64,000 nt of DNA from Methanosarcinaceae archaeon. Its GTDB lineage: Archaea; Halobacteriota; Methanosarcinia; Methanosarcinales; Methanosarcinaceae. Numbering within the stretch: the stretch's first letter is position 1; each line of letters starts with the position of its first letter. Location of the stretch: contig JAUWQD010000001.1 in assembly GCA_030611265.1 (NCBI GenBank), positions 1 through 64,000 on the forward strand, written 5' to 3'. Shown piece by piece: positions 1-64,000 of this stretch. A program made the translations under genes and the position numbers. The notes beneath the pieces are model-generated. The model was not told where the DNA came from. It searched no databases and saw only the letters and a program-made list of their open reading frames with translations.

Positions 1-151
1 TCATGATGTCTTTGACGCCTGCTGTGAGGAGAGTCTGGAGGGGATAGTAGATCATTGGTCGGTCGTAGACCGGAAGGAGGTGCTTGTTCGTTACTTTGGT
101 CAATGGATATAGGCGGGAACCTGTGCCGCCTGCTAGAATTATGCCTTTCAT
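1..151 (-). CDS. rmlA: Glucose-1-phosphate thymidylyltransferase, N-terminal part (cut by window edge)
   Basis: Only the first 50 codons lie in the window. They read as the nucleotide-binding start of a sugar-phosphate nucleotidylyltransferase: [18 protein letters not shown], then [16 protein letters not shown]. The G-G-T-G-S-R-L-Y loop and the K-x-LLPVYD-x-PMIYYP block are the signature of RmlA, which makes dTDP-glucose from dTTP and glucose-1-phosphate. It lies downstream of rmlC-rmlB-rmlD on the same strand and would supply their substrate. An 1.1-kb insert with a GxxExxY gene and repeats separates it from rmlD, so the operon looks interrupted. Confidence 0.9.
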
Positions 152-249
152 TTTTTTACCACCCGTTAAATATATTTTTGAGAGGATGGTGTTGAAATAT
201 TTAAATGATGTGGTTGGGGATTTTGAGAGTCGGTTGGTGATTATCTTTT

Positions 250-509
250 CAGACACGGATTAACACCGATTTACACGGATTTGGACTTATGATGGTGATA
301 ATGCAACCTCAAAATCCGTGTTCATCCGTGTAAATCTGTGTCTTATTAATTTGTTTTCAGACACGGATTAACACCGATTTACACGGATTTGGACTTATGA
401 TGGTGATAATGCAACCTCAAAATCCGTGTTCATCCGTGAAATCCGTGTTCATCCGTGAAATCCGTGTCTTAATATTTTATCATTTCAGACACAGATTAAC
501 ACCGATTTA
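250..509. repeat. ACACGGATT-type inverted repeats, two and a half units
   Basis: Unit 250-343 runs from CAGACACGGATTAACACCG to a complementary right arm ending in GTGTCT, so it can fold into a long hairpin. Unit 358-469 is nearly identical but has an extra tandem 18-mer (AAATCCGTGTTCATCCGTG) in its right arm. A left half-unit follows at 486-509 and runs into the 3' end of the GxxExxY gene. A degenerate copy lies beyond the other end of that gene. Confidence 0.9.
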
Positions 510-536
510 TTATTAATTGGGATTGGTTTGAAATTC

Positions 537-917
537 TCAAATTTGTTTATCCATTACACGGCGTTTTACTTGTACAGATGTTCCGAAATTAATCAAAAGT
601 CCAACTTCAATTCCTGTTGCCTTAAGATAGTTCACAAGCTGAACCTCATGGATATCAGACAAATCTTTCACAGCTTTGATTTCAACTATCACCTTATCGT
701 CTACTACAACATCAGCAAAATAATTACCAACGATTTCACCATTGTACAACACTTTAATAGGCTTCTCAATATCGACTTTGAAATCCAATGAACGCAATTC
801 AATAGCAAGCGAATTTTGGTAAACCTTCTCCAAAAAACCATGTCCAAGAGTATTGTGTACATTATAAGATGCTCCAATAATCTTCTCCGTAATATTGTGA
901 TATTTCAAATCAGTCAT
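537..917 (-). CDS. GxxExxY family protein
   Basis: This protein of 126 residues has the family's defining stretch GHGFLEKVYQNSLAIEL near residue 25, and a PD-(D/E)XK-like core with a buried Asp followed by VIVEIKAV, then VQLVNYLKATG. GxxExxY proteins are small and of unknown function, and the E-x-K resembles nuclease-fold enzymes. The ATG at 917 is preferred over the GTG at 926 because AGGTGG sits 5-6 bases before it. Closely related repeats flank it on both sides (250-509 and 941-1012), suggesting that gene and repeats travel together. It lies between rmlD and rmlA, which are otherwise expected to be contiguous. Confidence 0.85.
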   Translation of the reverse strand: MTDLKYHNITEKIIGASYNVHNTLGHGFLEKVYQNSLAIELRSLDFKVDIEKPIKVLYNGEIVGNYFADVVVDDKVIVEIKAVKDLSDIHEVQLVNYLKATGIEVGLLINFGTSVQVKRRVMDKQI

Positions 918-940
918 AATAACCACCTGCTTTTTTACAT

Positions 941-1012
941 TTCAGAAATATATTTACACAGATTTTTGTTTGAGATGTTGATAGTCAACCTCAAAGTCGT
1001 GTTCATCCGTTT
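941..1012. repeat. Degenerate copy of the ACACGGATT repeat
   Basis: The stretch keeps TTCAGA, TTACACAGATTT, a run matching GATAATGCAACCTCAAA and GTGTTCATCCGT in the same order as the units at 250-469, but with many substitutions. It closes the repeat-bounded GxxExxY segment on its right. Confidence 0.7.
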
Positions 1013-1091
1013 CTTTAAGTTTTTTAGATGCTGATTAAAACCAATACAGCCTTAAATCAGAGTTCTACGATTCATCGATATTCAAGGTGTC

Positions 1092-1256
1092 CTATTCACC
1101 TGTCTTCTCAGCGATCTGGATTCCTCTGGTTAATTTCTCGTAGCTAATGCTAGATTTAACATGATATTTATCTAACACTTCATTAACTTCGTATATGTCC
1201 GAATTTAGCAGTTCTGCCAGTTTTTCTTTACTGATCTTGCCACTTGAATACCGGGC
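1092..1256 (-). pseudogene. UPF0175-like antitoxin, C-terminal remnant
   Basis: A 54-codon open stretch ends at a TAG at 1092-1094 and reads ARYSSGKISKEKLAELL, then a helical segment with IYEVNEVLDKYHV. This matches the helix-turn-helix part typical of UPF0175/Phd-like antitoxins. No start or N-terminal part is present: to the right the frame runs into the end of rmlD, whose stop it overlaps by one base. I read it as a scrap left by rearrangement, with the partner toxin absent. Confidence 0.5.
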
Positions 1257-2074
1257 TATAAGATTAGATTTTGCCCCTCTTTCAAATATTCCAAAACCGC
1301 TTCCCTCCAGTGTCGCATCGGCGTAGTCTTCGTATTCGTGAGAACCGAGTAAGTCGGGCGTTTTGCCCTTGTTGGGAAATCATCGCTTGAACATGGCACA
1401 ACATTGTCAATAACAGCCGATGCAAACTCGTACCACGAACACACACCGTCATTAGTAACATGATATATTCCGTGTTCAAGATCGATTATCTCCTGAGTTT
1501 TTCGGGCCAGATCAGCAGTATACGTAGGTTTGCCAAACTGGTCATTTACCACCTTCACAGTATCCATCTCACCGGATAACCTCAACATAGTATCGACAAA
1601 ATTCCTGCCATTCATACCAAACAGCCAGGAAATGCGTATGATCCGGTAATCATCCATGTGCCTGACAATCTCCTGCTCACCAAGCAACTTCGATTCACCA
1701 TAGGCATTGATTGGATTAGTGGCGTCCGACTCTACATATTCCTTTTTAGAACCGTCAAACACATAATCCGTGCTGAAATGAACAAGTGTCGCACCGATAT
1801 AGGAACAAGCCTCAGCAATATAGCCGGGCGCCTCTCCGTTAACCTGAAATGCCAACTCCCGTTCATCCTCGCATCCGTCCACGTTCGTATAGGCGGCTGC
1901 ATTAATCACCACATCAGGTGTAATTTCCCTGATGAACCGGATAACATCTTCCCTGTTCGTTATATCAAGATCGCCATGGGTAAAGGGAATCGCATCAGGA
2001 AATACCTGACATAGATCCGAGCCCAGCATGCCGTCTGCGCCAAGGATCAGTGTTTTAATGGCTCCCACCACCAT
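1256..2074 (-). CDS. rmlD: dTDP-4-dehydrorhamnose reductase
   Basis: RmlD reduces dTDP-4-keto-L-rhamnose to dTDP-L-rhamnose with NAD(P)H, the last step of the pathway. The 272 residues fit the family. The Rossmann loop GADGMLG is at residues 12-18, STDYVFDG at 101-108, and the catalytic Tyr and Lys are in AYGESK (Y125, K129). The ATG at 2074 lies inside the end of rmlB, overlapping it by 28 bases, which points to translational coupling. The last residues, EAVLEYLKEGQ, recur in a gene scrap near 6.95 kb, so this 3' end has been copied or moved in the past. Confidence 0.93.
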   Translation of the reverse strand: MVVGAIKTLILGADGMLGSDLCQVFPDAIPFTHGDLDITNREDVIRFIREITPDVVINAAAYTNVDGCEDERELAFQVNGEAPGYIAEACSYIGATLVHFSTDYVFDGSKKEYVESDATNPINAYGESKLLGEQEIVRHMDDYRIIRISWLFGMNGRNFVDTMLRLSGEMDTVKVVNDQFGKPTYTADLARKTQEIIDLEHGIYHVTNDGVCSWYEFASAVIDNVVPCSSDDFPTRAKRPTYSVLTNTKTTPMRHWREAVLEYLKEGQNLIL

Positions 2075-3012
2075 CTATTGTTCACATACCACGCAATTGT
2101 ACTGTTAAGAGCAGTATCAAAATCATACTTTGGCTTCCATCCCATTTTCTTAAGCTTGTTGCAATCCAGAGAATACCTGAAATCATGCCCTTTTCGGTCC
2201 TCTACATACTCGATCATGGACTCGTCCTTATCCAGAGCCGCAAGGATACGATGGGTGATATCAAGATTTGTCAGTTCACTGCTGCCTCCAATGTTGTACA
2301 CCTCTCCTGTATTTCCATTATTTAACACAAAATCGATTCCCGAGCAGTGATCATCCACATGAATCCAATCCCGCACATTCATGCCGGAACCATAGACAGG
2401 AACCTTCCTGTTGTCCATAAGGTTCGTAATAAACAATGGGATCAGTTTCTCAGGATATTGATACGGTCCAAAATTATTCGTGCAACGGGTGATAGTCACC
2501 GGAAGATCGTAGGTGGTATAGTACGACATCGCCAGCAGGTCCGAACCGGCTTTGCTGGACGAATACGGGCTGGAGGGTTTCAGATCGTCCATTTCGGAAA
2601 ACGAACCTTCCTTGATGCTACCATAGACCTCGTCCGTGGAAACATGAATAAACCTTTCAACATCATTGTCAAGAGCGCCCTGCAAAAGAGTGTTCGTGCC
2701 GAGCACATTTGTTCGGACAAAGACTGCTCCATCCTCAATGGAACGATCCACATGACTCTCAGCCGCAAAATGGATCACCTGGTCCACATCCTGCATGACC
2801 TTGCTCACAACGTCCGTGTCACAGATGTCACCCTTAACAAAGGTATAATTTGGATCGGACTCAATGTCCTTAAGATTATCAGGATTCCCTGCATACGTCA
2901 GTTTATCGAGATTCGTTATTTGGTAATCTGGATATTTTTCCAGCATATTACGGATAAAATTACTGCCTATAAATCCACAGCCACCGGTTATCAACAATTT
3001 CAATGTTCTCAT
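2047..3012 (-). CDS. rmlB: dTDP-glucose 4,6-dehydratase
   Basis: RmlB oxidises and dehydrates dTDP-glucose to dTDP-4-keto-6-deoxyglucose with tightly bound NAD. The 321 residues show the NAD loop GGCGFIG at 10-16, the family-specific T-D-E triad at 126-128 (STDEVYG), and the catalytic pair in YSSSK (Y150, K154). TNNFGPYQYPEKLIP is also typical. It sits between rmlC, 29 bases upstream, and rmlD, which overlaps its end, so the three form one minus-strand transcription unit. Confidence 0.95.
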   Translation of the reverse strand: MRTLKLLITGGCGFIGSNFIRNMLEKYPDYQITNLDKLTYAGNPDNLKDIESDPNYTFVKGDICDTDVVSKVMQDVDQVIHFAAESHVDRSIEDGAVFVRTNVLGTNTLLQGALDNDVERFIHVSTDEVYGSIKEGSFSEMDDLKPSSPYSSSKAGSDLLAMSYYTTYDLPVTITRCTNNFGPYQYPEKLIPLFITNLMDNRKVPVYGSGMNVRDWIHVDDHCSGIDFVLNNGNTGEVYNIGGSSELTNLDITHRILAALDKDESMIEYVEDRKGHDFRYSLDCNKLKKMGWKPKYDFDTALNSTIAWYVNNRWWWEPLKH

Positions 3013-3041
3013 CCTCCAGATTAAATTTCCATATCCAACAT

Positions 3042-3593
3042 CTAAAAGTTCATATCTGCATCCGCAAGTTCAGGCAAAACTAGATCCTTATCCGATACCA
3101 ATATATCCGCATCCTTCACTTTCCAGTTAATAGCCAGTGTCGGGTCATTGTAGATAATCCCTCGTTCTGCTTCAGGACGGTAGTACTCATCACACTTGTA
3201 CGCAAACGTAGCAGTCTCACTTAACACACAAAACCCGTGTGCAAATCCTTTTGGTATCAGGAACTGTTTCTTGTTCTCAGAGGACAAATCCACGCCAACC
3301 CATTCCCCATATGTAGATGAATCCTTACGAAGGTCTACAGCAACGTCATACACCCTACCCTGTAAAACCCTTACTAATTTGGCTTGGCTGTAGGGCGCAA
3401 TCTGGTAATGCAACCCCCGGAGCACCCCGTGAGACGACTTTGATTCATTGTCCTGGACAAAGTCATACTTCGTCCCAACGAGATCATCAAATACTTTCTT
3501 GGTATAACTTTCAAAAAAGTATCCTCGTTCATCACCGAATACCTTTGGTTCCAGTATCAATAAGTCTTCGATCCTCGTTTCTATAATATTCAT
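3042..3593 (-). CDS. rmlC: dTDP-4-dehydrorhamnose 3,5-epimerase
   Basis: RmlC inverts C3 and C5 of dTDP-4-keto-6-deoxyglucose. The 183-residue cupin carries the family core HGVLRGLHYQ with the catalytic His (H62), FGDERGYFFESY near the start and KGFAHGFCVLSE in the middle. It is the first gene of the rmlC-rmlB-rmlD unit. Its ATG follows a 58-base leader downstream of a TATA box at about 3651-3665. That upstream region occurs twice more in this window, before an epimerase and before wecB. Confidence 0.95.
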   Translation of the reverse strand: MNIIETRIEDLLILEPKVFGDERGYFFESYTKKVFDDLVGTKYDFVQDNESKSSHGVLRGLHYQIAPYSQAKLVRVLQGRVYDVAVDLRKDSSTYGEWVGVDLSSENKKQFLIPKGFAHGFCVLSETATFAYKCDEYYRPEAERGIIYNDPTLAINWKVKDADILVSDKDLVLPELADADMNF

Positions 3594-3715
3594 TTTTTTG
3601 GGTCCGGGGTTGTATTTATTAAAATAATCCGGGTGATAATTTGCAGGAGGTTATATAAATTTTTGGATAGAGGTTGATGGACTTGAAAACAACATCACCG
3701 CGCAAAGCGTGGCGC
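3594..3715 (-). promoter_or_regulatory. Duplicated promoter region, copy 1 (rmlC)
   Basis: Read on the minus strand, CCAAAAATTTATATAACC (about 3651-3667) is a strong archaeal TATA box with an A-rich BRE. It is followed by a leader with conserved ATAATC blocks and a run of A and C before the ATG. Upstream, a CACCGCGCAAAGCGTGGCGC palindrome occupies 3696-3715. The same order of elements returns at 4894-5023 and 10058-10199. Confidence 0.8.
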
Positions 3716-3769
3716 GACCCATATTCACAAATGTACAGAATGTTAATCTCACGAATCTAAAATGATACT

Positions 3770-4741
3770 TCAAAGAGACACGATCAACACCCGTGCCGTA
3801 TCCCTCACACTATCCGCAGATGTATATGATGGCTCCCACCCAAGTTTCCTTATTTCATCGATTGCGAGCAGCATTCGTGGCACATCACCCTTCCAACCCC
3901 GCTTCCCACCAGTATAACTAAACTCAATATCCTTTAATCCCATTTCCTCAACAACAATCCGCCCAATTCCGGTCGCATCAATGGTATCTTCAGACCCCAC
4001 ATTGAAAATGTTCACAGTTTCATCACTATGTTCAACAGCAAACAAAATCCCATCAACACAATTGGTCACATGCAGGTAAGACTTTGATTGTCGCCCATCT
4101 CCCAGTATCTCAAGGTGATCCGGATCATCTCTAAGTTTTTCAATAAAATCAACGATAATACCATGCGTACCCCGATCGCCAACGATATTCGCGAACCTGA
4201 ATATCCATGAATGCATATCGAACGTGTGGGAATACGAAGTAATGAGTGCCTCGCATGCGAGTTTCGAAGCCCCGTATAGTGATATTGGAACAAGTGGCCC
4301 ATACTCCTCAGGTGTGGGAATCGTCGTCGCTTCACCATACACCGTTGAAGTAGACGTAAATGCAACATTAGGAACAGCGTTCTTGCGCATCGCTTCAAGC
4401 AGATTGTAGGTAGCAGTAATATTCTGCTCAAAATGAACCTTTGTATCTACCGCACCCAACCGAACATCAGGATTTGCAGCCGCATGGTACACAAGATCAA
4501 CACCATTGCATGCCGCATCTATCTCACCGGTATTCAACAGGTCGCCTTTGATCAGCGAAAAATTCACATCATCAAGATGATGTTCAATGAACTCCATTTG
4601 TCCAGAACTGAAGTTATCAAACACAACAACCTTACATCCTGTATCCATCAACCTATCAACGATATGACTTCCAATAAAGCCTGCTCCGCCGGTAACCAAT
4701 ATTGTATTGATAGATCTTTCATTTACTCCATTATTACTCAT
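3770..4741 (-). CDS. NAD-dependent nucleotide-sugar epimerase/dehydratase
   Basis: This is an extended short-chain dehydrogenase of 323 residues like the archaeal UDP-glucose 4-epimerases: NAD loop GGAGFIG at 18-24, FDNFSSG at 41-47, STSTVYGEA near 130, and the catalytic pair in LYGASK (Y156, K160). It probably converts a UDP- or dTDP-sugar for surface polysaccharide; the exact substrate cannot be read from sequence. Between its ATG and the nearest TATA box (about 4950-4965) lies a decayed start of a wecB gene, so it seems to use a promoter that once drove wecB. A piece of a related gene (VNF-LLIKGDLLNT) survives near 7.0 kb. Confidence 0.85.
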   Translation of the reverse strand: MSNNGVNERSINTILVTGGAGFIGSHIVDRLMDTGCKVVVFDNFSSGQMEFIEHHLDDVNFSLIKGDLLNTGEIDAACNGVDLVYHAAANPDVRLGAVDTKVHFEQNITATYNLLEAMRKNAVPNVAFTSTSTVYGEATTIPTPEEYGPLVPISLYGASKLACEALITSYSHTFDMHSWIFRFANIVGDRGTHGIIVDFIEKLRDDPDHLEILGDGRQSKSYLHVTNCVDGILFAVEHSDETVNIFNVGSEDTIDATGIGRIVVEEMGLKDIEFSYTGGKRGWKGDVPRMLLAIDEIRKLGWEPSYTSADSVRDTARVLIVSL

Positions 4742-4821
4742 GATGATGTCCTCAAATTTGTTGAATATTTCAGTGGTTGGGAATCACACGGTTCAAGGAT
4801 GCAATGATCCAACCCCCACAA

Positions 4822-4893
4822 CTCACACTCGCGGATGATGTCCCCCTCTTGATGATCTCCGGGCGTGTGCCGGGAATTATTGCAATTTTCATT
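4822..4893 (-). pseudogene. Decayed 5' end of a second wecB copy
   Basis: From an ATG at 4893 this reads MKIAIIPGTRPEIIK and then loses frame. The intact wecB at 8930-10057 begins MKIAIILGTRPEIIK. DNA identity continues through the ACTCACACTCGCGG end of the scrap and upstream through the shared promoter. The rest of the gene is absent, so a second wecB was deleted, leaving its promoter and first codons ahead of the epimerase gene. Confidence 0.85.
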
Positions 4894-5023
4894 TTTTTGG
4901 ATCCGAAATTGTATTTATTAAAAGAATCCGGGTGACAATTTGCATGAGGTTATATAAATTTTTGGATAGAAGTTTATGAGAGGGTTGGAGTCGGAAACAA
5001 CATCACCGCGCAAAGTGCGGCAC
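4894..5023 (-). promoter_or_regulatory. Duplicated promoter region, copy 2
   Basis: It contains the same TATA box (minus strand CAAAAATTTATATAACC, about 4949-4965) and leader as copy 1, with a GTGCGGC variant of the palindrome at 5004-5023. It lies directly upstream of the wecB scrap and is the nearest visible promoter for the epimerase at 3770-4741. Confidence 0.75.
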
Positions 5024-5269
5024 ATTTCACCATAAACCCACATTAAAAAATGAAGACACATAATCTAGTATTCGTTTTCGCTGCGCTTCGATCTAAGACA
5101 TGCCTGCATGGCCGTAGCCAGAAGGTCTTTATCACATCAAACACTCGTTTTGATGGGCATAATCGAAATTTATATGATCTCATGATTTTTTCGATCTGAT
5201 CTACACAATTGTGTACATGTTTAGATCATTGGTAATTAGATCAATAGCATTTGAGGGGATTGACGCATT
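5024..5269. other. Intergenic stretch without a visible gene
   Basis: No supported reading frame, RNA gene or promoter was seen. Small inverted motifs are present, such as TTTTCGCTGCGCTTCGATC near 5073-5091 and ACACAATTGTGTAC near 5202, but nothing else. Confidence 0.5.
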
Positions 5270-5331
5270 CATCTCCCACCTGCCGCTTTGCAGCGAGGAA
5301 AGAGTCTTCTGCTTCATTCGGATAAATGAAT
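5270..5331 (-). mobile_element. Possible solo right end of an IS200/IS605-type element, copy A
   Basis: On the minus strand this reads ATTTATCCGAATGAAGCAGA and then AGACTC, a short hairpin around CGC..AGCGG, and a G-rich run ending before GATGAATGC. The same block, in the other orientation, occurs at 19038-19099. The order (GAATGAAGCAG, GACTCC, hairpin, GGTGG..TCAC in the other copy) resembles the 3' end of archaeal tnpB genes and the guide-RNA scaffold overlapping it. No transposase is present. The identification is by resemblance only. Confidence 0.4.
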
Positions 5332-5341
5332 GCAAAGCAAT

Positions 5342-5755
5342 TTACCAGTTACAAACATCTAACCCTTCAACATACTTAAAATGAGCATCTCGGCTGAGAA
5401 GTGGAACTTCGAGCTCCAAACATGCTGCTGCAATCCATATGTCGTTTTCAGGAATGGGAGTTCCGTTTTTTTTAAGATTGAAACGTACTCTGGCGTAACG
5501 TGTAGTAACTGCTTCATCAACCTGCATGACAAGGGAATACGCGGCGAATTTTTGTATAATTTTCTTGTTATATTCAGTTTTTGCGCTATTCAAAGCGCCA
5601 TAAAGGAGTTCACCCATAACAGTAACCGGTAAAATAATTACATCTGCATCATCTATCAATTTACACACACCATAAATACCTTCCCTGTAGGCGATCACAG
5701 CGTTAGTATCGACAGCTAATCTACCATTCGCCTTCAATTTTTTCGAACTCCTCAT
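5342..5755 (-). CDS. VapC-type PIN-domain ribonuclease toxin
   Basis: It has 137 residues with PIN-domain acidic residues in LAVDTNA near the start, the Glu in VMGELLYGA, then IPENDIWIAA and LSRDAHF. These Asp/Glu residues bind the metal for RNA cleavage. The ATG at 5755 is used; it overlaps the antitoxin's end by 35 bases, as is common in such pairs. The antitoxin is the gene just upstream, so both are probably one autoregulated transcript from a TATA-like TTATATATTATG near 5984-5995. Confidence 0.88.
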   Translation of the reverse strand: MRSSKKLKANGRLAVDTNAVIAYREGIYGVCKLIDDADVIILPVTVMGELLYGALNSAKTEYNKKIIQKFAAYSLVMQVDEAVTTRYARVRFNLKKNGTPIPENDIWIAAACLELEVPLLSRDAHFKYVEGLDVCNW

Positions 5756-5939
5756 CAATAAGGTTCTGCATTGCTATAGCTTCATCATGTGTCATTGTTC
5801 CAGCGAGATCACGCAGACCTTTTTTGACAGGACGTTGGGAAAAGATCGCAACCATTCTTTCATGTTCATTAAGACCTTCAACATGTCCAAGAGGCTTAAA
5901 AACGTTATCTTCATACACAACTTCTATGGCTATTGTCAT
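5721..5939 (-). CDS. VapB-like antitoxin of the DUF104 (AF2212-like) family
   Basis: The 72 residues begin MTIAIEVVYEDNVFKPLG, the beta-strand start characteristic of DUF104 antitoxins (VYE-x-GVFKPL). A helical acidic tail (LIDEEFEKIEGEW) follows and probably wraps the toxin. It precedes and overlaps the PIN-domain toxin gene. Middle residues such as RPVKKGLRDLAGTM are less typical and may hold the toxin-binding part. Confidence 0.8.
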   Translation of the reverse strand: MTIAIEVVYEDNVFKPLGHVEGLNEHERMVAIFSQRPVKKGLRDLAGTMTHDEAIAMQNLIDEEFEKIEGEW

Positions 5940-6104
5940 AATACCATTTCATTCCTATTGTTTTAATAATTAACAATCAATTTCATAATATATAACCTGT
6001 TGCGTAAATAGTTTTTAAGTTGCCACATTATAATTTTAACTCGCACACTATTGAAACTGCATTGGCTTTCTATCGTGCGCCGGATATTGAGTCGAAAACA
6101 TCAT

Positions 6105-6124
6105 CACCGCGCAAAGCACGGCGC
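6105..6124. repeat. CACCGCGCAAAGCACGGCGC palindromic repeat
   Basis: This is the third of four copies of a GC-rich imperfect palindrome (others at 3696-3715, 5004-5023, 10180-10199). Here it stands apart from the duplicated promoter, preceded by AAAACATCAT as in the other copies, so the palindrome is also found independently of the promoter. Confidence 0.75.
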
Positions 6125-6186
6125 ATCTCTTTGAAATCAACATAAAAAAGCGAAGAGGTCATTTTTAAGCATGTTAGAAGAAATAT

Positions 6187-6555
6187 CTAAGTCATCATTT
6201 TTTCAAGTTCTTTCAAAACATCTTCTATTAACATCTCCTTCGATCCAAACACATCGTTCTTTTTGTGTACGTGGTGAGGAAAATTAGAAAGTTCCCTATG
6301 ATGTGGTGCATTGTCCCATCTAGTTAATAGCACGCTGTTCTTTTGATGGTGGTATGAATATTTATCTCGATTGATTGCGTCCCCGGATATTGTAAAATAT
6401 TCTGATATATAGAGTACTGAATTGTCAATCATCAATAGTTTGCATTCCAGATATCCGGAAACAGAGGTAATAAACTCATCAAATATCTCAATATCCGTAA
6501 CGATAGAAGAAGTAGTCAAAGAAGCTTTGATATCGGCAAGATAATTCTCAAGCAT
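6187..6555 (-). CDS. TumE-like (DUF6516) putative toxin
   Basis: The 122 residues end in the pattern KYSYHHQ, LLTRWDNAPHH, FPHHVHKK, which matches the conserved C-terminal half of the TumE/DUF6516 toxin family (YRYHWQ, RWDNAPHH, FPHHKH). The function of the family is thought to be toxicity in TA pairs. Its start overlaps the upstream gene by 8 bases, so the two are co-translated. Usual partners are HTH (Xre) proteins, but the partner here is a helical protein without a visible HTH. Confidence 0.75.
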   Translation of the reverse strand: MLENYLADIKASLTTSSIVTDIEIFDEFITSVSGYLECKLLMIDNSVLYISEYFTISGDAINRDKYSYHHQKNSVLLTRWDNAPHHRELSNFPHHVHKKNDVFGSKEMLIEDVLKELEKMMT

Positions 6556-6865
6556 GGATCAATTTCTCAATTTCACTTGCCCTTTCCATGAGCTTGTCGT
6601 GTGTATCCTTATAAGCATACCATTTTATGTATTCTCTGTCATCCCCAAGTTCGCCGGCATTGAATTTTACGTAAAATATGTCTGAGCTCATGTTGTGGCG
6701 CTGTTCTAATTCAGCAAGGGCAATCTCTATTGGCTTCATTTCAAGCATGACCATGTCTAGTTCAACCTTGAACATTTTGTTCATTGTTGAAGTGATGTAT
6801 TTTTTTTCAAATTCCAGACCATGTGAGAGCTGGAATTTTAGAGCGCTTACATATTCAGTAGACAT
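6548..6865 (-). CDS. Unrecognised helical protein paired with the TumE-like gene
   Basis: It has 105 residues from the ATG at 6865 (MSTEYVSALKFQL). It is predicted mostly helical: MFKVELDMVMLEMKPIEIALAELEQ looks amphipathic, then a more polar DREYIKWYAYKDTHDKLMERASEIEKLI. The ATG at 6880 is rejected because the TATA box TTTATAAGG (6891-6900) would put the transcript start near 6868, downstream of it, so the mRNA would be almost leaderless. By position it is the likely antitoxin, which is inference. Confidence 0.65.
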   Translation of the reverse strand: MSTEYVSALKFQLSHGLEFEKKYITSTMNKMFKVELDMVMLEMKPIEIALAELEQRHNMSSDIFYVKFNAGELGDDREYIKWYAYKDTHDKLMERASEIEKLIHA

Positions 6866-6890
6866 GATTGGATATAGCATTGGTTTTTGA

Positions 6891-6900
6891 CCTTATAAAC
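6891..6900 (-). promoter_or_regulatory. TATA box of the 6548-6865/TumE-like operon
   Basis: Minus-strand GTTTATAAGG. Counting about 26 bases downstream gives a transcript start within a few bases of the ATG at 6865. Confidence 0.6.
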
Positions 6901-6938
6901 TTTGCCGAAAACCAGTTTTGATTGGATTTCCCCTAGTT

Positions 6939-7041
6939 TCAAATATTCCAAAACCGCTTCCTTATCCAGTGCCACATCGATCTCATCGGTATTTAACAGG
7001 TCACCTTTGATCAGTAAAAAGTTCACACCATCTTGATGATG
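6939..7041 (-). pseudogene. Chimeric scrap of an epimerase gene and an rmlD tail
   Basis: One open frame reads HHQDGVNFLLIKGDLLNT, then EIDVALDK and EAVLEYLKLGE. The first part matches residues 54-77 of the epimerase at 3770-4741 (HHLDDVNFSLIKGDLLNT, EIDAAC). The second matches the last residues of RmlD (EAVLEYLKEGQ). No start, catalytic part or full domain is present. It shows that pieces of two distant surface-sugar genes were joined here. Confidence 0.8.
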
Positions 7042-7171
7042 CCCAATACACCATCATAATGATGAGCATTATCGCAAATTACGCAGACGGCAGCATTATA
7101 TACTATGTTGTTTTTATGAAGACTGTATAAATTGTATTGGTGGTACGATACGATTTATCAGGTGGTACGGT

Positions 7172-7267
7172 ATGAAATTCCAATTTCAGAACAGTGACTA
7201 CATTATGCATCATAATGGCATATATTTCACTGAACAATGCGGCATTGTTTTTAGAAACAAATGCTAA
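7172..7267 (+). CDS. Possible 31-residue small protein
   Basis: An ATG is preceded six bases upstream by AGGTGG, and a TATA-like GTATAAATT lies at 7125-7133, at the right distance for a short leader. The peptide MKFQFQNSDYIMHHNGIYF ends with a segment containing two Cys (EQCG, RNKC). I do not recognise it. It stands in a gene-poor stretch upstream of another small gene; its size and lack of known relatives keep confidence low. Confidence 0.35.
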   Translation: MKFQFQNSDYIMHHNGIYFTEQCGIVFRNKC

Positions 7268-7338
7268 TAATTGAAATGGAATTCATATTTGTTCTATAAT
7301 AAAATGTAGATCGAAAATACAAATCGGGGTGGTTAAAA

Positions 7339-7461
7339 ATGGAATTGATCGAAGTAAAATGTGATCGTTGTGGGAAAGATATCTACGTATACGAAAACTA
7401 TGTCCGTGAGCACATGTACTGCACACTTCGCTGCATGGATATTGTCGAAAAAACAAACTAA
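7339..7461 (+). CDS. 40-residue zinc-ribbon-like protein
   Basis: An ATG with a GGGGTGG ribosome site eight bases upstream opens a 40-codon frame. The peptide begins MELIEVKCDRCGKDIYVYE and ends in MYCTLRCMDIVEKTN. Cys8, Cys11, Cys28 and Cys32 form a C-x2-C / C-x3-C pair able to bind one zinc, like small treble-clef or DUF-type zinc proteins of archaea. No partner gene is adjacent. The short length hides it from size-filtered gene finding, but the ribosome site and Cys pattern support it. Confidence 0.65.
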   Translation: MELIEVKCDRCGKDIYVYENYVREHMYCTLRCMDIVEKTN

Positions 7462-7662
7462 GACTATCAACAGAATTGGATCATAGTCATCAGTCAGTTT
7501 CATCTGACATACATAAAGCCATATCCGGCATACATCATCGAATTCCACATGATCCCTGTCTGGTTTCGCATAATCCATGATGACTACATATAACGACACA
7601 ACTGCGAGATAATTCTCACTGCTGTGATATTTCCATATTTGTTCTCACGACAGGCATGGCCA

Positions 7663-8919
7663 TCAAACCCACCTCTCCTTCCACATCATCGCCGCAACCA
7701 TCACACTGCCGACCCCATTACTCACCAACCACGCATACCCTAACCCCACAAGTCCGAACATAGCTACAAAAACATATCCAAACCCAACCAGCAGCCCGCC
7801 AATCACCACACTAAGCACCATCAACCCCTTAACGTCCTTCTGTACCCTTTTGATCGCAAAATAAACCGAATTGATCCCAACAAACAAACTCGCCACAACC
7901 ATAATCTGCAGAACATCCTGCCCACCGATCGCATAATCCGCACCCACCAGTCCGAGTACCCAGCCGCTGCAAACATACAGTAACAACGAAGCAGGGATCA
8001 GTAGCAAAAAAACAGCGAACAAAGACTTGAGCACAGCCCTCTTCAGATCCTCTCCATGGCTGCCCTCAACGAACAGCGACATGCTAACCGCATGTGGGAT
8101 CTTGAACAGTAATGCAGCGATAGCATAAGCAACATAATAATAGGCTGCCTGTTCTGCACCAAGCAAATTCAGCACCATGATCGGTAGAACAAGGATCGGC
8201 CCGGCCATAAACAGGCCCGCAAGATAATTTCCGGCAGAAAAATGAAAACTGTCATTCAAAAATTCCCGATCGATTAAAAACCTGAACTTTATTCCTGACC
8301 TCACGAGCAGAACATATGCAGTCACAAGCGCAAGAAAAAACGAGATACCCACAGCGCAAAAGATCCCGACCGATCCAAATATGACAAGTGGGATCAAAAA
8401 CAAGATCCTTGAACCCACAACAATACTCTGGAAAAACTGAAACGAAGCCTTTCGAACCGCAACAAACGAAGTGCACCCCAATGCAGTCCCCGAACCCGCA
8501 GCAAGAAACAACAGGTAGAACGCTGCATTGGTTGGTAATGCCAGAACATGAAGTTCCGGCGAGAACAGCTCCACCCCTGCGATAAATATCATCCCTAAAA
8601 GAACCGCAAAAACAGTAGCAATAACAATAGCCGTGCTGAATATTCCACTCTTCCCACCATTATCATTTGCAGGAAAAAATCTTATTATCGAATGGTCCAG
8701 CCCCAACTTGGACAGAAGCACGATCAATGCCATCGAAGAGATCAATGCAGTTGCAATACCCACATCCTCTGCAGAATATAGTTTTGCCGCCAGCACCCAG
8801 AAAATGAAACCAAATCCCGCACCTGACGCAGATGTCAGCATAATGAATAGAGAATTTTTGAATAACGGATCGTGCAGGTGACGAACGACCTCGAATATAT
8901 CAGGAATCTTTAGACGCAT
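7663..8919 (-). CDS. Polysaccharide flippase (Wzx/MATE-like membrane protein)
   Basis: About 419 residues from the ATG at 8919 (MRLKIPDIFEVVRH). It contains about 12 hydrophobic segments, beginning with LFIMLTSASGAGFGFIFWVL and LYSAEDVGIATALISS, the usual start of oligosaccharide flippases of the MOP superfamily. These move lipid-linked sugars across the membrane. Upstream in-frame starts would overlap wecB by over 60 bases, whereas 8919 leaves a 10-base gap. With wecB it forms a two-gene unit for surface polysaccharide. Confidence 0.85.
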   Translation of the reverse strand: MRLKIPDIFEVVRHLHDPLFKNSLFIMLTSASGAGFGFIFWVLAAKLYSAEDVGIATALISSMALIVLLSKLGLDHSIIRFFPANDNGGKSGIFSTAIVIATVFAVLLGMIFIAGVELFSPELHVLALPTNAAFYLLFLAAGSGTALGCTSFVAVRKASFQFFQSIVVGSRILFLIPLVIFGSVGIFCAVGISFFLALVTAYVLLVRSGIKFRFLIDREFLNDSFHFSAGNYLAGLFMAGPILVLPIMVLNLLGAEQAAYYYVAYAIAALLFKIPHAVSMSLFVEGSHGEDLKRAVLKSLFAVFLLLIPASLLLYVCSGWVLGLVGADYAIGGQDVLQIMVVASLFVGINSVYFAIKRVQKDVKGLMVLSVVIGGLLVGFGYVFVAMFGLVGLGYAWLVSNGVGSVMVAAMMWKERWV

Positions 8920-8929
8920 AAACAAAACC

Positions 8930-10057
8930 TTATCCAATAATATTAATGATCCTTTCACTCGCCGTTCCATCCCCGTAGAGATCCCCACACACATCCCGAC
9001 ATTCCATCATCCTCCGCACTCCCTCTACAATCTTCACACCATCACACCCCACCAACACATTCACACCTACATCCACAGTCTCAGGCCTCTCCGTATTGTC
9101 CCGCAACGTCACACACCTAACACCCAGAATACACGCCTCCTCCTGCAACCCCCCACTGTCAGTAAGAACGCACCTCGCACCTCTCTCAAGTTGTAAAAAC
9201 TCAAGATACCCCAGAGGCTCGATCAGCCGCGTCCCCGACGGCACATCAAACCCGAACTCCGAGATCATCTTAACAGTCCTCGGATGTGCCGGAAACGCAA
9301 CAGGCATCCCGAACTCCTCATACACAAGCCTGAAACCCTCAAGGATACCGCCAAGCCTCACGGGATCATCCACATTCTCGGCACGGTGTGCAGTGGCAAG
9401 GAAATAACCACCATTGAAAAGATCCAACCTCTCAAGCACATCCACCTTCCCCTTTGCGATCTCAAGATTCCGGTGCACCGCATCCACAATGGTATTGCCT
9501 GTAACAAATATCCGCTCATCAGGGATCCCCTCATCCAGAAGATACTGCCGTGAAGTCTCAGTAGGTGCAAAAAGATGATCGGAAATATGGTCTACAATCA
9601 CCCGATTCATCTCCTCCGGCATCGTGCGGTCAAAACTGCGAAGACCTGCCTCCACATGCCCAACATGTATTCCCAGTTTTGATGCTGCCAGCGCACCCGC
9701 AAGCACAGTATTTGTATCACCCTGCACAAGCACCACATCCGGCGTATCGTCAAGCAAGATCCGCTCGATGCCGGCCAGCATCGTTGCAGTCTGCCGACCG
9801 TGGGTGCCTGACACTCCGGAGGAGCGGAAGGTTAAATGATCCGACCGAAGGGAGGATTTTTGATCTGAACCAACATCCAGATTGTACCGCGCCGCCGGCA
9901 GGTTGAGTTCATCAAAGAACACACTGTCCATCTCGAAAGAATAATGCTGGCCTGTGTGGATGATGTAATGATCGATATTGCAACGTTCACACTCGCGGAT
10001 TATGGAGCTCATCTTGATGATCTCTGGGCGTGTACCAAGAATGATTGCAATTTTCAT
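8930..10057 (-). CDS. wecB: UDP-N-acetylglucosamine 2-epimerase (non-hydrolysing)
   Basis: It interconverts UDP-GlcNAc and UDP-ManNAc for surface or S-layer glycans. The 375 residues show the family start KIAIILGTRPEIIKMSS, TGQHYS near residue 37, VQGDTNTVLAGALAA, VGHVEAGLRSFDRTMPEE, and SGGLQEEA, which binds the UDP part. A decayed copy of its first codons lies at 4822-4893, and its promoter region is one of three copies in the window. Codon use and GC content are like the surrounding sugar genes. Confidence 0.95.
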   Translation of the reverse strand: MKIAIILGTRPEIIKMSSIIRECERCNIDHYIIHTGQHYSFEMDSVFFDELNLPAARYNLDVGSDQKSSLRSDHLTFRSSGVSGTHGRQTATMLAGIERILLDDTPDVVLVQGDTNTVLAGALAASKLGIHVGHVEAGLRSFDRTMPEEMNRVIVDHISDHLFAPTETSRQYLLDEGIPDERIFVTGNTIVDAVHRNLEIAKGKVDVLERLDLFNGGYFLATAHRAENVDDPVRLGGILEGFRLVYEEFGMPVAFPAHPRTVKMISEFGFDVPSGTRLIEPLGYLEFLQLERGARCVLTDSGGLQEEACILGVRCVTLRDNTERPETVDVGVNVLVGCDGVKIVEGVRRMMECRDVCGDLYGDGTASERIINIIG

Positions 10058-10199
10058 TTTTTTGGGTCCATGGTTGATTATTTAGAAACAGTGTTGCTAA
10101 TAAATCACGCAGGGACATATAAATTTTTGGATAGATGTCGGTGCGGGGGTTGCATAGTTGAATGCAAAAACAACAACATCACCGCGCAAAGCGCGGCGC
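10058..10199 (-). promoter_or_regulatory. Duplicated promoter region, copy 3 (wecB)
   Basis: Minus-strand CCAAAAATTTATATGTCC (10113-10130) is the TATA box, with the leader and GGACCCAAAAAA near the ATG conserved as in the rmlC copy. The palindrome CACCGCGCAAAGCGCGGCGC occupies 10180-10199 and is the most symmetric of the four copies. Confidence 0.8.
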
Positions 10200-10309
10200 A
10201 TTTCACCAAAATGTATGTAGAAGACAAAAATAGTAAACAAAGCGCAGCATACCTCTAAAAAAGTTCATGAAACACAAAAAGTTCCTCATGCAACTCCGCT
10301 ATCCTCACA

Positions 10310-10318
10310 TTTATATAA
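10310..10318 (+). promoter_or_regulatory. TATA box of the 10346 gene
   Basis: TTTATATAA; the transcript would begin about 5 bases before the ATG at 10346, so the message is nearly leaderless and lacks a ribosome binding site. Confidence 0.6.
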
Positions 10319-10345
10319 ACCCAGCCATATAATTTAACATCAACC

Positions 10346-10705
10346 ATGCCCCTCAAAAAAGAAAAAAATAGAGCCAACCTCTACGGCATCAAAGGAAAAC
10401 ACAACATCCATTCCTGGAACGGACTTGCCATTCATTTCAAGAACAGCAGTAAAGTTAAAAGATGCGAGCGGTATGACACCTGCACATCAAACAAGAGATC
10501 ATCTTCCTGCATGTTCTCCATCAAACGATTCGATGCCGTCTACATGTTGGAATCCGAATTCAACGTAACAACGAACATAGCCGAAAAACTGGTCACTACC
10601 CTATTTGACATGGGGTCGGCTCATTCACTGCGCTGCTATCGTGAAGCCGGTGTCGGTGGTTTTGATGAAGGCACGCACATGATCGTCTTTGATGAGGAAT
10701 GGTGA
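10346..10705 (+). CDS. Unrecognised 119-residue cysteine-containing protein
   Basis: I do not recognise the family. The N-terminal third is basic (MPLKKEKNRANLYGIKGK). A cluster of four Cys follows (RCERYDTCTSN, SSSCMFSIKRF with one more at LRCYREAG), which could bind a metal. The C-terminal part is acidic (FDEGTHMIVFDEEW). It has its own TATA box and a hairpin directly after its stop, so it is a single-gene unit between the sugar genes and the glycosylase operon. Confidence 0.6.
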   Translation: MPLKKEKNRANLYGIKGKHNIHSWNGLAIHFKNSSKVKRCERYDTCTSNKRSSSCMFSIKRFDAVYMLESEFNVTTNIAEKLVTTLFDMGSAHSLRCYREAGVGGFDEGTHMIVFDEEW

Positions 10706-10729
10706 AGACGGAATACTTTCACTCCGTCT
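10706..10729 (+). terminator. Hairpin after the 10346 gene
   Basis: AGACGGA at 10706-10712 pairs with TCCGTCT at 10723-10729 across a 10-base loop, starting two bases after the TGA. A T-run is weak (CTTT further on), so termination is likely but not certain. Confidence 0.45.
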
Positions 10730-11043
10730 GGCTAATCTTTAATATCGACATACTCGTCATTGTGACTAACAAGGCACATGGTTGAAAAGAGTGCCCTTGA
10801 AAACTGTAGCATTTTCTGTCATCGGGCGGGCACATTTTTATATATTTATACCTGTCGGTAGTGCTGTGAATTGTTTTTCATGGCATGCCATGTCTAAAAA
10901 AGGGGTAGACTTTTAAGTAGAAAGGCAATCGGATTTTCTCAGATGATAATAGACCGCCTGTAATGCTGCGAGACTCGCTCATACGTTCGTACCTCACTCC
11001 TGCCCTCACTGAGCGGAAAAATGAACGAGCACGAAACTGCTCA
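10730..11043. other. Intergenic stretch without a visible gene
   Basis: Only a TATA-like TTTTTATATATTTATACC near 10830 and short inverted motifs (GGCATGCC at 10880) are present. The end of the stretch has several GAGCG/CGCTC motifs resembling a decayed repeat. Confidence 0.4.
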
Positions 11044-11895
11044 TCACCCCCGCAACCTCCAACAATAATACAAATACTCCTGCGCATACCCGCAATACCC
11101 TCCAAAATACCCGCGACCCCATTCACCCATCTTGTGATTGCTAAGTTTAACATCAACACCAACACCACCGCCAAAATATCCATCGCCTGAATAATACTTC
11201 TCCACAGCCTGCCTGACATGCGTATCCACAGGAAAAGATTCCATCTTATCAAGCGAAAACAAAAGAATGCAATCCGCAACCTTCTCACCGATCCCCTCGA
11301 TCTCCATCAATTGCGCCCTTGCGCCGAGATAATCCATCTTGAACAACTCATCAAAGCAAAACTCCCCATCAGCCACCTGCTGCGCAGCTTTCTGTATCCT
11401 TCCGGCACGAAATCCAAGTTTGCACTCACATATATCCGATTCAGACGCATCTGCAAGAGATTTCGCATCAGGAAAACTATAACACCCCTCACCGATCTCA
11501 TCACCAAACATCCGACTCAGCAATGAAATTCTTTTCTTAATAGTCGGAATACTCGATGCCGTCGCGAGCATATATGATATCATACACTCCCACGGCTCCT
11601 GTCGGATAAGACGAAGCCCGCGATATCTCTGTATCGCCTCTCTGATGTAACGGTCTTTGTCAATACTGTCCAGTATATATGAGAGATCATCATCCAGCCT
11701 GAAATAAGAAGCAACGAACTCACGCGGCAGAGATGAATCCACAAGAACGGTGCCGCTTTCAATGTCATTTCTTGCGCGAATAACATCACCATTAACCACA
11801 CCAACCCACCAATCTCCCTCACGCTCCCACCTGAAGACCTGTCCACAATCAAGCGTGTGGTCAAGATCTATATCGACATCCGAAAAACTATACAT
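11044..11895 (-). CDS. ogg: 8-oxoguanine DNA glycosylase (Ogg1/AlkA-like)
   Basis: The enzyme removes 8-oxoguanine and nicks the strand through a Lys Schiff base. The N-terminal domain has DHTLDCGQVFRW at about 12-23, a mark of the Ogg1 type. The helix-hairpin-helix EIEGIGEKVADC follows, with the catalytic Lys at 205, and then FPVDTHV with the Asp at 224. The length of 283 fits the bacterial-type Ogg1 family. Its ATG overlaps the end of the upstream sugar-kinase gene by 8 bases, so it is part of that minus-strand operon. The C-terminal tail is rich in Gly and Tyr. Confidence 0.88.
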   Translation of the reverse strand: MYSFSDVDIDLDHTLDCGQVFRWEREGDWWVGVVNGDVIRARNDIESGTVLVDSSLPREFVASYFRLDDDLSYILDSIDKDRYIREAIQRYRGLRLIRQEPWECMISYMLATASSIPTIKKRISLLSRMFGDEIGEGCYSFPDAKSLADASESDICECKLGFRAGRIQKAAQQVADGEFCFDELFKMDYLGARAQLMEIEGIGEKVADCILLFSLDKMESFPVDTHVRQAVEKYYSGDGYFGGGVGVDVKLSNHKMGEWGRGYFGGYCGYAQEYLYYCWRLRG

Positions 11896-13225
11896 GCATC
11901 TTATGCAGTTCGAGTTCTCTTAAAAATGTAGCGGACGAGAAAGTGTCACCAAGCCCAACTGTCGCGATAGGATCTTCGCAAAGGATCGTTGGCAGGACAC
12001 AAACCATGTATCCCCTATATTCACCGGCAACTCCGCTGCCGTATTGTTTTCCATGGATATATTTCAGCACTTCCCGCACCTGCTCCTTGCCGAAAATGCT
12101 TTCATCCAGAGCAGATGCTTCTGCATCAACAAACTCCCGATTCTCAAGTTTTCCGGTCGCTGCAAATGCAGCCGCACATTTCACACCAAACCCCATTGCT
12201 TCAAGTTCCAGAGAAGGAACAGCGATATCCGATTCACAAACGCTGAGCACAAATTCCCGTGTGTGTATTATCATCCTTTTAACACCAAACTCTGATACAC
12301 ATCGGATCGTGGCATCCATTGCCGAACATGCATCCATCTGCAAAATGCACTGTGCCGGCACACCATGCATACCGGAAAGCATTGCAAGTTCATCCTCGTT
12401 CATACCGATACAATCGACATGGTGCGCCAATTTTGAAAACACGGAATAGCCAATGTCGCTGTTCAAAAAATGCCCGAATTCAGCATGTATCCTCAAACTG
12501 CCGTTCAATCTTTTCCAAACCTTTACCTGCTCAACAGCCCTGATGAGTTTTTCAACATATGTAGAACCATCAGGATAAACATCCATAAGCATATGGAACC
12601 CCGAAAGCAAAACGCCATCCATCTCATTTATGTGGTCAAGCGCATAGTTCTCAAAATCAGGGTTGACGGCAAGTTCAATATTTGCGCTGTCATACGTTGC
12701 TATGAAACGGTTCTCCCTTGGTACCGTGACTGTAGTACCATTTAGCAAGAATGTTTCCCCTTTCTTGAAATCAAAAACAAAATGCACCAACTCATCTAAA
12801 CATTTGGATGCCGGTTCATTGGATTGTGGCAGCATGACGGACTTCTTTGAAAACAGGGACACTTGTGTCCCTGAAGGCATCACAACATTGGGAACGACCA
12901 GATCGGCTCCCATCTCTGACATGACATTTGCCATAATTCCGGCATTGCCACCCATTCTTATAATGGACCTGTCAAAAAATCGGCACTTCAAAAAATCAAA
13001 AACAGACTTTTCGTGTATTAGCCATTCAGCCCCGATCCCGTTTTGCATGCACAACACAAGTCCGGCAACGAAATCAGAAATAGAATTAACTGCATTTGGT
13101 GGGGTTTTAACTTTTGCAGTAATTTCGCTTATGTCCTGTGAACTTAAAAGGTCTGATACTTCCTCCCCACTGATACTGTATACCGAATCGATATTAACAT
13201 TGTATCCGCAGAGTATCTTCATCAA
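11888..13225 (-). CDS. ADP-dependent sugar kinase family protein (divergent paralogue)
   Basis: The 445 residues belong to the ADP-dependent glucokinase/phosphofructokinase family (ribokinase fold). The N-terminal YNVNIDSVYSI is the sugar-binding N-x-N-x-D motif, and the catalytic GLGD is at 424-427 in ATVGLGDTFSS. It is clearly related to the 489-residue kinase just upstream (20-base gap), but shorter and with different substrate-loop residues (for example IRMGGNAGIMANV against ARMGGQAGIISNL). Both catalytic motifs are intact, so it should be active. Whether it prefers glucose, a nucleoside or another sugar cannot be told. Confidence 0.8.
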   Translation of the reverse strand: MMKILCGYNVNIDSVYSISGEEVSDLLSSQDISEITAKVKTPPNAVNSISDFVAGLVLCMQNGIGAEWLIHEKSVFDFLKCRFFDRSIIRMGGNAGIMANVMSEMGADLVVPNVVMPSGTQVSLFSKKSVMLPQSNEPASKCLDELVHFVFDFKKGETFLLNGTTVTVPRENRFIATYDSANIELAVNPDFENYALDHINEMDGVLLSGFHMLMDVYPDGSTYVEKLIRAVEQVKVWKRLNGSLRIHAEFGHFLNSDIGYSVFSKLAHHVDCIGMNEDELAMLSGMHGVPAQCILQMDACSAMDATIRCVSEFGVKRMIIHTREFVLSVCESDIAVPSLELEAMGFGVKCAAAFAATGKLENREFVDAEASALDESIFGKEQVREVLKYIHGKQYGSGVAGEYRGYMVCVLPTILCEDPIATVGLGDTFSSATFLRELELHKMHV

Positions 13226-13245
13226 AACATGCTCCTTGAGTTTTA

Positions 13246-14715
13246 TTATTTTGCCGATCTCATCTTCGCAAGCATTGCCACAAAAGCTCCTGCCGATATT
13301 GCATCCCCAATCCCGACTGTCGCGATTGGGTCTTTTACGACTTTCGATGGAACAACAATAACATCATGGGTGGGGGTACAGATACATCCATCCACAAATT
13401 CATCCATTGAGCAGATCTCCCTTCTTACCATGTACTTCCCAAGAATTTCAAGTTCCTTATAGCCGGTTTCTGAAACCGGAACGCTGAGCCCTGCTACAGC
13501 GTCATCCAGATGTTCAATGGAACCGCGCGATGCCTGTGCAGCTGCAAGTATTGATCCAAATAGCAATGCAGTCCTGTGCCCCTCTACATCAAGTGGATGG
13601 TCTTTTGATATTGCACAGATAAAGAACCCAAGTGAATGCACATGAACCCGCTCAAGCTTAAGATCATGGAGCAGACGCACTGCACCTTCGTACAATGCTA
13701 CGATACCATTCTCGCCTTTATTGATCACAGAATATGCGAGTTCCTCGTGTCCCAGGACATTCAATGCATTTGCGACCTCTACAGTGTCAAGCCCGAGCGA
13801 GTGAACATGCCGGCAAACAATATCCTTGAGAAGCGTTTTGCGAATTGTCTTGTTCTGGATCGACGTGAACTCCACATGTATGCGTATATCAGGATTTCCT
13901 TCCTTGAGCCGTTCTATGACATTGACAGCCCGCTCTACGTATTCATGATACGTTGTACCGTCCTCATATTCCTCTCTGATCATCTGGTATCCTGCAAGTA
14001 TTGCGCCGTCAACATCCTCTTCAAGTTTTGGGATCCGGTCATACAATTCCCTACTCATGTCAATGCGAATCCATGATGGGCGTGACGATATGATCAAACG
14101 GTTGTCCCTCGGGACAACAAAATGCTCTCCCCCGTACCTGACCTCAAGCCCTTTTGAGAACTCGATTATCCAGTTCACTCTTGGCTTGAACTCCGGATCG
14201 TATGCCTGGCACGGGTGTTTGAGCATCAGTACCCCATCTTCGATTACAGGATGTAGCAGGTTTGGGAGGTCTGCAAAATACTCAGCCTGCTCTTTGGAAA
14301 GCCATGGAACATAACTAATTACTTTCCTGACACCAAGATGTGCCAGAAGATTGGAAATTATTCCTGCCTGACCGCCCATGCGGGCATCGTCAAAAACAAG
14401 ATGATCTGTAAGCCATTCATGAATGTCTGATGTATATGTCGGAACTTCCGCTGCTTTGCCGTCACGCATCGCTATGATCAAACGCGATATTAGATCGACA
14501 GGTGACACGATCTCACGTGGATAATTTACGATCTTTTCCTGAACCTCACTAAGATCGACAAGTGTTAAAAGTTTAGAAATATCTCTTTCGCTTATGTGTT
14601 TTATTGCATCAACATTGCTGTTGTATGCCACAAACATCCCCCTTACGTTATCCAGTGATTCCTTTATGTCAGAAAACGCTTCATCATAATGCTTTTCCCA
14701 TTGTTCAAGATGCAT
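13246..14715 (-). CDS. pfkC: ADP-dependent phosphofructokinase
   Basis: It transfers a phosphate from ADP to fructose-6-phosphate (some members also take glucose) in the archaeal glycolytic route. The 489 residues are the typical length, with sugar motif YNSNVDAIKHI, RMGGQAGIISN, and catalytic GIGD at 468-471 in ATVGIGDAISAG. It is the first gene of a three-gene unit with a paralogue and a DNA glycosylase. The ADP requirement is family knowledge. Substrate choice is inferred from similarity to archaeal PfkC, not shown by the sequence. Confidence 0.85.
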   Translation of the reverse strand: MHLEQWEKHYDEAFSDIKESLDNVRGMFVAYNSNVDAIKHISERDISKLLTLVDLSEVQEKIVNYPREIVSPVDLISRLIIAMRDGKAAEVPTYTSDIHEWLTDHLVFDDARMGGQAGIISNLLAHLGVRKVISYVPWLSKEQAEYFADLPNLLHPVIEDGVLMLKHPCQAYDPEFKPRVNWIIEFSKGLEVRYGGEHFVVPRDNRLIISSRPSWIRIDMSRELYDRIPKLEEDVDGAILAGYQMIREEYEDGTTYHEYVERAVNVIERLKEGNPDIRIHVEFTSIQNKTIRKTLLKDIVCRHVHSLGLDTVEVANALNVLGHEELAYSVINKGENGIVALYEGAVRLLHDLKLERVHVHSLGFFICAISKDHPLDVEGHRTALLFGSILAAAQASRGSIEHLDDAVAGLSVPVSETGYKELEILGKYMVRREICSMDEFVDGCICTPTHDVIVVPSKVVKDPIATVGIGDAISAGAFVAMLAKMRSAK

Positions 14716-14798
14716 AGATTTCCCCGACCCGACCGATTATGTATTCATACAACGGTGTCAGGCTATATTAATGTTATATTTGTGCAATTTTTGTAATA

Positions 14799-15983
14799 CT
14801 ATGTTGTGTAATCTGCGTTGATCCTGATATAATCATATGTCAGATCACAACCCCATGCTATTGCACTTTGTTCTCCCAGCCCAATGTCAACCATGATGAC
14901 AATCTCATCCTGCGCCATGATATGTTCCAGTGATCCCGGCACATCAGTTGACGAATCCACAATATTCCCGCGCTCTACAAGTTGTACAATATCGTCACCA
15001 CTTGCAAATGCAAGTGATATCTTGTCCTGATCGATATCCGCACCGGAATAACCGACTGCCGCAACAACCCGCCCCCAGTTCGGGTCTTTTCCAAACACGG
15101 CGGATTTCACAAGCGGCGAGCGCACGATCGTCTTTGCTGCAATACGTGCATCATTTTCTGTTTTTGCGCCCCTGACATGCGCTTCGATCAATTTTGTAGC
15201 GCCTTCGCCATCGCGCGCTATCATCTTTGCGAGTTCGGTCATCACCCGGTCAAGTCCCATCTGGAACTCCTCGACCTGCGGCTCGATCGACGACGCACCT
15301 GTTGCTGTCAGAAGCACAATATCATTTGTACTGGTGTCACCATCCACCACGATCATGTTGAAGCTCTTGTCCACCGACCTTTTGAGGCATCCCTCAAGCA
15401 CATCGGCAGGAAGTGATGCATCTGTGTAGATAAACGAGAGCATTGTACCCATATTCGGTTCGATCATGCCGGACCCTTTCGCAATTCCACCTATCCGCAC
15501 GCCGCTTTCAAGTTCAACAGCCGATTCCTTATAAACCAGATCAGTGGTCATGATCGCGCGTGCTGCCGCATTGCTGCTATCCGGCGTACTGTCGAGTGTT
15601 TCTACCACCCCGCAGACGTGTTCGCGGATCCACTCCACATCGAGTTTCCGGCCTATAACTCCTGTGGATGCCACAGCGACCAATTCTACGGGTACATCCA
15701 GTTGTTCGGCAAGGATATGCGCCATTTCCCTGGCATCAGCGATTCCCTGCTCGCCTGTGAATGCATTTGCGTTTCCGCTGTTTGCAATGACAGCCGCAAG
15801 CCTGCCGTTATTTGAAAGGTTCTCCCTTGTAACTATGAGGGGCGCTGCAGTTACCTTATTACGCGTGAATACCCCTGCTGCGCTGCCTTCTGCTGCGATT
15901 ATGGCAAGTCCCATCTTCCCGGGTTTTATCCCACTCGCGCGAACACCTTTGACAGCACATACCCCACCGTCAACCTGTTTCAT
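14799..15983 (-). CDS. argJ: Bifunctional ornithine acetyltransferase/N-acetylglutamate synthase
   Basis: ArgJ moves the acetyl group from acetylornithine to glutamate (and in bifunctional forms acetylates glutamate from acetyl-CoA) in arginine synthesis. The start VDGGVCAVKGVRASGIK, AAVIANSGNANAFTG, and the self-cleavage site IMTTD, in which the chain splits before Thr, are all present. NPNMGTM-like EPNMGTMLSF and GKDPNWGRV are also typical. The ATG at 15983 is chosen over the GTG at 15992 because AGGTGG precedes it by 7 bases. It lies 21 bases behind the CBS gene and probably shares its transcript. Confidence 0.95.
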   Translation of the reverse strand: MKQVDGGVCAVKGVRASGIKPGKMGLAIIAAEGSAAGVFTRNKVTAAPLIVTRENLSNNGRLAAVIANSGNANAFTGEQGIADAREMAHILAEQLDVPVELVAVASTGVIGRKLDVEWIREHVCGVVETLDSTPDSSNAAARAIMTTDLVYKESAVELESGVRIGGIAKGSGMIEPNMGTMLSFIYTDASLPADVLEGCLKRSVDKSFNMIVVDGDTSTNDIVLLTATGASSIEPQVEEFQMGLDRVMTELAKMIARDGEGATKLIEAHVRGAKTENDARIAAKTIVRSPLVKSAVFGKDPNWGRVVAAVGYSGADIDQDKISLAFASGDDIVQLVERGNIVDSSTDVPGSLEHIMAQDEIVIMVDIGLGEQSAIAWGCDLTYDYIRINADYTT

Positions 15984-16004
15984 ATTAGCCACCTGATACT
16001 ACAA

Positions 16005-16469
16005 TTAAGCTTCTGCAAGTCCGCGAATAATGTCGCCACGTGTGATGATTCCGACAAGTGTCTCGCCATCCAATACCGGAAGTCGGTTTACTTTATGTTT
16101 TACCATAATTGATGACGCATCTTCAATTGATCTATCCACGGATATTGTATATACCTCAGATTCCATGATATCCCTGATCGGTTTTGAGCCGATGTCTGTA
16201 AGCATGTGTTTTGTGTCTTCCCAGTTTATCAGTTCCCGAATTGGTATTTCTATTACTTCAAACGGGCTTGGCAGCCATAATCCTCCATGCTCGGGCACTT
16301 CGAGCAATTTCAATACATCTGCTTCGGTTACGATCCCGACAACCTTGCCTTCGTCAACGACAGGGAGCCCGCTTATGTTTTGCTCCTTTAGAATCTGCGC
16401 TGCATTGCTGATCTCATCATCCGGTCTGCACGAAATTACATCTGAATTCATTACATCTTTTACATTCAT
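16005..16469 (-). CDS. CBS-domain pair protein
   Basis: The 154 residues hold two CBS motifs: NVKDVMNSDVISCRPDDEI with ISGLPVVDEG-VVGIVTEAD, and IRDIMESEVYTISVDRSI with VNRLPVLDGE-LVGIITRGDI. Tandem CBS domains bind adenine nucleotides such as AMP or SAM. No enzyme domain is attached, so it may regulate a partner; its neighbour on the transcript is argJ. This is a very common stand-alone architecture in archaea and its exact target is unknown. Confidence 0.9.
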   Translation of the reverse strand: MNVKDVMNSDVISCRPDDEISNAAQILKEQNISGLPVVDEGKVVGIVTEADVLKLLEVPEHGGLWLPSPFEVIEIPIRELINWEDTKHMLTDIGSKPIRDIMESEVYTISVDRSIEDASSIMVKHKVNRLPVLDGETLVGIITRGDIIRGLAEA

Positions 16470-16728
16470 AGCTTCACCTTAGGCTAAGCGCGGGCTGGAA
16501 TAATTGCATCCGTTCCACTTGTTTAATAGTTCTGTTAAGTGGGGTAAGTATTTATTTGTTATCTTGGCAGCATTAGGGAACTGGTCTGTGGGCAAAGTGG
16601 TTGTTTCAGGTGATTTTTGGAGTTGGCGGAAGGTTATTGTGCTTTTTTTTCGTGTTATCAATTTTGAAGAAACGAGTGAATGTTTTACCAATACATTATA
16701 AAACGGCCAAGCATATTATGTAGCAACA

Positions 16729-17904
16729 ATGCTATCCAAAAAAGCCGAGAATATCCCGCCTTTTCATGTAATGGAAGTGCTTGAGAGGGCACAGGAACTT
16801 GAACGCGCAGGGAGAGATATCATCCATCTTGAGATTGGCGAACCTGATTTCCCAACAGCTCAGCATATTTGCGATGCTGCATCCGGCGCGATACAGTCGG
16901 GTGATACAAAATACACCCACAGCCTTGGTCTGCTGGAACTGCGTGAGGCTATTGTGGAATATTACAATAACAAGTTCGGCCTCAGTTTAGTGCCGGAACA
17001 GGTAATCGTGACATCAGGCACGAGTCCGGGATTGCTACTTGTTTTCATGTCTCTTTTGGAACAGGGTGATGAGGTTGTAATGGCGAATCCGTATTATGCC
17101 TGTTATCCGAATTTTGTTAGGTATCTGGATGGCGAACCTGTTTTTGTGCATACCCGTGAGGAGAACGGTTTTAGTTTGGAACCAGATGCTGTGGCACAGA
17201 CGATGAGTTCAAAGACCAAAGCGATCCTTATCAATTCACCGTCCAACCCGACAGGTCATGTGATGTCGTCTGCGACACTGCAAGGTCTGGCAAAAGTTGC
17301 CAATGATGTTTCAGACTCCGACTCTGGTTCCATATCAAATCCAGTCCCAATCATCTCGGATGAGATATATCAGGGTCTGGTTTATGGTGCAGAAGACCAC
17401 ACTATTTTGGAGTACACTGACAATGCTTTTGTGCTGAATGGCTTTTCGAAGTTATACGCCATGACAGGATGGAGGCTTGGTTACCTGATCGCACCGCTCG
17501 AGTATATTAGGCCCTTGCAAAATATCCAGCAGAATTTCTTCATCTGCGCCAACAGTTTTGTCCAGCATGCCGGGGTGGCAGCCCTTCGCGGACCGCAGGA
17601 GCATGTGAGGAAAATGGTGGCAACCTACGACAAACGGCGCAGGTACATGTTAAAGCGCCTTCGTGAGATCGGATTCAAGGTCAGGAGCGAGCCGGATGGT
17701 GCGTATTATATCCTTGCCGATGCGCGCGAGTTTGGCTCGGATTCGCTTGAACTTAGCAGACGCATTTTGGAAGATGCTGACGTTGCGGTTACGCCCGGGA
17801 TTGATTTCGGGGGCGGGGCGGAAGGGTATTTGCGCTTTTCTTATGCTAGTGGTCTGGAGAATATTGAAGAAGGGATGAGGCGGATCGAGGAGTTTTTGTT
17901 GTAG
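16729..17904 (+). CDS. Class I/II PLP-dependent aminotransferase
   Basis: The 391 residues show the family motifs: IIHLEIGEPDFPT near 31-43, NSPSNPTG at 169-176, DEIYQGLVY at 211-219 and the PLP Lys K241 in LNGFSKLYAMTGWRLGY. C-terminal R in GYLRFSYA binds the substrate carboxylate. It is most like archaeal aspartate or broad-range aminotransferases; substrate cannot be fixed from sequence. A short low-complexity insert (DVSDSDSGSISN) lies near 193-204. It starts opposite to the CBS/argJ unit, with a TATA-like CATTATAAAAC at about 16694. Confidence 0.9.
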   Translation: MLSKKAENIPPFHVMEVLERAQELERAGRDIIHLEIGEPDFPTAQHICDAASGAIQSGDTKYTHSLGLLELREAIVEYYNNKFGLSLVPEQVIVTSGTSPGLLLVFMSLLEQGDEVVMANPYYACYPNFVRYLDGEPVFVHTREENGFSLEPDAVAQTMSSKTKAILINSPSNPTGHVMSSATLQGLAKVANDVSDSDSGSISNPVPIISDEIYQGLVYGAEDHTILEYTDNAFVLNGFSKLYAMTGWRLGYLIAPLEYIRPLQNIQQNFFICANSFVQHAGVAALRGPQEHVRKMVATYDKRRRYMLKRLREIGFKVRSEPDGAYYILADAREFGSDSLELSRRILEDADVAVTPGIDFGGGAEGYLRFSYASGLENIEEGMRRIEEFLL

Positions 17905-17906
17905 GA

Positions 17907-18000
17907 ATTTGGTACAACGATTATAATAAACGCTATACAAATAATTATGAAATCAATGCATTCTACCTTATTATTAAGGAGCGCAGAGGATTAGAAAATT
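17907..18000 (+). repeat. Direct repeat of the island, left copy
   Basis: The stretch from TTTGGTACAACGATTATAAT to ATTAAGGAGCG, then GATTAGAAAATT matches 19136-19230 in order and spacing with scattered changes. The ATTATTAAGGAGCG(C/T)AGAG block is the best-kept part. The copies bracket the RelE pair and the transposon-end scrap. Confidence 0.75.
17911..17939. promoter_or_regulatory. 29-bp palindrome, copy 1
   Basis: GGTACAACGATTATAATAAA with CGCTATACAA is a slightly decayed copy of the 29-bp palindrome centred on ATTATAATAAT seen intact at 20648-20676. It lies 6 bases after the aminotransferase stop, within the left direct repeat. Confidence 0.6.
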
Positions 18001-18004
18001 TGTA

Positions 18005-18077
18005 TTTGTATAGCTGTGTAAATGAGTTCGTTCTATCTGCAACTAAGACCGATACGAACGCCGCAGGCGGCACGTTC
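18005..18077 (+). repeat. GCCGCAGGCGGC repeat block, left copy
   Basis: TTTGTATAGCTG, then GTAAATGAG, then AACTAAGACCGATACGAACG and CCGCAGGCGG. The same order of blocks recurs at about 20735-20832. It lies on the outer side of the island. Confidence 0.6.
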
Positions 18078-18184
18078 CACTCCTACTAACCACACACATT
18101 CACAAAATACGCAGTTCCTACGTGGAGCAATCCGCACAAATACAAATATGCTGAAGGCGAGCGAAACTTCTATGTGTTTGTACA

Positions 18185-18264
18185 ATGTGTGTGCAGACCA
18201 ATGCGTATGCAGGAAAACGTGTATGCAGGTAAATGCGTGTGTCGGCAAGTGCTTATGCAGGCAA
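18185..18264 (+). repeat. Tandem array of five 16-bp units
   Basis: Units ATGTGTGTGCAGACCA, ATGCGTATGCAGGAAA, ACGTGTATGCAGGTAA, ATGCGTGTGTCGGCAA and GTGCTTATGCAGGCAA follow without gaps, with a partial sixth after them. Sixteen is not a multiple of three, so the Cys-rich reading frames crossing it are products of the repeat and not proteins. Function unknown. Confidence 0.8.
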
Positions 18265-18473
18265 GTGTTGAGGGAACGTGCCGCGCTGCACGCGCGTGGT
18301 AACACCGTTTTAATCCTGAGCTTGTTGAAACGCCTGCGCTACAACAGTGCACTGGCTAAACAAATACAAAAATTTTATTCTCTACTCAATGCATAGACAA
18401 CTGGTATACTATCGAGTATTTCTATCTAAATCCTCTATCACAAATACCGACAGAATTGCAGTGATATAATCCA

Positions 18474-18740
18474 TTAATATTTCCGGTAGATCTTGCTCCG
18501 GTGTCCAGTTTCCATAACCATTATCAACAGGCGGTTATCTTGTATGTCCAAGATTACCCTGTATTCACCAACACGGTGCGTGTAGAGTGGGTGACGTTTA
18601 GTCCCCTCGATCTTTTTAGAATATGAATAAGGATTGTCCTTAATGCTATTGATCGATAGGATGATATTTTGTGCAGTATCCAGAGGAAGTTTTTTGAGAT
18701 CCTTTTTTGCTTTTGAGGTATACTCGACTCTATAACTCAT
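18474..18740 (-). CDS. RelE/ParE-family toxin
   Basis: The 88 residues match the small RelE-like fold: YRVEYTSKAKKDLKKL at the start, NPYSYSKKIEGTKRHPLY in the middle, then YRVILDIQDNRLLIMVMETGHRSKIY with the basic and aromatic residues used to cut mRNA on ribosomes. The end KIYRKY is typical. It overlaps the antitoxin gene by four bases (ATGA). The pair lies within a repeat-bounded island. Confidence 0.88.
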   Translation of the reverse strand: MSYRVEYTSKAKKDLKKLPLDTAQNIILSINSIKDNPYSYSKKIEGTKRHPLYTHRVGEYRVILDIQDNRLLIMVMETGHRSKIYRKY

Positions 18741-18973
18741 AGCAGATCAAACTCTTTCATGATATCTTCTTCTGTGTGCAGGCGACCGTGTTTAATATCT
18801 TCAAGTGCCTCTTCTATTCCATGTATCGCTTCATCACTAAGTGTTTCATTATCGATAGCCATATTTGCCAATCTATCTACAACGGAACTATATGATTCAC
18901 GCGGATCACGTTTTAGGGATGTTAGTATGTCCTTCACTCTGGGGTCGATGCAGATTGTGGTGGTAGCTGTCAT
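18737..18973 (-). CDS. Ribbon-helix-helix-type antitoxin
   Basis: The 78 residues begin MTATTTICIDPRVKDILTSL, a beta strand and helix like archaeal RHH/DUF7557 antitoxins. ESYSSVVDRLANMA is the second helix. An acidic tail, EDIKHGRLHTEEDIMKEFDLL, would bind the RelE toxin encoded by the next gene. As for other such pairs it probably represses its own promoter; a repeated CATATAG/CTATATG pattern lies just upstream at 18974-19010. Confidence 0.82.
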   Translation of the reverse strand: MTATTTICIDPRVKDILTSLKRDPRESYSSVVDRLANMAIDNETLSDEAIHGIEEALEDIKHGRLHTEEDIMKEFDLL

Positions 18974-19037
18974 ATAGTATCATATGGGGACATATAGATA
19001 ATATATGTTTTGGCATGGACAAACCTCTCTGTCAGAC

Positions 19038-19099
19038 ATTTATCCGAATGAAGCAGAAGACTCCTTCATCACCGCATAGCGGTAGGGAGGTGGTTCACG
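19038..19099 (+). mobile_element. Possible solo right end of an IS200/IS605-type element, copy B
   Basis: ATTTATCCGAATGAAGCAGA, GACTCC, a hairpin of ACCGC with GCGGT, then GGGAGGTGGTTCAC. This is the same block as 5270-5331 in the other orientation. GGTGGTTCAC at the 3' edge resembles the end of tnpB-associated guide RNA scaffolds in archaea. No tnpA or tnpB reading frame remains. Confidence 0.45.
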
Positions 19100-19135
19100 C
19101 AGGTGCATCTATATGTTCGATTGCACCATTTATCA

Positions 19136-19230
19136 TTTTGGTGCAACTATTATAATAATAGTTATACCAAAAACTGCTAAACAAAGCTTTCGACTTCATT
19201 ATTAAGGAGCGTAGAGAATTAGAAAATTAT
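19136..19230 (+). repeat. Direct repeat of the island, right copy
   Basis: Matches 17907-18000 in order and spacing: palindrome, then CATTATTAAGGAGCG, then GAATTAGAAAATTAT. It ends about 30 bases before the stop of the ATPase gene. Confidence 0.75.
19140..19168. promoter_or_regulatory. 29-bp palindrome, copy 2
   Basis: GGTGCAACTATTATAATAAT followed by AGTTATACC, nearly perfectly self-complementary. It is located downstream of the ATPase gene, inside the right direct repeat. Confidence 0.65.
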
Positions 19231-19263
19231 CGGACTGTTGCCACAAGAGCAGATCAGAATCCA

Positions 19264-20655
19264 TCAAAGATGTAAATCTTCCAGATCAAACACAAAAAAA
19301 CCTTTTTCTCTCAGCACATCTTTTCCTTTAATTGTTTTTGCGATAAGACCAAAATGTTCCACTCTATCGATTTTGTTCCATTTGACAAACGTGGATTTCT
19401 CCTTCAGTTTCTCCATAATTCTCAATGAATCTCTCAAAGAAAGTGATTTCCATTTACATTCAATGAACATGATATCTTTTGTTTCATCGTTTGTAGCAAG
19501 AAGGTCGATCTCTATTTCCTTATGCCACCATTTGTGAATATCTGTATATTCAATTGGAAGAGTAAGATGCCCCAATCCAATCATCTTTTCAACAAGATAC
19601 TCAAATCTTCTTCCGGAATAACTGCTAAACTCTCGTTTAATCTTTTCCAATACGACCTCTTTGTTTCCAAGTTCAAGTTTATCGCGGTTGCTGTAGACGA
19701 ACTTAAACCAGAAATCAAAGTACTCGTCACTGATAACATATATTCCGCCCTTTCTTTTATGGAGCGGCAAAATATGTCGTATTATACGCAGATTCTCCAA
19801 TGTGTTCAAATATTTTGACAGGTTCGATTTATCCATGTTAGTGGCAGAATGAAGTTTACCAAGAGAATTATATCCAAGTGACAACTTTTTGAGTATAAGT
19901 GCATAAATCCACTGCTCGCGAAACTCTTGTTTCAGTAAAAAGTCGCCCTCTTCATACAAGTACTTCCCTTTGGACAAAATGAGATATTCAATGTTCTCAA
20001 AAACATCTTTTTCATTATCCCACTGCACAAGATACGCCGGAATTCCTCCAAGAACAAAAAATGTGTTCATTAGACTCTCTCTGTCGTAATTCGGCATGAA
20101 TTCCTTTAGAGACTCCAGATGCAATTCTGTGACTTCCCACTGCCCGGTTCTTCTGCCGTAAAGCGGTGACTTATACCCTAAAACTTCTGTTTGCATTAAA
20201 CTGACACTTGAGCCGCAAAGAATCACCATGATGTTTTTTGTTTTAAGTATCTGGTCCCAGATGTTCTGGAATAACGAAGGGACAGCACGATCAATTTCTA
20301 TCAAATACGAGAATTCATCAATTGCAATTATTGTTTTTGTGTCATCCATACTATTATCAAGAAATTCTGCAAGAGTCCTGAAAAAATCTAGCCATGAACT
20401 GGATTCAATTTTTGAGAATAGCGGTATGTCTAATTGTTCGGCAATGCTTCTCTTAAACTCTGTCATATTCTCATAAGTTGTATCTTTTGATGCAAGGCAG
20501 TATGCCGCTTTTTTATTTTCAATGAACTTTTGAATAAGTTCTGTTTTCCCAACCCGTCTTCTGCCATAAAGAACTATAAATTCAGAATAATCACTTTTGT
20601 AACAATTCTCAAGAAACTCAAGTTCTCTCTCACGATTTACAAACTTTGGTATCAT
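19264..20655 (-). CDS. AAA-family ATPase with nuclease-like C-terminus (DUF234 type)
   Basis: The 463 residues begin with a P-loop ATPase: Walker A GRRRVGKT at 31-38, Walker B IIAIDEFSYLI near 110, and LCGSSVSLM as sensor-like motif. A winged-helix segment follows (LGKLHSATNMDKSNLSKYL). The C-terminal part is a DUF234/PD-(D/E)XK-like fold with EIDLLATND and IMFIECKWK (D, E-x-K). Such archaeal ATPases are numerous and of unknown role. Its ATG lies inside a 29-bp palindrome that has two more copies nearby, which suggests repression by its own product or by a dedicated factor. Confidence 0.85.
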   Translation of the reverse strand: MIPKFVNRERELEFLENCYKSDYSEFIVLYGRRRVGKTELIQKFIENKKAAYCLASKDTTYENMTEFKRSIAEQLDIPLFSKIESSSWLDFFRTLAEFLDNSMDDTKTIIAIDEFSYLIEIDRAVPSLFQNIWDQILKTKNIMVILCGSSVSLMQTEVLGYKSPLYGRRTGQWEVTELHLESLKEFMPNYDRESLMNTFFVLGGIPAYLVQWDNEKDVFENIEYLILSKGKYLYEEGDFLLKQEFREQWIYALILKKLSLGYNSLGKLHSATNMDKSNLSKYLNTLENLRIIRHILPLHKRKGGIYVISDEYFDFWFKFVYSNRDKLELGNKEVVLEKIKREFSSYSGRRFEYLVEKMIGLGHLTLPIEYTDIHKWWHKEIEIDLLATNDETKDIMFIECKWKSLSLRDSLRIMEKLKEKSTFVKWNKIDRVEHFGLIAKTIKGKDVLREKGFFVFDLEDLHL

Positions 20656-20676
20656 GATTATAATAATCGTTGTACC
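20648..20676. promoter_or_regulatory. 29-bp palindrome over the ATPase start, copy 3
   Basis: Minus strand GGTACAACGATTATTATAAT, then CATGATACC. It includes the TATA-like ATTATTATAAT and the ATG of the ATPase gene, so a protein bound here would block transcription or the start region. Related copies are at 17911 and 19140. Confidence 0.7.
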
Positions 20677-20734
20677 AATATTTATGTATTGTCATTCAAA
20701 CAATTGCATTTTTTCAGCCCGCGTATCAGCTAAA

Positions 20735-20945
20735 AAAGCTGTATTTGTATAGTTGTTGTAAGATAACTTCGTAAATGAGATATTTTAATCTGAAACTAAA
20801 ACCAACATAACCGCCGCAGGCGGCGTATTTCCACACTACTGACCCGCGAAAATCCTTTATGACGTTCGGATCAATCGTAATTGTTAATTAAATGTGAAAA
20901 TATGATGATTTCATCGTTGATGGAAGAACACGCCGCCTGCGGCGG
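20735..20945. repeat. GCCGCAGGCGGC repeat block with inverted partner
   Basis: TTTGTATAGTTG, GTAAATGAG, then CCGCCGCAGGCGGCG at 20811-20825 repeats the block at 18005-18077. A perfect inverted match, CGCCGCCTGCGGCGG, lies at 20931-20945, so the 135-base stretch could form a stem-loop. Nothing else was seen up to 21015. Confidence 0.7.
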
Positions 20946-21015
20946 ATTGCCTCGGAATTAAAACGACCCATACAAATACAAAAAGCGTATCGAAATTATT
21001 ACGGCTTAAAATTGG

Positions 21016-21906
21016 TCATATCAACTTCGGACCACACGAACTAACACTATACTCCAAAACCTCACCAACATTTTCCATCGCCTCGCGCACCCCATTTTCA
21101 TTCTCCTCGGTCGCGATCGCAAACACCGTATCCCCGAGCATTGCCTGTGAAGCCATACCGCCGGCAGATTCCACACTTTCAATGATACCCAGCGCACGTT
21201 CACTCACAAGTCCTGTCTCAATTGCGAATTCTCTGGACTGTATCATGAAATTCTCAATCGTGGGTGCCTTGAGAAGTGCCTTTAATGCCTCCCTGCCTGC
21301 TGAATTTATCTGGCGGACAGCGCGCGTATCCTCAAGCACAGACTTTGTAGATATCTCACCCAAAACAATGCACAAGACCTTGTAGTCACTCGCAGGAATG
21401 CGGTCAACTTCACCAAATGGCGGTGCGCCCGCGCGCGTCCGTATCACGATCCCGCCATGTAATTGTGCTATCACATCACCCAGTCCGCTTCCGTTTTTCA
21501 CTTCCGCCACATGCGCGGTCTCTGTCAACTGCTCTGCGGTGAGGTCAAGTGACAGCGCGCGGTTCAGTGCGTATGCTGCACCCAATGCACCGGCACCGGA
21601 TGCACCGAATCCGCATCCTATTGGGATATCTGCCGTGCTCTCGACCATGACAGATGCATTGGTCAACATCTCAACAACAGTATGTATCGCTCCTTCTTGC
21701 ACAATTGAGCCATTCAACTTTACTGTGGTCTGGTCTATCAATCCGTCTACCATAACGCTGGTCTCGACACCGCGATCAAGCACAATGCCGCATCCTGTCG
21801 AACCCATGCGGCGCGGGTCATCATTAGTATGTATCTCAAAAAAGCCTGTAATATGTGCAGGTGCAAACGCTCTCGACATGACTGTGCCTTTCAATGAAGG
21901 CATCAT
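21016..21906 (-). CDS. Pantoate kinase
   Basis: Archaeal pantoate kinase (PoK) phosphorylates pantoate in CoA synthesis, replacing the bacterial pantothenate kinase order. The 296-residue GHMP-family protein has SRAFAPAHITGFFEIH near the start, the nucleotide loop PIGCGFGASGAGALGAAYA, NGSGLGDVIAQLHGG, and a GHMP C-terminal GDTVFAIA. Its ATG overlaps the coaBC stop (ATGA); an in-frame ATG at 21879 is an alternative. Co-location with coaBC makes the role nearly certain. Confidence 0.9.
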   Translation of the reverse strand: MMPSLKGTVMSRAFAPAHITGFFEIHTNDDPRRMGSTGCGIVLDRGVETSVMVDGLIDQTTVKLNGSIVQEGAIHTVVEMLTNASVMVESTADIPIGCGFGASGAGALGAAYALNRALSLDLTAEQLTETAHVAEVKNGSGLGDVIAQLHGGIVIRTRAGAPPFGEVDRIPASDYKVLCIVLGEISTKSVLEDTRAVRQINSAGREALKALLKAPTIENFMIQSREFAIETGLVSERALGIIESVESAGGMASQAMLGDTVFAIATEENENGVREAMENVGEVLEYSVSSCGPKLI

Positions 21907-23153
21907 GACTCTCCCTTTGCCTCGAATATTTCATACAATTCATCAAGTAGCGCACATGCGATGAAATGTTTTTTACCACTCATGTGTAAAGGTTTGAGAA
22001 CTTCCCTGCCAATTATGTAAACCTCATTCTCGTCAGCACCTATCCCACCTTTGCCGACCTCATTTGCTACGATCATATCAAGTTTAGATTCATTAAGAGT
22101 ATTCCAAGCACGTTCCATCAATTCATCAGGTGTCACACCAGTCTCGGCTTTGAATCCGGTTATAACAAGTCCGGGATGTTTTTCGCGGGCTTCCTTTATC
22201 AGTTTTCGGGTAGGTTTGAACTTAAGGACAAGTTTCTCTCCGGACTTGATCTTACTGGATGCAGCATCGATGGTATAATCAGATATCGCTGCCGCGCTGA
22301 TAAGGGCATTATATCCTCTTTCAAGTTCAGCCAGTACCGCATCGGTCATATCATTGGCACTTTCAGCAAAGATCTCTTTAATTCCCGGGATCCCAAGACG
22401 GTTCTTGTGGACAATGGTCACATCTGCACCGCGCCTGTACGCTTCAAATGCGATCTCAATACCGGTTTTTCCAGATGATCGGTTTGTCAATATTCGAATC
22501 GGGTCGATCGATTCAGCATTCGCACCGCTTGTAACTATGATCCGCTTACCTGCGAGATTCCGGTTTCCAAGTGCACGCTCGGCACTCAGCACGATCATCT
22601 CGTTCGTTGCGAGTTTCGCGATCCCTTCCTCAAGACGAGGATCAATGAACGTAACACCCCATTCCTTCATTTTCTCGATATTCGCGGTAACAGCCGGATG
22701 GTTATACATTGCCCCGTGCATAGCCGGAACCACGATCACAGGGATATTTGAACCGATCGCAGTTGTTGCGAACGTTGTAACAGGCGTATCATCGATGCCC
22801 TGTGCTATCTTTCCGATTGTATTCGCTGTAGCCGGTGCGATCAACAGCAGGTCTGCACGTCCCTTTAGTCCGCAGAATTCGACATGCTCAATCTTTCCTG
22901 TCAGTTTTGTAATAACGTCGTTCCCTGTTGCATAACCAAGTGCATCCGGGTGGATGATACGCTCTGCTGCAGGGGTGGTCACAGCATAGACATCGGCACC
23001 GTTGCGTATAAATTCTCTTGCAAGTTCGACAATACGCACGGCTGCAATACTGCCTGTCACTCCGATCACAATCGTTTTGCCGACAAGTGATCTACTTTTT
23101 TGCTCTTTGATCCAGAGTGTAGGATGTGAACTAATATTGGTCATTGCACACAT
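21903..23153 (-). CDS. coaBC: Phosphopantothenoylcysteine decarboxylase / phosphopantothenate-cysteine ligase
   Basis: The fused enzyme joins cysteine to 4'-phosphopantothenate (CoaB) and decarboxylates the product (CoaC). The CoaC part (about 20-200) has IVIGVTGSIAAVR, the FMN-binding VDVYAVTTPAA-like strand, APATANTIGKIAQGI and PAMHGAMYNHPAV with the active-site His. The CoaB part has VTSGANAESIDPIRILTNRSSGKTG and the KIKS-GEKLVLKFKPT stretch that covers the active-site Lys. The 416 residues fit. It is upstream of pantoate kinase in one unit, divergent from the Vms1-like gene. Confidence 0.95.
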   Translation of the reverse strand: MCAMTNISSHPTLWIKEQKSRSLVGKTIVIGVTGSIAAVRIVELAREFIRNGADVYAVTTPAAERIIHPDALGYATGNDVITKLTGKIEHVEFCGLKGRADLLLIAPATANTIGKIAQGIDDTPVTTFATTAIGSNIPVIVVPAMHGAMYNHPAVTANIEKMKEWGVTFIDPRLEEGIAKLATNEMIVLSAERALGNRNLAGKRIIVTSGANAESIDPIRILTNRSSGKTGIEIAFEAYRRGADVTIVHKNRLGIPGIKEIFAESANDMTDAVLAELERGYNALISAAAISDYTIDAASSKIKSGEKLVLKFKPTRKLIKEAREKHPGLVITGFKAETGVTPDELMERAWNTLNESKLDMIVANEVGKGGIGADENEVYIIGREVLKPLHMSGKKHFIACALLDELYEIFEAKGES

Positions 23154-23279
23154 TTTGGTATTATACTAATAAGTAGATTGCCATAATATCTGCAAAGCAA
23201 GCAACAAAAACCAAAAAACAATATTCGTGGTGTGAAAATAAGCATAATATTTATTGGATGAATTATAACTTTAGACATA

Positions 23280-24311
23280 ATGATTGAAAAGGAAAAAGTT
23301 ATCGATAATTTCAATGTCCTTTTTGGAAAGATATCAGGTAAGGATAAACTTGAAGACCAGGTGGACATGTTACAATCTCACATTGTCGAACTTGAAATTG
23401 ATATTAAACGACTTCAAACCCGGCTTGGAAAGAGAGATCACATATCAAAGAACTCGGTTTCTGCAAAACAGGAAATTGAGTATAAGTTAAATGAAGCGAA
23501 CATAAAGATCGAAACGCTGATGCATGAGCGCAATGAACTGAAAAAAGAAGCATCGGGTCACATTCGATTCAGGGGTATGGATACTCTCAACCCTCAGAGA
23601 TTTTCGGAATACCTTTCCCAGTTAAAATCTCTAAAATCCGATTCAGAAACACTCATCACAACGTATATCCCAAAGGGGCAGTCATTATCCGACCTTAAAA
23701 ACTCAAACGATATTGTAGAACAAATTGATGAAAACAGCCAACATTTGCTGGGCAAGATCGATTCCCAAACCGGTTACATGCTTTTCTATGATACATTTGG
23801 CATGGTACGTGAAGCTGTTGCACCGGTTTTACCATTAAAGGATCCGGTGTTTAAATTCGGGAAGACATTTGACGTCAAGAAACTAAAACATATGGCAGAC
23901 AAAGATGTTGGTGTTTGTGTAGTAATTGTGCATGCAGGCGAATCTTTTCTGGGTTTTGCACCTGATAAGAAAAGATTTGAAAAACATCAGATCGTAAGAA
24001 GCAGTGTGAAAGCAAAGCATACAAAAGGAGGATTTAGCCAGAGAAGGTTTGAAAAACTCCGGGATGAAGATATCGCACATCATATTGAAAAGGTGCGAAA
24101 AATTATCAAGAAAGTGCTTGATGATGATGTTGATGTCAACAACATAGATTACATAATTACAGGCGGAGATCAGCAATTGGTTAAACATGTTATGGATGGT
24201 CTGGCAGATGACATTCCTGTGATCGAAAAGACCATGGATGTAAAGATCGAGAAACACAATACCGATGCAATTCTGAAAAATGCACTAAGCAGTCGCAGAT
24301 ATTTGCTTTAG
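23280..24311 (+). CDS. Vms1/ANKZF1-like peptidyl-tRNA hydrolase (archaeal VLRF1)
   Basis: The 343 residues hold a coiled coil at about 20-95 and an eRF1-like domain at about 120-343. The catalytic loop reads HTKGGFSQRRFEKLRDED, with Gln254 in the place of the Gln of GGQ in release factors; GGxSQRR is the form seen in Vms1-like release factor 1 proteins. DPVFKFGKTF, VHAGESFLGF and YIITGGDQQLVKHVM are also of this family. It would release chains from tRNA on stalled large ribosomal subunits. It is divergent from coaBC and followed by two more genes on the same strand. Confidence 0.85.
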   Translation: MIEKEKVIDNFNVLFGKISGKDKLEDQVDMLQSHIVELEIDIKRLQTRLGKRDHISKNSVSAKQEIEYKLNEANIKIETLMHERNELKKEASGHIRFRGMDTLNPQRFSEYLSQLKSLKSDSETLITTYIPKGQSLSDLKNSNDIVEQIDENSQHLLGKIDSQTGYMLFYDTFGMVREAVAPVLPLKDPVFKFGKTFDVKKLKHMADKDVGVCVVIVHAGESFLGFAPDKKRFEKHQIVRSSVKAKHTKGGFSQRRFEKLRDEDIAHHIEKVRKIIKKVLDDDVDVNNIDYIITGGDQQLVKHVMDGLADDIPVIEKTMDVKIEKHNTDAILKNALSSRRYLL

Positions 24312-24361
24312 GAATATCATTGGCATAGATTGAATGATAAAGGACTGGATGAACAATTATC

Positions 24362-24925
24362 ATGATCACAAAGGATGAACTTGCAGGAATTATTGATGTA
24401 CTTGGTGCTGCGACCATTGAGGAAATTCGCCTTATCGTGCACGAACTTGCGGAGATCCGAAGGCTTGAGGTTGTTGATTCAGGGGATTTCGAGCAACTTT
24501 ATGAATCTGCATTAGGCGAGCATTTGATCGAAACCGTTTCTTCTGAGGAAGTAGAAGGTGCAGGTCCGGATGAGACTTATTACATATCCGGACCGAATGC
24601 GTTTCCCGATATTCCGTATGAGCTGAGTGAAATAATAGACATCCTTGAATTGTCAAAACGCGAGGTTGATATGAGCAAGGTTGCCAAAAGTTTTTCATCT
24701 CGATTGAAACAGCGTGCAAAAAGACTCAATGAAAAGATCGATTCATTTTATGGTGAGTCGACGAATGCTGCTGACATCTCAAAACTTGAGAAACGTTACA
24801 GTGACCTGCTAAACCTGTATTATGATTTTGATTTCTGGTTGCCCGGGGGAATTTCAGATATTGAAGACAAAATATTGGGTGTGAGTGAAAGACTTGAACA
24901 GCTAAAGTCGGCACAAGCTATTTGA
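24362..24925 (+). CDS. Unrecognised 187-residue helical protein
   Basis: I do not recognise the family. The first 55 residues look like a winged-helix (DELAGIIDVLGAATIEEIR, then LAEIRRLEVVDSGDF). An acidic hinge and YYISGPNAFPDIPYELSEII follow, then a long helical, partly coiled-coil part (SSRLKQRAKRLNEKIDSF and LEKRYSDLLNLYYDF). It lies 51 bases after the Vms1-like gene and 29 bases before rlmE, and thus likely shares a transcript with translation-related genes. Confidence 0.7.
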   Translation: MITKDELAGIIDVLGAATIEEIRLIVHELAEIRRLEVVDSGDFEQLYESALGEHLIETVSSEEVEGAGPDETYYISGPNAFPDIPYELSEIIDILELSKREVDMSKVAKSFSSRLKQRAKRLNEKIDSFYGESTNAADISKLEKRYSDLLNLYYDFDFWLPGGISDIEDKILGVSERLEQLKSAQAI

Positions 24926-24953
24926 CGTTTGGATACGAACTAAACGAATAATA

Positions 24954-25724
24954 ATGGCAAGAGATAGACGGGATTCATATTACTGGCAGGCAAAGAGCGA
25001 TGGCTATCGTTCACGTGCTACCTTTAAACTTACGCAGATCAATAAGAAATTCGAAGTTATCAACGAGGGTGATACGATCGTTGATCTTGGAGCAGCCCCG
25101 GGGGGATGGCTCCAGATCGCAAAAGAACTGTCAGGCGGGCGGGTTATTGGTGTTGACCTGCAACGGATCAAACCCATAGATGGTGTCGACACTATCAAAG
25201 GTGATATGACAGCCGACAGAACGATCGAGAAGATTATCAAACTTGTAGGAAAGGACGGCGCAGATGTAGTGATATGTGATGCTGCCCCTAATCTTTCGGG
25301 AAATTGGAGTCTGGATCATGCGCGTTCGATCGACCTTGTCACTTCTGCACTTGAATGTGCAAAAAAGATACTCAAACCACAAGGACACTTTGTTGTAAAG
25401 GTGTTCGAAGGTGACATGTTCAAGGGTTTTATTGATGAGGTACGCAACAATTTTACATATGTCCGTGCGTATACGCCAAAAGCATCAAGGTCACAGAGTG
25501 CAGAGATATATATCATCGGCAAAAAGTTTTTGACCGCACCTTTGAAGAAAGGTGATGAGTTTGAGGTCACTATCAAGAAACTCGGTTCAAGTGGTGACGG
25601 TGCGGTTACTATTGAGGGGTTTGTGACATTTGTCAAGGATGTTGAAGTTGGTGAACATGTTCGCATCAAGATCAATGATGTAAAACCAAACTTTGCATTT
25701 GCGGATGTTATTGAGCGGCTTTAG
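24954..25724 (+). CDS. rlmE: 23S rRNA 2'-O-methyltransferase RlmE with TRAM domain
   Basis: FtsJ/RlmE methylates the 2'-OH of a 23S rRNA uridine in the peptidyl-transferase centre. The N-terminal part has SYYWQAKSDGYRSRATFKL with the first catalytic Lys, SAM motif VDLGAAPGGWLQIA, VICDAAPNLSGNW, and FVVKVFEGD with the second Lys, then SAEIYIIGK. The archaeal C-terminal TRAM domain occupies about 190-256 (GDGAVTIEGFVTFV, VEVGEHVRIKI). The 256 residues fit the fused form in haloarchaea and methanogens. Confidence 0.94.
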   Translation: MARDRRDSYYWQAKSDGYRSRATFKLTQINKKFEVINEGDTIVDLGAAPGGWLQIAKELSGGRVIGVDLQRIKPIDGVDTIKGDMTADRTIEKIIKLVGKDGADVVICDAAPNLSGNWSLDHARSIDLVTSALECAKKILKPQGHFVVKVFEGDMFKGFIDEVRNNFTYVRAYTPKASRSQSAEIYIIGKKFLTAPLKKGDEFEVTIKKLGSSGDGAVTIEGFVTFVKDVEVGEHVRIKINDVKPNFAFADVIERL

Positions 25725-25821
25725 GCGCGTTTGAAAAATTCGAATTAACACTAATTTAAACTCAAACTTAAATCCACAAATGATTTTATGGATGGGAACT
25801 GAATAATAATTAGGTGAACTC

Positions 25822-26460
25822 ATGATCGATCTACACACACATACGATTTTCAGTGACGGTGAACTGATTCCAAGCGAACTTGTCCAGAGGGCAGTTGTAC
25901 ATGGCTACAGGGGAATTGCAATTACCGACCATGTCGATTTTACCAATATCGAGCATGCTCTTGCGGGAGCTAAAAAAGCAAAGTACCTCGAGGATGTTTT
26001 GGATATAAGGGTACTTGCTGGTGTGGAACTGACCCATGTTCCGCCCCAAAAGATCGCACCTCTTGTAAAAAAAGCGAGGGAACTTGGTGCGGAGATCGTT
26101 GTGGTGCATGGGGAAACCATTAATGAGCCGGTGGCATCCGGTACGAACTCAGCTGTGGTGGGGCTGGAGAATGTGGATATCCTGTCGCATCCCGGATTTA
26201 TTACACTTGAGGATGCCCAGACAGCAGCTGATAACGATGTATGTCTTGAGATTACAGCCCGCAATGGTCACAACCGGACAAATGGTCATGTCGCCAAAGT
26301 TGGGCTTGAAGCAGGTGCAACTCTTGTGGTAAATACAGATTGTCACAGTCCAGATGACCTGATCACAAAGGAAACTGCGAAGATGATCGCAATGGGTGCG
26401 GGTCTTAGTGAAAAACAGGCTGAAAAGGTACTTGCATCTTCAATTCGATTCATTGAGTAG
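25822..26460 (+). CDS. PHP-domain phosphoesterase (histidinol phosphatase-like)
   Basis: The 212 residues carry PHP metal ligands: MIDLHTHTIFSDGEL, IAITDHVDF, AGVELTHVPP, VVHGET, VDILSHPGF and VNTDCHSPDDL. These His and Asp residues bind up to three metals for phosphoester cleavage. Archaeal members of this form are annotated as histidinol phosphate phosphatase domain proteins, with the substrate untested. AGGTG precedes the ATG by 6 bases. Confidence 0.88.
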   Translation: MIDLHTHTIFSDGELIPSELVQRAVVHGYRGIAITDHVDFTNIEHALAGAKKAKYLEDVLDIRVLAGVELTHVPPQKIAPLVKKARELGAEIVVVHGETINEPVASGTNSAVVGLENVDILSHPGFITLEDAQTAADNDVCLEITARNGHNRTNGHVAKVGLEAGATLVVNTDCHSPDDLITKETAKMIAMGAGLSEKQAEKVLASSIRFIE

Positions 26461-26498
26461 TTTTAAGTATCCAAATATCCAAACCGGGGCTTAGGATT

Positions 26499-27107
26499 AT
26501 GCACAAGAAAATAATCGATATTTCTGTAGGGATATCACCGGATATGCTAATCTATCCCGGTGACCCAAAACCACAGATTGAGACTATATCATCGATTGAA
26601 ACTGATGGGGCTAAAGTATCCAGCATCTCGTTCGGGAGTCATACCGGCACACATATTGATGCACCATCTCACATATTTGAAGATGGGGTAACAATTGACC
26701 GGATCCAACTTGATGGCCTTGTTGGCAAAGCACTGGTGCTTGATCTGTTAATTAAGAAAAATGTAGTTACAGGAAATGATATTGAGGCTTCATACAGGCA
26801 TTTTGCAGACATTTCCGGCATTAGTATTCTACTGTTAAAGACCGGTAATTTTGCATATCTGGATGGAAGTGCAGCAGATTGGATTATTGAGAATAGGTAT
26901 ATAACAGTTGGAATTGATGGTATGTCTGTTGATGGTCCATCCCGGATGAGTGTGCATAAACTTTTGCTTGGAAATGGCATTAATATTGTAGAGTATCTAA
27001 ATTTGTGTGCGGTTGGTGAAGGTGTGTATGACTTTATATGTCTTCCATTGAAGATAATTGGTTGTGATGGTGCACCTGCACGGGCTGTTTTGATTGCAGA
27101 TCAATGA
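26499..27107 (+). CDS. Cyclase/kynurenine formamidase-like metal hydrolase
   Basis: The family motif HTGTHIDAPSHI (residues about 47-58), with the His and Asp metal ligands, is clear. DISVGISPDMLIYPGDP at the start and IDGMSVDG in the middle are also typical. The 202 residues are the family length. Members hydrolyse cyclic or formyl amides; the substrate in archaea is unknown. It follows the PHP gene by 38 bases. Confidence 0.88.
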   Translation: MHKKIIDISVGISPDMLIYPGDPKPQIETISSIETDGAKVSSISFGSHTGTHIDAPSHIFEDGVTIDRIQLDGLVGKALVLDLLIKKNVVTGNDIEASYRHFADISGISILLLKTGNFAYLDGSAADWIIENRYITVGIDGMSVDGPSRMSVHKLLLGNGINIVEYLNLCAVGEGVYDFICLPLKIIGCDGAPARAVLIADQ

Positions 27108-27394
27108 AACTTTGATTGATGGCATTCAAAATTGTACTGTTGGAAGATGGCAACAGATGAAATAATTTTTCGATCATAAGTAGTATGTTTTAAATATTTG
27201 ATAGTCTAATATAGACAGTATTGTATATAGATTAATTAACCAAATATTGCGTTGAACTTTGTGAACTTATTCGGATTCATTGCGATTCATACCGAAAAAA
27301 TCTAAATTAAATACAAATACTTAATATAGTAGAAGTGATAAATATAATATGCACACTTATAAAGAAAAAAAGTGACTAATCTGAGGGGATTTAC
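27108..27394. other. AT-rich upstream region of the archaellin gene
   Basis: No gene is seen. A TATA-like ACTTATAAAG at 27353-27362 and GAGGGG at 27383-27388 are visible. Other TATA-like runs (CTTAATATAG, GATAAATATAATATG) make the exact promoter unclear. Confidence 0.5.
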
Positions 27395-28285
27395 ACGAAA
27401 GCAAATCAAAAACACCGGATGCACGCTGATGATAGTGCACAGGTCGGTATCGGGACCCTTATTATTTTCATTTCTATGGTATTGGTAGCTGCGGTTGCAT
27501 CTGCACTTTTGATAAAAACGTCTGGTGTCTTGCAGCAAAAAGCTGCACAGACCGGCCAGGAAACGACACGGGAAGTGTCATCCAATATACGTGTTGACCG
27601 TGTACAGGGCGAACGTGCAGCATATACAACAATTAATGTTGTAGATGGCGTGCCGGATTCGTTTTCTTCTTCTATCCCAAAAGGTGGTATGATCGAGTGG
27701 ATATCAACAAGTGGACCATTTTCCATTTCAGTAGATGGTACTAACGAAACAGTTGCAAGTGAATCATATGCCGAACATCGATTTACGACCAGTGGTAATT
27801 ATAATTCTACGATAAACAGCTCAGTCGGTAATATTACCGTGAGTGATGTTATTGATTATGGTGAGGTCACAAAACTCCACATTTCGATGTCTCTTGGTCC
27901 GGGAAGTGAAGATATTGATCTTTCCCAGTTAATTATTTACATGTCAGATGGGATGCATATAGCGACTGTAAGATATGATACACTTGATACAAGTCTCGTG
28001 ATCCATAAACCAACTTCAGAATATTTTTCAGTTGATGCAGTACGAATACGTGATCAGAGTGCTTTTAAGCCTTCTCAGCCGGTACTCAGAACCGGTGATA
28101 TTATGCAACTCACGATAGATATACGAAAAGTATTCTCTGCAGAAGATGCTACATATGATGGATTAATGCCAAGAACGGAAATATCACTACAGATACGTCC
28201 GGAAGCCGGTGCACTTGTAGTGTCTGATTTCACAGCACCTGGTGCGTATTTTGATGATAAGTATGTTCTGCTGAGATACTTATAG
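27395..28285 (+). CDS. Archaellin (archaeal flagellin), with apparent ACG start
   Basis: [20 protein letters not shown] is the class III signal and hydrophobic helix of archaellins; the prepilin-type peptidase FlaK would cut near the Ala of AQVG. The rest (about 265 residues) is the outer domain. The first ATG (27419) lacks a ribosome site, but GAGGGG at 27383-27388 stands six bases before an in-frame ACG at 27395. From there it reads T(M)[17 protein letters not shown], a basic leader as expected. Either ACG is used, or a usual ATG was changed. No other fla gene is near, so it is a stand-alone copy. Confidence 0.8.
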
Positions 28286-28365
28286 ATCTCAGCATTATTA
28301 TTTTTATACATTTTACGGGATGCTTCACTTGTAATATTTATAACACACCACTCAACTACACACAA

Positions 28366-31200
28366 TTAATCCCAAAACCTCTTATTCTTCGCATAATTTC
28401 GCTCAGCAGCCATAATATCCCTATAAAACGCTTCCTCATCAACCCGCATCTTCTGTATCACACGCGATGCGGTATCAGGTCCAACCCCCCGGCTTGCAAG
28501 GGCGATAACCGCTTTCTTGCCCTGTGATAGCACGATATTGGCATTGCGGTGCACTCTCCTGATGCGCTTAATATCCTCCTTTGACGTGACCTTATCCTGT
28601 TTCTTTACAAGTTTGATCTCATCCTCTTCCCACGGCTTCAAAGCGGCGATTGTTCTTGATTCACACACAGGACATACCAGATCATCAGGTACATTCTTCA
28701 CCTTCCGGCACGACACCCATTTCTTGCAGTTCACACAGAAAAGTATGACACGGTCATCCATTATCCTCTCCTTTAACGCCATTACAATTGAGCGGTCAGC
28801 CTTCTCAGGTGCCACCAGATCACGGCTCATTGCAAAACCCGCAGCCCCTATCGGAGTGGAAACAGGACATATCTCAACTGCAATATCCCCTGATGCGATC
28901 CCAAGCAGCACATCACGTGCCCTTTCAATATCCAGATTGTTGTGGAATATCTCCCGCATAACCTCTTCGTACATTGATGTGCCTTTATATATCTCAAGCA
29001 GTTTTTTCATGCTGATGCGGTCATAATCTATATCACGACTGAGCGCACCAAACTTCCTTGCCACATGGACCATCTTCCACTTCATCAGGGATGTGTTCTT
29101 AAGCGTCATCTCAATAATGGGCTCGATATATTCAGGTTGTATCTCAAGTATAAGTTCCTGAACAAGTTGCGGTCGAATCCTTCTTGGAAGTTGCAGTCGT
29201 ATCCTGTATGGGTCAACCTCCTGTGCAACACTGCTGCCAAAACGGGCACCAAGCAATGATGTGATTACTTTCCCAATAGTTTCATTTACATTGTGCCCGA
29301 AACATGCGTTGATGACGATAGCTTCACCATCATCCTCAATGACAATATTATAGTCATCAGGAAGCGGATATCCTGCTGATATATGGTCGCGTATGAGTTC
29401 GATCACATTCAAAACGGTTTTCTCATCAATTGGATATGCTTGTTGCAAACGCTCTGCGATCACCACATCCTCGAGTCCGTCGCGGATCGACCCTGCGATC
29501 ACACTTCTGATGGAACCTACCTCCTGTGCCACCTCATACGGCACAGGAATTTCCTCACCGACCCAACTTGGTATTTCGCCCATTCCCTTCACAGGCTCCA
29601 CCTTGATCCTGTCCCGGTCAGTGACCATCTCGATAACCCGCCACATGTCCCCTTTAGTAATGAAAACGGCTCCGGGTGAAACAAAATTAACCACGAACGC
29701 CTCATCCAGCACACCGACAGTCTTTCCGGTAACAATATCGTATATCTCGTACTTCTTCTCATCCGGAATCATGGAGAGGTTGTTGTAATAATACTGCCAG
29801 CTCTTTTTCCTCCGACTTATTGATTTTGACCCTTCATCATGCCATACCATCCTGTAATCAATGATCTGGTCAACAACCCGCCAAAGTTCATCGATCTTGA
29901 GGCTCTTGAACGGATATGACCGTGTCAGGATCGAATGTATTTTCTCAACTTCAACCTCGCCAAAGTCAAGCACCATTCCCGAAATCTGGTTTGCGACCAC
30001 ATCAAGGGAATTTACATGCGGAAATATATTTTCCACCTTACCTTCAAGTGCCGCTTTCGTAATGGCCATGCTTTCGGCATTATCATCAGAACCGACCGTG
30101 AGTATCGTTCCTCTTGATATCTCATGTATCCTGTGTCCAGCACGTCCCACACGTTGAAGCAGGCGTGAGACCTGTCTTGGTGAACCGTACTGGACCACAT
30201 GGTCAACGTTTCCGATATCGATCCCAAGTTCCATAGATGATGTGCAGATAAGACCAATCAGGTCTCCGTTCTTGAATGACTCCTCTGCCTCGATACGTGA
30301 TTCCACTGACAGCGACCCGTGGTGCACTCCGATGGATGCACCCAGAAGTTTAAACCCCGATGCAAGCGCCTCTGCACTCTGCCGGGTATTTACAAAGATC
30401 AGGGTCGATGTGTGTGCTTCGACTATCTCGCGTATACATCGCAGATGGGATGCAAACTCGACATCGCATCCGATCTTTTTTACGACATCCGTATCTTCCC
30501 GGTTGATCTGTGGACTAACTACGTTGAATTCCAGAAGTTTTAGCATGGACACTTCAACGATCGTCACATCGCGTTCTGCACCTGCCAAGAAACCTGCCAC
30601 AACATCAGGATTACCCACTGTGGCTGAAAGCCCGATCCTCTGGAACTCTCCGGAAAGTTCAACAAGCCTCTCAAGTCCCACTGCCAGTTGAGTGCCACGC
30701 TTGGATGATGCAAGTTCGTGTATCTCATCCACGACCACATGGGTCACAGTTTCCAGATTCTTCCGCAATCGTGAGCCTGTGAACATTGCCTGAAGTGTTT
30801 CAGGCGTGGTAATTTGTATATCAGGAGGATTCTTCGATTGTTTCTGACGCTCGTATTGTGATGTATCCCCATGGCGTACTTTCACATCGATCCCAAGTTC
30901 CATGCCCCACCATTCGATACGTGACAACATGTCACGATTCAAGGCACGCAGTGGTGTGATGTAGAGGGCTGATATACCATTTCGTTCTTCTTCGCTCTTT
31001 GCGAGTATACTGTTGAAGATCGGGAGAACTGCGGATTCGGTCTTGCCTGAACCAGTGGGTGCTATCAGGAGTGTGTGTTCTCCATTCAGGATATGCGGAA
31101 ATACTCTCTCTTGCGGCTCAGTAGGGCCATTGAACGCGCGTTTTGCCAGACCTTCCTGAATACTTGGGTGAAATGAATTGAAAATGTTATCGAACTTCAA
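28366..31200 (-). CDS. lhr: Lhr-type DEAD/DEAH helicase
   Basis: The 944 residues contain helicase motifs: Walker [11 protein letters not shown] at 48-57, DEIH at about 158, SATVG, and in the second half [20 protein letters not shown] and [10 protein letters not shown] winged helix and Lhr-specific domain follow, then a zinc-binding end with [10 protein letters not shown] and CPVCES. Lhr enzymes unwind DNA or DNA:RNA hybrids in repair and recombination. The TTG start at 31200 overlaps the phosphoesterase stop by four bases (TTGA). Confidence 0.93.
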
Positions 31201-32057
31201 TTTTTAATCCCTCGCCCTTTACCCTTCTTGCCTTTTTTTCGTGGTTTTCTTCGCTTTGATTCTTCCATCCTGCGCAGGTTTTTCAGTGTACCGAGATTTG
31301 TTCCGTCCGGAAGATACGCTTTTGCATTGTCAAGGTCAAATCCTTCCGATGAGAACACAGGTCCAAGGAGGTCGTCATGCAGCGATTCATTGAAAGCCAC
31401 ACCGCCGCACAGTTCGTTAAACGCAGGAACGATGAATATCTGTGGGTCACCCCATGTGCCGGTTTGTGAAAAGTCAATACTGCGGAAATGCTGTTCAAAC
31501 GCATCGCATTTGAGTTTTGTGCGAATCCATGCAGGCTCGACCGTTGCAAACCCAAGTGCATCCGTAAAACGTATTATTGGGTGGTTGTGTGCTGTAATGA
31601 TATATTCCGCACCCAGCAATTCGGGGTCAGGCCATGTATGCCCGTGGAAGTATCCGACCCCGTCCAAAATCTCGCCTCTTGGAGAATGAAGGGTAATGTC
31701 CACATCTTTTGGCAATAAAAAGTCGATGTTCCCGTCATGGTTTCCGGGAAATATATCAATTGGCGCATATTGTGCAATGGATTCTAAAAAGTGGGGTATT
31801 TCATCCCTCTCCTGCCACGATATTTGTGGGATGTTGTGTTTGATGTCACCGAGTAGTATTACTCTGTCAGGGTTGTTTTGCTTGATGAACTTGTGGATCC
31901 GCTCAATGTGTTGCTCTATTCGGCTTGGGATGGAAAAACCGCTTTTGTATAGGTCCCACTCGATCCCAAGATGTATGTCTGCAATGACCAGCGCTTTTTC
32001 GGTATTTGAGACTATTAGTGCAGGTTCGTTGATGATAGGTGTTATCTCGATGGGCAT
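31197..32057 (-). CDS. Metallophosphoesterase coupled to Lhr
   Basis: The calcineurin-like motifs are [26 protein letters not shown] and TAHNHP, which bind two metals. It has 286 residues with a very basic tail ([18 protein letters not shown]) that could bind nucleic acid. The gene overlaps lhr, and lhr-phosphoesterase pairs are common in archaea and bacteria, pointing to a shared DNA-repair role. The precise substrate is unknown. Confidence 0.9.
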
Positions 32058-32082
32058 GTTCTATTGGTTATTGCCTGTTCAA

Positions 32083-32490
32083 CTAATCAGACTTTCCCTT
32101 TGCCATCTCATCTACCTTATCCGACAAATTCTCGATAATCTCGCGCATCTGGACAACATCTTCCTGAACCTCAAGAATTCGGTCATACATCGGGCTGCGG
32201 TTGTCCTTTACTGCCTGTTCCTGTGAAAAACGCTGTTTGCTTGGGAATACATATACATATGTTATCCACATGCCTGCGGCTGCTACTGCAAACATTCCAG
32301 CCAAAAAGAATAGGTAATCAGGAAAGATGGTTCGTATGAACGAGTCTCCTGAACTGTAGTACTGAAGTCGGGTTATCATTACGAAATTCAATAGCGAGAA
32401 AAGGAACATGGTTTCGCCTACGATTATCAGGAGTCCGCCAACTTTGGTGGACACGTTCTTTTGCTGTGGGATCAATTTTTCAAGTACCAT
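32083..32490 (-). CDS. Two-TM membrane protein with coiled-coil tail
   Basis: The 135 residues contain two hydrophobic segments, at about 17-41 (VGGLLIIVGETMFLFSLLNF) and 58-80 (YLFFLAGMFAVAAAGMWITY). A cytoplasmic coiled coil, DRILEVQEDVVQMREIIENL, follows. No known family or catalytic residue is visible. It lies 25 bases upstream of the phosphoesterase gene on the same strand. Confidence 0.7.
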   Translation of the reverse strand: MVLEKLIPQQKNVSTKVGGLLIIVGETMFLFSLLNFVMITRLQYYSSGDSFIRTIFPDYLFFLAGMFAVAAAGMWITYVYVFPSKQRFSQEQAVKDNRSPMYDRILEVQEDVVQMREIIENLSDKVDEMAKGKSD

Positions 32491-32633
32491 AGTTACAATC
32501 TCAATAGACGTATTTATGGAATATATTATTTACGGCAATTAAATAATACAGGAGTTATATATTCCCCGAAAAGTTATTATCAAATTGGCTTAAATTTCTA
32601 TTTAGTTAATTGTCGATATAGGGGGCCTGTTCT

Positions 32634-32819
32634 ATTACAACACAAAAAACATTCTGGGATTCCGACAATTTCGTGGTGATCACTGACAGGACAAAACCTG
32701 CAATGAAATGGGCAGCAAATGAGATTAGGAAAAGAGGCAAAAATGTATACTTGGTAGACCTTTCTGATAAATCCGATCCGGATGCATTGAATAACATATC
32801 TGAAATCCCAGGGGAGTAG
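32634..32819 (+). pseudogene. Truncated CoA-binding-domain protein
   Basis: The frame reads TFWDSDNFVVITDRTKPAMK, then WAANEIRKRGKNVYLVDLSD and NISEIPGE before a TAG at 32817. It matches the first half of small archaeal CoA-binding (Rossmann) proteins, which normally continue with a conserved GVTK part that is missing here. The codon at the expected start is ATT rather than ATG, eight bases after GGGGG. With both a lost start and an early stop it is probably a decaying gene; an ATT start of a short peptide cannot be excluded. Confidence 0.65.
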
Positions 32820-32928
32820 CAAAACTTATGGGAAAGTATTGAGTGCAATACTTATTTTTCAAAATATGTGTGTGGATGGCAGATATTTTTCCAAAATCCA
32901 GTTGTTTTAGTAATGATAAGACAATTTT

Positions 32929-33006
32929 TCACCGCAGAGAACGCCGAGGGCGCAGAGTTGTTAATTGGTTTGCAACTCCCCTCTGCGCTCTCTGCGTGCT
33001 CTGCGG
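32929..33006. repeat. CACCGCAGAG-type inverted repeat
   Basis: CACCGCAGAGAACGCCGAGG and GCGCAGAG face CTCTGCGCTCTCTGCG and CTCTGCGG around a short AT-rich loop. It is a hairpin of the kind very common between genes in environmental genomes. It is a different family from the ACACGGATT repeats. Confidence 0.85.
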
Positions 33007-33113
33007 TTAGTTTTTTCACATATTGCAGATAAAATGCGAATTTAAACAAATGTTGATCAGATTCAATATCGGAAAAATAACTGGGTAATGGCGGTGTATG
33101 GATGGCAGTCCAA

Positions 33114-33659
33114 TCAATAAAAGTGCAAACAATGACAATTTTCGCATTGAGATTTATCCACGGTTGCCATTATTACTTTTTTATATTTGTTAAATTTATT
33201 CGGTATTTTGTATTCGATACCTGGAATTACCCCATCGTATTTCCATAAAGTTTCAAAATGGTAAAAAGGTAATTTTGGAATAATCTCTTTCATGTGTATG
33301 ATGATATATTCTTTGTCAAGATGTGCAGATACATGAATATATGGCTCGCTTGTTATCACAAAAGTTTCCGCATCTTTATGTATTCCGCTTTTTACAAGGT
33401 ATGAATTTTCAAGCGGATCACCATTGAGATCACAAATTATGCCGGCATCGCCTTTGCTGCTATGCTTTCCACCGATTTCACCTTCTGTCTGGATACGAAC
33501 ATAATAGTCCATTCCATCTATCAGATCTATGAGTTTTGAATATTCATCACTCAACCAATCAGGAAGATTTATGATAGTATGTTCTTTTAATGTTCTACCT
33601 TCATATCCCTGTGGAACAGGTATCTCTTTTTTGATAACAATTTGTGGTATAACATTCAT
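33114..33659 (-). CDS. Unrecognised 181-residue protein
   Basis: I do not recognise it. The ATG at 33659 is preferred to the one at 33674 because GGAG precedes it by 9 bases. It begins MNVIPQIVIKKEIPVPQGYE, has YYVRIQTEGEIGGKHSSKGD in the middle, VITSEPYIHVSAHLDKEYII further on, and ends in a Cys/His cluster QCENCHCLHFY that might bind a metal. It is soluble and divergent from acs, and it is AT-rich like the accessory genes. Confidence 0.55.
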   Translation of the reverse strand: MNVIPQIVIKKEIPVPQGYEGRTLKEHTIINLPDWLSDEYSKLIDLIDGMDYYVRIQTEGEIGGKHSSKGDAGIICDLNGDPLENSYLVKSGIHKDAETFVITSEPYIHVSAHLDKEYIIIHMKEIIPKLPFYHFETLWKYDGVIPGIEYKIPNKFNKYKKVIMATVDKSQCENCHCLHFY

Positions 33660-33798
33660 GCAGGTTGACTCCATATTTTGAATGTGTTCATATGATAAGA
33701 TATTTGCACAATTAGTGTAATCTGTTTATATAACTTATATATTATAATACTGTAGTATCTGTAACATTATTCTTTAAGCATAAATCCGGGGCACACAA

Positions 33799-35739
33799 AT
33801 GGCAGAAACAATTGAAGCATCACTAAAGGAACAGCGCAGATTTGAACCATTCGAGGACTTTGTCAAACAGGCAAACATGAACGATCCAAACGTTTACAAA
33901 AGGGCAGAGGACGACCTTGAAGGATTTTGGGGGGATCTTGCAGACAACATCGATTGGTACAAAAAATGGGACTCTGTCTTGGATTGGGAGCCGCCACACG
34001 CACAGTGGTTCACAGGCGGGAAACTCAATGCTTCTTATAACTGTCTTGATCGTCACATCGAAAAACGCGGTGACAAGACTGCGATATTGTGGGAAGGCGA
34101 GATGGGTGAGGTCAAGACATACACCTACCGCGAACTATTGGCTGAAACAGAACGTTTTGCAAGTTCTCTCAAAGGACTCGGTGTCAAAAAAGGTGATATC
34201 GTAACCATATACCTGCCAATGATACCTGAAGCGGCAATTGCAATGCTTGCCTGCGCAAGGATTGGTGCGCCTCACAGTGTAGTGTTTGCAGGATTTTCGT
34301 CTGATGCACTTTCACAGCGCGTAAATGATGCAAATAGCAAGTTTGTCATTACATGTGACGGATATTACCGTCGCGGGAAAGCGCTTGATCATAAAGGAAA
34401 GACTGATGAAGCGGTTGCCAAAGCAGAGGGTGTGGAAAAAGTCATTGTGGTCAAACATGCAAAAAACGATGTCACAATGCAATCAGGCAGGGATTTGTGG
34501 TGGCATGAACTTCTCGAATCAGCAGAACCTTCATGCGAGCCGGAGGTTATGGATTCCGAGGATATGTTATTCTTAATGTATACAAGCGGCACCACAGGGA
34601 TGCCAAAAGGTGTTGTGCATACTACAGGCGGATATATGGTCGGAACCCATGTGACTGCAAACTGGATTTTCGATCTCAAAGAGAATGATGTGTACTGGTG
34701 TACGGCCGATGTTGGCTGGATTACAGGTCATTCCTATATTGTGTATGGTCCGCTGTCAAATGGAGCAACTATAGTCATGTACGAAGGTGCTCCCGATTAT
34801 CCTGATAAGAATCGGTTCTGGGACATTATTGAAAGGCACAAGGTCACGATATTGTATACTGCGCCAACCGCTATCCGTGTATTCATGAAATGGGGCGCGG
34901 ACATACCGGCGAAACATGACCTTTCCACGCTGCGCCTGATCGGGTCTGTGGGTGAGCCTATTAATCCGAGTGCGTGGTTATGGTACTTTGAGAATATAGG
35001 CGGTAGTCGCTGTCCTCTTGTCGATACATGGTGGCAGACCGAAACAGGTATGGTTCTTATTACGCCTCTGCCTGGGCTTACGACATTAAAACCCGGAAGT
35101 GCGACAAAACCATTCCCGGGAGTTAAGGCAGCAGTTCTTGATGACGATGGTAATGAGGTTCCACGGGGACAGGGTGGCTATCTTGCCATCCAGACACCGT
35201 GGCCAAGTATGATTCGGGCGGTCTATAAGAATGAGGAAAGGTTCATTGATACCTACTGGAGTAAGTGGGGTGTTGATACTTATCTTTCGGGTGATGGTGC
35301 TCGTGAGGATGAAGATGGCTGTTTCTGGGTACTTGGTCGTGTGGATGATGTGATTAAGGTTGCAGGACACCGTCTTGGAACGATGGAGATTGAGAGTTCA
35401 CTTGTGTCGCATCCGGCTGTGGCCGAGGCTGCGGTTGTCGGTAAGTATGATGAATTGAAGGGTGAGGCGATATTCTGCTATGTGACACTTGAAGGGAAGG
35501 CAGTTGAGAGTGAAGAACTCAGGAAGGAGTTGGTTGGGCATGTTGCCGATGAGATCGGTCCTATTGCACGTCCACAGGCGATTGTATTTACAGATGACTT
35601 GCCAAAGACAAGAAGTGGGAAGATCATGCGAAGGATTTTGAAAGCAATTGCGGATGGGACTGATGTGGGCAATATTACGACGTTGCAGAACCCGGAGGTT
35701 GTTGAGGTGCTGAAAGGGAAGGTTAATGAATTAAGTTAA
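33799..35739 (+). CDS. acs: Acetyl-CoA synthetase (AMP-forming)
   Basis: It activates acetate to acetyl-CoA with ATP, through acetyl-AMP. The 646 residues show the adenylating motif [18 protein letters not shown] near 263, the WWQTETG motif, [31 protein letters not shown], and the catalytic Lys in [13 protein letters not shown] near residue 610. That Lys is regulated by acetylation in many species. It has its own promoter (TATA-rich run at about 33733-33750). An AMP-forming enzyme fits high-affinity acetate use. Confidence 0.95.
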
Positions 35740-35929
35740 TTGTTGGTAACGTTGTCACAAAAATATTCGCGCGCTGATGGGCAACTCATTCCACTTAAAT
35801 TATGCCGGCCAAGCATGCCCTATATACGTATATCCTGTCCATTAATTCAGGCAATGCCATTCCATGTTTGACGATATATCCTGAATAGTGATCATGTGTC
35901 ATCGCTTAAGAGTAATATTGTGATAGAAC
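35740..35929. other. Intergenic stretch after acs
   Basis: No gene or clear signal was seen apart from TATA-like runs near 35820-35835; the repeats described next follow. Confidence 0.5.
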
Positions 35930-36015
35930 ACGGATTGCACGGATGACACGGATGCGCGCGGATACGAAAATAAATCCGTGAAAATCCGCCTAATCCGTGT
36001 CATCTGTGTTCTATT
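35930..36015. repeat. ACACGGATT-type inverted repeat
   Basis: GAACACGGATTGCACGGATG at the left faces TAATCCGTGTCATCTGTGTT at the right, with AAATCCGTGAAAATCCGCC between. It is of the same family as the units at 250-509, but no GxxExxY gene lies next to it here. Confidence 0.85.
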
Positions 36016-36177
36016 TAAACTAAATTGGTTAATCATAAAAAATCATTGGTTCTTTGGAAAACGACACATATCGAGCCAGTCAAACTCCTTAACCGATGAC
36101 TAATGGAATAGTGATGGTACCCGCGCAATGTTAGAGCGAACCATATTATACTACTCCGCAAGTATAATTTAGAACTT

Positions 36178-36272
36178 ATATGACCGCCACAGAGTACACA
36201 GAGGGCACAGAGAAATGATTTGAGGCTGTGGAAAAGGTCACTCTGTGTCCTCTGTGCTCTCTGTGGCAAATA
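36178..36272. repeat. CACAGAG-type inverted repeat
   Basis: CCGCCACAGAGTACACAGAG and GGCACAGAG face CTCTGTGTCCTCTGTGCTCT and CTGTGGC. It is related in style to 32929-33006 but with a different core. The spurious frames read across it are products of the repeat. Confidence 0.85.
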
Positions 36273-36303
36273 GTTACAAAAAGCAGATGCTTTTTAGTAT
36301 AAT

Positions 36304-39300
36304 TTAACTTTGCCGTTTTCGCATATACAAATATGCGCCCGCTGCGACTATTAATATGAGCGCACCAATCAGGAGATTGGCCCACATTGATGTTTCTTCA
36401 ACGGATTCAATCTCATGGTCCGGTGTTGTTGTTTCAACAGGCTGCTCTTCAACCGGCGACAAGGATTCTGTTGCGGTCTCGCTTTTAATAAAAACCTGTG
36501 ATGAGATCGTTTTTTCATGTGCGCTTATTGCAAATGGTGAAAAGCCGGGCGTTTGTGATTCGAAATACACGAATGTGGCATCCTCATCTGTTCTTGTGGT
36601 TGGCAGTGCAGTCCAGACTTCATCTGAATAACGGTTGAGTTTAATGGAATCCTCATCGATGCGATTATCCTGTATCCATGATCTTTGGACTTTGAATCCG
36701 ATGACCGGATCCTTGATGTTTTTTTCTGTGGCATATCCATACTTACCCACCCAGATGTTCATGTTCTTGTAAACATTGCCGGGTGGCGCCTGTTTAACCA
36801 ACGTGGATGTGTTTTTTAACACTTCAATTGTTGCACTTATGTAGCCGGCGCTTGTCAGTGCTTTGTATTTTATTGATTGGATATCATTTCCCGTTTCACT
36901 AAAGGTGAAAGAAGCATCTGTATTTGCACTAATGTACACGCGTGAAACATCTTTGAATTCGATGTTCTCGTATTCTTCACCTGAGGTGCCCCCACCGCCG
37001 CCGCCACCGGATGGGGGTGATGCAGGTGTTGATGTAGATACTGTGATGTTTGTCCAGTTTCCTTTGTTCTCAACAATGTCAACAGGTCGCAGGGCATAAG
37101 TGTAGGGTCTACTTGGTAACAATCCGCTATTAGTGTATGATGTTGCAGACACATTTGTGATGTGTGCATTATCTCTCCATATTTCGATGTAATCTGTGTC
37201 GGAATAATTTGTCCATGAAAGTGTTATGGAACTTGTTGTCTGCCCTGTAGATGTGAGGGCGGTGATATTTGCGGGCGGCGTGTTATCCTCGATCGGTGCA
37301 AAAACCGTAAAGTGAGTTACGTTTGCAGTTGTCGTGTTTGCAGTTGTATTTACAGTGCTTCTGAGAGACACCCATTTACTTGTTGATTCGTTGTACCATG
37401 CCACAACGGTTTTGTTGAAGTTTACAACCGAGGAATTATTATATCCAAGTGTAAGTGAGATTGAATTATTAAAGGTGTATGAATTATTTCCAGGGACACT
37501 AAGATCAATTGCAGGACCTGTTATATTTGATGCAGGCGGCGCGGAAGCCGCTGCTACAACGGATGATGAGATATTGTCTGGTATGTTATTGCCTTGTCCG
37601 GTTATGTTGAAATCGATAAAGGGCGGTTTTATAAGAGATGGCAGACCCGGCACAACAATTGTGATATTATCAGCACCCCCTATGTCAAGTATTTGTCCAA
37701 CGCTTACAGTAAGGCTTGTATTAATTGTGAAATAATCCTGTGTTGTATCGTTATATATTGCTGTAACGTTGATCACATTCGTACCATTTACAAGCGGTAC
37801 GCCTGATATGTTGAACATCCCCTCAGTCACCTTGTAGGATTCATTCACAAGTACGCTATTGACATATACGGACACATTTGTGCCTATCGTTGTTGTGCCG
37901 TTGACAAAAGTTATGTTTTGTGGAAGGTAGAATATCTCGCCTGCGGTTGGTGTAGAAATCGTTGCTGGTGTGGCAAAGATAGTGAAATTGACCATGGTGG
38001 AGTTGAGGTTTCCTGCAAGGTCGCGTGCAAATGCGGTTATGTTGTGTTGAGTGCTATCATTTAGTTGTGATAGTGTTGTGTTGAGTGCTATCCCGCGCAC
38101 TGCTGTACTGTTGTTACCGCTTCCAACACGATACCAGATGTCACTTGTTTCGTTGGTTGTGACGTTGAGGTTTGGTGTGGATGTATTTATGACCCGACCT
38201 TCGGTCGGGTATGTGATATTAATGAAAGGTGGTGTGGTGTCAATGGTGAACGACCAATTGTATGTCAGTGAATTCGATGCGTTGTCTGATGCATTGATTG
38301 AAACTGTGACGATTCCCTCATCGTATGGCGTGGATGTGATGTTCTCAATCTTGTAACCGTTGTTTATTGAAACATTTGTGAATATAACTGGATTGTCATT
38401 TATTGACATTTCAATCGAGCTTAAGTTCAAACCACTTCCACTATCTGTTATGTTAACATATACAGAAGTAGTGCTGTTATTTGTGTATGAATTATTAGTT
38501 GGGAACTCGTCACTTGCTACAGGGGGGTTAAATGCACCTGAAACCACAATTGCAAAAGGTTGTGGTCCATAGGGTACATTTGTTCCATTTATGGTAATGG
38601 TGTATAATCCAATTGCAGGCGACATAATTTCCACTTGTTCCACATTATTGATAGTATCCCCTCCATTGTCAAGAGAGATGCCATCGGGACCTGTTACACT
38701 TAAATCCAAATCGTTTACAAGTGTCTTTCCAGCAAACGGTGCAGATGGATAATCGGTCCAAACTATCGTTACGCGAAGTGGTTCAGAACTGCTACTAACA
38801 GAGTAATTAACATTCCATGACTGTGAAGTTGTAAGGCTGATACCATCATAATAGTGCATTGTTCGTGGCGATGTGGGAAACAGAGATTTTTCGATATCCA
38901 TAAGTCCCCATCCTTGTGCAAAGTCTGGATGTGTTTGTATTTCTTGTGTTGAATCTGTGCCATACTGTCCAGGGGTCATGTCATATGCACCATTAATAAT
39001 TGTAGATTTTATTAAAGCAGCACTTGGTGATATCACGCCTTCATTTTGCACATAATATTGTCTTACGAGTGCTGCTGCGCCTGCTACTATTGGGGTTGAC
39101 ATGCTTGTGCCACCACTATAAACATAATTTGCATTTGTAGCATAAGGACCCCATAATGTTTCACTTGTGACACTTGATTTTGTAGATATAATGGCAGTAC
39201 CTGGGGCCACAATATCAGGTTTTATGCGTCCGTCGTCTGTTGGTCCTCGGCTACTAAACGCTGCAAGTCCTTCTATATTATCTGCAAGTGTGTCACTATT

Positions 39301-40641
39301 GATTGGGTCAGCAGGATATTTTTCACTGTAATTACTATAACGAAATATAGAATAATTATTTAATATATTTGGCCTATAATTTTCAGATGCACCAACTGAA
39401 ATACAGTTCTTAGCCGTTGCAGGAGAACCCATGGAATCTAAATCTATGACTCCATCAGAGTTTGAATCTACGCCTTCGTTGGCTGCTGCCATTAAAATAA
39501 GCATGTCAGGATGTTCCCATACGAATTGGTCAAGATCTCTGGAATATGCTGTATATATGCCATTGACTGCTGAACCCCAGCTATTAGTATGAATTCTTGC
39601 ACCATTGTCATATGCTTGTTGGAAAAGTTCTGTGAGATTGTTGGGTAAGAACAATGCATCAGTTGTATTACCAATTGCTTGAAATACAAGTTGTGCATCA
39701 GGCGCCATCCCTTTGAATGTACCATCAGACATTGCACCATTTCCAAGAACTGAGCCTGCAACATGTGTTCCATGACCGCTAGCAACATCGTCTGCACCAT
39801 CGCCTACGCGATCATATATTTTTAAGATCCTCCCCTCAATATCATCATGCATTGTGCTATCATTAACCCCAGTATCCAACCCCGTGTCCGCCACTGCCAC
39901 GATCTGTCCACTGCCAGTCAGTCCATGTGTATTGCGTACATAAGACACGTTTATGATGTCGGCTGCGACATCATTAAAAATCACGGGTTGCACATATTTT
40001 TCGATCCAGCTAACTCCGGTCATGGCTGCAATATTAGACAACTTTGAAGTTCCGATGCGCACTCGCATTATTTCTCCGCCATTGTCTACTATTTCCCCGC
40101 CAAGATTTTCAATTTCTGATGTGACCTGTGCATTGTGTTTCGAGTCGAACAACATAACGATAATGTCTGAAATATCATCGTCTAAAGTCATAGTTGTAGT
40201 TGTGGTGGTAGCAATTGAAGAAGCCGAGAATACAGGACTTATCTTATATGCCGGCTGGTAAGTCCCAACCCATTGTACAATATCCATTGCTTCGACTTGT
40301 GATTTCACAGACGAATTCATCCGCACGATGAATGCATTATTTGGAACATAATCAAAAAAGAGCGCGCCAGTATTTTTCACAGCTTGTTTCCACTCTTCAA
40401 GCACATTACCTTTGAATTGTAATATATAGTACTCATCGGTGCCAGTGGAATATTGGGATGTTGCAAATCCAGTATTTACAGATGCAGGTGGCTGTTTCAA
40501 TGGGTCAAAAACAGCATTTTTCAATAAAATTGTATTATCTTGATCAGTTTCTAGGTATTCTGATGCATTAGATGCATTTACAAAAAAACTAACCAACAAC
40601 AGAACAAAAAAAATGTATACTGCGTTTTTCATTACTCGCAT
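36304..40641 (-). CDS. Secreted subtilisin-like (S8) protease with Ig-like, fibronectin III and PGF-pre-PGF domains
   Basis: The 1445 residues begin with a signal peptide (about 1-27, KNAVYIFFVLLLVSFFVNAS). The S8 domain has Asp252 in VAVADTGLDTG, His290 in GHGTHVAGS and Ser513 in GTSMSTPIVAGAAALV, so the triad is intact. After it come a P-domain-like segment, several Asn/Thr-rich Ig-like repeats (NSSTxxVN, many N-x-S/T sites), a fibronectin III domain near 1130-1210, a poly-Gly linker, a PGF-pre-PGF domain (TPGFSPFAI), and a C-terminal TM helix with basic end (YMRKRQS). It is thus a cell-surface protease held in the membrane or S-layer, probably glycosylated. Confidence 0.92.
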   Translation of the reverse strand: MRVMKNAVYIFFVLLLVSFFVNASNASEYLETDQDNTILLKNAVFDPLKQPPASVNTGFATSQYSTGTDEYYILQFKGNVLEEWKQAVKNTGALFFDYVPNNAFIVRMNSSVKSQVEAMDIVQWVGTYQPAYKISPVFSASSIATTTTTTMTLDDDISDIIVMLFDSKHNAQVTSEIENLGGEIVDNGGEIMRVRIGTSKLSNIAAMTGVSWIEKYVQPVIFNDVAADIINVSYVRNTHGLTGSGQIVAVADTGLDTGVNDSTMHDDIEGRILKIYDRVGDGADDVASGHGTHVAGSVLGNGAMSDGTFKGMAPDAQLVFQAIGNTTDALFLPNNLTELFQQAYDNGARIHTNSWGSAVNGIYTAYSRDLDQFVWEHPDMLILMAAANEGVDSNSDGVIDLDSMGSPATAKNCISVGASENYRPNILNNYSIFRYSNYSEKYPADPINSDTLADNIEGLAAFSSRGPTDDGRIKPDIVAPGTAIISTKSSVTSETLWGPYATNANYVYSGGTSMSTPIVAGAAALVRQYYVQNEGVISPSAALIKSTIINGAYDMTPGQYGTDSTQEIQTHPDFAQGWGLMDIEKSLFPTSPRTMHYYDGISLTTSQSWNVNYSVSSSSEPLRVTIVWTDYPSAPFAGKTLVNDLDLSVTGPDGISLDNGGDTINNVEQVEIMSPAIGLYTITINGTNVPYGPQPFAIVVSGAFNPPVASDEFPTNNSYTNNSTTSVYVNITDSGSGLNLSSIEMSINDNPVIFTNVSINNGYKIENITSTPYDEGIVTVSINASDNASNSLTYNWSFTIDTTPPFINITYPTEGRVINTSTPNLNVTTNETSDIWYRVGSGNNSTAVRGIALNTTLSQLNDSTQHNITAFARDLAGNLNSTMVNFTIFATPATISTPTAGEIFYLPQNITFVNGTTTIGTNVSVYVNSVLVNESYKVTEGMFNISGVPLVNGTNVINVTAIYNDTTQDYFTINTSLTVSVGQILDIGGADNITIVVPGLPSLIKPPFIDFNITGQGNNIPDNISSSVVAAASAPPASNITGPAIDLSVPGNNSYTFNNSISLTLGYNNSSVVNFNKTVVAWYNESTSKWVSLRSTVNTTANTTTANVTHFTVFAPIEDNTPPANITALTSTGQTTSSITLSWTNYSDTDYIEIWRDNAHITNVSATSYTNSGLLPSRPYTYALRPVDIVENKGNWTNITVSTSTPASPPSGGGGGGGTSGEEYENIEFKDVSRVYISANTDASFTFSETGNDIQSIKYKALTSAGYISATIEVLKNTSTLVKQAPPGNVYKNMNIWVGKYGYATEKNIKDPVIGFKVQRSWIQDNRIDEDSIKLNRYSDEVWTALPTTRTDEDATFVYFESQTPGFSPFAISAHEKTISSQVFIKSETATESLSPVEEQPVETTTPDHEIESVEETSMWANLLIGALILIVAAGAYLYMRKRQS

Positions 40642-40749
40642 CGCTCCACATCCAAAATATCAACGAACCAATAAATATCAATCGATAAAAAAAGTCAAAA
40701 AAATCACATCACAACCCTATTCGGCAGTGATGCGACAAAAAAAGTAAAA

Positions 40750-40899
40750 TTATTTCTTTAATTCCATGTACCCACACTTACCGCAGGTAAGTCTGTCCTT
40801 GTGGTTTGCTAAAAACACGCCATCGCCGCATTTTGGACAGGTTTGGTTGAGTCTTTCGACAGAATCGCCGCTTATCTTGTAATAGTCTTTTACAGCCAT
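40750..40899 (-). CDS. rps27ae: Ribosomal protein S27ae
   Basis: The 49 residues [20 protein letters not shown]...MELKK match the small zinc-ribbon protein of the archaeal 30S subunit. Cys21, Cys24, Cys39 and Cys42 (CPKCG, CGKCG) bind zinc. AGGTG lies six bases before the ATG. It follows rps24e by eight bases in the conserved cluster. Confidence 0.95.
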
Positions 40900-40907
40900 T
40901 TTTACAC

Positions 40908-41273
40908 CTACTCTTCTGCTTCTTCTACTACTTCAGCCTCAGCTTCTTCGGCTGGTGCCTCTTCCGCTTCCTCTGCGGCTTCAGGCTCCGGCTCGGCTGG
41001 AATTTCATTTCGTGTGACCATGTGTTTGCCTTCGACCTGTTTCATACGTGCTGCATCCTCGTAGATCTTTGCATATCCTGCGAGTTCCTGCATTCCGTAT
41101 TCGCCATCCAATTTATGGATGATCGTCAGGGCAAGAGGTGCATTCAACATAGCAACCAGTTTGCTTCTCACATCATTCCTTGAAGGGGTTGGACCCTCGA
41201 ACTTGACTGTGAAATTAATTTCCCGCCTGTTTAAAAGCGCATTATTCTTATCTTCAGTAACATTAATATCCAT
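40908..41273 (-). CDS. rps24e: Ribosomal protein S24e
   Basis: The first 100 residues are the S24e fold: [20 protein letters not shown], then [15 protein letters not shown] and [20 protein letters not shown]-like blocks, with the last reading [12 protein letters not shown] tail of about 20 residues is almost only Glu and Ala, as in some archaeal S24e. Its ATG overlaps the upstream DPCK gene end by 11 bases, with CGGAGG as ribosome site. Confidence 0.95.
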
Positions 41274-41850
41274 CTAATTTCCTCCGAACACTATCGAGTT
41301 GTCCCTCGTATGTACATTCTTCAATAATTTGATCTAATAAACTGCGTATTTCATCTTTCTTGGATTCAGTGATCTTAACAAGCACCACACCTTCATTTGG
41401 TTGACCATACAGAACCACCGAACCGATCGGGGCTATCAGGATTGCAGGTAATGCTGCCAGGTCCTCTTCACCGCGGACAAAGAGTCTGATATGTTGGTCT
41501 GATGTGATGGCATTATAGATCGCATCGATAAGATCTTCGGTAATAACACCCGGTGGGTTGTCAACCGATATTGTTGTAAATGCTGTATGTTTTGTACCGA
41601 GCACGACATCATCTGATGCCGGTTCTCTTTTTGTACGATCATCAACAACACAGACATCCGGTATGATGTCTGATTCGAGCAAGTAGAATGTTGTAACATC
41701 ACCTACAGATATAAGTTTTGTGGGACTGCCCAGGTCCGGTGCAATCTTTTGGATCGTATCTTTCCCGGCACCCTCATACAGCACACCAAAAGGCTTACGC
41801 AAAACCGGACGAAGTTTTGCAGGTAGTGCCAGTGCTACTTGTGCACCCAA
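41263..41850 (-). CDS. GTP-dependent dephospho-CoA kinase
   Basis: This is the archaeal DUF359 family (195 residues), which finishes CoA synthesis by phosphorylating dephospho-CoA with GTP. Conserved blocks are [32 protein letters not shown] (acidic metal site) and [15 protein letters not shown]. Translation begins at a TTG (41850), adjacent to the Spt4 stop, with AAGGTG six bases upstream. The pathway partners are pantoate kinase and CoaBC at 21-23 kb. It is usually next to Spt4 in archaea. Confidence 0.93.
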
Positions 41851-42036
41851 CTATCGCACCTTCAATGCATACTTATCCGCCATATCAACGTCCATCTTCT
41901 TGGCGATCTCAGAACGTTCTGCGTCAATGATAACAACCATGCCGCTCCAATCCGAACTAAGATTACTGGAACCGCACACAGGACATGTCTGACCTGTAAC
42001 GATCCTGTGACATTCACGGCAAACTTGATCACTCAT
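41851..42036 (-). CDS. spt4: Transcription elongation factor Spt4 (RpoE'')
   Basis: A 61-residue zinc protein with Cys6, Cys9, Cys18 and Cys21 (CRECHRI, CPVCGS), and then SDWSGMVVIIDAERSEIAKKM, a typical Spt4 core. It dimerises with Spt5 on RNA polymerase to keep elongation processive. CGGAGG precedes its ATG. It lies between rpo7 and the DPCK gene. Confidence 0.95.
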   Translation of the reverse strand: MSDQVCRECHRIVTGQTCPVCGSSNLSSDWSGMVVIIDAERSEIAKKMDVDMADKYALKVR

Positions 42037-42057
42037 AAATTAATCCTCCGACAAAAG

Positions 42058-42624
42058 TTACTCATCAGCATCAGATTTTGGCTTCCGGTCTTCCTCAAGC
42101 CATTCAAATTTACCAAGTGCATGCTGGCGCATGGTCAAACCGATCTTACTCTCTCGTGGTTCACGCTCATTAATGCTAATAGCAACAATACGTGTGCGCA
42201 CATGATCACCCTCTGCAAGTGACCGACCTCCAGCCTTGCTGACAAGCCTGCCGTTCTTTCCATCGTATGACATAAAGTCATCTGTGATCTGGCTCACATG
42301 CAAAAGCCCGTCCATAGCACCGATGCTGATAAAGGCGCCGAATTCCACAGTCTCAACAACAAGTCCTTCGATAACTTCCTGAAGTATAGGGGTGAACACG
42401 ATTGCATCGAAAGTAGCATCGTAGTAAACGGCACCATCCCCGACAAGAATGTGTCCTTCGCCCACTTCACCAAGTTCAGTGATCGCAACAATAGCACCCA
42501 GGGTCTTATCGATGCGTCCCTCAAGTTTATCCTTTAATGCATTTTTAACACTGGTATTAACATCCTCGCCCAGCAGTTCGGGTGCAATTCGTATCGTGTC
42601 GGCAAGTTTCATCTTCTTGTACAT
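42058..42624 (-). CDS. rpo7: RNA polymerase subunit Rpo7 (RpoE')
   Basis: The 188 residues begin MYKKMKLADTIRIAPELLGE and contain an S1 domain, VVETVEFGAFISIGAMDGLL, followed by LHVSQITDDFM and KIGLTMRQHALG. With Rpo4 it forms the RNA polymerase stalk that binds nascent RNA and helps initiation. GGGAG is nine bases before the ATG. The shared promoter module at 42721-42784 is upstream. Confidence 0.95.
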   Translation of the reverse strand: MYKKMKLADTIRIAPELLGEDVNTSVKNALKDKLEGRIDKTLGAIVAITELGEVGEGHILVGDGAVYYDATFDAIVFTPILQEVIEGLVVETVEFGAFISIGAMDGLLHVSQITDDFMSYDGKNGRLVSKAGGRSLAEGDHVRTRIVAISINEREPRESKIGLTMRQHALGKFEWLEEDRKPKSDADE

Positions 42625-42720
42625 CTAAATATCTCCCGTAAGATCAAAATCATTGAGTTATTGTTAAGTTAAGTTAAGTTGAATTAAGTTATATTATTGT
42701 GATTGCAATTTTAATTTTTG

Positions 42721-42784
42721 ATTCTATATAATTTATAGAATTATATAGTGCAAGTTAATGCGAACGAAGTGAGCATTTTCTCGT
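42721..42784 (-). promoter_or_regulatory. Shared promoter module, copy before rpo7
   Basis: Minus strand ACGAGAAAATGCTCACTTCG, then CACTATATAATTCTATAAAT. It aligns over about 60 bases with the modules at 57392-57450 and 60309-60369 and contains the TATA region. Confidence 0.7.
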
Positions 42785-42787
42785 ATA

Positions 42788-43153
42788 TCACGTTGTTGCT
42801 AATCTATTTTTCTGACGTAGATACACAACCATAATGTTCTTTTCGCGTAATCTGTTTTTCAATTGAATATCGTTGGTCAATACCGCTGCGCCGCTATTCT
42901 CGGCAAGTTCCACAATGACATCATCTGCAAAACCTGCGATATCCACAGCCTCGCACCGATCAGCCAATGAACGTGCGACCTTAGCCGCCATTTTGTCCTT
43001 GCCTCTTGATCTTTCAACAAGAGTGTCGAGTTCATCGAGCACAGCCTTTGGAACCACAAACTCGTTAAACCCAAGACGCTGCAGTTCGTCGAAAATATCG
43101 ACATTGAACTGGATCGGTATCATCAGCGCGTTGGTATCGATAATGACCTTCAA
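42788..43153 (-). CDS. PIN-domain (VapC9/Nob1-like) RNase
   Basis: The 121 residues from the TTG at 43153 begin [23 protein letters not shown] acidic residues are in IIDTN, AVLDELD and VLTNDIQLK. It has the form found next to aIF2-gamma in many archaea and is likely an rRNA- or tRNA-processing nuclease, not a toxin, because no antitoxin is adjacent. Longer starts up to 43237 would lie inside the aIF2-gamma gene, whereas the TTG overlaps its stop by four bases (TTGA). Confidence 0.85.
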
Positions 43154-44382
43154 TCCTTGATTACTCCTACTCCGATAAGCCGCCATCGTGAACCGACACG
43201 CCTGCTTATCGCTACCATTGAACCGCTTTGTGCGCATATTGGTCGCTTGAGCTTAACTTCAGCAACATCTACATTCGCTCTTGCACTTGTAACAATGCCT
43301 ACAGTCGTTGCAGTACCTACATTCAACATCAAAGGTTCACTGGTTTTAATGTCTCCGATCTCCAGTTCATCCGTAGCACCGACCACGCGTTCAAGCAAAT
43401 GCAGGTCCATTGTGAACGAATCGCGGGTTGGTGGCAATGTGCCCGGCTGACCTGCGACCTGTCCTGTCAATGTATCACTCTTTGTCAGTGTCGGATCAAG
43501 CGTTGTCCCGACTGCCAACAATCCGCCGGGTGTAGCTTCTTCAACTTCGCTCTTACCTGCGATGATCTTTGATATTTTAGTAGTAATAGGTACCCATCTT
43601 GTAGCACCTTCGCTCTCAACCTTTCGGCCAGGGCGAATCTCAAGTTCGTCACCCGGATGCATTGAACCTTCAGTGAGAGTTCCTCCAAGAACACCACCTG
43701 TTATTTTATTGATTGATAATCCCGGTTTATTGATGTCAAAAGACCTTGCAATAAGCATGTGAGGTGCTTTGTCAAGTTTGTGCACAGGTGTAGGTATCAC
43801 TTTTTCCATTGTCTCGATCAACGCATCGATATTGATGTTCTGCTGTGCGGAGACCGGAACAATTGGTGCATCCTCAGCTATTGTACCTTTGACAAATTCC
43901 TTAATCTGTTGATAGTGTTCGATCAATTGTTCCCTTTTGACAAGGTCAATTTTATTCTGCACGATCACAATATTCTTGATCCCGATGATGTTAAGCGCCA
44001 TCAGATGTTCCTTTGTCTGTGGCTGTGGACATTTTTCGTTGGCTGCGATAACGAGCACCGCACCGTCCATTATAGCCGCACCCGACAGCATTGTAGCCAT
44101 CAGTGTCTCGTGCCCCGGTGCATCCACAAAGGATATTGTCCTGGCATCTTCCGTTTTTGCTCCGCAGTGCTCACATTTCTTTGCGACCGTGTAACACTGG
44201 GGCTCAGGACAGTCTGGACATTTCTTGAATGTCGTATCTGCATACCCTAATCTGATCGATATGCCACGCTTCATCTCTTCACTGTGCGTATCTGTCCATA
44301 TCCCGGACAGTGCACTTACGAGCGTGGTCTTTCCATGATCGACATGACCTACCATACCGATATTAACACAAGGTTGACTCAA
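43150..44382 (-). CDS. Translation initiation factor aIF2, gamma subunit
   Basis: The 410-residue GTPase carries [13 protein letters not shown] (P-loop), [10 protein letters not shown] and VQNKIDLV, and the zinc knuckle [20 protein letters not shown]. Domains II and III follow ([21 protein letters not shown]). As part of aIF2 it carries Met-tRNAi to the small subunit. A TTG start at 44382 is supported by GGGAGGG about 12 bases upstream. It is the first gene of the unit with the PIN protein. Confidence 0.96.
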
Positions 44383-44537
44383 TTTTAGATTTCCCTCCCT
44401 ATTTGGGCAAAATGATTATGATTACTAGATGGATGTGGAACTATTAACTAAAATAACTTGTTTTAAGGTTTGTGGTATCATGTTATTTATGGTATATAAG
44501 ACATTCCAACAATGCACTAAAAATCTGTTTTTTTATC

Positions 44538-44611
44538 AGACAAGATTGACGGGATAAACAGGATGGGGTGCAAGTTGTCATCAATATTCAATCAATCCTG
44601 TAATTTTGTCT
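44538..44611. repeat. GACAGGAT-like inverted repeat
   Basis: AGACAAGATTGACGGGATAA and ACAGGAT are mirrored by ATCAATCCTGTAATTTTGTC with a loop of about 26 bases. It resembles the AGACAGGATTAACAGGAT hairpins of environmental genomes. The rest of 44383-44745 is AT-rich, with a TATA box (ATGTATATATAAAAA, about 44664-44680) for the next gene. Confidence 0.7.
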
Positions 44612-44745
44612 ATTATGTTCTGAACGATGGAAAATTGATTACTTTTGGTGACAAAAGCAATCATTTATGTATATATAAAAACAGACTCAAAATAATTAAA
44701 AATTTACCGATGATTGAATAAAATGTATGGAGGAATTATCAAACT

Positions 44746-46209
44746 ATGAATGTTCATTTCTATGGTGCACCTACAAACGATATCAAAAACGACGTGCAAG
44801 TTCTAATTAAGCAGTGTGAGAAAGCTTCAATATCTGTAGCTTATTTGAAAAAGAGTGGTGTAGAATTAATAAAACAAAGTCTGGAAGAAAATAAAGACCG
44901 CAATGCAAAAATTTCTCTTATCACAAGTCTTGATTTTGGAATTACAGATGTTGAAGGGCTTCACGAATCATTGAATATGGGCATGAAATGTGGCATCATG
45001 CATGGCAAAAATTTCCATCCAAAATTGTATATTTTTGAAATGGCGGGAGAGGATGCTACAATGATCGTTGGTTCATCCAATTTGAGTAATGGGGGTCTAT
45101 CAACGAATTATGAAGCAAATCTGCTAATAAGTGGTAAAGTGTCCGATTCACCAATAAAAGAAGCAATTGAATACTTTTCATTAATAGCGTCAGAAAGCAT
45201 TCCACTTGACGAAGAAATAATTAATCTATATGGCGAACGAAAATCTACGATTGATGAAATTAATAATAAAATCGATGATGATGGAGCAACCTTAGATAAA
45301 TTAAATGAATATCTCAATAGAAAAACATCGTCTGAGAATTTAACTGAAGTTGAAATCCATGATTTGTTTATCAAAGCAGAAAAAACGCATGCATATGCAG
45401 ACGATATGTACGAAAAAGGAATGATGCATGAAGCGGTTGAATCATATAAGGAAGCACATAATATTTTTAATAAATTTGTGGATGAGCATGATTCCAATGA
45501 AATTTTAGTTGAAAAAATTAATTGTTTAGTAGGAATGGCGAAATCGCATTCAAGATTATATCAATTTAAAGATGCGCAAATATACATCAATAAAGCAGAA
45601 AGATTAGCAGAAAAAACCGATGATTTATCTGTTCTTCTTGATGTATTATCATGGTCAGTTTTATCACAATCAAAAAATGATGTAATTAATAACAAATGTA
45701 ATCGATTTATCGAACTCTATGAATCAGATAAAAGCGATTTAGAATATAGTGATGATTCTGGTATTGGGTGTGTGTATCTTGCATCAGCGAATTGTAAAAA
45801 TAAATTAAATATTAAAGGGGCTGCGATAAAAAATCTTCACAATGCGATCCATCATTTTGAAAATTATTTACAAAATTCTGAACGCGATTGGAATCGTATG
45901 ATTGCTCATACCAATTTAGCTCATGCTTATGAGGCTAAAAGAATAATTGGCAAAAAATATAATTCTGATGAAATCAAAATTCGAAAACATTATGCTGATG
46001 CACTTGAATTGGCAAACAAATTAAAATTAAAGTTTTGGCAAGGAAGTATTATAATAGACATGGCTGAGTGTTTTTATTATTCCGAAAAGGAAAGATTTGG
46101 TCATTTAAAGATATCCCGCAAATTTTTCTCTGAATTGGGATATGATGAAATTATTCGAACAATAGATGAAACGACCAAAGAATGGGTGGAATATTACAAA
46201 AACAATTGA
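44746..46209 (+). CDS. PLD-fold protein with TPR-like repeats
   Basis: The first 200 of 487 residues show a phospholipase D/nuclease motif: His91-x-Lys93 in FHPKLYIFEM, then Gly109-Ser-Ser-Asn in TMIVGSSNLSNGGL and Glu123 in NYEANLL. This is the arrangement seen in PLD-type restriction and helicase-linked nucleases. Only one HKD half is present, so it should act as a dimer. Residues 205-487 are helical with TPR-like spacing (YEKGMMHEAVESYKEAHNIF, LHNAIHHFENYLQ). It is very AT-rich compared with neighbours. GGAGG is 13 bases before the ATG. The domain pairing suggests an effector or regulatory nuclease; this is inference. Confidence 0.75.
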   Translation: MNVHFYGAPTNDIKNDVQVLIKQCEKASISVAYLKKSGVELIKQSLEENKDRNAKISLITSLDFGITDVEGLHESLNMGMKCGIMHGKNFHPKLYIFEMAGEDATMIVGSSNLSNGGLSTNYEANLLISGKVSDSPIKEAIEYFSLIASESIPLDEEIINLYGERKSTIDEINNKIDDDGATLDKLNEYLNRKTSSENLTEVEIHDLFIKAEKTHAYADDMYEKGMMHEAVESYKEAHNIFNKFVDEHDSNEILVEKINCLVGMAKSHSRLYQFKDAQIYINKAERLAEKTDDLSVLLDVLSWSVLSQSKNDVINNKCNRFIELYESDKSDLEYSDDSGIGCVYLASANCKNKLNIKGAAIKNLHNAIHHFENYLQNSERDWNRMIAHTNLAHAYEAKRIIGKKYNSDEIKIRKHYADALELANKLKLKFWQGSIIIDMAECFYYSEKERFGHLKISRKFFSELGYDEIIRTIDETTKEWVEYYKNN

Positions 46210-46257
46210 ATTTGTTTTCGGCAATATCTTTTATACAGTCGAGTATGATTTCTAACT

Positions 46258-46581
46258 ATGCTGGAATTCATAATTGACTTATCGTCACTAATTTTTGCAT
46301 ATATCGGTGCAGCGATCATAATGTATGGCGGAGCCATAGCAACGATCAAAACTCTAATTGCAGAATTCAAGAGGTCTGCACACTCTGATTATCATGAAAT
46401 TCGAAGGGATTTCACACACAAGATCATATTCGGTCTGGACTTTTTGATTGCCGGTGACATTTTAAAGTCAATTGTTACCCCAACCCATGAAGAGTTGATT
46501 TTTCTTGGCGCAATAGTTGGCATCCGATCCATATTGGGATACTTTTTAGGCAAAGAATTGAGTGAATTTGACGAAAAATAA
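46258..46581 (+). CDS. DUF1622 membrane protein
   Basis: The 107 residues contain three hydrophobic helices: about 4-30 (LIFAYIGAAIIMYGGAIATI), 56-72 (IFGLDFLIAGDILKSI) and 79-97 (LIFLGAIVGIRSILGYFLG). The basic RRDFTHKIIFGLDFLIAGD motif is typical of DUF1622. Function is unknown in the family. It lies between the PLD-TPR gene and purP, the latter facing it. Confidence 0.82.
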   Translation: MLEFIIDLSSLIFAYIGAAIIMYGGAIATIKTLIAEFKRSAHSDYHEIRRDFTHKIIFGLDFLIAGDILKSIVTPTHEELIFLGAIVGIRSILGYFLGKELSEFDEK

Positions 46582-46634
46582 GTGAAAAGCCCAATAGAGC
46601 TTTTCATTTAGATACCTACAAAGATAATTTCAAG

Positions 46635-47792
46635 TTATGTCACGATCTGATCTAACTGTCCCATATCAATTGCACGCCTAACCTCCATAGCAACACGCCG
46701 ACCTGTGCTCATTGGTTTGCGCCAGATGGTGTTGCCATATGGATGCCCTACAGACATGTGAACATTGGTTCCGCCGCCGACCCTTGGTGCGACATCGTAG
46801 ATATAGAAGTTGAGATCCTTGTCAACGCATGTCTGGAGACAGAATGGTCCTATGACGCCCGGGTCATAATATTCCTTTGAGGCTTCAACGTACTGTTCTG
46901 ACAGTTTGAACACTTCCTCAAGTAATGATTCACGAAGCGTTGCAGAGTTGTGACCGCACACAGTATATTCAGGTGTGAGCTGATGCTCGGCAAGATTCAT
47001 CTGCTGCGGTGCAGGCAGGCGGACGTGTCCATCAAGACTTGTCTCGAATCTCCAGTCAATTCCAAGTATCTCAAGTTTGTTCATCTCGGTCTCGATCGGG
47101 GAGTAGAACATATCAAAGTTGAACACAGGACCAATGATGTATCTCTCAATTCGTGCTTCTGCGAGTCCTTCCTTGGTGATGACTCCCTGACGAAGCAGTG
47201 CTTCGGATTTCTCGACATATTCCGCATAGGTGCCGGCTGTGAAGAATCCGCGCTCAAGTGTTTTGACAGCATGAGGCAGTTTTACCATTACAAGTTCATC
47301 GATGTCCTGGGGGTCATTGATGCGCTCAGGGAACGGCAGTCCTGCTTTTTCCAAAATCCAATAATAGTCGCGCTCCATCCCACGCTCTTCGCTCCTGAGC
47401 ATGTTACGGCTTCCAACAAGCGGCACTGCAAAGTCGTTCTCGATCTCATCGATGCCACAGTATGATGTGAATGAACGGTTCGGGATGAACATGACATTAT
47501 CATCGACCATTTTTTTCTGGTTCTGCGGGAGAAGTACTTCATTGAATTTATTGTACACAACAGTCTCATCCACGATCCCGCGAACGACATTGCCTGATGC
47601 ATCCCTCTGTGATTTAAAATAATCAGTATATGTCTTTTCGCGCCCTGTCTGGCATATCGCAAATGTGTTGAATCCCTCTTCGACCGCACCGTCACATACA
47701 TCTAAAGCAGAATGCGATGCAACCATCCCGATCTTCAATTTTTCGGTGTCATAATCGTTAACGATGTCCTGAATTTGTTTCCTATCGATCAT
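46635..47792 (-). CDS. purP: Formate-phosphoribosylaminoimidazolecarboxamide ligase
   Basis: PurP formylates AICAR with free formate and ATP in archaeal purine synthesis. The 385 residues of this ATP-grasp enzyme show IGMVASHSALDVCDGA, FAICQTGREKTY, VPLVGSRNMLR, IEDIDELVMVKLPHA-like (QDIDELVMVKLPHA), and DVAPRVGGGTNVHM near the end, with metal ligands. Its first 11 codons and upstream region are duplicated at 51733-51800, beyond the ATPase cassette. Most archaea keep it as a stand-alone gene. Confidence 0.93.
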   Translation of the reverse strand: MIDRKQIQDIVNDYDTEKLKIGMVASHSALDVCDGAVEEGFNTFAICQTGREKTYTDYFKSQRDASGNVVRGIVDETVVYNKFNEVLLPQNQKKMVDDNVMFIPNRSFTSYCGIDEIENDFAVPLVGSRNMLRSEERGMERDYYWILEKAGLPFPERINDPQDIDELVMVKLPHAVKTLERGFFTAGTYAEYVEKSEALLRQGVITKEGLAEARIERYIIGPVFNFDMFYSPIETEMNKLEILGIDWRFETSLDGHVRLPAPQQMNLAEHQLTPEYTVCGHNSATLRESLLEEVFKLSEQYVEASKEYYDPGVIGPFCLQTCVDKDLNFYIYDVAPRVGGGTNVHMSVGHPYGNTIWRKPMSTGRRVAMEVRRAIDMGQLDQIVT

Positions 47793-47920
47793 TGTTTGTC
47801 CTCATTCGTGTATTTGTGGTGTAATGGGTTTTAGGGTTAATAAAAGGTTTGGAAATTTTGGTGTGATATATAATTTCACTTTGAGATTAAGGCTTGAATG
47901 ATTATCTTTGCTGCATACCA

Positions 47921-47946
47921 AAACTGTTATATAACAAAATTGTTAT
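47921..47946. promoter_or_regulatory. Overlapping palindromes before the ATPase cassette
   Basis: GTTATATAAC (perfect, 47926-47935) overlaps ATAACAA-AA-TTGTTAT (47931-47946). They lie 24-44 bases before the ATG at 47970, over the TATA-like region, and would suit a dimeric repressor. AGGTGG follows as the ribosome site at 47957-47962. Confidence 0.6.
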
Positions 47947-47969
47947 GTATCTTATCAGGTGGAAATTGA

Positions 47970-49154
47970 ATGATACCAGTGGGAAACCCAGCAATTGGAA
48001 CGGATTTTATTGATCGGGAAAACGAAATCGCAATGATTCTTTCGACTTTAGAAAAAGATAGCGTTCTTCTGATCGCTCCTCGTAGATTTGGCAAGACTTC
48101 AATTATGAGAAGGGTCGAGAAAGAATTTGCAGACAATGATGAGATATGTGTGTTTCTTGAAGTAGAAGATGTTAATTCACCACATCGTTTCATATCTGAG
48201 ATTATAATGGCTCTGATTGAAAATGAAAAAATTGAGCAAAAGACCAATCTAATTTCTGCTTTCGAGGGCGGTTTCAATTGGTTCAGAAATAATATTGAAG
48301 AAATTGGAATTTCAGTATTTAAAGCCAAATTGAGAAGTAATATTGAAAAAGATTTGAAAAATGATTGGATGGGGGAATCTAAACAAATATTTGATATAAT
48401 TGCTGAACTTGATTCTAATATTTGTTTTATTATAGACGAGTTTCCTATCGCAATTGAGAAAATGGTGCAAACAGATCGGGAAGATTTTTTACATTGGTTT
48501 AGGAAACTTCGGCAAATATCTGGAAAACTACGATTTATTGTTGGCGGATCAGTTAGCATAGATCGTGTCGTGAGGGATGCAGGAGGAGTGACTGTCATTA
48601 ATGATTTCAAGAGAGTTCGTATTGGTGGTTTTTCCAGAGAAGTAGCACTCGACCTCATTGAAAATATGTTTGAAGATGAAGGGTGGAAATATGAATCATC
48701 TTTTGGCGATAAAATTCTCGAATGTATTGGAGAAACAAATATTCCATACTTTATTGCAATTATGCTCAGTGCCATAAAAGAAGAAATTATATTGAAGGGC
48801 GGGGAGATGAGTGTTGATTTAATAGAAAAAATCTATAATTACAGGATACTTGGCAATGAAGGAAAACATTATTTCGAGCATTATCATCAAAGGTTAAGAA
48901 TTTATTACGATGATCTTGAACAGAAGGCTGCAAAAGCTATACTGAGAAGTGTCTGCAATGACGATCATTATCCCACTGATCTGGCTTACGGCATTTATAA
49001 AAGGGAGACTGGAATTGATAATTACGAGCAATTTATGGATTTACTAGCTGATCTGAGCAATGATTTCTATATTGAGCACAATAATGAAAATGGATTAAAT
49101 TTCTACTCTAAAATTTTGAAGGATTGGTGGAGGATATACCATGGCGGAATCTAG
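47970..49154 (+). CDS. AAA-family ATPase, first gene of the cassette
   Basis: The 394 residues begin MIPVGNPAIGTDFIDRENEI, with Walker A APRRFGKT at 36-43, Walker B ICFIIDEFPIAI near 150, and IVGGSVSIDRVV as a sensor-like strand. The C-terminal third is helical, with a winged-helix-like end (YPTDLAYGIYKRETGIDNYE). It is like the archaeal ATPases at 20 and 62 kb but without an E-x-K nuclease part. The next gene overlaps it by 14 bases, which argues for co-translation and common action. Strong AT bias marks it as accessory. Confidence 0.82.
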   Translation: MIPVGNPAIGTDFIDRENEIAMILSTLEKDSVLLIAPRRFGKTSIMRRVEKEFADNDEICVFLEVEDVNSPHRFISEIIMALIENEKIEQKTNLISAFEGGFNWFRNNIEEIGISVFKAKLRSNIEKDLKNDWMGESKQIFDIIAELDSNICFIIDEFPIAIEKMVQTDREDFLHWFRKLRQISGKLRFIVGGSVSIDRVVRDAGGVTVINDFKRVRIGGFSREVALDLIENMFEDEGWKYESSFGDKILECIGETNIPYFIAIMLSAIKEEIILKGGEMSVDLIEKIYNYRILGNEGKHYFEHYHQRLRIYYDDLEQKAAKAILRSVCNDDHYPTDLAYGIYKRETGIDNYEQFMDLLADLSNDFYIEHNNENGLNFYSKILKDWWRIYHGGI

Positions 49155-51663
49155 TGATATCGTATTTTATAGATACTCTCCGGAAAATATGTCCGAAGAT
49201 ATTTTGCGGAAACTGTTTGTGAGTAGGGATGAACTCCTTGAAAGTTTAGTAAAGGAAATAGAACACGCTTCTAAGAATGGGACTCCAAGATTTTATCTTA
49301 TGGTGGGACCCAGAGGAATTGGAAAATCCCATTTTTTAACTCTATTGTATTATGAAATTGAAAAAAAAGTAACTTCATTGATACCAATCAAACTTGCTGA
49401 AGAAGAGTATTCCATCTATCGTGCCTCTGATTTTTTCCTTCGGATTTTAGAGGAAAATTCAGTGGATGTTTCTGACGTTCTATCTCTTGATAATGAAAAT
49501 GAAATTTTGCATGCTTCATTGGATAAATTGAAGCAAATTTCAAAACGTGATGGCAAGAATTTCATCATTTTCATTGAAAATCTACATGAATTGTTTAAAC
49601 AGTTGGATAAAGACGAACTCCATATATTACGATCAACGTTTCAAAAATATGATATTTTTTCGGTTGTTGCCACAGCCCCATTGATCTTTCCTTTCATATC
49701 TGAACATGAAGAACCATTTTATAATTTTTTCCGTATCCAACACCTTAAGGAGTTTTCAATTCATGAGATTAAAGAGTTGATGCAAAAAATTGCAAAAACT
49801 GAAAATAATATGGAATTTCTTGAAAATTTCAAACAATATGAGGAGAAAATACATGGTATAGTTCACCTAACGGGAGGCAGCCCGAGACTTGCATTTCTTT
49901 TTTATGAGATGATAACACGAGGAGAAATCAAAGATATTGAGAAATCTATTTTTAAAATAATCGATGAACACACGCCATTCTATCAAGAGGTCTTTCAACT
50001 TTTAACAGCCCAGCAAAGGCGAATATTTGATATTCTTATCTCCTTTGGAGAACCGGTTACGCCCAAACAGATCTCACAAAAAGCAAGAATGAATCTTCCA
50101 ACTGTTAATACACAGCTGCGAAGATTGGAAACCAATGGCTATGTTATTTCACGGCCAATGGGGAGACACACAAAATATGAGGTTCGAGAAAGACTTTTCC
50201 GGCTCTGGAGGGAGATGAGGCAACCATTTGGGAGAAAAAGAGTATCAATTCTCTTGGATTTCCTGCAACTCTGGTACACTCCGGACGAGCGGAAAGACCT
50301 TTTTAAGACCACATTTAAGTTTTTTGAAGCGGGTGACAAATCAGTGATGAAGGATCTCTGTTATTATGCTGAAATCCAACATCCTGAATTCAAAGCAGAG
50401 GCTCTGCTTAAACTCACGCCCAAACTTCTGGAAATGGGGGAAAATGAAGATGCGAGGTATGAATTCAACAAATTGAAGGAACATGCAGCTGAGTATGATG
50501 ATGCAGAACTGGAAGGTAAAATCTCCAATTTTGAATTGAAATTGCTTTTTTCTGAATATAAATACGAAGAAGCAATTGAGGTCATCGATGAAATTCTTGA
50601 AATTAATCCTAGTGACGATGCTGCATTAAAAATCAAAGGTGCTGCATTAGCAAATATTGGGAAATACGAAGATGCACTTGAAGTTTTCAATAAAGCTCTT
50701 GAAATTGATTCGAACGACAATTTTACATTATCAGGCAAGGGTTTTGCATTAATACATGTCGGAGAATATAGGAAATCACTTGAAGTATTCAATAAAGCTC
50801 TTGAAATTGATTCGAATGATAATGTCACATTAACAAATAAAGGTATTTCATTAGGATTTCTTGGGAAGCATGAAGAAGCACTTGAAATATTCAATAAAGC
50901 TCTTGAAATTAACCCTGATGATTATTCTACATTAGTAAATAAAGGCATTGCATTAAGATATCTTAAGAAATATGGGGAAGCAATTGGAACATTCAATATA
51001 GCTCTTGAAATTGACCCCAATGATGGATTCACCCTCAAACATAAAACATTTACACTATTTAGTTTGGGACGATATACTGAAGGATTGGAAATATCTAGGA
51101 AAATGGTTGATATTGCTACTGATGGCCATTCTAAAATTAATGCGTTACTTATTGTAATTAAAGCCTACATGGCCCTTAATAGAAAATCAGAGGCTGCCTT
51201 TGAGATTGAAAATATTGAAAATAACATGATTAATCAAGACCCCGATCTAATTGAAGACTTTATGAATATTTGTCTTAATCTAGCACGGGATGAGTTGAAA
51301 GATGACAATCGTGGAAGTGCATCCAAATTTATAAAATTTGCTTTTAAGAATAGTTTTAAACTAAATGATGATGTCGTGAAAGAATTGACTATGGGATTTT
51401 TAAAGTCTGCAGCAGATACTGGAATTTTGTCGGTTCTGAAAGCTGCAGTAGAGGAAATTATAGGTCAGCAAAAAGATGAGTTTGAGCAACTCATTCGACC
51501 AATCATAAAGGCAATTGAAATTGTTGAAACAAAAGACCTTAAGAAATACTATGACCTCCAGATCGAAGAGCGGGAAATTGTAGCTGATGTGGTAAAAAGG
51601 ATAACCAAGTCAGATGAATTGATTCCAAATGAAATAAAAAGGAATCAAAACCATATAACTTGA
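49141..51663 (+). CDS. STAND-like ATPase with winged helix and TPR repeats
   Basis: The 840 residues are divided into a P-loop domain (Walker A GPRGIGKS at 56-63, Walker B FIIFIENLHELF near 140, with Glu-Asn in place of Asp-Glu), a winged helix near 285-370 (QQRRIFDILISFGEP, QLRRLETNGYVIS), and a TPR array from about 455 to 650 with near-identical units LEVFNKALEIDSNDN. A long helical C-terminus follows. ATPase plus TPR is the plan of STAND signal proteins, which sense a trigger through repeats. The effector may be the first gene of the cassette or may be elsewhere. Function is unknown. Confidence 0.78.
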   Translation: MAESSDIVFYRYSPENMSEDILRKLFVSRDELLESLVKEIEHASKNGTPRFYLMVGPRGIGKSHFLTLLYYEIEKKVTSLIPIKLAEEEYSIYRASDFFLRILEENSVDVSDVLSLDNENEILHASLDKLKQISKRDGKNFIIFIENLHELFKQLDKDELHILRSTFQKYDIFSVVATAPLIFPFISEHEEPFYNFFRIQHLKEFSIHEIKELMQKIAKTENNMEFLENFKQYEEKIHGIVHLTGGSPRLAFLFYEMITRGEIKDIEKSIFKIIDEHTPFYQEVFQLLTAQQRRIFDILISFGEPVTPKQISQKARMNLPTVNTQLRRLETNGYVISRPMGRHTKYEVRERLFRLWREMRQPFGRKRVSILLDFLQLWYTPDERKDLFKTTFKFFEAGDKSVMKDLCYYAEIQHPEFKAEALLKLTPKLLEMGENEDARYEFNKLKEHAAEYDDAELEGKISNFELKLLFSEYKYEEAIEVIDEILEINPSDDAALKIKGAALANIGKYEDALEVFNKALEIDSNDNFTLSGKGFALIHVGEYRKSLEVFNKALEIDSNDNVTLTNKGISLGFLGKHEEALEIFNKALEINPDDYSTLVNKGIALRYLKKYGEAIGTFNIALEIDPNDGFTLKHKTFTLFSLGRYTEGLEISRKMVDIATDGHSKINALLIVIKAYMALNRKSEAAFEIENIENNMINQDPDLIEDFMNICLNLARDELKDDNRGSASKFIKFAFKNSFKLNDDVVKELTMGFLKSAADTGILSVLKAAVEEIIGQQKDEFEQLIRPIIKAIEIVETKDLKKYYDLQIEEREIVADVVKRITKSDELIPNEIKRNQNHIT

Positions 51664-51732
51664 TGATAAAAACACGTGAAATCAAAGCCTCATATCACAA
51701 AAAACGAAATTAGGGTTTCATGGCACTTCGCT

Positions 51733-51800
51733 ACAATGTCTTGAATCTTTTTCCTGTCGATTATTTTTTGTTCTCATTCATGTGTTTGTGATGTAATTAG
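51733..51800 (-). pseudogene. Duplicated 5' end of purP with lost start codon
   Basis: The stretch aligns with 47761-47826 at roughly 80 percent, in the same orientation. It spans the first 11 codons (minus strand IIDRKKIQDIV against MIDRKQIQDIV in PurP) and about 35 bases upstream. The start codon has become ATA. Most differences are transitions. It marks the right border of the cassette 47.8-51.7 kb. Confidence 0.85.
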
Positions 51801-52058
51801 GAATAAAGGATTTAGAATTCAAAATGATGCTTAATTGAAATTGAGGTAATTATAAAACTCAATTTCATATTAAAATTTATATACTTAATGAAAATTTTAG
51901 AAATGGTTAAGTAAAATGAGATATTGGATTAAATAAGGATTTCATTAAAATCTATAGATAATAGTTCATTTACATGTAGGTGTGGAGTTTAACGACCTGA
52001 GCAACAGTAATGGTCAACTGTAAAATGTATATTGATAATATTATGGGGGTAAATGACA

Positions 52059-53207
52059 ATGGAAATTTTGAACAAATTGTATAATAAAAAGGTAATTCTG
52101 GGAATAACACTGAGCATATTGCTTGTTGCCATGTGCACAGTTCCTGGCTGGGCTAAACTACCTGGAACACAATCAAAGATCGCAGATTATACTGAGGGTG
52201 GACATTTAGAAACTGATTTTGGTGCCGGTTTTATGGCAGAATGGTGGTATCTAAATGGGGACGTAAGGTTGGTTGCATCTGATGGTGAAAAAATAGATGG
52301 TGCATTACATGTTGTACTTGCACATCAAGAATCACCTCAAATGAATCAAGATGGTATGCAACTATCTCATATGCTCACATTCTATGGACTCCATTTTGAT
52401 GATGGTACAGCAAACATCGGATTAAACGAGACCTATATCCTAAATACGAGTGTTAGTGATTACATCGCGTTGAATACGCCATATGTGGACTACACATATC
52501 CCGATGGCGTAAAAAGACTCTATGGTTCTGCTATTCCGGGATACAATCTGGAATACACATTTGACAATGTAACTATGGATTTATTTTTCCAGACAAATGT
52601 TGACAAGACTATAGATGAGTCAAGGCAACCTCTTAACTTTACGACATATGAACATTCATACGGTACTCTTCACGGTTCAATAATTATAGACGGGAAAAAA
52701 TACACTATCACTAAAGGCGAAGGATATTTTGATCATATGATCCCTGTTAGTGATATCCCATGGCCAATGGATATGCACGGATGGAGTTGGTTCGAAGTTA
52801 CAACAAAGGACTATCAAGCTGTTGCTTATGCTACAAGGTCATTGAGTGATGGTTACGATAATTATTCTTACAAGCATCTAACATTATTGAATAAACACAA
52901 TGGGAAAGTACTTGAAGAATATTCTACTGAGGAAATAACGATCACAGAGGACTATTGGATAAATGAAACCGAGTTCAACAGGAAAAGACCAAACATGGTT
53001 ACATTCTCAACGCCAAATCTAAATGTTACTGTTAATGCAAGTAGTGTCGTTGATCTAAACATGTCAAGACCTGATAAAATCGGGTTTGTTGATTTCATGG
53101 CTTTCCAGCCGGAAAATGCGACTATCCAATACAATGGTGATGTCGAAACAGGAAGTGCCTTTTATGAATATTTGGTTAGTGATTGGGGTGTGATGTGGTC
53201 ACAATAA
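52059..53207 (+). CDS. Secreted lipocalin-like (CrtC/AttH-type) protein
   Basis: The roughly 382 residues begin with a signal peptide (KVILGITLSILLVAMCTVPG, then WAKLP). The mature part shows EWWYLNGDVRL, a lipocalin-like strand pair, and GEGYFDHMIP, WSWFEVTT with the conserved acidic and His residues of the hydroxyneurosporene/AttH family. Members act on lipids or terpenoids, but the substrate here is unknown. ATG 52059 is chosen because GGGGGT is 8 bases before it, while ATG 52053 is only 2 bases from it. A TATA box (AAAATTTATATAC) is at 51871-51883. N-x-S/T sites are frequent. Confidence 0.75.
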   Translation: MEILNKLYNKKVILGITLSILLVAMCTVPGWAKLPGTQSKIADYTEGGHLETDFGAGFMAEWWYLNGDVRLVASDGEKIDGALHVVLAHQESPQMNQDGMQLSHMLTFYGLHFDDGTANIGLNETYILNTSVSDYIALNTPYVDYTYPDGVKRLYGSAIPGYNLEYTFDNVTMDLFFQTNVDKTIDESRQPLNFTTYEHSYGTLHGSIIIDGKKYTITKGEGYFDHMIPVSDIPWPMDMHGWSWFEVTTKDYQAVAYATRSLSDGYDNYSYKHLTLLNKHNGKVLEEYSTEEITITEDYWINETEFNRKRPNMVTFSTPNLNVTVNASSVVDLNMSRPDKIGFVDFMAFQPENATIQYNGDVETGSAFYEYLVSDWGVMWSQ

Positions 53208-53276
53208 GCCCACGTTGCTCAAAAAATAGATTTGGGTTTTATGGCACCCCGCCACAAAACCCTTTCTCCAAAATTC

Positions 53277-53399
53277 CTACTCTTCTTTTCGTCTAATCAA
53301 CAGACTCACAAGCGACAGCAGACCCAATGTCAACAAAGCGCCAAAGCCCGGCAATTTGGTCTGGTCGACATCGATGTTCTCGATAGTACCGTCGAACAC
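53277..53399 (-). pseudogene. Orphan PGF-CTERM-type sorting tail
   Basis: A 40-codon frame reads VFDGTIENIDVDQTKLPGFG, then a hydrophobic stretch ALLTLGLLSLVSLLI and RRKEE before TAG. LPGFG-helix-basic end is the C-terminal sorting signal recognised by archaeosortase in surface proteins. The frame is closed upstream by a TAA immediately before its GTG, so the rest of the protein is gone. It is the remnant of a surface-protein gene, or less likely a tiny protein. Confidence 0.7.
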
Positions 53400-53418
53400 T
53401 TAAGCAGATTTCCGAATC

Positions 53419-54024
53419 TTAAATCCAAACCCCTGTAACCACCGCAACAACAAACGGCGTCACAAAAGTCTCAACCACAGCCGCAACAAAAAGTAGCGGC
53501 ATTATCCTGTAAAAATAGAATCTCATCCCGCGCGAGAACTCCGTTTTAATATCAACAGACTGTCCTTTAATAGAGCTAAACAGCAAATACCCCATCTTCA
53601 AACCGATCGCAGCAGATATGAAAACCATCGGAAGTTCGATAATCCCATGCGGCAGGATAGCTGACAGAACATACATAAATCCATACTCACCTGATACGAT
53701 GTACACAACAACGCCGATAATATAACCGTTGTATGCGATGAACAGAAGTGGAAGTATGCCAAAACCAATTCCAAGCATGAGGATGATCAGGCTTTTAATA
53801 GCGTTATTAAAGAAGATGAACAGCATGATCCCGATTGGCGAGAGGTCCTTGATGATGTCGAACAGTTCACTCACTTCATCTAATGACTGCATTGCATATT
53901 CGGGATCCATCGAAGAATGGAAAACCCCTAACGCAGTTGACAAAAAGAACACTAACGTGATGACCAAAAAATTGATTTTGATATCCTTAAGGTAACTCAG
54001 GTCATTCACATATTTTACGTTCAT
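53419..54024 (-). CDS. SpoIIM-like (DUF95) membrane protein
   Basis: About 201 residues from the ATG at 54024 (MNVKYVNDLSYLKDIKINFL). Five or so TM helices follow, including GIMLFIFFNNAIKSLIILML, the family motif FNNAIK, and ILPHGIIELPMVFISAAIG. These stage II sporulation M proteins are widespread in archaea and of unknown role, perhaps in membrane or transport organisation. The upstream TTG at 54039 would overlap the DUF63 gene; the ATG leaves a 4-base gap. Confidence 0.85.
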   Translation of the reverse strand: MNVKYVNDLSYLKDIKINFLVITLVFFLSTALGVFHSSMDPEYAMQSLDEVSELFDIIKDLSPIGIMLFIFFNNAIKSLIILMLGIGFGILPLLFIAYNGYIIGVVVYIVSGEYGFMYVLSAILPHGIIELPMVFISAAIGLKMGYLLFSSIKGQSVDIKTEFSRGMRFYFYRIMPLLFVAAVVETFVTPFVVAVVTGVWI

Positions 54025-54028
54025 GGAT

Positions 54029-54880
54029 TTATGTCCCAAGTGTCATTCTGATCGTGTTCCTAAATGCCGGCGACAGCCCCAGTATTATTATGACCATCTT
54101 AACAAGTGTTCGCAATGTCCGTGACTCATCATCCTCATCGAATTGGGTGTCAAGAATATACAACACCGGCACAAATATCATGAGCTTTAGGGGGTACATA
54201 ACAAATGCCGTACCTGTAAGGTCAATAAGATACGATGGTATAACATGTTTTTCATAATATCCAAGCATGTCAATGCCAACAATCGTTGAAGACGCATCCA
54301 ACAGGTGTGCGAACACAATTGAAAGGTTCAACTTGCTGGAAAAAAGTTCATATCCGCCGTATTTCGATATCTTATAAACCAAAAATGTAAGCACGGTCGC
54401 AGCACCTACAATGAGCACAGGCACAGTTGGTCGAACTATATTTTCGACATATAACAAAACAATAACATTGACAGCAGTCCACAAAATTCCTAAAGTCGCA
54501 AACGCGGTACGATAATCCTCAACTTTTCCCGCCTTTTGTATCCATTTTGAAACAACGAGACAAAGCACTGTAACAGCAAACACCGCAAAATAGATGTTAG
54601 GTGTAATAAACAGGTACTGCATTGGAGGTTTGAAAAGTCCTGCGTCCTCAATAACACGAAGTGATGAGCCGGCAAGAACAAAAGGGATAACTGAGAGTAT
54701 AAATTTATCGTCAATAGTCACTTTCATGCGGTTGAGTAGTTTCATCACACCGAAAATACACACTCCCAGCACAAGTGCCCACGTAATTGTATTAAAAATA
54801 TTGTACCCCTCATCGTAGAGAATTGGGTCTATATAGTAAGTGCTGATAAATTGCGAAATTTTATCTATAACCGGGGACAT
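54029..54880 (-). CDS. DUF63 membrane protein
   Basis: About 283 residues from the ATG at 54880 (MSPVIDKISQFISTYYIDPI), with GAGGTAA eight bases before it. It has about eight TM helices, FVLAGSSLRVIEDAGLF and AHLLDASSTIVGIDMLGYYE being the most conserved blocks. The family occurs only in archaea and is of unknown function. Paired with the SpoIIM-like gene, it forms a two-gene operon divergent from egsA. Confidence 0.88.
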   Translation of the reverse strand: MSPVIDKISQFISTYYIDPILYDEGYNIFNTITWALVLGVCIFGVMKLLNRMKVTIDDKFILSVIPFVLAGSSLRVIEDAGLFKPPMQYLFITPNIYFAVFAVTVLCLVVSKWIQKAGKVEDYRTAFATLGILWTAVNVIVLLYVENIVRPTVPVLIVGAATVLTFLVYKISKYGGYELFSSKLNLSIVFAHLLDASSTIVGIDMLGYYEKHVIPSYLIDLTGTAFVMYPLKLMIFVPVLYILDTQFDEDDESRTLRTLVKMVIIILGLSPAFRNTIRMTLGT

Positions 54881-54978
54881 TATTACCTCTGTTAGATACA
54901 TATAAGTGATGTTAAATGATATTCAGATAGTGTTTAACTACATAACTATATTATAATAATTCGTATGCAGGTATTATT

Positions 54979-56046
54979 TTGACACCAAATGGATACAGAG
55001 AACCAAAATGGATGCAACTTCCACGATTCATAGTTACCGGACATGGGACAATAAATGAGGTTACAAATGTCTGCAGGAAATTAAATTATAGTGACAACGG
55101 ATTGGTTATAACAGGAAAATACACCAAAAAGATTGCTGGTGATATTGTTCGTGATGCAATGGAAGATGATGGCTACAATGTTGACCTTGAGATCACAAGC
55201 GGGTCGTCAATGGATGAAGTAAAGCGCATCAAAAACATCGCATCTAAAAATGATACACGATACATGCTGGGAGTTGGGGGTGGTGCCACAATCGATATTG
55301 CAAAACTTGCATCGACTGAACTTGACCTGCCATTCATAAGCGTGCCTACAGCAGCATCACATGATGGTATTGTTTCTTCAAGAGCATCCATTATGCATGA
55401 CGGTAAAACAACTTCACTTAATGCAAACGCTCCAATGGCAGTTGTGGCTGATACCGAGATAATTGCGGACGCACCGTACCATCTTCTTGCAGCAGGGTGT
55501 GGTGATATAATATCAAACTATACAGCAGTTCTTGATTGGGAACTGGCACATCGCCTCAAAAACGAATCATTTAGCGAATATGCGGCTGCGCTTTCCAGGA
55601 TGACAGCAAAGATCCTGGTTGATTCGGCGGAGTTGATAAAACCCGATCTTGAAAGTTCTGCAAGAATAGTTGTAAAGGCACTGGTTTCAAGCGGTGTGGC
55701 AATGAGCATTGCGGGTTCGACAAGGCCGGCTTCCGGTTCTGAGCACATGTTTAGTCATGCACTTAATCAGGTTGCACCTGTGCCTGCTCTTCATGGAGAG
55801 CAATGTGGGGTTGGGGCAATTATGATGATGTATCTTCACGGTGGTGACTGGGAGAGAATAAGGGATGCACTAAAGACTATACACGCGCCAACAAATGCCG
55901 ACGAACTTGGCATTGAAGATAAGTATATATTAGAGGCGCTTGTTCTTGCACACACGATTCGCCCTGAGCGATATACTATAATTGGTACGGGTTTGAGTCA
56001 TGATGCTGCAGAGAATATAGCACGGATTACTAAGGTAATTACGTAG
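54979..56046 (+). CDS. egsA: sn-Glycerol-1-phosphate dehydrogenase
   Basis: It reduces dihydroxyacetone phosphate to sn-glycerol-1-phosphate, the archaeal lipid backbone. The 355-residue NAD(P)/zinc enzyme carries [35 protein letters not shown] and LHGEQCGVG, which include the zinc ligands Asp and two His. The likely start is TTG 54979 with AGGT about 8 bases upstream; an in-frame ATG lies 12 codons later. It is the marker that the organism is an archaeon. Confidence 0.95.
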
Positions 56047-56122
56047 GGTTGATATTCATTGCATTTATTAGATTATCGAATATTCATTACTTATATAATA
56101 ATTACATGTTCAAGGTGAAAAG

Positions 56123-56578
56123 ATGGCTGATGATAATACTACAATTACACTTATTGGATCACGGCTCGCACAGGAAGGTCTTACCTTTACATTTATGGGC
56201 GAGACTCCTGAGTGCGATAAATGTAATCTTAAGAGTACATGTATGAACCTCGAAAAAGGTCGCATATATGAGATCACAAATGTACGCAATACGACTGTGC
56301 ATGACTGTGCGATCCATGATAGTGGCGTGATCACGGTTGATGTTGTTGTAGCACCAGTGACCAGTTCCATGGATTCAAGGAAAGCGGTAGAAGGTTCAAA
56401 GATACGGTATGAATTTCCAAGTTGTGATGAGGTCGAATGTGACATGTATGATGTATGTCACCCCAAAGGTGTCAAAAAAGGGGATAAATGTACGATTGCG
56501 CAGGTCATTGGAAACATGGACGAAGAATGTATTTTGGGATATTCCCTTAAGAAAGTTGAACTTGCAATCCAGAGATGA
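56123..56578 (+). CDS. UPF0179 family protein
   Basis: The 151 residues have ITLIGSRLAQEGLTFTFMGE at the start and two Cys-rich clusters (ECDKCNLKSTC, then CDEVECDMYDVC), typical of UPF0179 and able to hold metal or an iron-sulfur cluster. The family is conserved in euryarchaea with no known role. It follows egsA by about 75 bases. Confidence 0.9.
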   Translation: MADDNTTITLIGSRLAQEGLTFTFMGETPECDKCNLKSTCMNLEKGRIYEITNVRNTTVHDCAIHDSGVITVDVVVAPVTSSMDSRKAVEGSKIRYEFPSCDEVECDMYDVCHPKGVKKGDKCTIAQVIGNMDEECILGYSLKKVELAIQR

Positions 56579-56669
56579 GCTGAGTTTTTGGCAATCATGA
56601 CGAATATCTTTTAGTACTAAAAGTCACTAAAAATCATATACAATTTAAAAACAATAATGGGGTAAACAA

Positions 56670-57281
56670 ATGCCTGATAAGGTCGAAGAACAAAACAATC
56701 ATGAATTTTACACACAGGAACGCTGGAACAATTGGATAAAGCAGGTTCAAGAAAGTGGTTTTGTATTTACTGAATCCGATGAACCTTCTGGCAAGGAAGG
56801 CGAAGTATTCGTTAACATGGAAGATGATATCATTCTTGCATGCTTGAAGATAATTGCAAAATTTGACCGTGAACACTTGTCAGGTGAAGGTGCACTTGGG
56901 GCAATAGCAGATCTGCGGGGCATTGTACTTGCTGAAATCGAACCGATATCTGAAGATATCGACCTCATGATAGATTCGCTCCAGACATCATTGATGGGTG
57001 GGATTGCAGCATGTGAATGCTACGTCGAAGGCGATTTTGATCCGAAACCAAAGATGAAGGATATTATCAAGTCTGCAATTGATGCGGAAGCTGCAGATGA
57101 TGTCCAAATTGCGATGGGATATGTTGCCCAGATCGGTGCTGCTGTAATTGGCGGCAAGAAGATACCAAAGAAAGCATTGGAAGACATCCCATACGGGTTT
57201 GTTGCAGAATGGCTTGACGGCATTGAATCTATCGCAGCCGCTATGGTTGGGGCAGATAGTTACAAAAAAGATGATGAATAA
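56670..57281 (+). CDS. DUF2150 family protein
   Basis: The 203-residue soluble protein has FYTQERWNNWIKQVQESGF near the start and CLKIIAKFDREHLS, LMGGIAACECYV later, as in DUF2150, known only from methanogens and relatives. Function is unknown. It is acidic and helical. A long hairpin with a T-run directly follows its stop. Confidence 0.85.
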   Translation: MPDKVEEQNNHEFYTQERWNNWIKQVQESGFVFTESDEPSGKEGEVFVNMEDDIILACLKIIAKFDREHLSGEGALGAIADLRGIVLAEIEPISEDIDLMIDSLQTSLMGGIAACECYVEGDFDPKPKMKDIIKSAIDAEAADDVQIAMGYVAQIGAAVIGGKKIPKKALEDIPYGFVAEWLDGIESIAAAMVGADSYKKDDE

Positions 57282-57284
57282 TGA

Positions 57285-57328
57285 AGTAGGGGAGATCGAA
57301 TGATATTCGAAACCCCTGCTCCTTTTTT
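57285..57328 (+). terminator. Hairpin-and-T-run terminator after the DUF2150 gene
   Basis: AGTAGGGG (57285-57292) pairs with CCCCTGCT (57313-57320, one G-T pair), and TCGAAT-GAT-ATTCGA forms an inner stem. TTTTTT follows at 57323-57328. This is the clearest terminator in the window. Confidence 0.75.
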
Positions 57329-57391
57329 ATGATCCTTATTTTACAGGTTATTGGTTTTACGCCACATAGTGTAACTTTTGATTGCTGCACT

Positions 57392-57450
57392 GAGAAAATA
57401 CTCGCTACGCTCGAATTTACTCAAACTATATGTTTATAAAACATATACTA
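57392..57450 (+). promoter_or_regulatory. Shared promoter module, copy before valS
   Basis: GAGAAAATACTCGCTACGCT, then CAAACTATATGTTTATAAAA and CATATACTAC. It aligns with 60309-60369 with a single one-base gap, and with 42721-42784. The ATATGTTTATAAAACATAT part is a palindrome over the TATA box. A second TATA-like run (TATTTAAATAAT) lies nearer to valS. Confidence 0.75.
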
Positions 57451-57526
57451 CAAGATATATTTAAATAATCTAAAATCACTGTAACATCTATACTCATTAC
57501 TATGTTAAAATTATCGGAGAGTTTCA

Positions 57527-60127
57527 ATGACGGTTCCAAAAGAATATATTCCTCATGAGATCGAACCAAAGTGGCAGAGTACGTGGGACATGTCCATGTA
57601 CCATTTCAACTGGGAGGACAACACTCGCCCCCAGTATATAATCGACACTCCGCCACCGTATCCAACAGGCAATTTCCATATAGGGAATTCAATGAACTGG
57701 TGTTACATCGATTTCGCTGCACGATACAAACGTATGCGCGGCTTTAACGTCATGTTCCCACAGGGTTGGGACTGTCACGGTCTTCCTACCGAAGTAAAGG
57801 TCGAGGAAACTCACGGCATCACCAAAAACCAGGTTCCAAGAATGGAATTTAGGAAAATGTGCGAGGAACTCACAAAAACCAATATTGGGAAAATGCGCAA
57901 AACCATGATGAATCTCGGTTTTTCAATAGACTGGAGCAATGAGTTCATCACAATGGATCCTGCCTATTATGTGAAAACCCAGAAATCGTTTGTAAAGATG
58001 TTCGACATGGGACGTGTATATCAGGATGAGCATCCTGTAAACTGGTGTCCCAGATGTGAAACCGCAATCGCTTTTGCAGAGGTTGAATATGATTCAAGGG
58101 AAACCCAGTTGAATTTCCTGCATTTTGATAAACTCGAAATAGCAACAACAAGACCGGAACTGCTTGCAGCATGTGTGGCAGTAGCGATCAATCCTGATGA
58201 TGAACGTTACAATGAGTCCATAGGTAAAAATGTAAAGGTCCCACTGTTTGAGTATGAAGTTCCTGTTATCGGAGACAATGAAGTAGACTCATCATTTGGT
58301 ACCGGAGTTGTCATGATATGCACATTTGGTGACAAGCAGGATGTGCGCTGGTGGATCGAGCATAACCTTCCGCTTAGAAAAGCCATCGATAAGACCGGGA
58401 ATATGACCTCAATTGCCGGAAAATACGAGGGCATGACAATTGCGGAATGCAAAAAAGCAATCATTGAAGACCTTAAGAGTGAAGGACATCTCTACGACCA
58501 AAAACCACTCGAACAGAATGTAGGAATGTGCTGGAGATGCAAGACCGCTATTGAGATCCTGTCCGAGCGCCAGTGGTTTGCAAAGATAGATCGCGATGAG
58601 ATATTAAATACAGCTGATGAGATCGAATGGCTACCTGAGTACATGAAGATTAGGCTCGTGAACTGGACTAAGACAATGGAATGGGATTGGTGTATCTCAC
58701 GCCAGAGATTATTTGCGACTCCCATACCTGTCTGGTACTGCAAGGATTGCGGCAAGGTCATGGTTGCAAAAGAAGAGTGGCTTCCGCTTGATCCGACACA
58801 GGACAGTCCAAAGGAAGCATGTGGATGCGGCTCCACCGAATTTAATCCTGAAGAGGATGTCCTTGACACATGGATGGATTCATCAATTACAGCGCTACAC
58901 GTTTCAGGCTGGTTGACAGACCATGAATTGCGGCTTCCTGCTCAACTTCGTCCGCAGGGACACGATATCATACGCACATGGTCATTCTACACGATACTTC
59001 GTTCAATGGCACTCACAGGTAAGCGACCATGGGATTCCATACTTATCAATGGTATGGTTCTTGGTGAAGACGGTCACAAGATGAGCAAGTCACTTGGAAA
59101 CATCATCTCGCCTGAAGAGGCTATTAATAAGTACAGTGCAGATGCGTTCAGGCAATGGGCTGCTGTTGGCGGCTCCACAGGGTCTGACATAATGTTCAGG
59201 TGGAAAGATGTGGTTTCTGCTTCGAGGTTCTTGCACAAGATGTGGAGCATCTACAGGTTCTCTATATCACATCTTGAGGATTATAACCCTGAGGATATGG
59301 ATAAAGTATCAGTCAAAGATCTGCCAGTCATTGATAGATGGCTTCTCAGTAAGTTGACAAAGCTTGTAAAGTCTGTAACGTCTAGCATGGATTCCTATCA
59401 GTTTGATGAATCATTCAAATCGATCCGTGGGTTCACATGGGAAACGGTTGCAGATAATTATCTTGAGCTTGTAAAATCAAGATTATATGGTGATGACACA
59501 GGCGCTCGCAGGGCGGCACAGTATACGCTTTATGTGGTAATTGATACGATTACGCGTGTTCTTGCACCATTCACACCTTTCCTTGCAGAAGAGATGTATT
59601 CACGTATTGGCTCTGGAAGTGTTCATGTACAATCATGGCCGGATGTCAATGAATCAATAATTGATGAAAATGCTGAACGTGAAGGTGAGTTGATCAAGGA
59701 TATTGTAGCCAGTGTTCGCAGATATAAATCTGAAAATGGGATGGCATTGAATGCTCCGCTAAATGAGATTGAGATATATGGTGAGCTTGGCGATGTGACT
59801 GATATTAAGGGCGCAACCAATTCTTTGGTCAAAGTAGTTGCAGGCGAGCCTGATTTTGAACATGTGCCGGTTGGTTTAAAACCCAACATGGGTATTATAG
59901 GTCCAAAATTCAGGAAACAGGCAGGCGCGATAATCAAGATATTGACTGAGGAGAATCCACAGAAGATCGCTAAGCAGGTTGCAAGCGGCAGTATTGTTAT
60001 TACAGTCGATGGAGAAGATATTACGCTTGATCCTGAAGCTGTCAAGATCGAAAAAGAAGTGGTTTCAGCCGGGCGCGCAGTCGATGTTTTAGAGGTTGGC
60101 GATACGGTTGTTGTTATTGTAAGATAA
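57527..60127 (+). CDS. valS: Valyl-tRNA synthetase
   Basis: It charges tRNA-Val. The 866 residues show the class I signature PTGNFHIGN near residue 47 and HKMSKSLGN near 520. [12 protein letters not shown], the editing domain with [16 protein letters not shown], and the anticodon-binding C-terminus identify Val rather than Ile specificity. A Cys-rich zinc site is at CKDCGKVM and CGCGS. Length is normal for archaea. Confidence 0.95.
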
Positions 60128-60308
60128 GTTTAAGCTTAAGCTTAAGTTCAAGGCAAATGTTGCAAAATACTTGCCTGTTCATCTAAAATATTAGTGGTAA
60201 CTCGGTTTGAGCTCCACTTTTTTTATTAGATCGGGTGAAGGATGTATTCGTTCAAATTGGACTGTAACATTTATATACATCTAAGTTATTTTTCCAAAAG
60301 ACTAAGAC

Positions 60309-60369
60309 GAGAAAATCTTCGCTAACGCTCAGATTGACTCACACTATATATTTATAAAATATATACTAT
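60309..60369 (+). promoter_or_regulatory. Shared promoter module, copy before the DsrE-like gene
   Basis: GAGAAAATCTTCGCTAACGC, then CACACTATATATTTATAAAA and TATATACTAT. The TATA box TTTATAAAA is about 40 bases before the ATG at 60391. Confidence 0.75.
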
Positions 60370-60390
60370 TAAAAACGATATGGTGAATGC

Positions 60391-60756
60391 ATGGTTAAGG
60401 TTAATAAGGTATTATTACTGCTTAAGAACATGGTGTATGAGAGCACAAGTCCGCAGGAGACACTTCGTTTTGCAAGTTATTATCGTAAAAAAGGGCTTGA
60501 GGTTGTTGTAGTTCTATGGGGGCCCATGGGTGTAATACTTGGAAAAAAGAATAAACGTGGCTCACCGGACTACGAAAGTAAAATGCAGAAATGCATTGAC
60601 CTTGGTGTACAGTTCAAGTGCTGTGAGCTTGCTACATCGATGATAGGTCTCAAGGAAGAAGAACTCATGCCAGGTGTGAAAATAGTGCATTCAAATGAAG
60701 TGGCAGATATGTTTTTGGAGTTCCGCGAGGAAGGACAGTTAATTATTAATCTGTAA
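60391..60756 (+). CDS. DsrE-family protein
   Basis: The 121 residues fit the small DsrE/F sulfur-relay fold: VNKVLLLLKNMVYES, LRFASYYRKKGLEVVVVLWG, GVQFKCCELATSMIGL with Cys77 and Cys78 in place of the usual active Cys, and PGVKIVHSNEVADMF. Members carry persulfide sulfur or bind small ligands. The partner is not encoded in this window. It has a promoter module in common with valS and rpo7. Confidence 0.78.
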   Translation: MVKVNKVLLLLKNMVYESTSPQETLRFASYYRKKGLEVVVVLWGPMGVILGKKNKRGSPDYESKMQKCIDLGVQFKCCELATSMIGLKEEELMPGVKIVHSNEVADMFLEFREEGQLIINL

Positions 60757-60858
60757 AGTGTTATACTATTATTCTATCAAAATCATGTGCTGCATGGGGA
60801 TGTGGGCATGCTGGCGCATTGTATAATATATTACCTTACTTATCAATGGTGATTATTT

Positions 60859-62112
60859 ATGACATCAACGACTGAATTAAATACAGACGAGAAAGCCCTG
60901 CTTGAAAAAGTGCTTGCGGGAGAGGTGGCATTTAGAAAGATCGATCAACTCACAGACGCAAAGACCGCTGTGACTATCCGAAGATGTGCGATCGAGGAGC
61001 GCGTAGATGTCCGGTTTGAGCATGTCCAAAACTATTCAATCGATGCTGATGTTGTGACAAAGCGTAATATTGAGAATATGATTGGTGCAATTCAAATTCC
61101 GCTTGGGGTTGCCGGACCTGTGAAGGTGAACGGGGAATTTGCAGATCATGATTATTATCTTCCGCTCGCTACTACTGAGGGTGCGCTGGTTGCCAGTGTA
61201 AATCGTGGATGTTCCGTGATCACGAAAGCAGGGGGTGCGAATGTAAGAATATTCCAGGACGAGATGACGCGCGCACCCGTCTTCAAACTGGAAAATGTCG
61301 AGCGTGCACGTGAGTTTGTTGACTGGGTCAAAAAACCTGAGATATTCAAGCAAATGCAGGAGAAAGCCGGGGAAACGACACATTTTGGTGAACTTCTCAG
61401 GGTTGATCCGTATGTTGCAGGAAATACCGTGTACCTTCGTTTCGCTTACGATACAAAAGATGCCATGGGGATGAACATGGTTACCATTGCTACAGAGGCT
61501 GTTGTTGACCTGATCGTTGATGAATTTGGAGCAGATCCTATCTCACTGTCAGGTAATATGTGCACTGACAAAAAGCCGGCTGCTATCAACACCATACAAG
61601 GACGGGGCAAGACGGTTGTATCCGAAGTCACAATCCCAAAAGATATGGTCACAGCGCGGCTTAAATCCACTCCTGAGGCGATGGTGGATGTGAATTACCG
61701 AAAGAACCTTTTGGGTTCAGCCCGTGCCGGTGCGCTTGGTTTCAATGCCCATGCCGCAAATATCATTGCTGCAATGTTCCTTGCTTGCGGCCAGGATGCG
61801 GCACATGTTGTTGAAGGTAGCACTGCTATTACAACCATGGAACTTACAAAATACGGCGACCTCTATTGTGCAGTCACACTTCCGGCACTACCTGTCGGAA
61901 CCATTGGCGGCGGCACGGGTATTGGAACCCAGAGGGATTGTCTTAATCTTCTTGGTGTTGCAGGTGCAGGAGATCCGCCCGGAACGAATTCAAAGAAACT
62001 TGCTGAGATCGTGGCTGTTGGGGTGCTGGCAGGCGAACTTTCGCTAATTGGTGCTCAAGCGGCGGGGCACCTCGCGCGCGCGCATGCTGAATTGGGGCGC
62101 TCTAAGTTTTAG
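60859..62112 (+). CDS. hmgA: 3-hydroxy-3-methylglutaryl-CoA reductase
   Basis: The enzyme makes mevalonate for isoprenoid lipid synthesis. The 417 residues are of the archaeal/eukaryotic class I type: catalytic Glu in ATTEGALVASVNRG, Lys in CTDKKPAAINTI, Asp in GQDAAHVVEG, and His in AGHLARAHAELG, with the NADPH motif GTIGGGTG. Conserved ENMIGAIQIPLGVAGP near the start is also typical. It pairs logically with egsA in lipid synthesis. Confidence 0.96.
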   Translation: MTSTTELNTDEKALLEKVLAGEVAFRKIDQLTDAKTAVTIRRCAIEERVDVRFEHVQNYSIDADVVTKRNIENMIGAIQIPLGVAGPVKVNGEFADHDYYLPLATTEGALVASVNRGCSVITKAGGANVRIFQDEMTRAPVFKLENVERAREFVDWVKKPEIFKQMQEKAGETTHFGELLRVDPYVAGNTVYLRFAYDTKDAMGMNMVTIATEAVVDLIVDEFGADPISLSGNMCTDKKPAAINTIQGRGKTVVSEVTIPKDMVTARLKSTPEAMVDVNYRKNLLGSARAGALGFNAHAANIIAAMFLACGQDAAHVVEGSTAITTMELTKYGDLYCAVTLPALPVGTIGGGTGIGTQRDCLNLLGVAGAGDPPGTNSKKLAEIVAVGVLAGELSLIGAQAAGHLARAHAELGRSKF

Positions 62113-62163
62113 TTTTGAGGGTGCGGTTTAATTTTGATATTTTATAAAAGATAAATATTACTC

Positions 62164-62469
62164 ATGATTAAAATTAAGAATCTTAATCGAATTTTCGGAT
62201 CATTTGGTATAGCATTCGTATGCGGAGTAATATTTCAGTTCATTCAAATGGTACTTTTTGACACTTTTGGTATCGATCGAATTATAGGTATTTTTATGGC
62301 GCCCTCGCTGGTTATTGTACCCGTATTCATCTCCATGATCATCTCTAATTTCTATCATAAAAATAAAACATACGTCATCATAACCGGCATAATGACTTTA
62401 ATTTTTACAATGATTGCTTTAAGTGGGTATCTCATTGGTGGTGCTATAATCATGACTCGTTTTGGGTGA
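62164..62469 (+). CDS. Small three-TM membrane protein, unrecognised
   Basis: The 101 residues contain three hydrophobic segments, around 10-32 (FGSFGIAFVCGVIFQFIQMV), 42-63 (IFMAPSLVIVPVFISMIIS) and 70-95 (VIITGIMTLIFTMIALSGYL). The short loops are basic (HKNKTY). I do not recognise a family. It is 51 bases after hmgA, possibly on the same transcript. Confidence 0.6.
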   Translation: MIKIKNLNRIFGSFGIAFVCGVIFQFIQMVLFDTFGIDRIIGIFMAPSLVIVPVFISMIISNFYHKNKTYVIITGIMTLIFTMIALSGYLIGGAIIMTRFG

Positions 62470-62472
62470 GAT

Positions 62473-62524
62473 GAGAAAATCCCCCTTGCGGTCGGATTTA
62501 TTCGCATTATATAATTCTGCAAAT
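62473..62524 (+). promoter_or_regulatory. Degenerate copy of the shared promoter module
   Basis: GAGAAAATCCCCCTTGCGGT, then CATTATATAATTCTGCAAAT. It aligns without gaps to the copy before rpo7 (read on the minus strand) at roughly 70 percent. Confidence 0.55.
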
Positions 62525-62525
62525 C

Positions 62526-62649
62526 ACTATCAATATAAAGGCAGTAAAATGGCACATTCATTACCAACATAAAGGTAGTAAACCAACCAATTTACTACCA
62601 ATATAAAGGTAATATATTTATATAAATACTACCAACATAAAGGTAATGA
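62526..62649 (+). promoter_or_regulatory. Four operator-like repeats at exact 34-bp spacing
   Basis: The core CAA(T/C)ATAAAGG occurs at 62531, 62565, 62599 and 62633. The longer form ACTACCAA(T/C)ATAAAGGTA is an inverted pair TACC/GGTA. A TATA box, ATTTATATAAAT (about 62615-62626), lies between copies 3 and 4. Copy 4 covers the transcript start and the ATG at 62646. Confidence 0.85.
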
Positions 62650-64000
62650 TCGATTCTGAAGACAATGTCAAACAAATATTGGACGTATTGTATGAGTACA
62701 ATCCGTGGTGGAAAAGCAGTGAGTTTCACATTCCAAAATACAGGACAAAATGGTTCGATTCACTGGCATCGGCAATGGAAGACTCAAATATCGAGATCGT
62801 TTATGGTCCGCGGCAAGTCGGCAAGACCGTCTTGATGAAGCAAGTTGTGAAACACCTGATTGAAAATGAACATATTTCACCGCACAATATCATGTATGTT
62901 TCCATGGATCACACATCCATTGACATGATCTGCTCTGAGCCTGTTAAAGATATAATAGATGTTTATTCTAAATTCGTTAAACCTTCCGGGAGCGAAAAAG
63001 CATATATTTTCCTCGACGAGATACAGACGATTGCCAATTGGAGCAATTATCTAAAACAATTCCATGACCTGCAATCTCCCTTTAAATTCACAGTTTCAGG
63101 TTCATCAAGTACCGAAATTGAAAAAGGCGGTTCGGAATCATTAATTGGAAGGTCACGACTCCGTTTGATGCTTCAGTGGAAGTTTGCAGATTATGTCAAT
63201 TATTCTCTTTTCAAGGAAGAATCTCCATCAAGATTATGCGATATTGCAGACGCTGCATCAGTCACAAATGCACTCATGAATAAGGATGTAGGTACTATGT
63301 TCGATGCAATTTTGATGTATCGGGATGCGTTGTTAAAGAATGGTATATCCCTTGACAAATATATGCTAGATTACATAGTAAAAGGCGGCTACCCTGCACT
63401 TTTGGATGCTGATCTTGAAACATCCAGAGATGCGCTTATGGAGCGGTTTGGGTTGACTATACATAAGGATATAATGCGAACATTTTCTGTGCGAAACATA
63501 AAGGGGTTGGAAAATCTCGTGTTGCGGTGCGCTATGCAGAGCGGGCAAATGACCGATTATCATGGGTTTTCAAAGTCCATCGGCATAAAGTATGATACAT
63601 TCATGGTATATCGTGGGTATCTCACTGATGTTTTCATGATATCGGAGTCACGTTTCTATTCGAAAGCGGACAGTACTTTCAAGAAAGGAAAAAAATTGTA
63701 TTTACGTGACCATCCAACAAGGAATGTACTTGTGGGGCTATTGAACAGGCGTTTGTTTGAGTTTGGCGAGGAAATCGACAAAACCGTGGAAACGATTGTG
63801 GCAGATCATGCATCAAGGTTAGTGCATAGATTGGAAGGGCGCATGCAGAGTTACTACTGGAGGGGGAAAAAAGAAGTAGATGTAGTTATCAAACTCGGCA
63901 CGATCCCAATTCCAATTGAGGTCAAGTATCAGGAACACCCCGATGATATCGGTGGCGTTAAAGAGTTCATGAACGAGTTTCACACAGGAATTGGTATTGT
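62646..64000 (+). CDS. AAA_14/DUF4143 ATPase (cut by window edge)
   Basis: About 451 codons are present, without a stop. It begins MIDSEDNVKQILDVLYEYNP, has Walker A GPRQVGKT at 54-61, Walker B AYIFLDEIQTI, a VSGSSSTEI strand, a helical winged-helix part, and a DUF4143 nuclease-like end with EVDVVIKLG and PIPIEVKYQE (D, E-x-K). The ATG lies about 26 bases after the TATA centre, so the message should be leaderless. Such ATPases are abundant in Methanosarcinales and of unknown role. The operator array suggests tight self-control. Confidence 0.88.
   Translation, partial: MIDSEDNVKQILDVLYEYNPWWKSSEFHIPKYRTKWFDSLASAMEDSNIEIVYGPRQVGKTVLMKQVVKHLIENEHISPHNIMYVSMDHTSIDMICSEPVKDIIDVYSKFVKPSGSEKAYIFLDEIQTIANWSNYLKQFHDLQSPFKFTVSGSSSTEIEKGGSESLIGRSRLRLMLQWKFADYVNYSLFKEESPSRLCDIADAASVTNALMNKDVGTMFDAILMYRDALLKNGISLDKYMLDYIVKGGYPALLDADLETSRDALMERFGLTIHKDIMRTFSVRNIKGLENLVLRCAMQSGQMTDYHGFSKSIGIKYDTFMVYRGYLTDVFMISESRFYSKADSTFKKGKKLYLRDHPTRNVLVGLLNRRLFEFGEEIDKTVETIVADHASRLVHRLEGRMQSYYWRGKKEVDVVIKLGTIPIPIEVKYQEHPDDIGGVKEFMNEFHTGIGI

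Follow-up and report, generated by a model that had tools for sequence, protein, structure and literature searches.

Systems in which many short palindromes are dispersed through a genome that holds one or a few cognate nuclease genes are exemplified by REP/REPIN sequences and their RAYT genes (TnpA-REP). RAYT genes are flanked by palindromes, gene-less palindromes are far commoner, and the RAYT protein is a tyrosine nuclease of the HUH (Y1) type. Homing-endonuclease introns are a second point of reference; their insertion protects the site from cutting. Here we describe a small gene, annotated GxxExxY, that stands among hairpin repeats in a 64,000-nucleotide stretch of DNA from a Methanosarcinaceae archaeon (hereafter the window), and we compare this locus with related loci in Archaea and Bacteria.

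The GxxExxY gene in the rmlD–rmlA gap

The 5' part of rmlA, presumably encoding glucose-1-phosphate thymidylyltransferase as its family suggests, was read as an ORF at positions 2–151 on the minus strand (start codon at 149–151), and rmlD (dTDP-4-dehydrorhamnose reductase) occupied 1256–2074 on the same strand. The GxxExxY segment therefore lies in the rmlD–rmlA gap, where a first-pass annotation of this DNA had placed it. The gene (537–926, minus strand) encodes a PDDEXK_3 protein of 129 amino acids from a GTG start at 926, with an alternative ATG at 917. Two intact hairpins stood beside it, downstream of the stop codon. Hairpin A (251–343) had 35-nt arms (251–285 and 309–343) that were 83% complementary and held three ACACNGATTN decamers each. 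Hairpin B (359–469) was a tandem, near-identical copy of A at a shift of 108 nt (99% identity over 88 nt), its right arm extended by a 19-nt unit. A half-arm of two decamers, ACACAGATTA and ACACCGATTT, followed at 485–509, 27 bp past the GxxExxY stop codon, and a degenerate hairpin was found upstream of the start codon at 934–1014 (positions 952–1010 matched the hairpin query at 80%); these two are the candidate downstream and upstream arms of a gene-bearing element. An additional degenerate half-arm at 1019–1064 resembled the remnant in a gene-less orthologous gap of a congener (locus L241; blastn, 88% for window positions 1014–1038). The first-pass annotation had the gene flanked on both sides by one repeat family. 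This was correct for hairpins A and B, the half-arm and the hairpin at 934–1014, but the gene's own arms were degenerate (spanning score of 12, not significant alone) and the intact hairpins lay to one side of the gene.

The hairpin arms consisted of ACACNGATTN decamers repeated at 10-bp spacing. Allowing at most one mismatch, the window contained 12 occurrences of ACACNGATTNANAC, with 1.6 expected, and none of 100 shuffles reached 12; genome-wide, the exact decamer pattern was found 39 times and its reversed control 0 times. The family also occurred alone in the window, as had been noted before, in a solo hairpin at 35926–36015 (ATAGAACACGGATT...) of the same motif class as the rml-gap hairpins. 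A further solo hairpin at 36185–36268, which lies 170 bp from this solo ACACGGATT hairpin, belonged to the CACAGAG class, that of this genome's GxxExxY paralog C90 and its relatives. A second cluster of CRCRGAG units was seen at 32933–32999. Elsewhere in the same genome (L068 and L066), hairpins of different classes clustered within the same intergenic regions, and stretches with several hairpin classes (ACACGGATT, ACGCAGATT) were repeated ~700 bp apart (L068, 1300–2250; L066, 1400–2100).

The congener G006, which has two relatives of the window's rmlD (73–74% identical), had two rmlD–rmlA gaps, and both were without a GxxExxY gene. One gap (L242) contained a single solo hairpin and the other (L241) a degenerate half only. 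The GxxExxY gene nearest to that of the window (L097, 83% identical) was located elsewhere in G006. Because the gaps of G006 are gene-less and the gap in the window holds the gene, gene presence at the rml site is variable within the genus.

The window protein matched TIGR04256 (GxxExxY; 141.9 bits, cut-off 35) and PF13366 (PDDEXK_3; 140.3 bits, cut-off 22) over their full length, and a sequence search against solved structures matched it to no chain. Using a structure model (pLDDT 92.6), Foldseek gave SSO0001 (Cas4; E = 2e-4), LHK-Exo/lambda exonuclease (8e-4) and Hjc (0.02) as the nearest solved folds, with modest global TM-scores of 0.4–0.55 by query length. Catalytic-type residues E33, D72 and E82 were invariant in 52 sequences, and K84, Q96 and Y100 were nearly so. 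As modelled, the protein has a PD-(D/E)XK fold with intact catalytic-type residues and is a predicted nuclease. Values of dN/dS among within-genome GxxExxY copies (0.04–0.13) indicated purifying selection, and the window gene gave 0.12 against its nearest relative, L097; we therefore concluded that the protein is used. In the portion of the literature covered, GxxExxY was mentioned as an annotation only, with no role assigned.

Recurrence of the gene between inverted arms

The first-pass annotation had suggested that the gene and its hairpins spread as a unit, and the association recurred in other genomes. As a score we took the best inverted match that the 250 nt before a gene made with the 250 nt after it. 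The comparison comprised 77 GxxExxY loci spread over many phyla. Inverted repeats joining both gene flanks scored at least 20 in 49% of them and at least 14 in 73%; the corresponding rates were 0.8% and 5.8% for control ORFs on the same contigs (n = 633) and 0% and 13% for same-size archaeal PIN genes (n = 30). The 61 archaeal loci, which include several copies per genome, reached these scores in 61% and 82% of cases. A strict, motif-blind scan found gene-spanning arms at ~30 of 80 GTDB loci; the GTDB loci were chosen by similarity to the query, so the rates apply to that part of the family.

Spanning arms were placed with one just before the start codon and an inverted one just after the stop codon. 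That is, an intact element comprised a left arm of 3–4 tandem ~10-bp repeats with ATAGRAC or TTTAGCC at its outer end, one GxxExxY gene, and an inverted right arm. The left arm was also recognizable in translation: continued beyond the start codon in the upstream direction, the reading frame yielded its repeats as peptides (e.g., TTEDTEGTE and PQRAQRAQR). In relatives from the same order, CACAGAG, CGCAGAG, CGCAAAG, ACAGGAT and CACGAAT stood beside GxxExxY genes, again as inverted arms with units 9–11 bp apart. The idea of a spreading unit is strengthened by the association across phyla, by the gene-less congener gap and by the clade-linked motifs described below, but it has to be amended in that the gene sits between the arms and not merely beside them. 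Well-preserved copies hold the gene in the loop, with the ~10-bp tandem repeats immediately beyond its start and stop codons, which makes gene-bearing copies the candidates for the autonomous form. The earlier description of a non-autonomous element accordingly fits the solo hairpins and not the copies with a gene.

Own arms were clearly more alike than others in the GAT class (mean 21.3 versus 11.7). A stronger statement, that own arms are always each other's best match, was dropped: they ranked top in just 13 of 46 cases. A search of 50,697 phage records for carriage of the gene gave 0 matches, and IMG/VR gave one, without arms. Plasmid copies were present in six records; the two that we inspected had weak arms (scores of 12–13).

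The source of the window is a metagenome-assembled genome with 3.6% estimated contamination, and some copies lie at contig ends, so we considered whether chance, assembly error or contamination had produced the pattern. We regard this as highly improbable: the same architecture occurred in complete genomes, in isolates and in other phyla, and the controls were strong.

Elements were often located directly 3' of a co-directional gene, as at the rml locus; in 33 of 45 cases a co-directional ORF ended between −40 and +60 of the element's left end. Such a position would suit hairpins that act as RNA, as sites where operon transcripts are processed or terminated; the protein would then be an RNA-directed factor comparable to that of the intervening sequences (IVS) of 23S rRNA, and IVS-type four-helix genes do share the layout. 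This explanation seems very unlikely to us. Arm mismatches compatible with G-U pairing were not in excess (71 sense versus 76 antisense), the window matched no Rfam family, and the nearest folds are those of DNA nucleases. We rejected selection at the RNA level on account of the missing G-U asymmetry and the missing Rfam match.

The four-helix-bundle genes form a parallel case. Orphan archaeal genes of PF05635 (23S_rRNA_IVP) were seen between inverted arrays of 7–8-bp tandem repeats (L319–L348), with units such as GGGCTAA, TAGCTSA, TAGCCAC and CAGAAGT (e.g., L329, L332, L324 and L346). Their flank-to-flank score was at least 20 in 30% and at least 14 in 60% of loci (n = 20); the window's own genome had no PF05635 match. 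Because PF05635 genes are packaged alike, the packaging is not tied to the nuclease fold, and the architecture can exist without a nuclease.

Arm motifs, gene-less hairpins and element ends

The arm motifs fell into the classes CRCNGAT, ACAGGAT, CRCRGAG and others. Of 134 distinct proteins, 105 had an assignable class and were placed on a tree. Motif class changed 11 times on this tree, compared with 38–45 times in 200 shuffles; because related elements inherit gene and arms together, the 11 changes are not a count of independent events. The same was seen within archaea (9 changes, at least 23 in shuffles) and within bacteria (4 changes, at least 7 in shuffles). Much of this signal could arise simply because gene and arms have a common history. 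The window's genome has three GxxExxY genes, and these paralogs carry CRCNGAT, ACAGGAT and CRCAGAG, each grouping with same-motif proteins elsewhere. In the ACAGGAT clade (support 99), four bacterial loci grouped with those of the window's genome and of a congener. We concluded from the grouping of the paralogs and from this archaeal-bacterial clade that the motif goes with the protein rather than with the host, and, since the paralogs use different repeat motifs, that the ACACGGATT family is one among several.

Gene-less hairpins outnumbered gene-bearing copies in the genomes compared, which answers the question of relative numbers that the first-pass annotation had raised. In the complete genome G076 (2,957,635 bp, one contig), one element type was present in 3 gene-bearing copies (90–96% identical) and ~50 gene-less copies, the latter formed by two ~165-nt arms around a short loop. 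A second type in this genome had two gene-bearing copies whose flanks were unrelated and which shared 98.8% identity over 641 bp. In G000, the ratio of hairpins to gene was ~25:1 within the ACACGGATT family. Genome G292 (1,804,962 bp) contained five gene-bearing copies with three arm types and dozens of solo hairpins; among its relatives, solo hairpins were many in G246, G200 and G325, and almost none of that type occurred in G174 and G251. At L236 in G246, a CGCGAATC-type element was nested within a further inverted repeat, TTCGATTTCGTGTAC...GTACACGAAATCGAA, and solo copies in the genus of G246 combined differing outer ends.

A detectable intact gene is not required for hairpins to be present or to persist. 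Scoring gene presence as a GxxExxY match at E ≤ 1e-25, we found at least 10 exact CRCNGAT double units in 12 of 31 archaeal genomes with the gene and in 12 of 265 without it (Fisher p = 2e-7); the latter twelve thus hold many CRCNGAT arms and no intact GxxExxY gene. Counts of 79–282 double units were observed in G138, G243, G220 and other archaeal genomes with no match at this threshold.

The ends of the copies differed between groups. Near-identical solo copies in G076 (L248–L274) had ISL3-like ends (GRYTCTT...AAGARYC) and seven 8-bp AT-rich target duplications; a DDE transposase could therefore have spread those copies. Genome G067, of the same family as G076, encodes ISL3 transposases with GGCTCTTC ends, and a composite in G076 may owe its spread to a transposase of the ISL3 type. 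Extending this to all loci, the hairpins would be palindromic or MITE-like elements in their own right that owe their spread to ordinary transposases, and the GxxExxY protein would be a passenger, or a processing or regulatory factor, between the arms. The four-helix-bundle genes in similar cassettes agree with such an account. We nevertheless judge it unlikely, because the simple elements had different ends and no duplication, a PF01610 search for an ISL3 transposase found no match in G000, G076, G292 or G246, and arm motif class tracks the nuclease clade across domains.

Simple bacterial elements ended in ATAGRAC, TTTAGCC or TTGACAGG. We looked for target duplications at simple elements and found none, so that insertion is not directly readable from them; a search for a clean empty site with exact junctions likewise returned none. 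In a candidate empty site shared by G292 and G325, the flanks were found but the gap contained other variable DNA, which confounds the comparison. Absence of target duplication is compatible with homing, in which the nuclease would cut an intact solo hairpin (a palindrome capable of forming a cruciform), repair from a gene-bearing copy would place the gene in the loop, and the separated arms would protect the site. The position of the gene exactly between the arms, the same-family arms of gene-bearing and solo copies, a fold near Hjc, Cas4 and lambda exonuclease, and an rmlD–rmlA gap occupied by a solo hairpin at one locus of the congener and by the gene in the window could all be read this way. 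Even so, we hold homing to be distinctly unlikely, for it leaves the spread of solo hairpins unexplained, and the vast excess of solo hairpins over gene-bearing copies per genome is not expected of sites that are efficiently cut and converted.

A proposed element family and its nearest described systems

We favor, by a modest balance of probability, the explanation that the rml-gap segment is a partly decayed gene-bearing mobile hairpin element accompanied by gene-less copies of the same family, and that the nuclease recognizes its own arms. The PD-(D/E)XK protein would bind the arm repeats through its clade-specific motif; the repeats are one helical turn apart and therefore would lie on one face of the DNA. 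Its cut might fall at the ends of the element or at the hairpin once this is extruded, after which repair would copy or move the element into small gaps at gene 3' ends, with no target duplication. Solo hairpins would have arisen by internal deletion; a nuclease with the right specificity would mobilize them in trans, or they would be remnants. Motif binding, cutting and movement by the GxxExxY protein are inferred, while the architecture and its recurrence across phyla, the co-segregation of motif and protein, the surplus of solo copies, the selection on the gene and the gene-less orthologous gaps were observed directly.

More tentatively, and with somewhat more doubt than belief, we propose that these loci represent a hitherto undescribed class of selfish elements, widespread among Bacteria and Archaea, which encode only a ~125-aa nuclease resembling Cas4 and lambda exonuclease; the DNA specificity of this nuclease would have co-diversified with arm arrays of helical-turn spacing. 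Genes in inverted arrays would then make up a larger class, with these elements as one branch and the four-helix-bundle genes with their 7–8-bp arrays as another. The GxxExxY hairpin element family has apparently not been described before; a literature search found no description of the arm repeats. A common orphan annotation hereby gains a genomic context and a testable role, and several dispersed hairpin families of archaea and bacteria are explained as one kind of element. Furthermore, the natural pairs of protein and motif offer material for studying changes of DNA specificity in a small PD-(D/E)XK nuclease.

The elements share some features with several known systems and differ from each in others. 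As in REP/RAYT, palindromes far outnumber nuclease genes (~50:3 in G076, ~25:1 in G000), but the gene matches PDDEXK_3 only and its product has a predicted PD-(D/E)XK fold instead of HUH, and the arms are ~10-bp tandem arrays whose motif class varies with protein clade. Insertion sequences and their MITE derivatives (e.g., ISL3) likewise consist of one gene between terminal inverted repeats, which are degenerate at the window copy, together with many gene-less deleted derivatives; unlike a DDE insertion sequence, the element has a PD-(D/E)XK gene as its single gene and no DDE transposase. Target duplication gives a divided picture, being absent at simple elements and 8 bp long at the G076 solo copies. 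The 23S rRNA IVS also places a small gene inside an inverted-repeat stem, as do the orphan archaeal PF05635 cassettes. However, the protein here belongs to PF13366 and is unrelated, the site is rmlD–rmlA and not rRNA, and the arm period is 9–11 bp as opposed to 7–8 bp in the PF05635 cassettes. PD-(D/E)XK homing endonucleases resemble these elements in that a small nuclease gene interrupts a site with no target duplication, but here there is no intron or intein, the flanks are inverted arrays, and very many solo sites remain. Lastly, compared with Cas4, lambda exonuclease, LHK-Exo and Hjc, whose solved folds are closest to its model, the GxxExxY protein is compact at 129 amino acids and without accessory domains.
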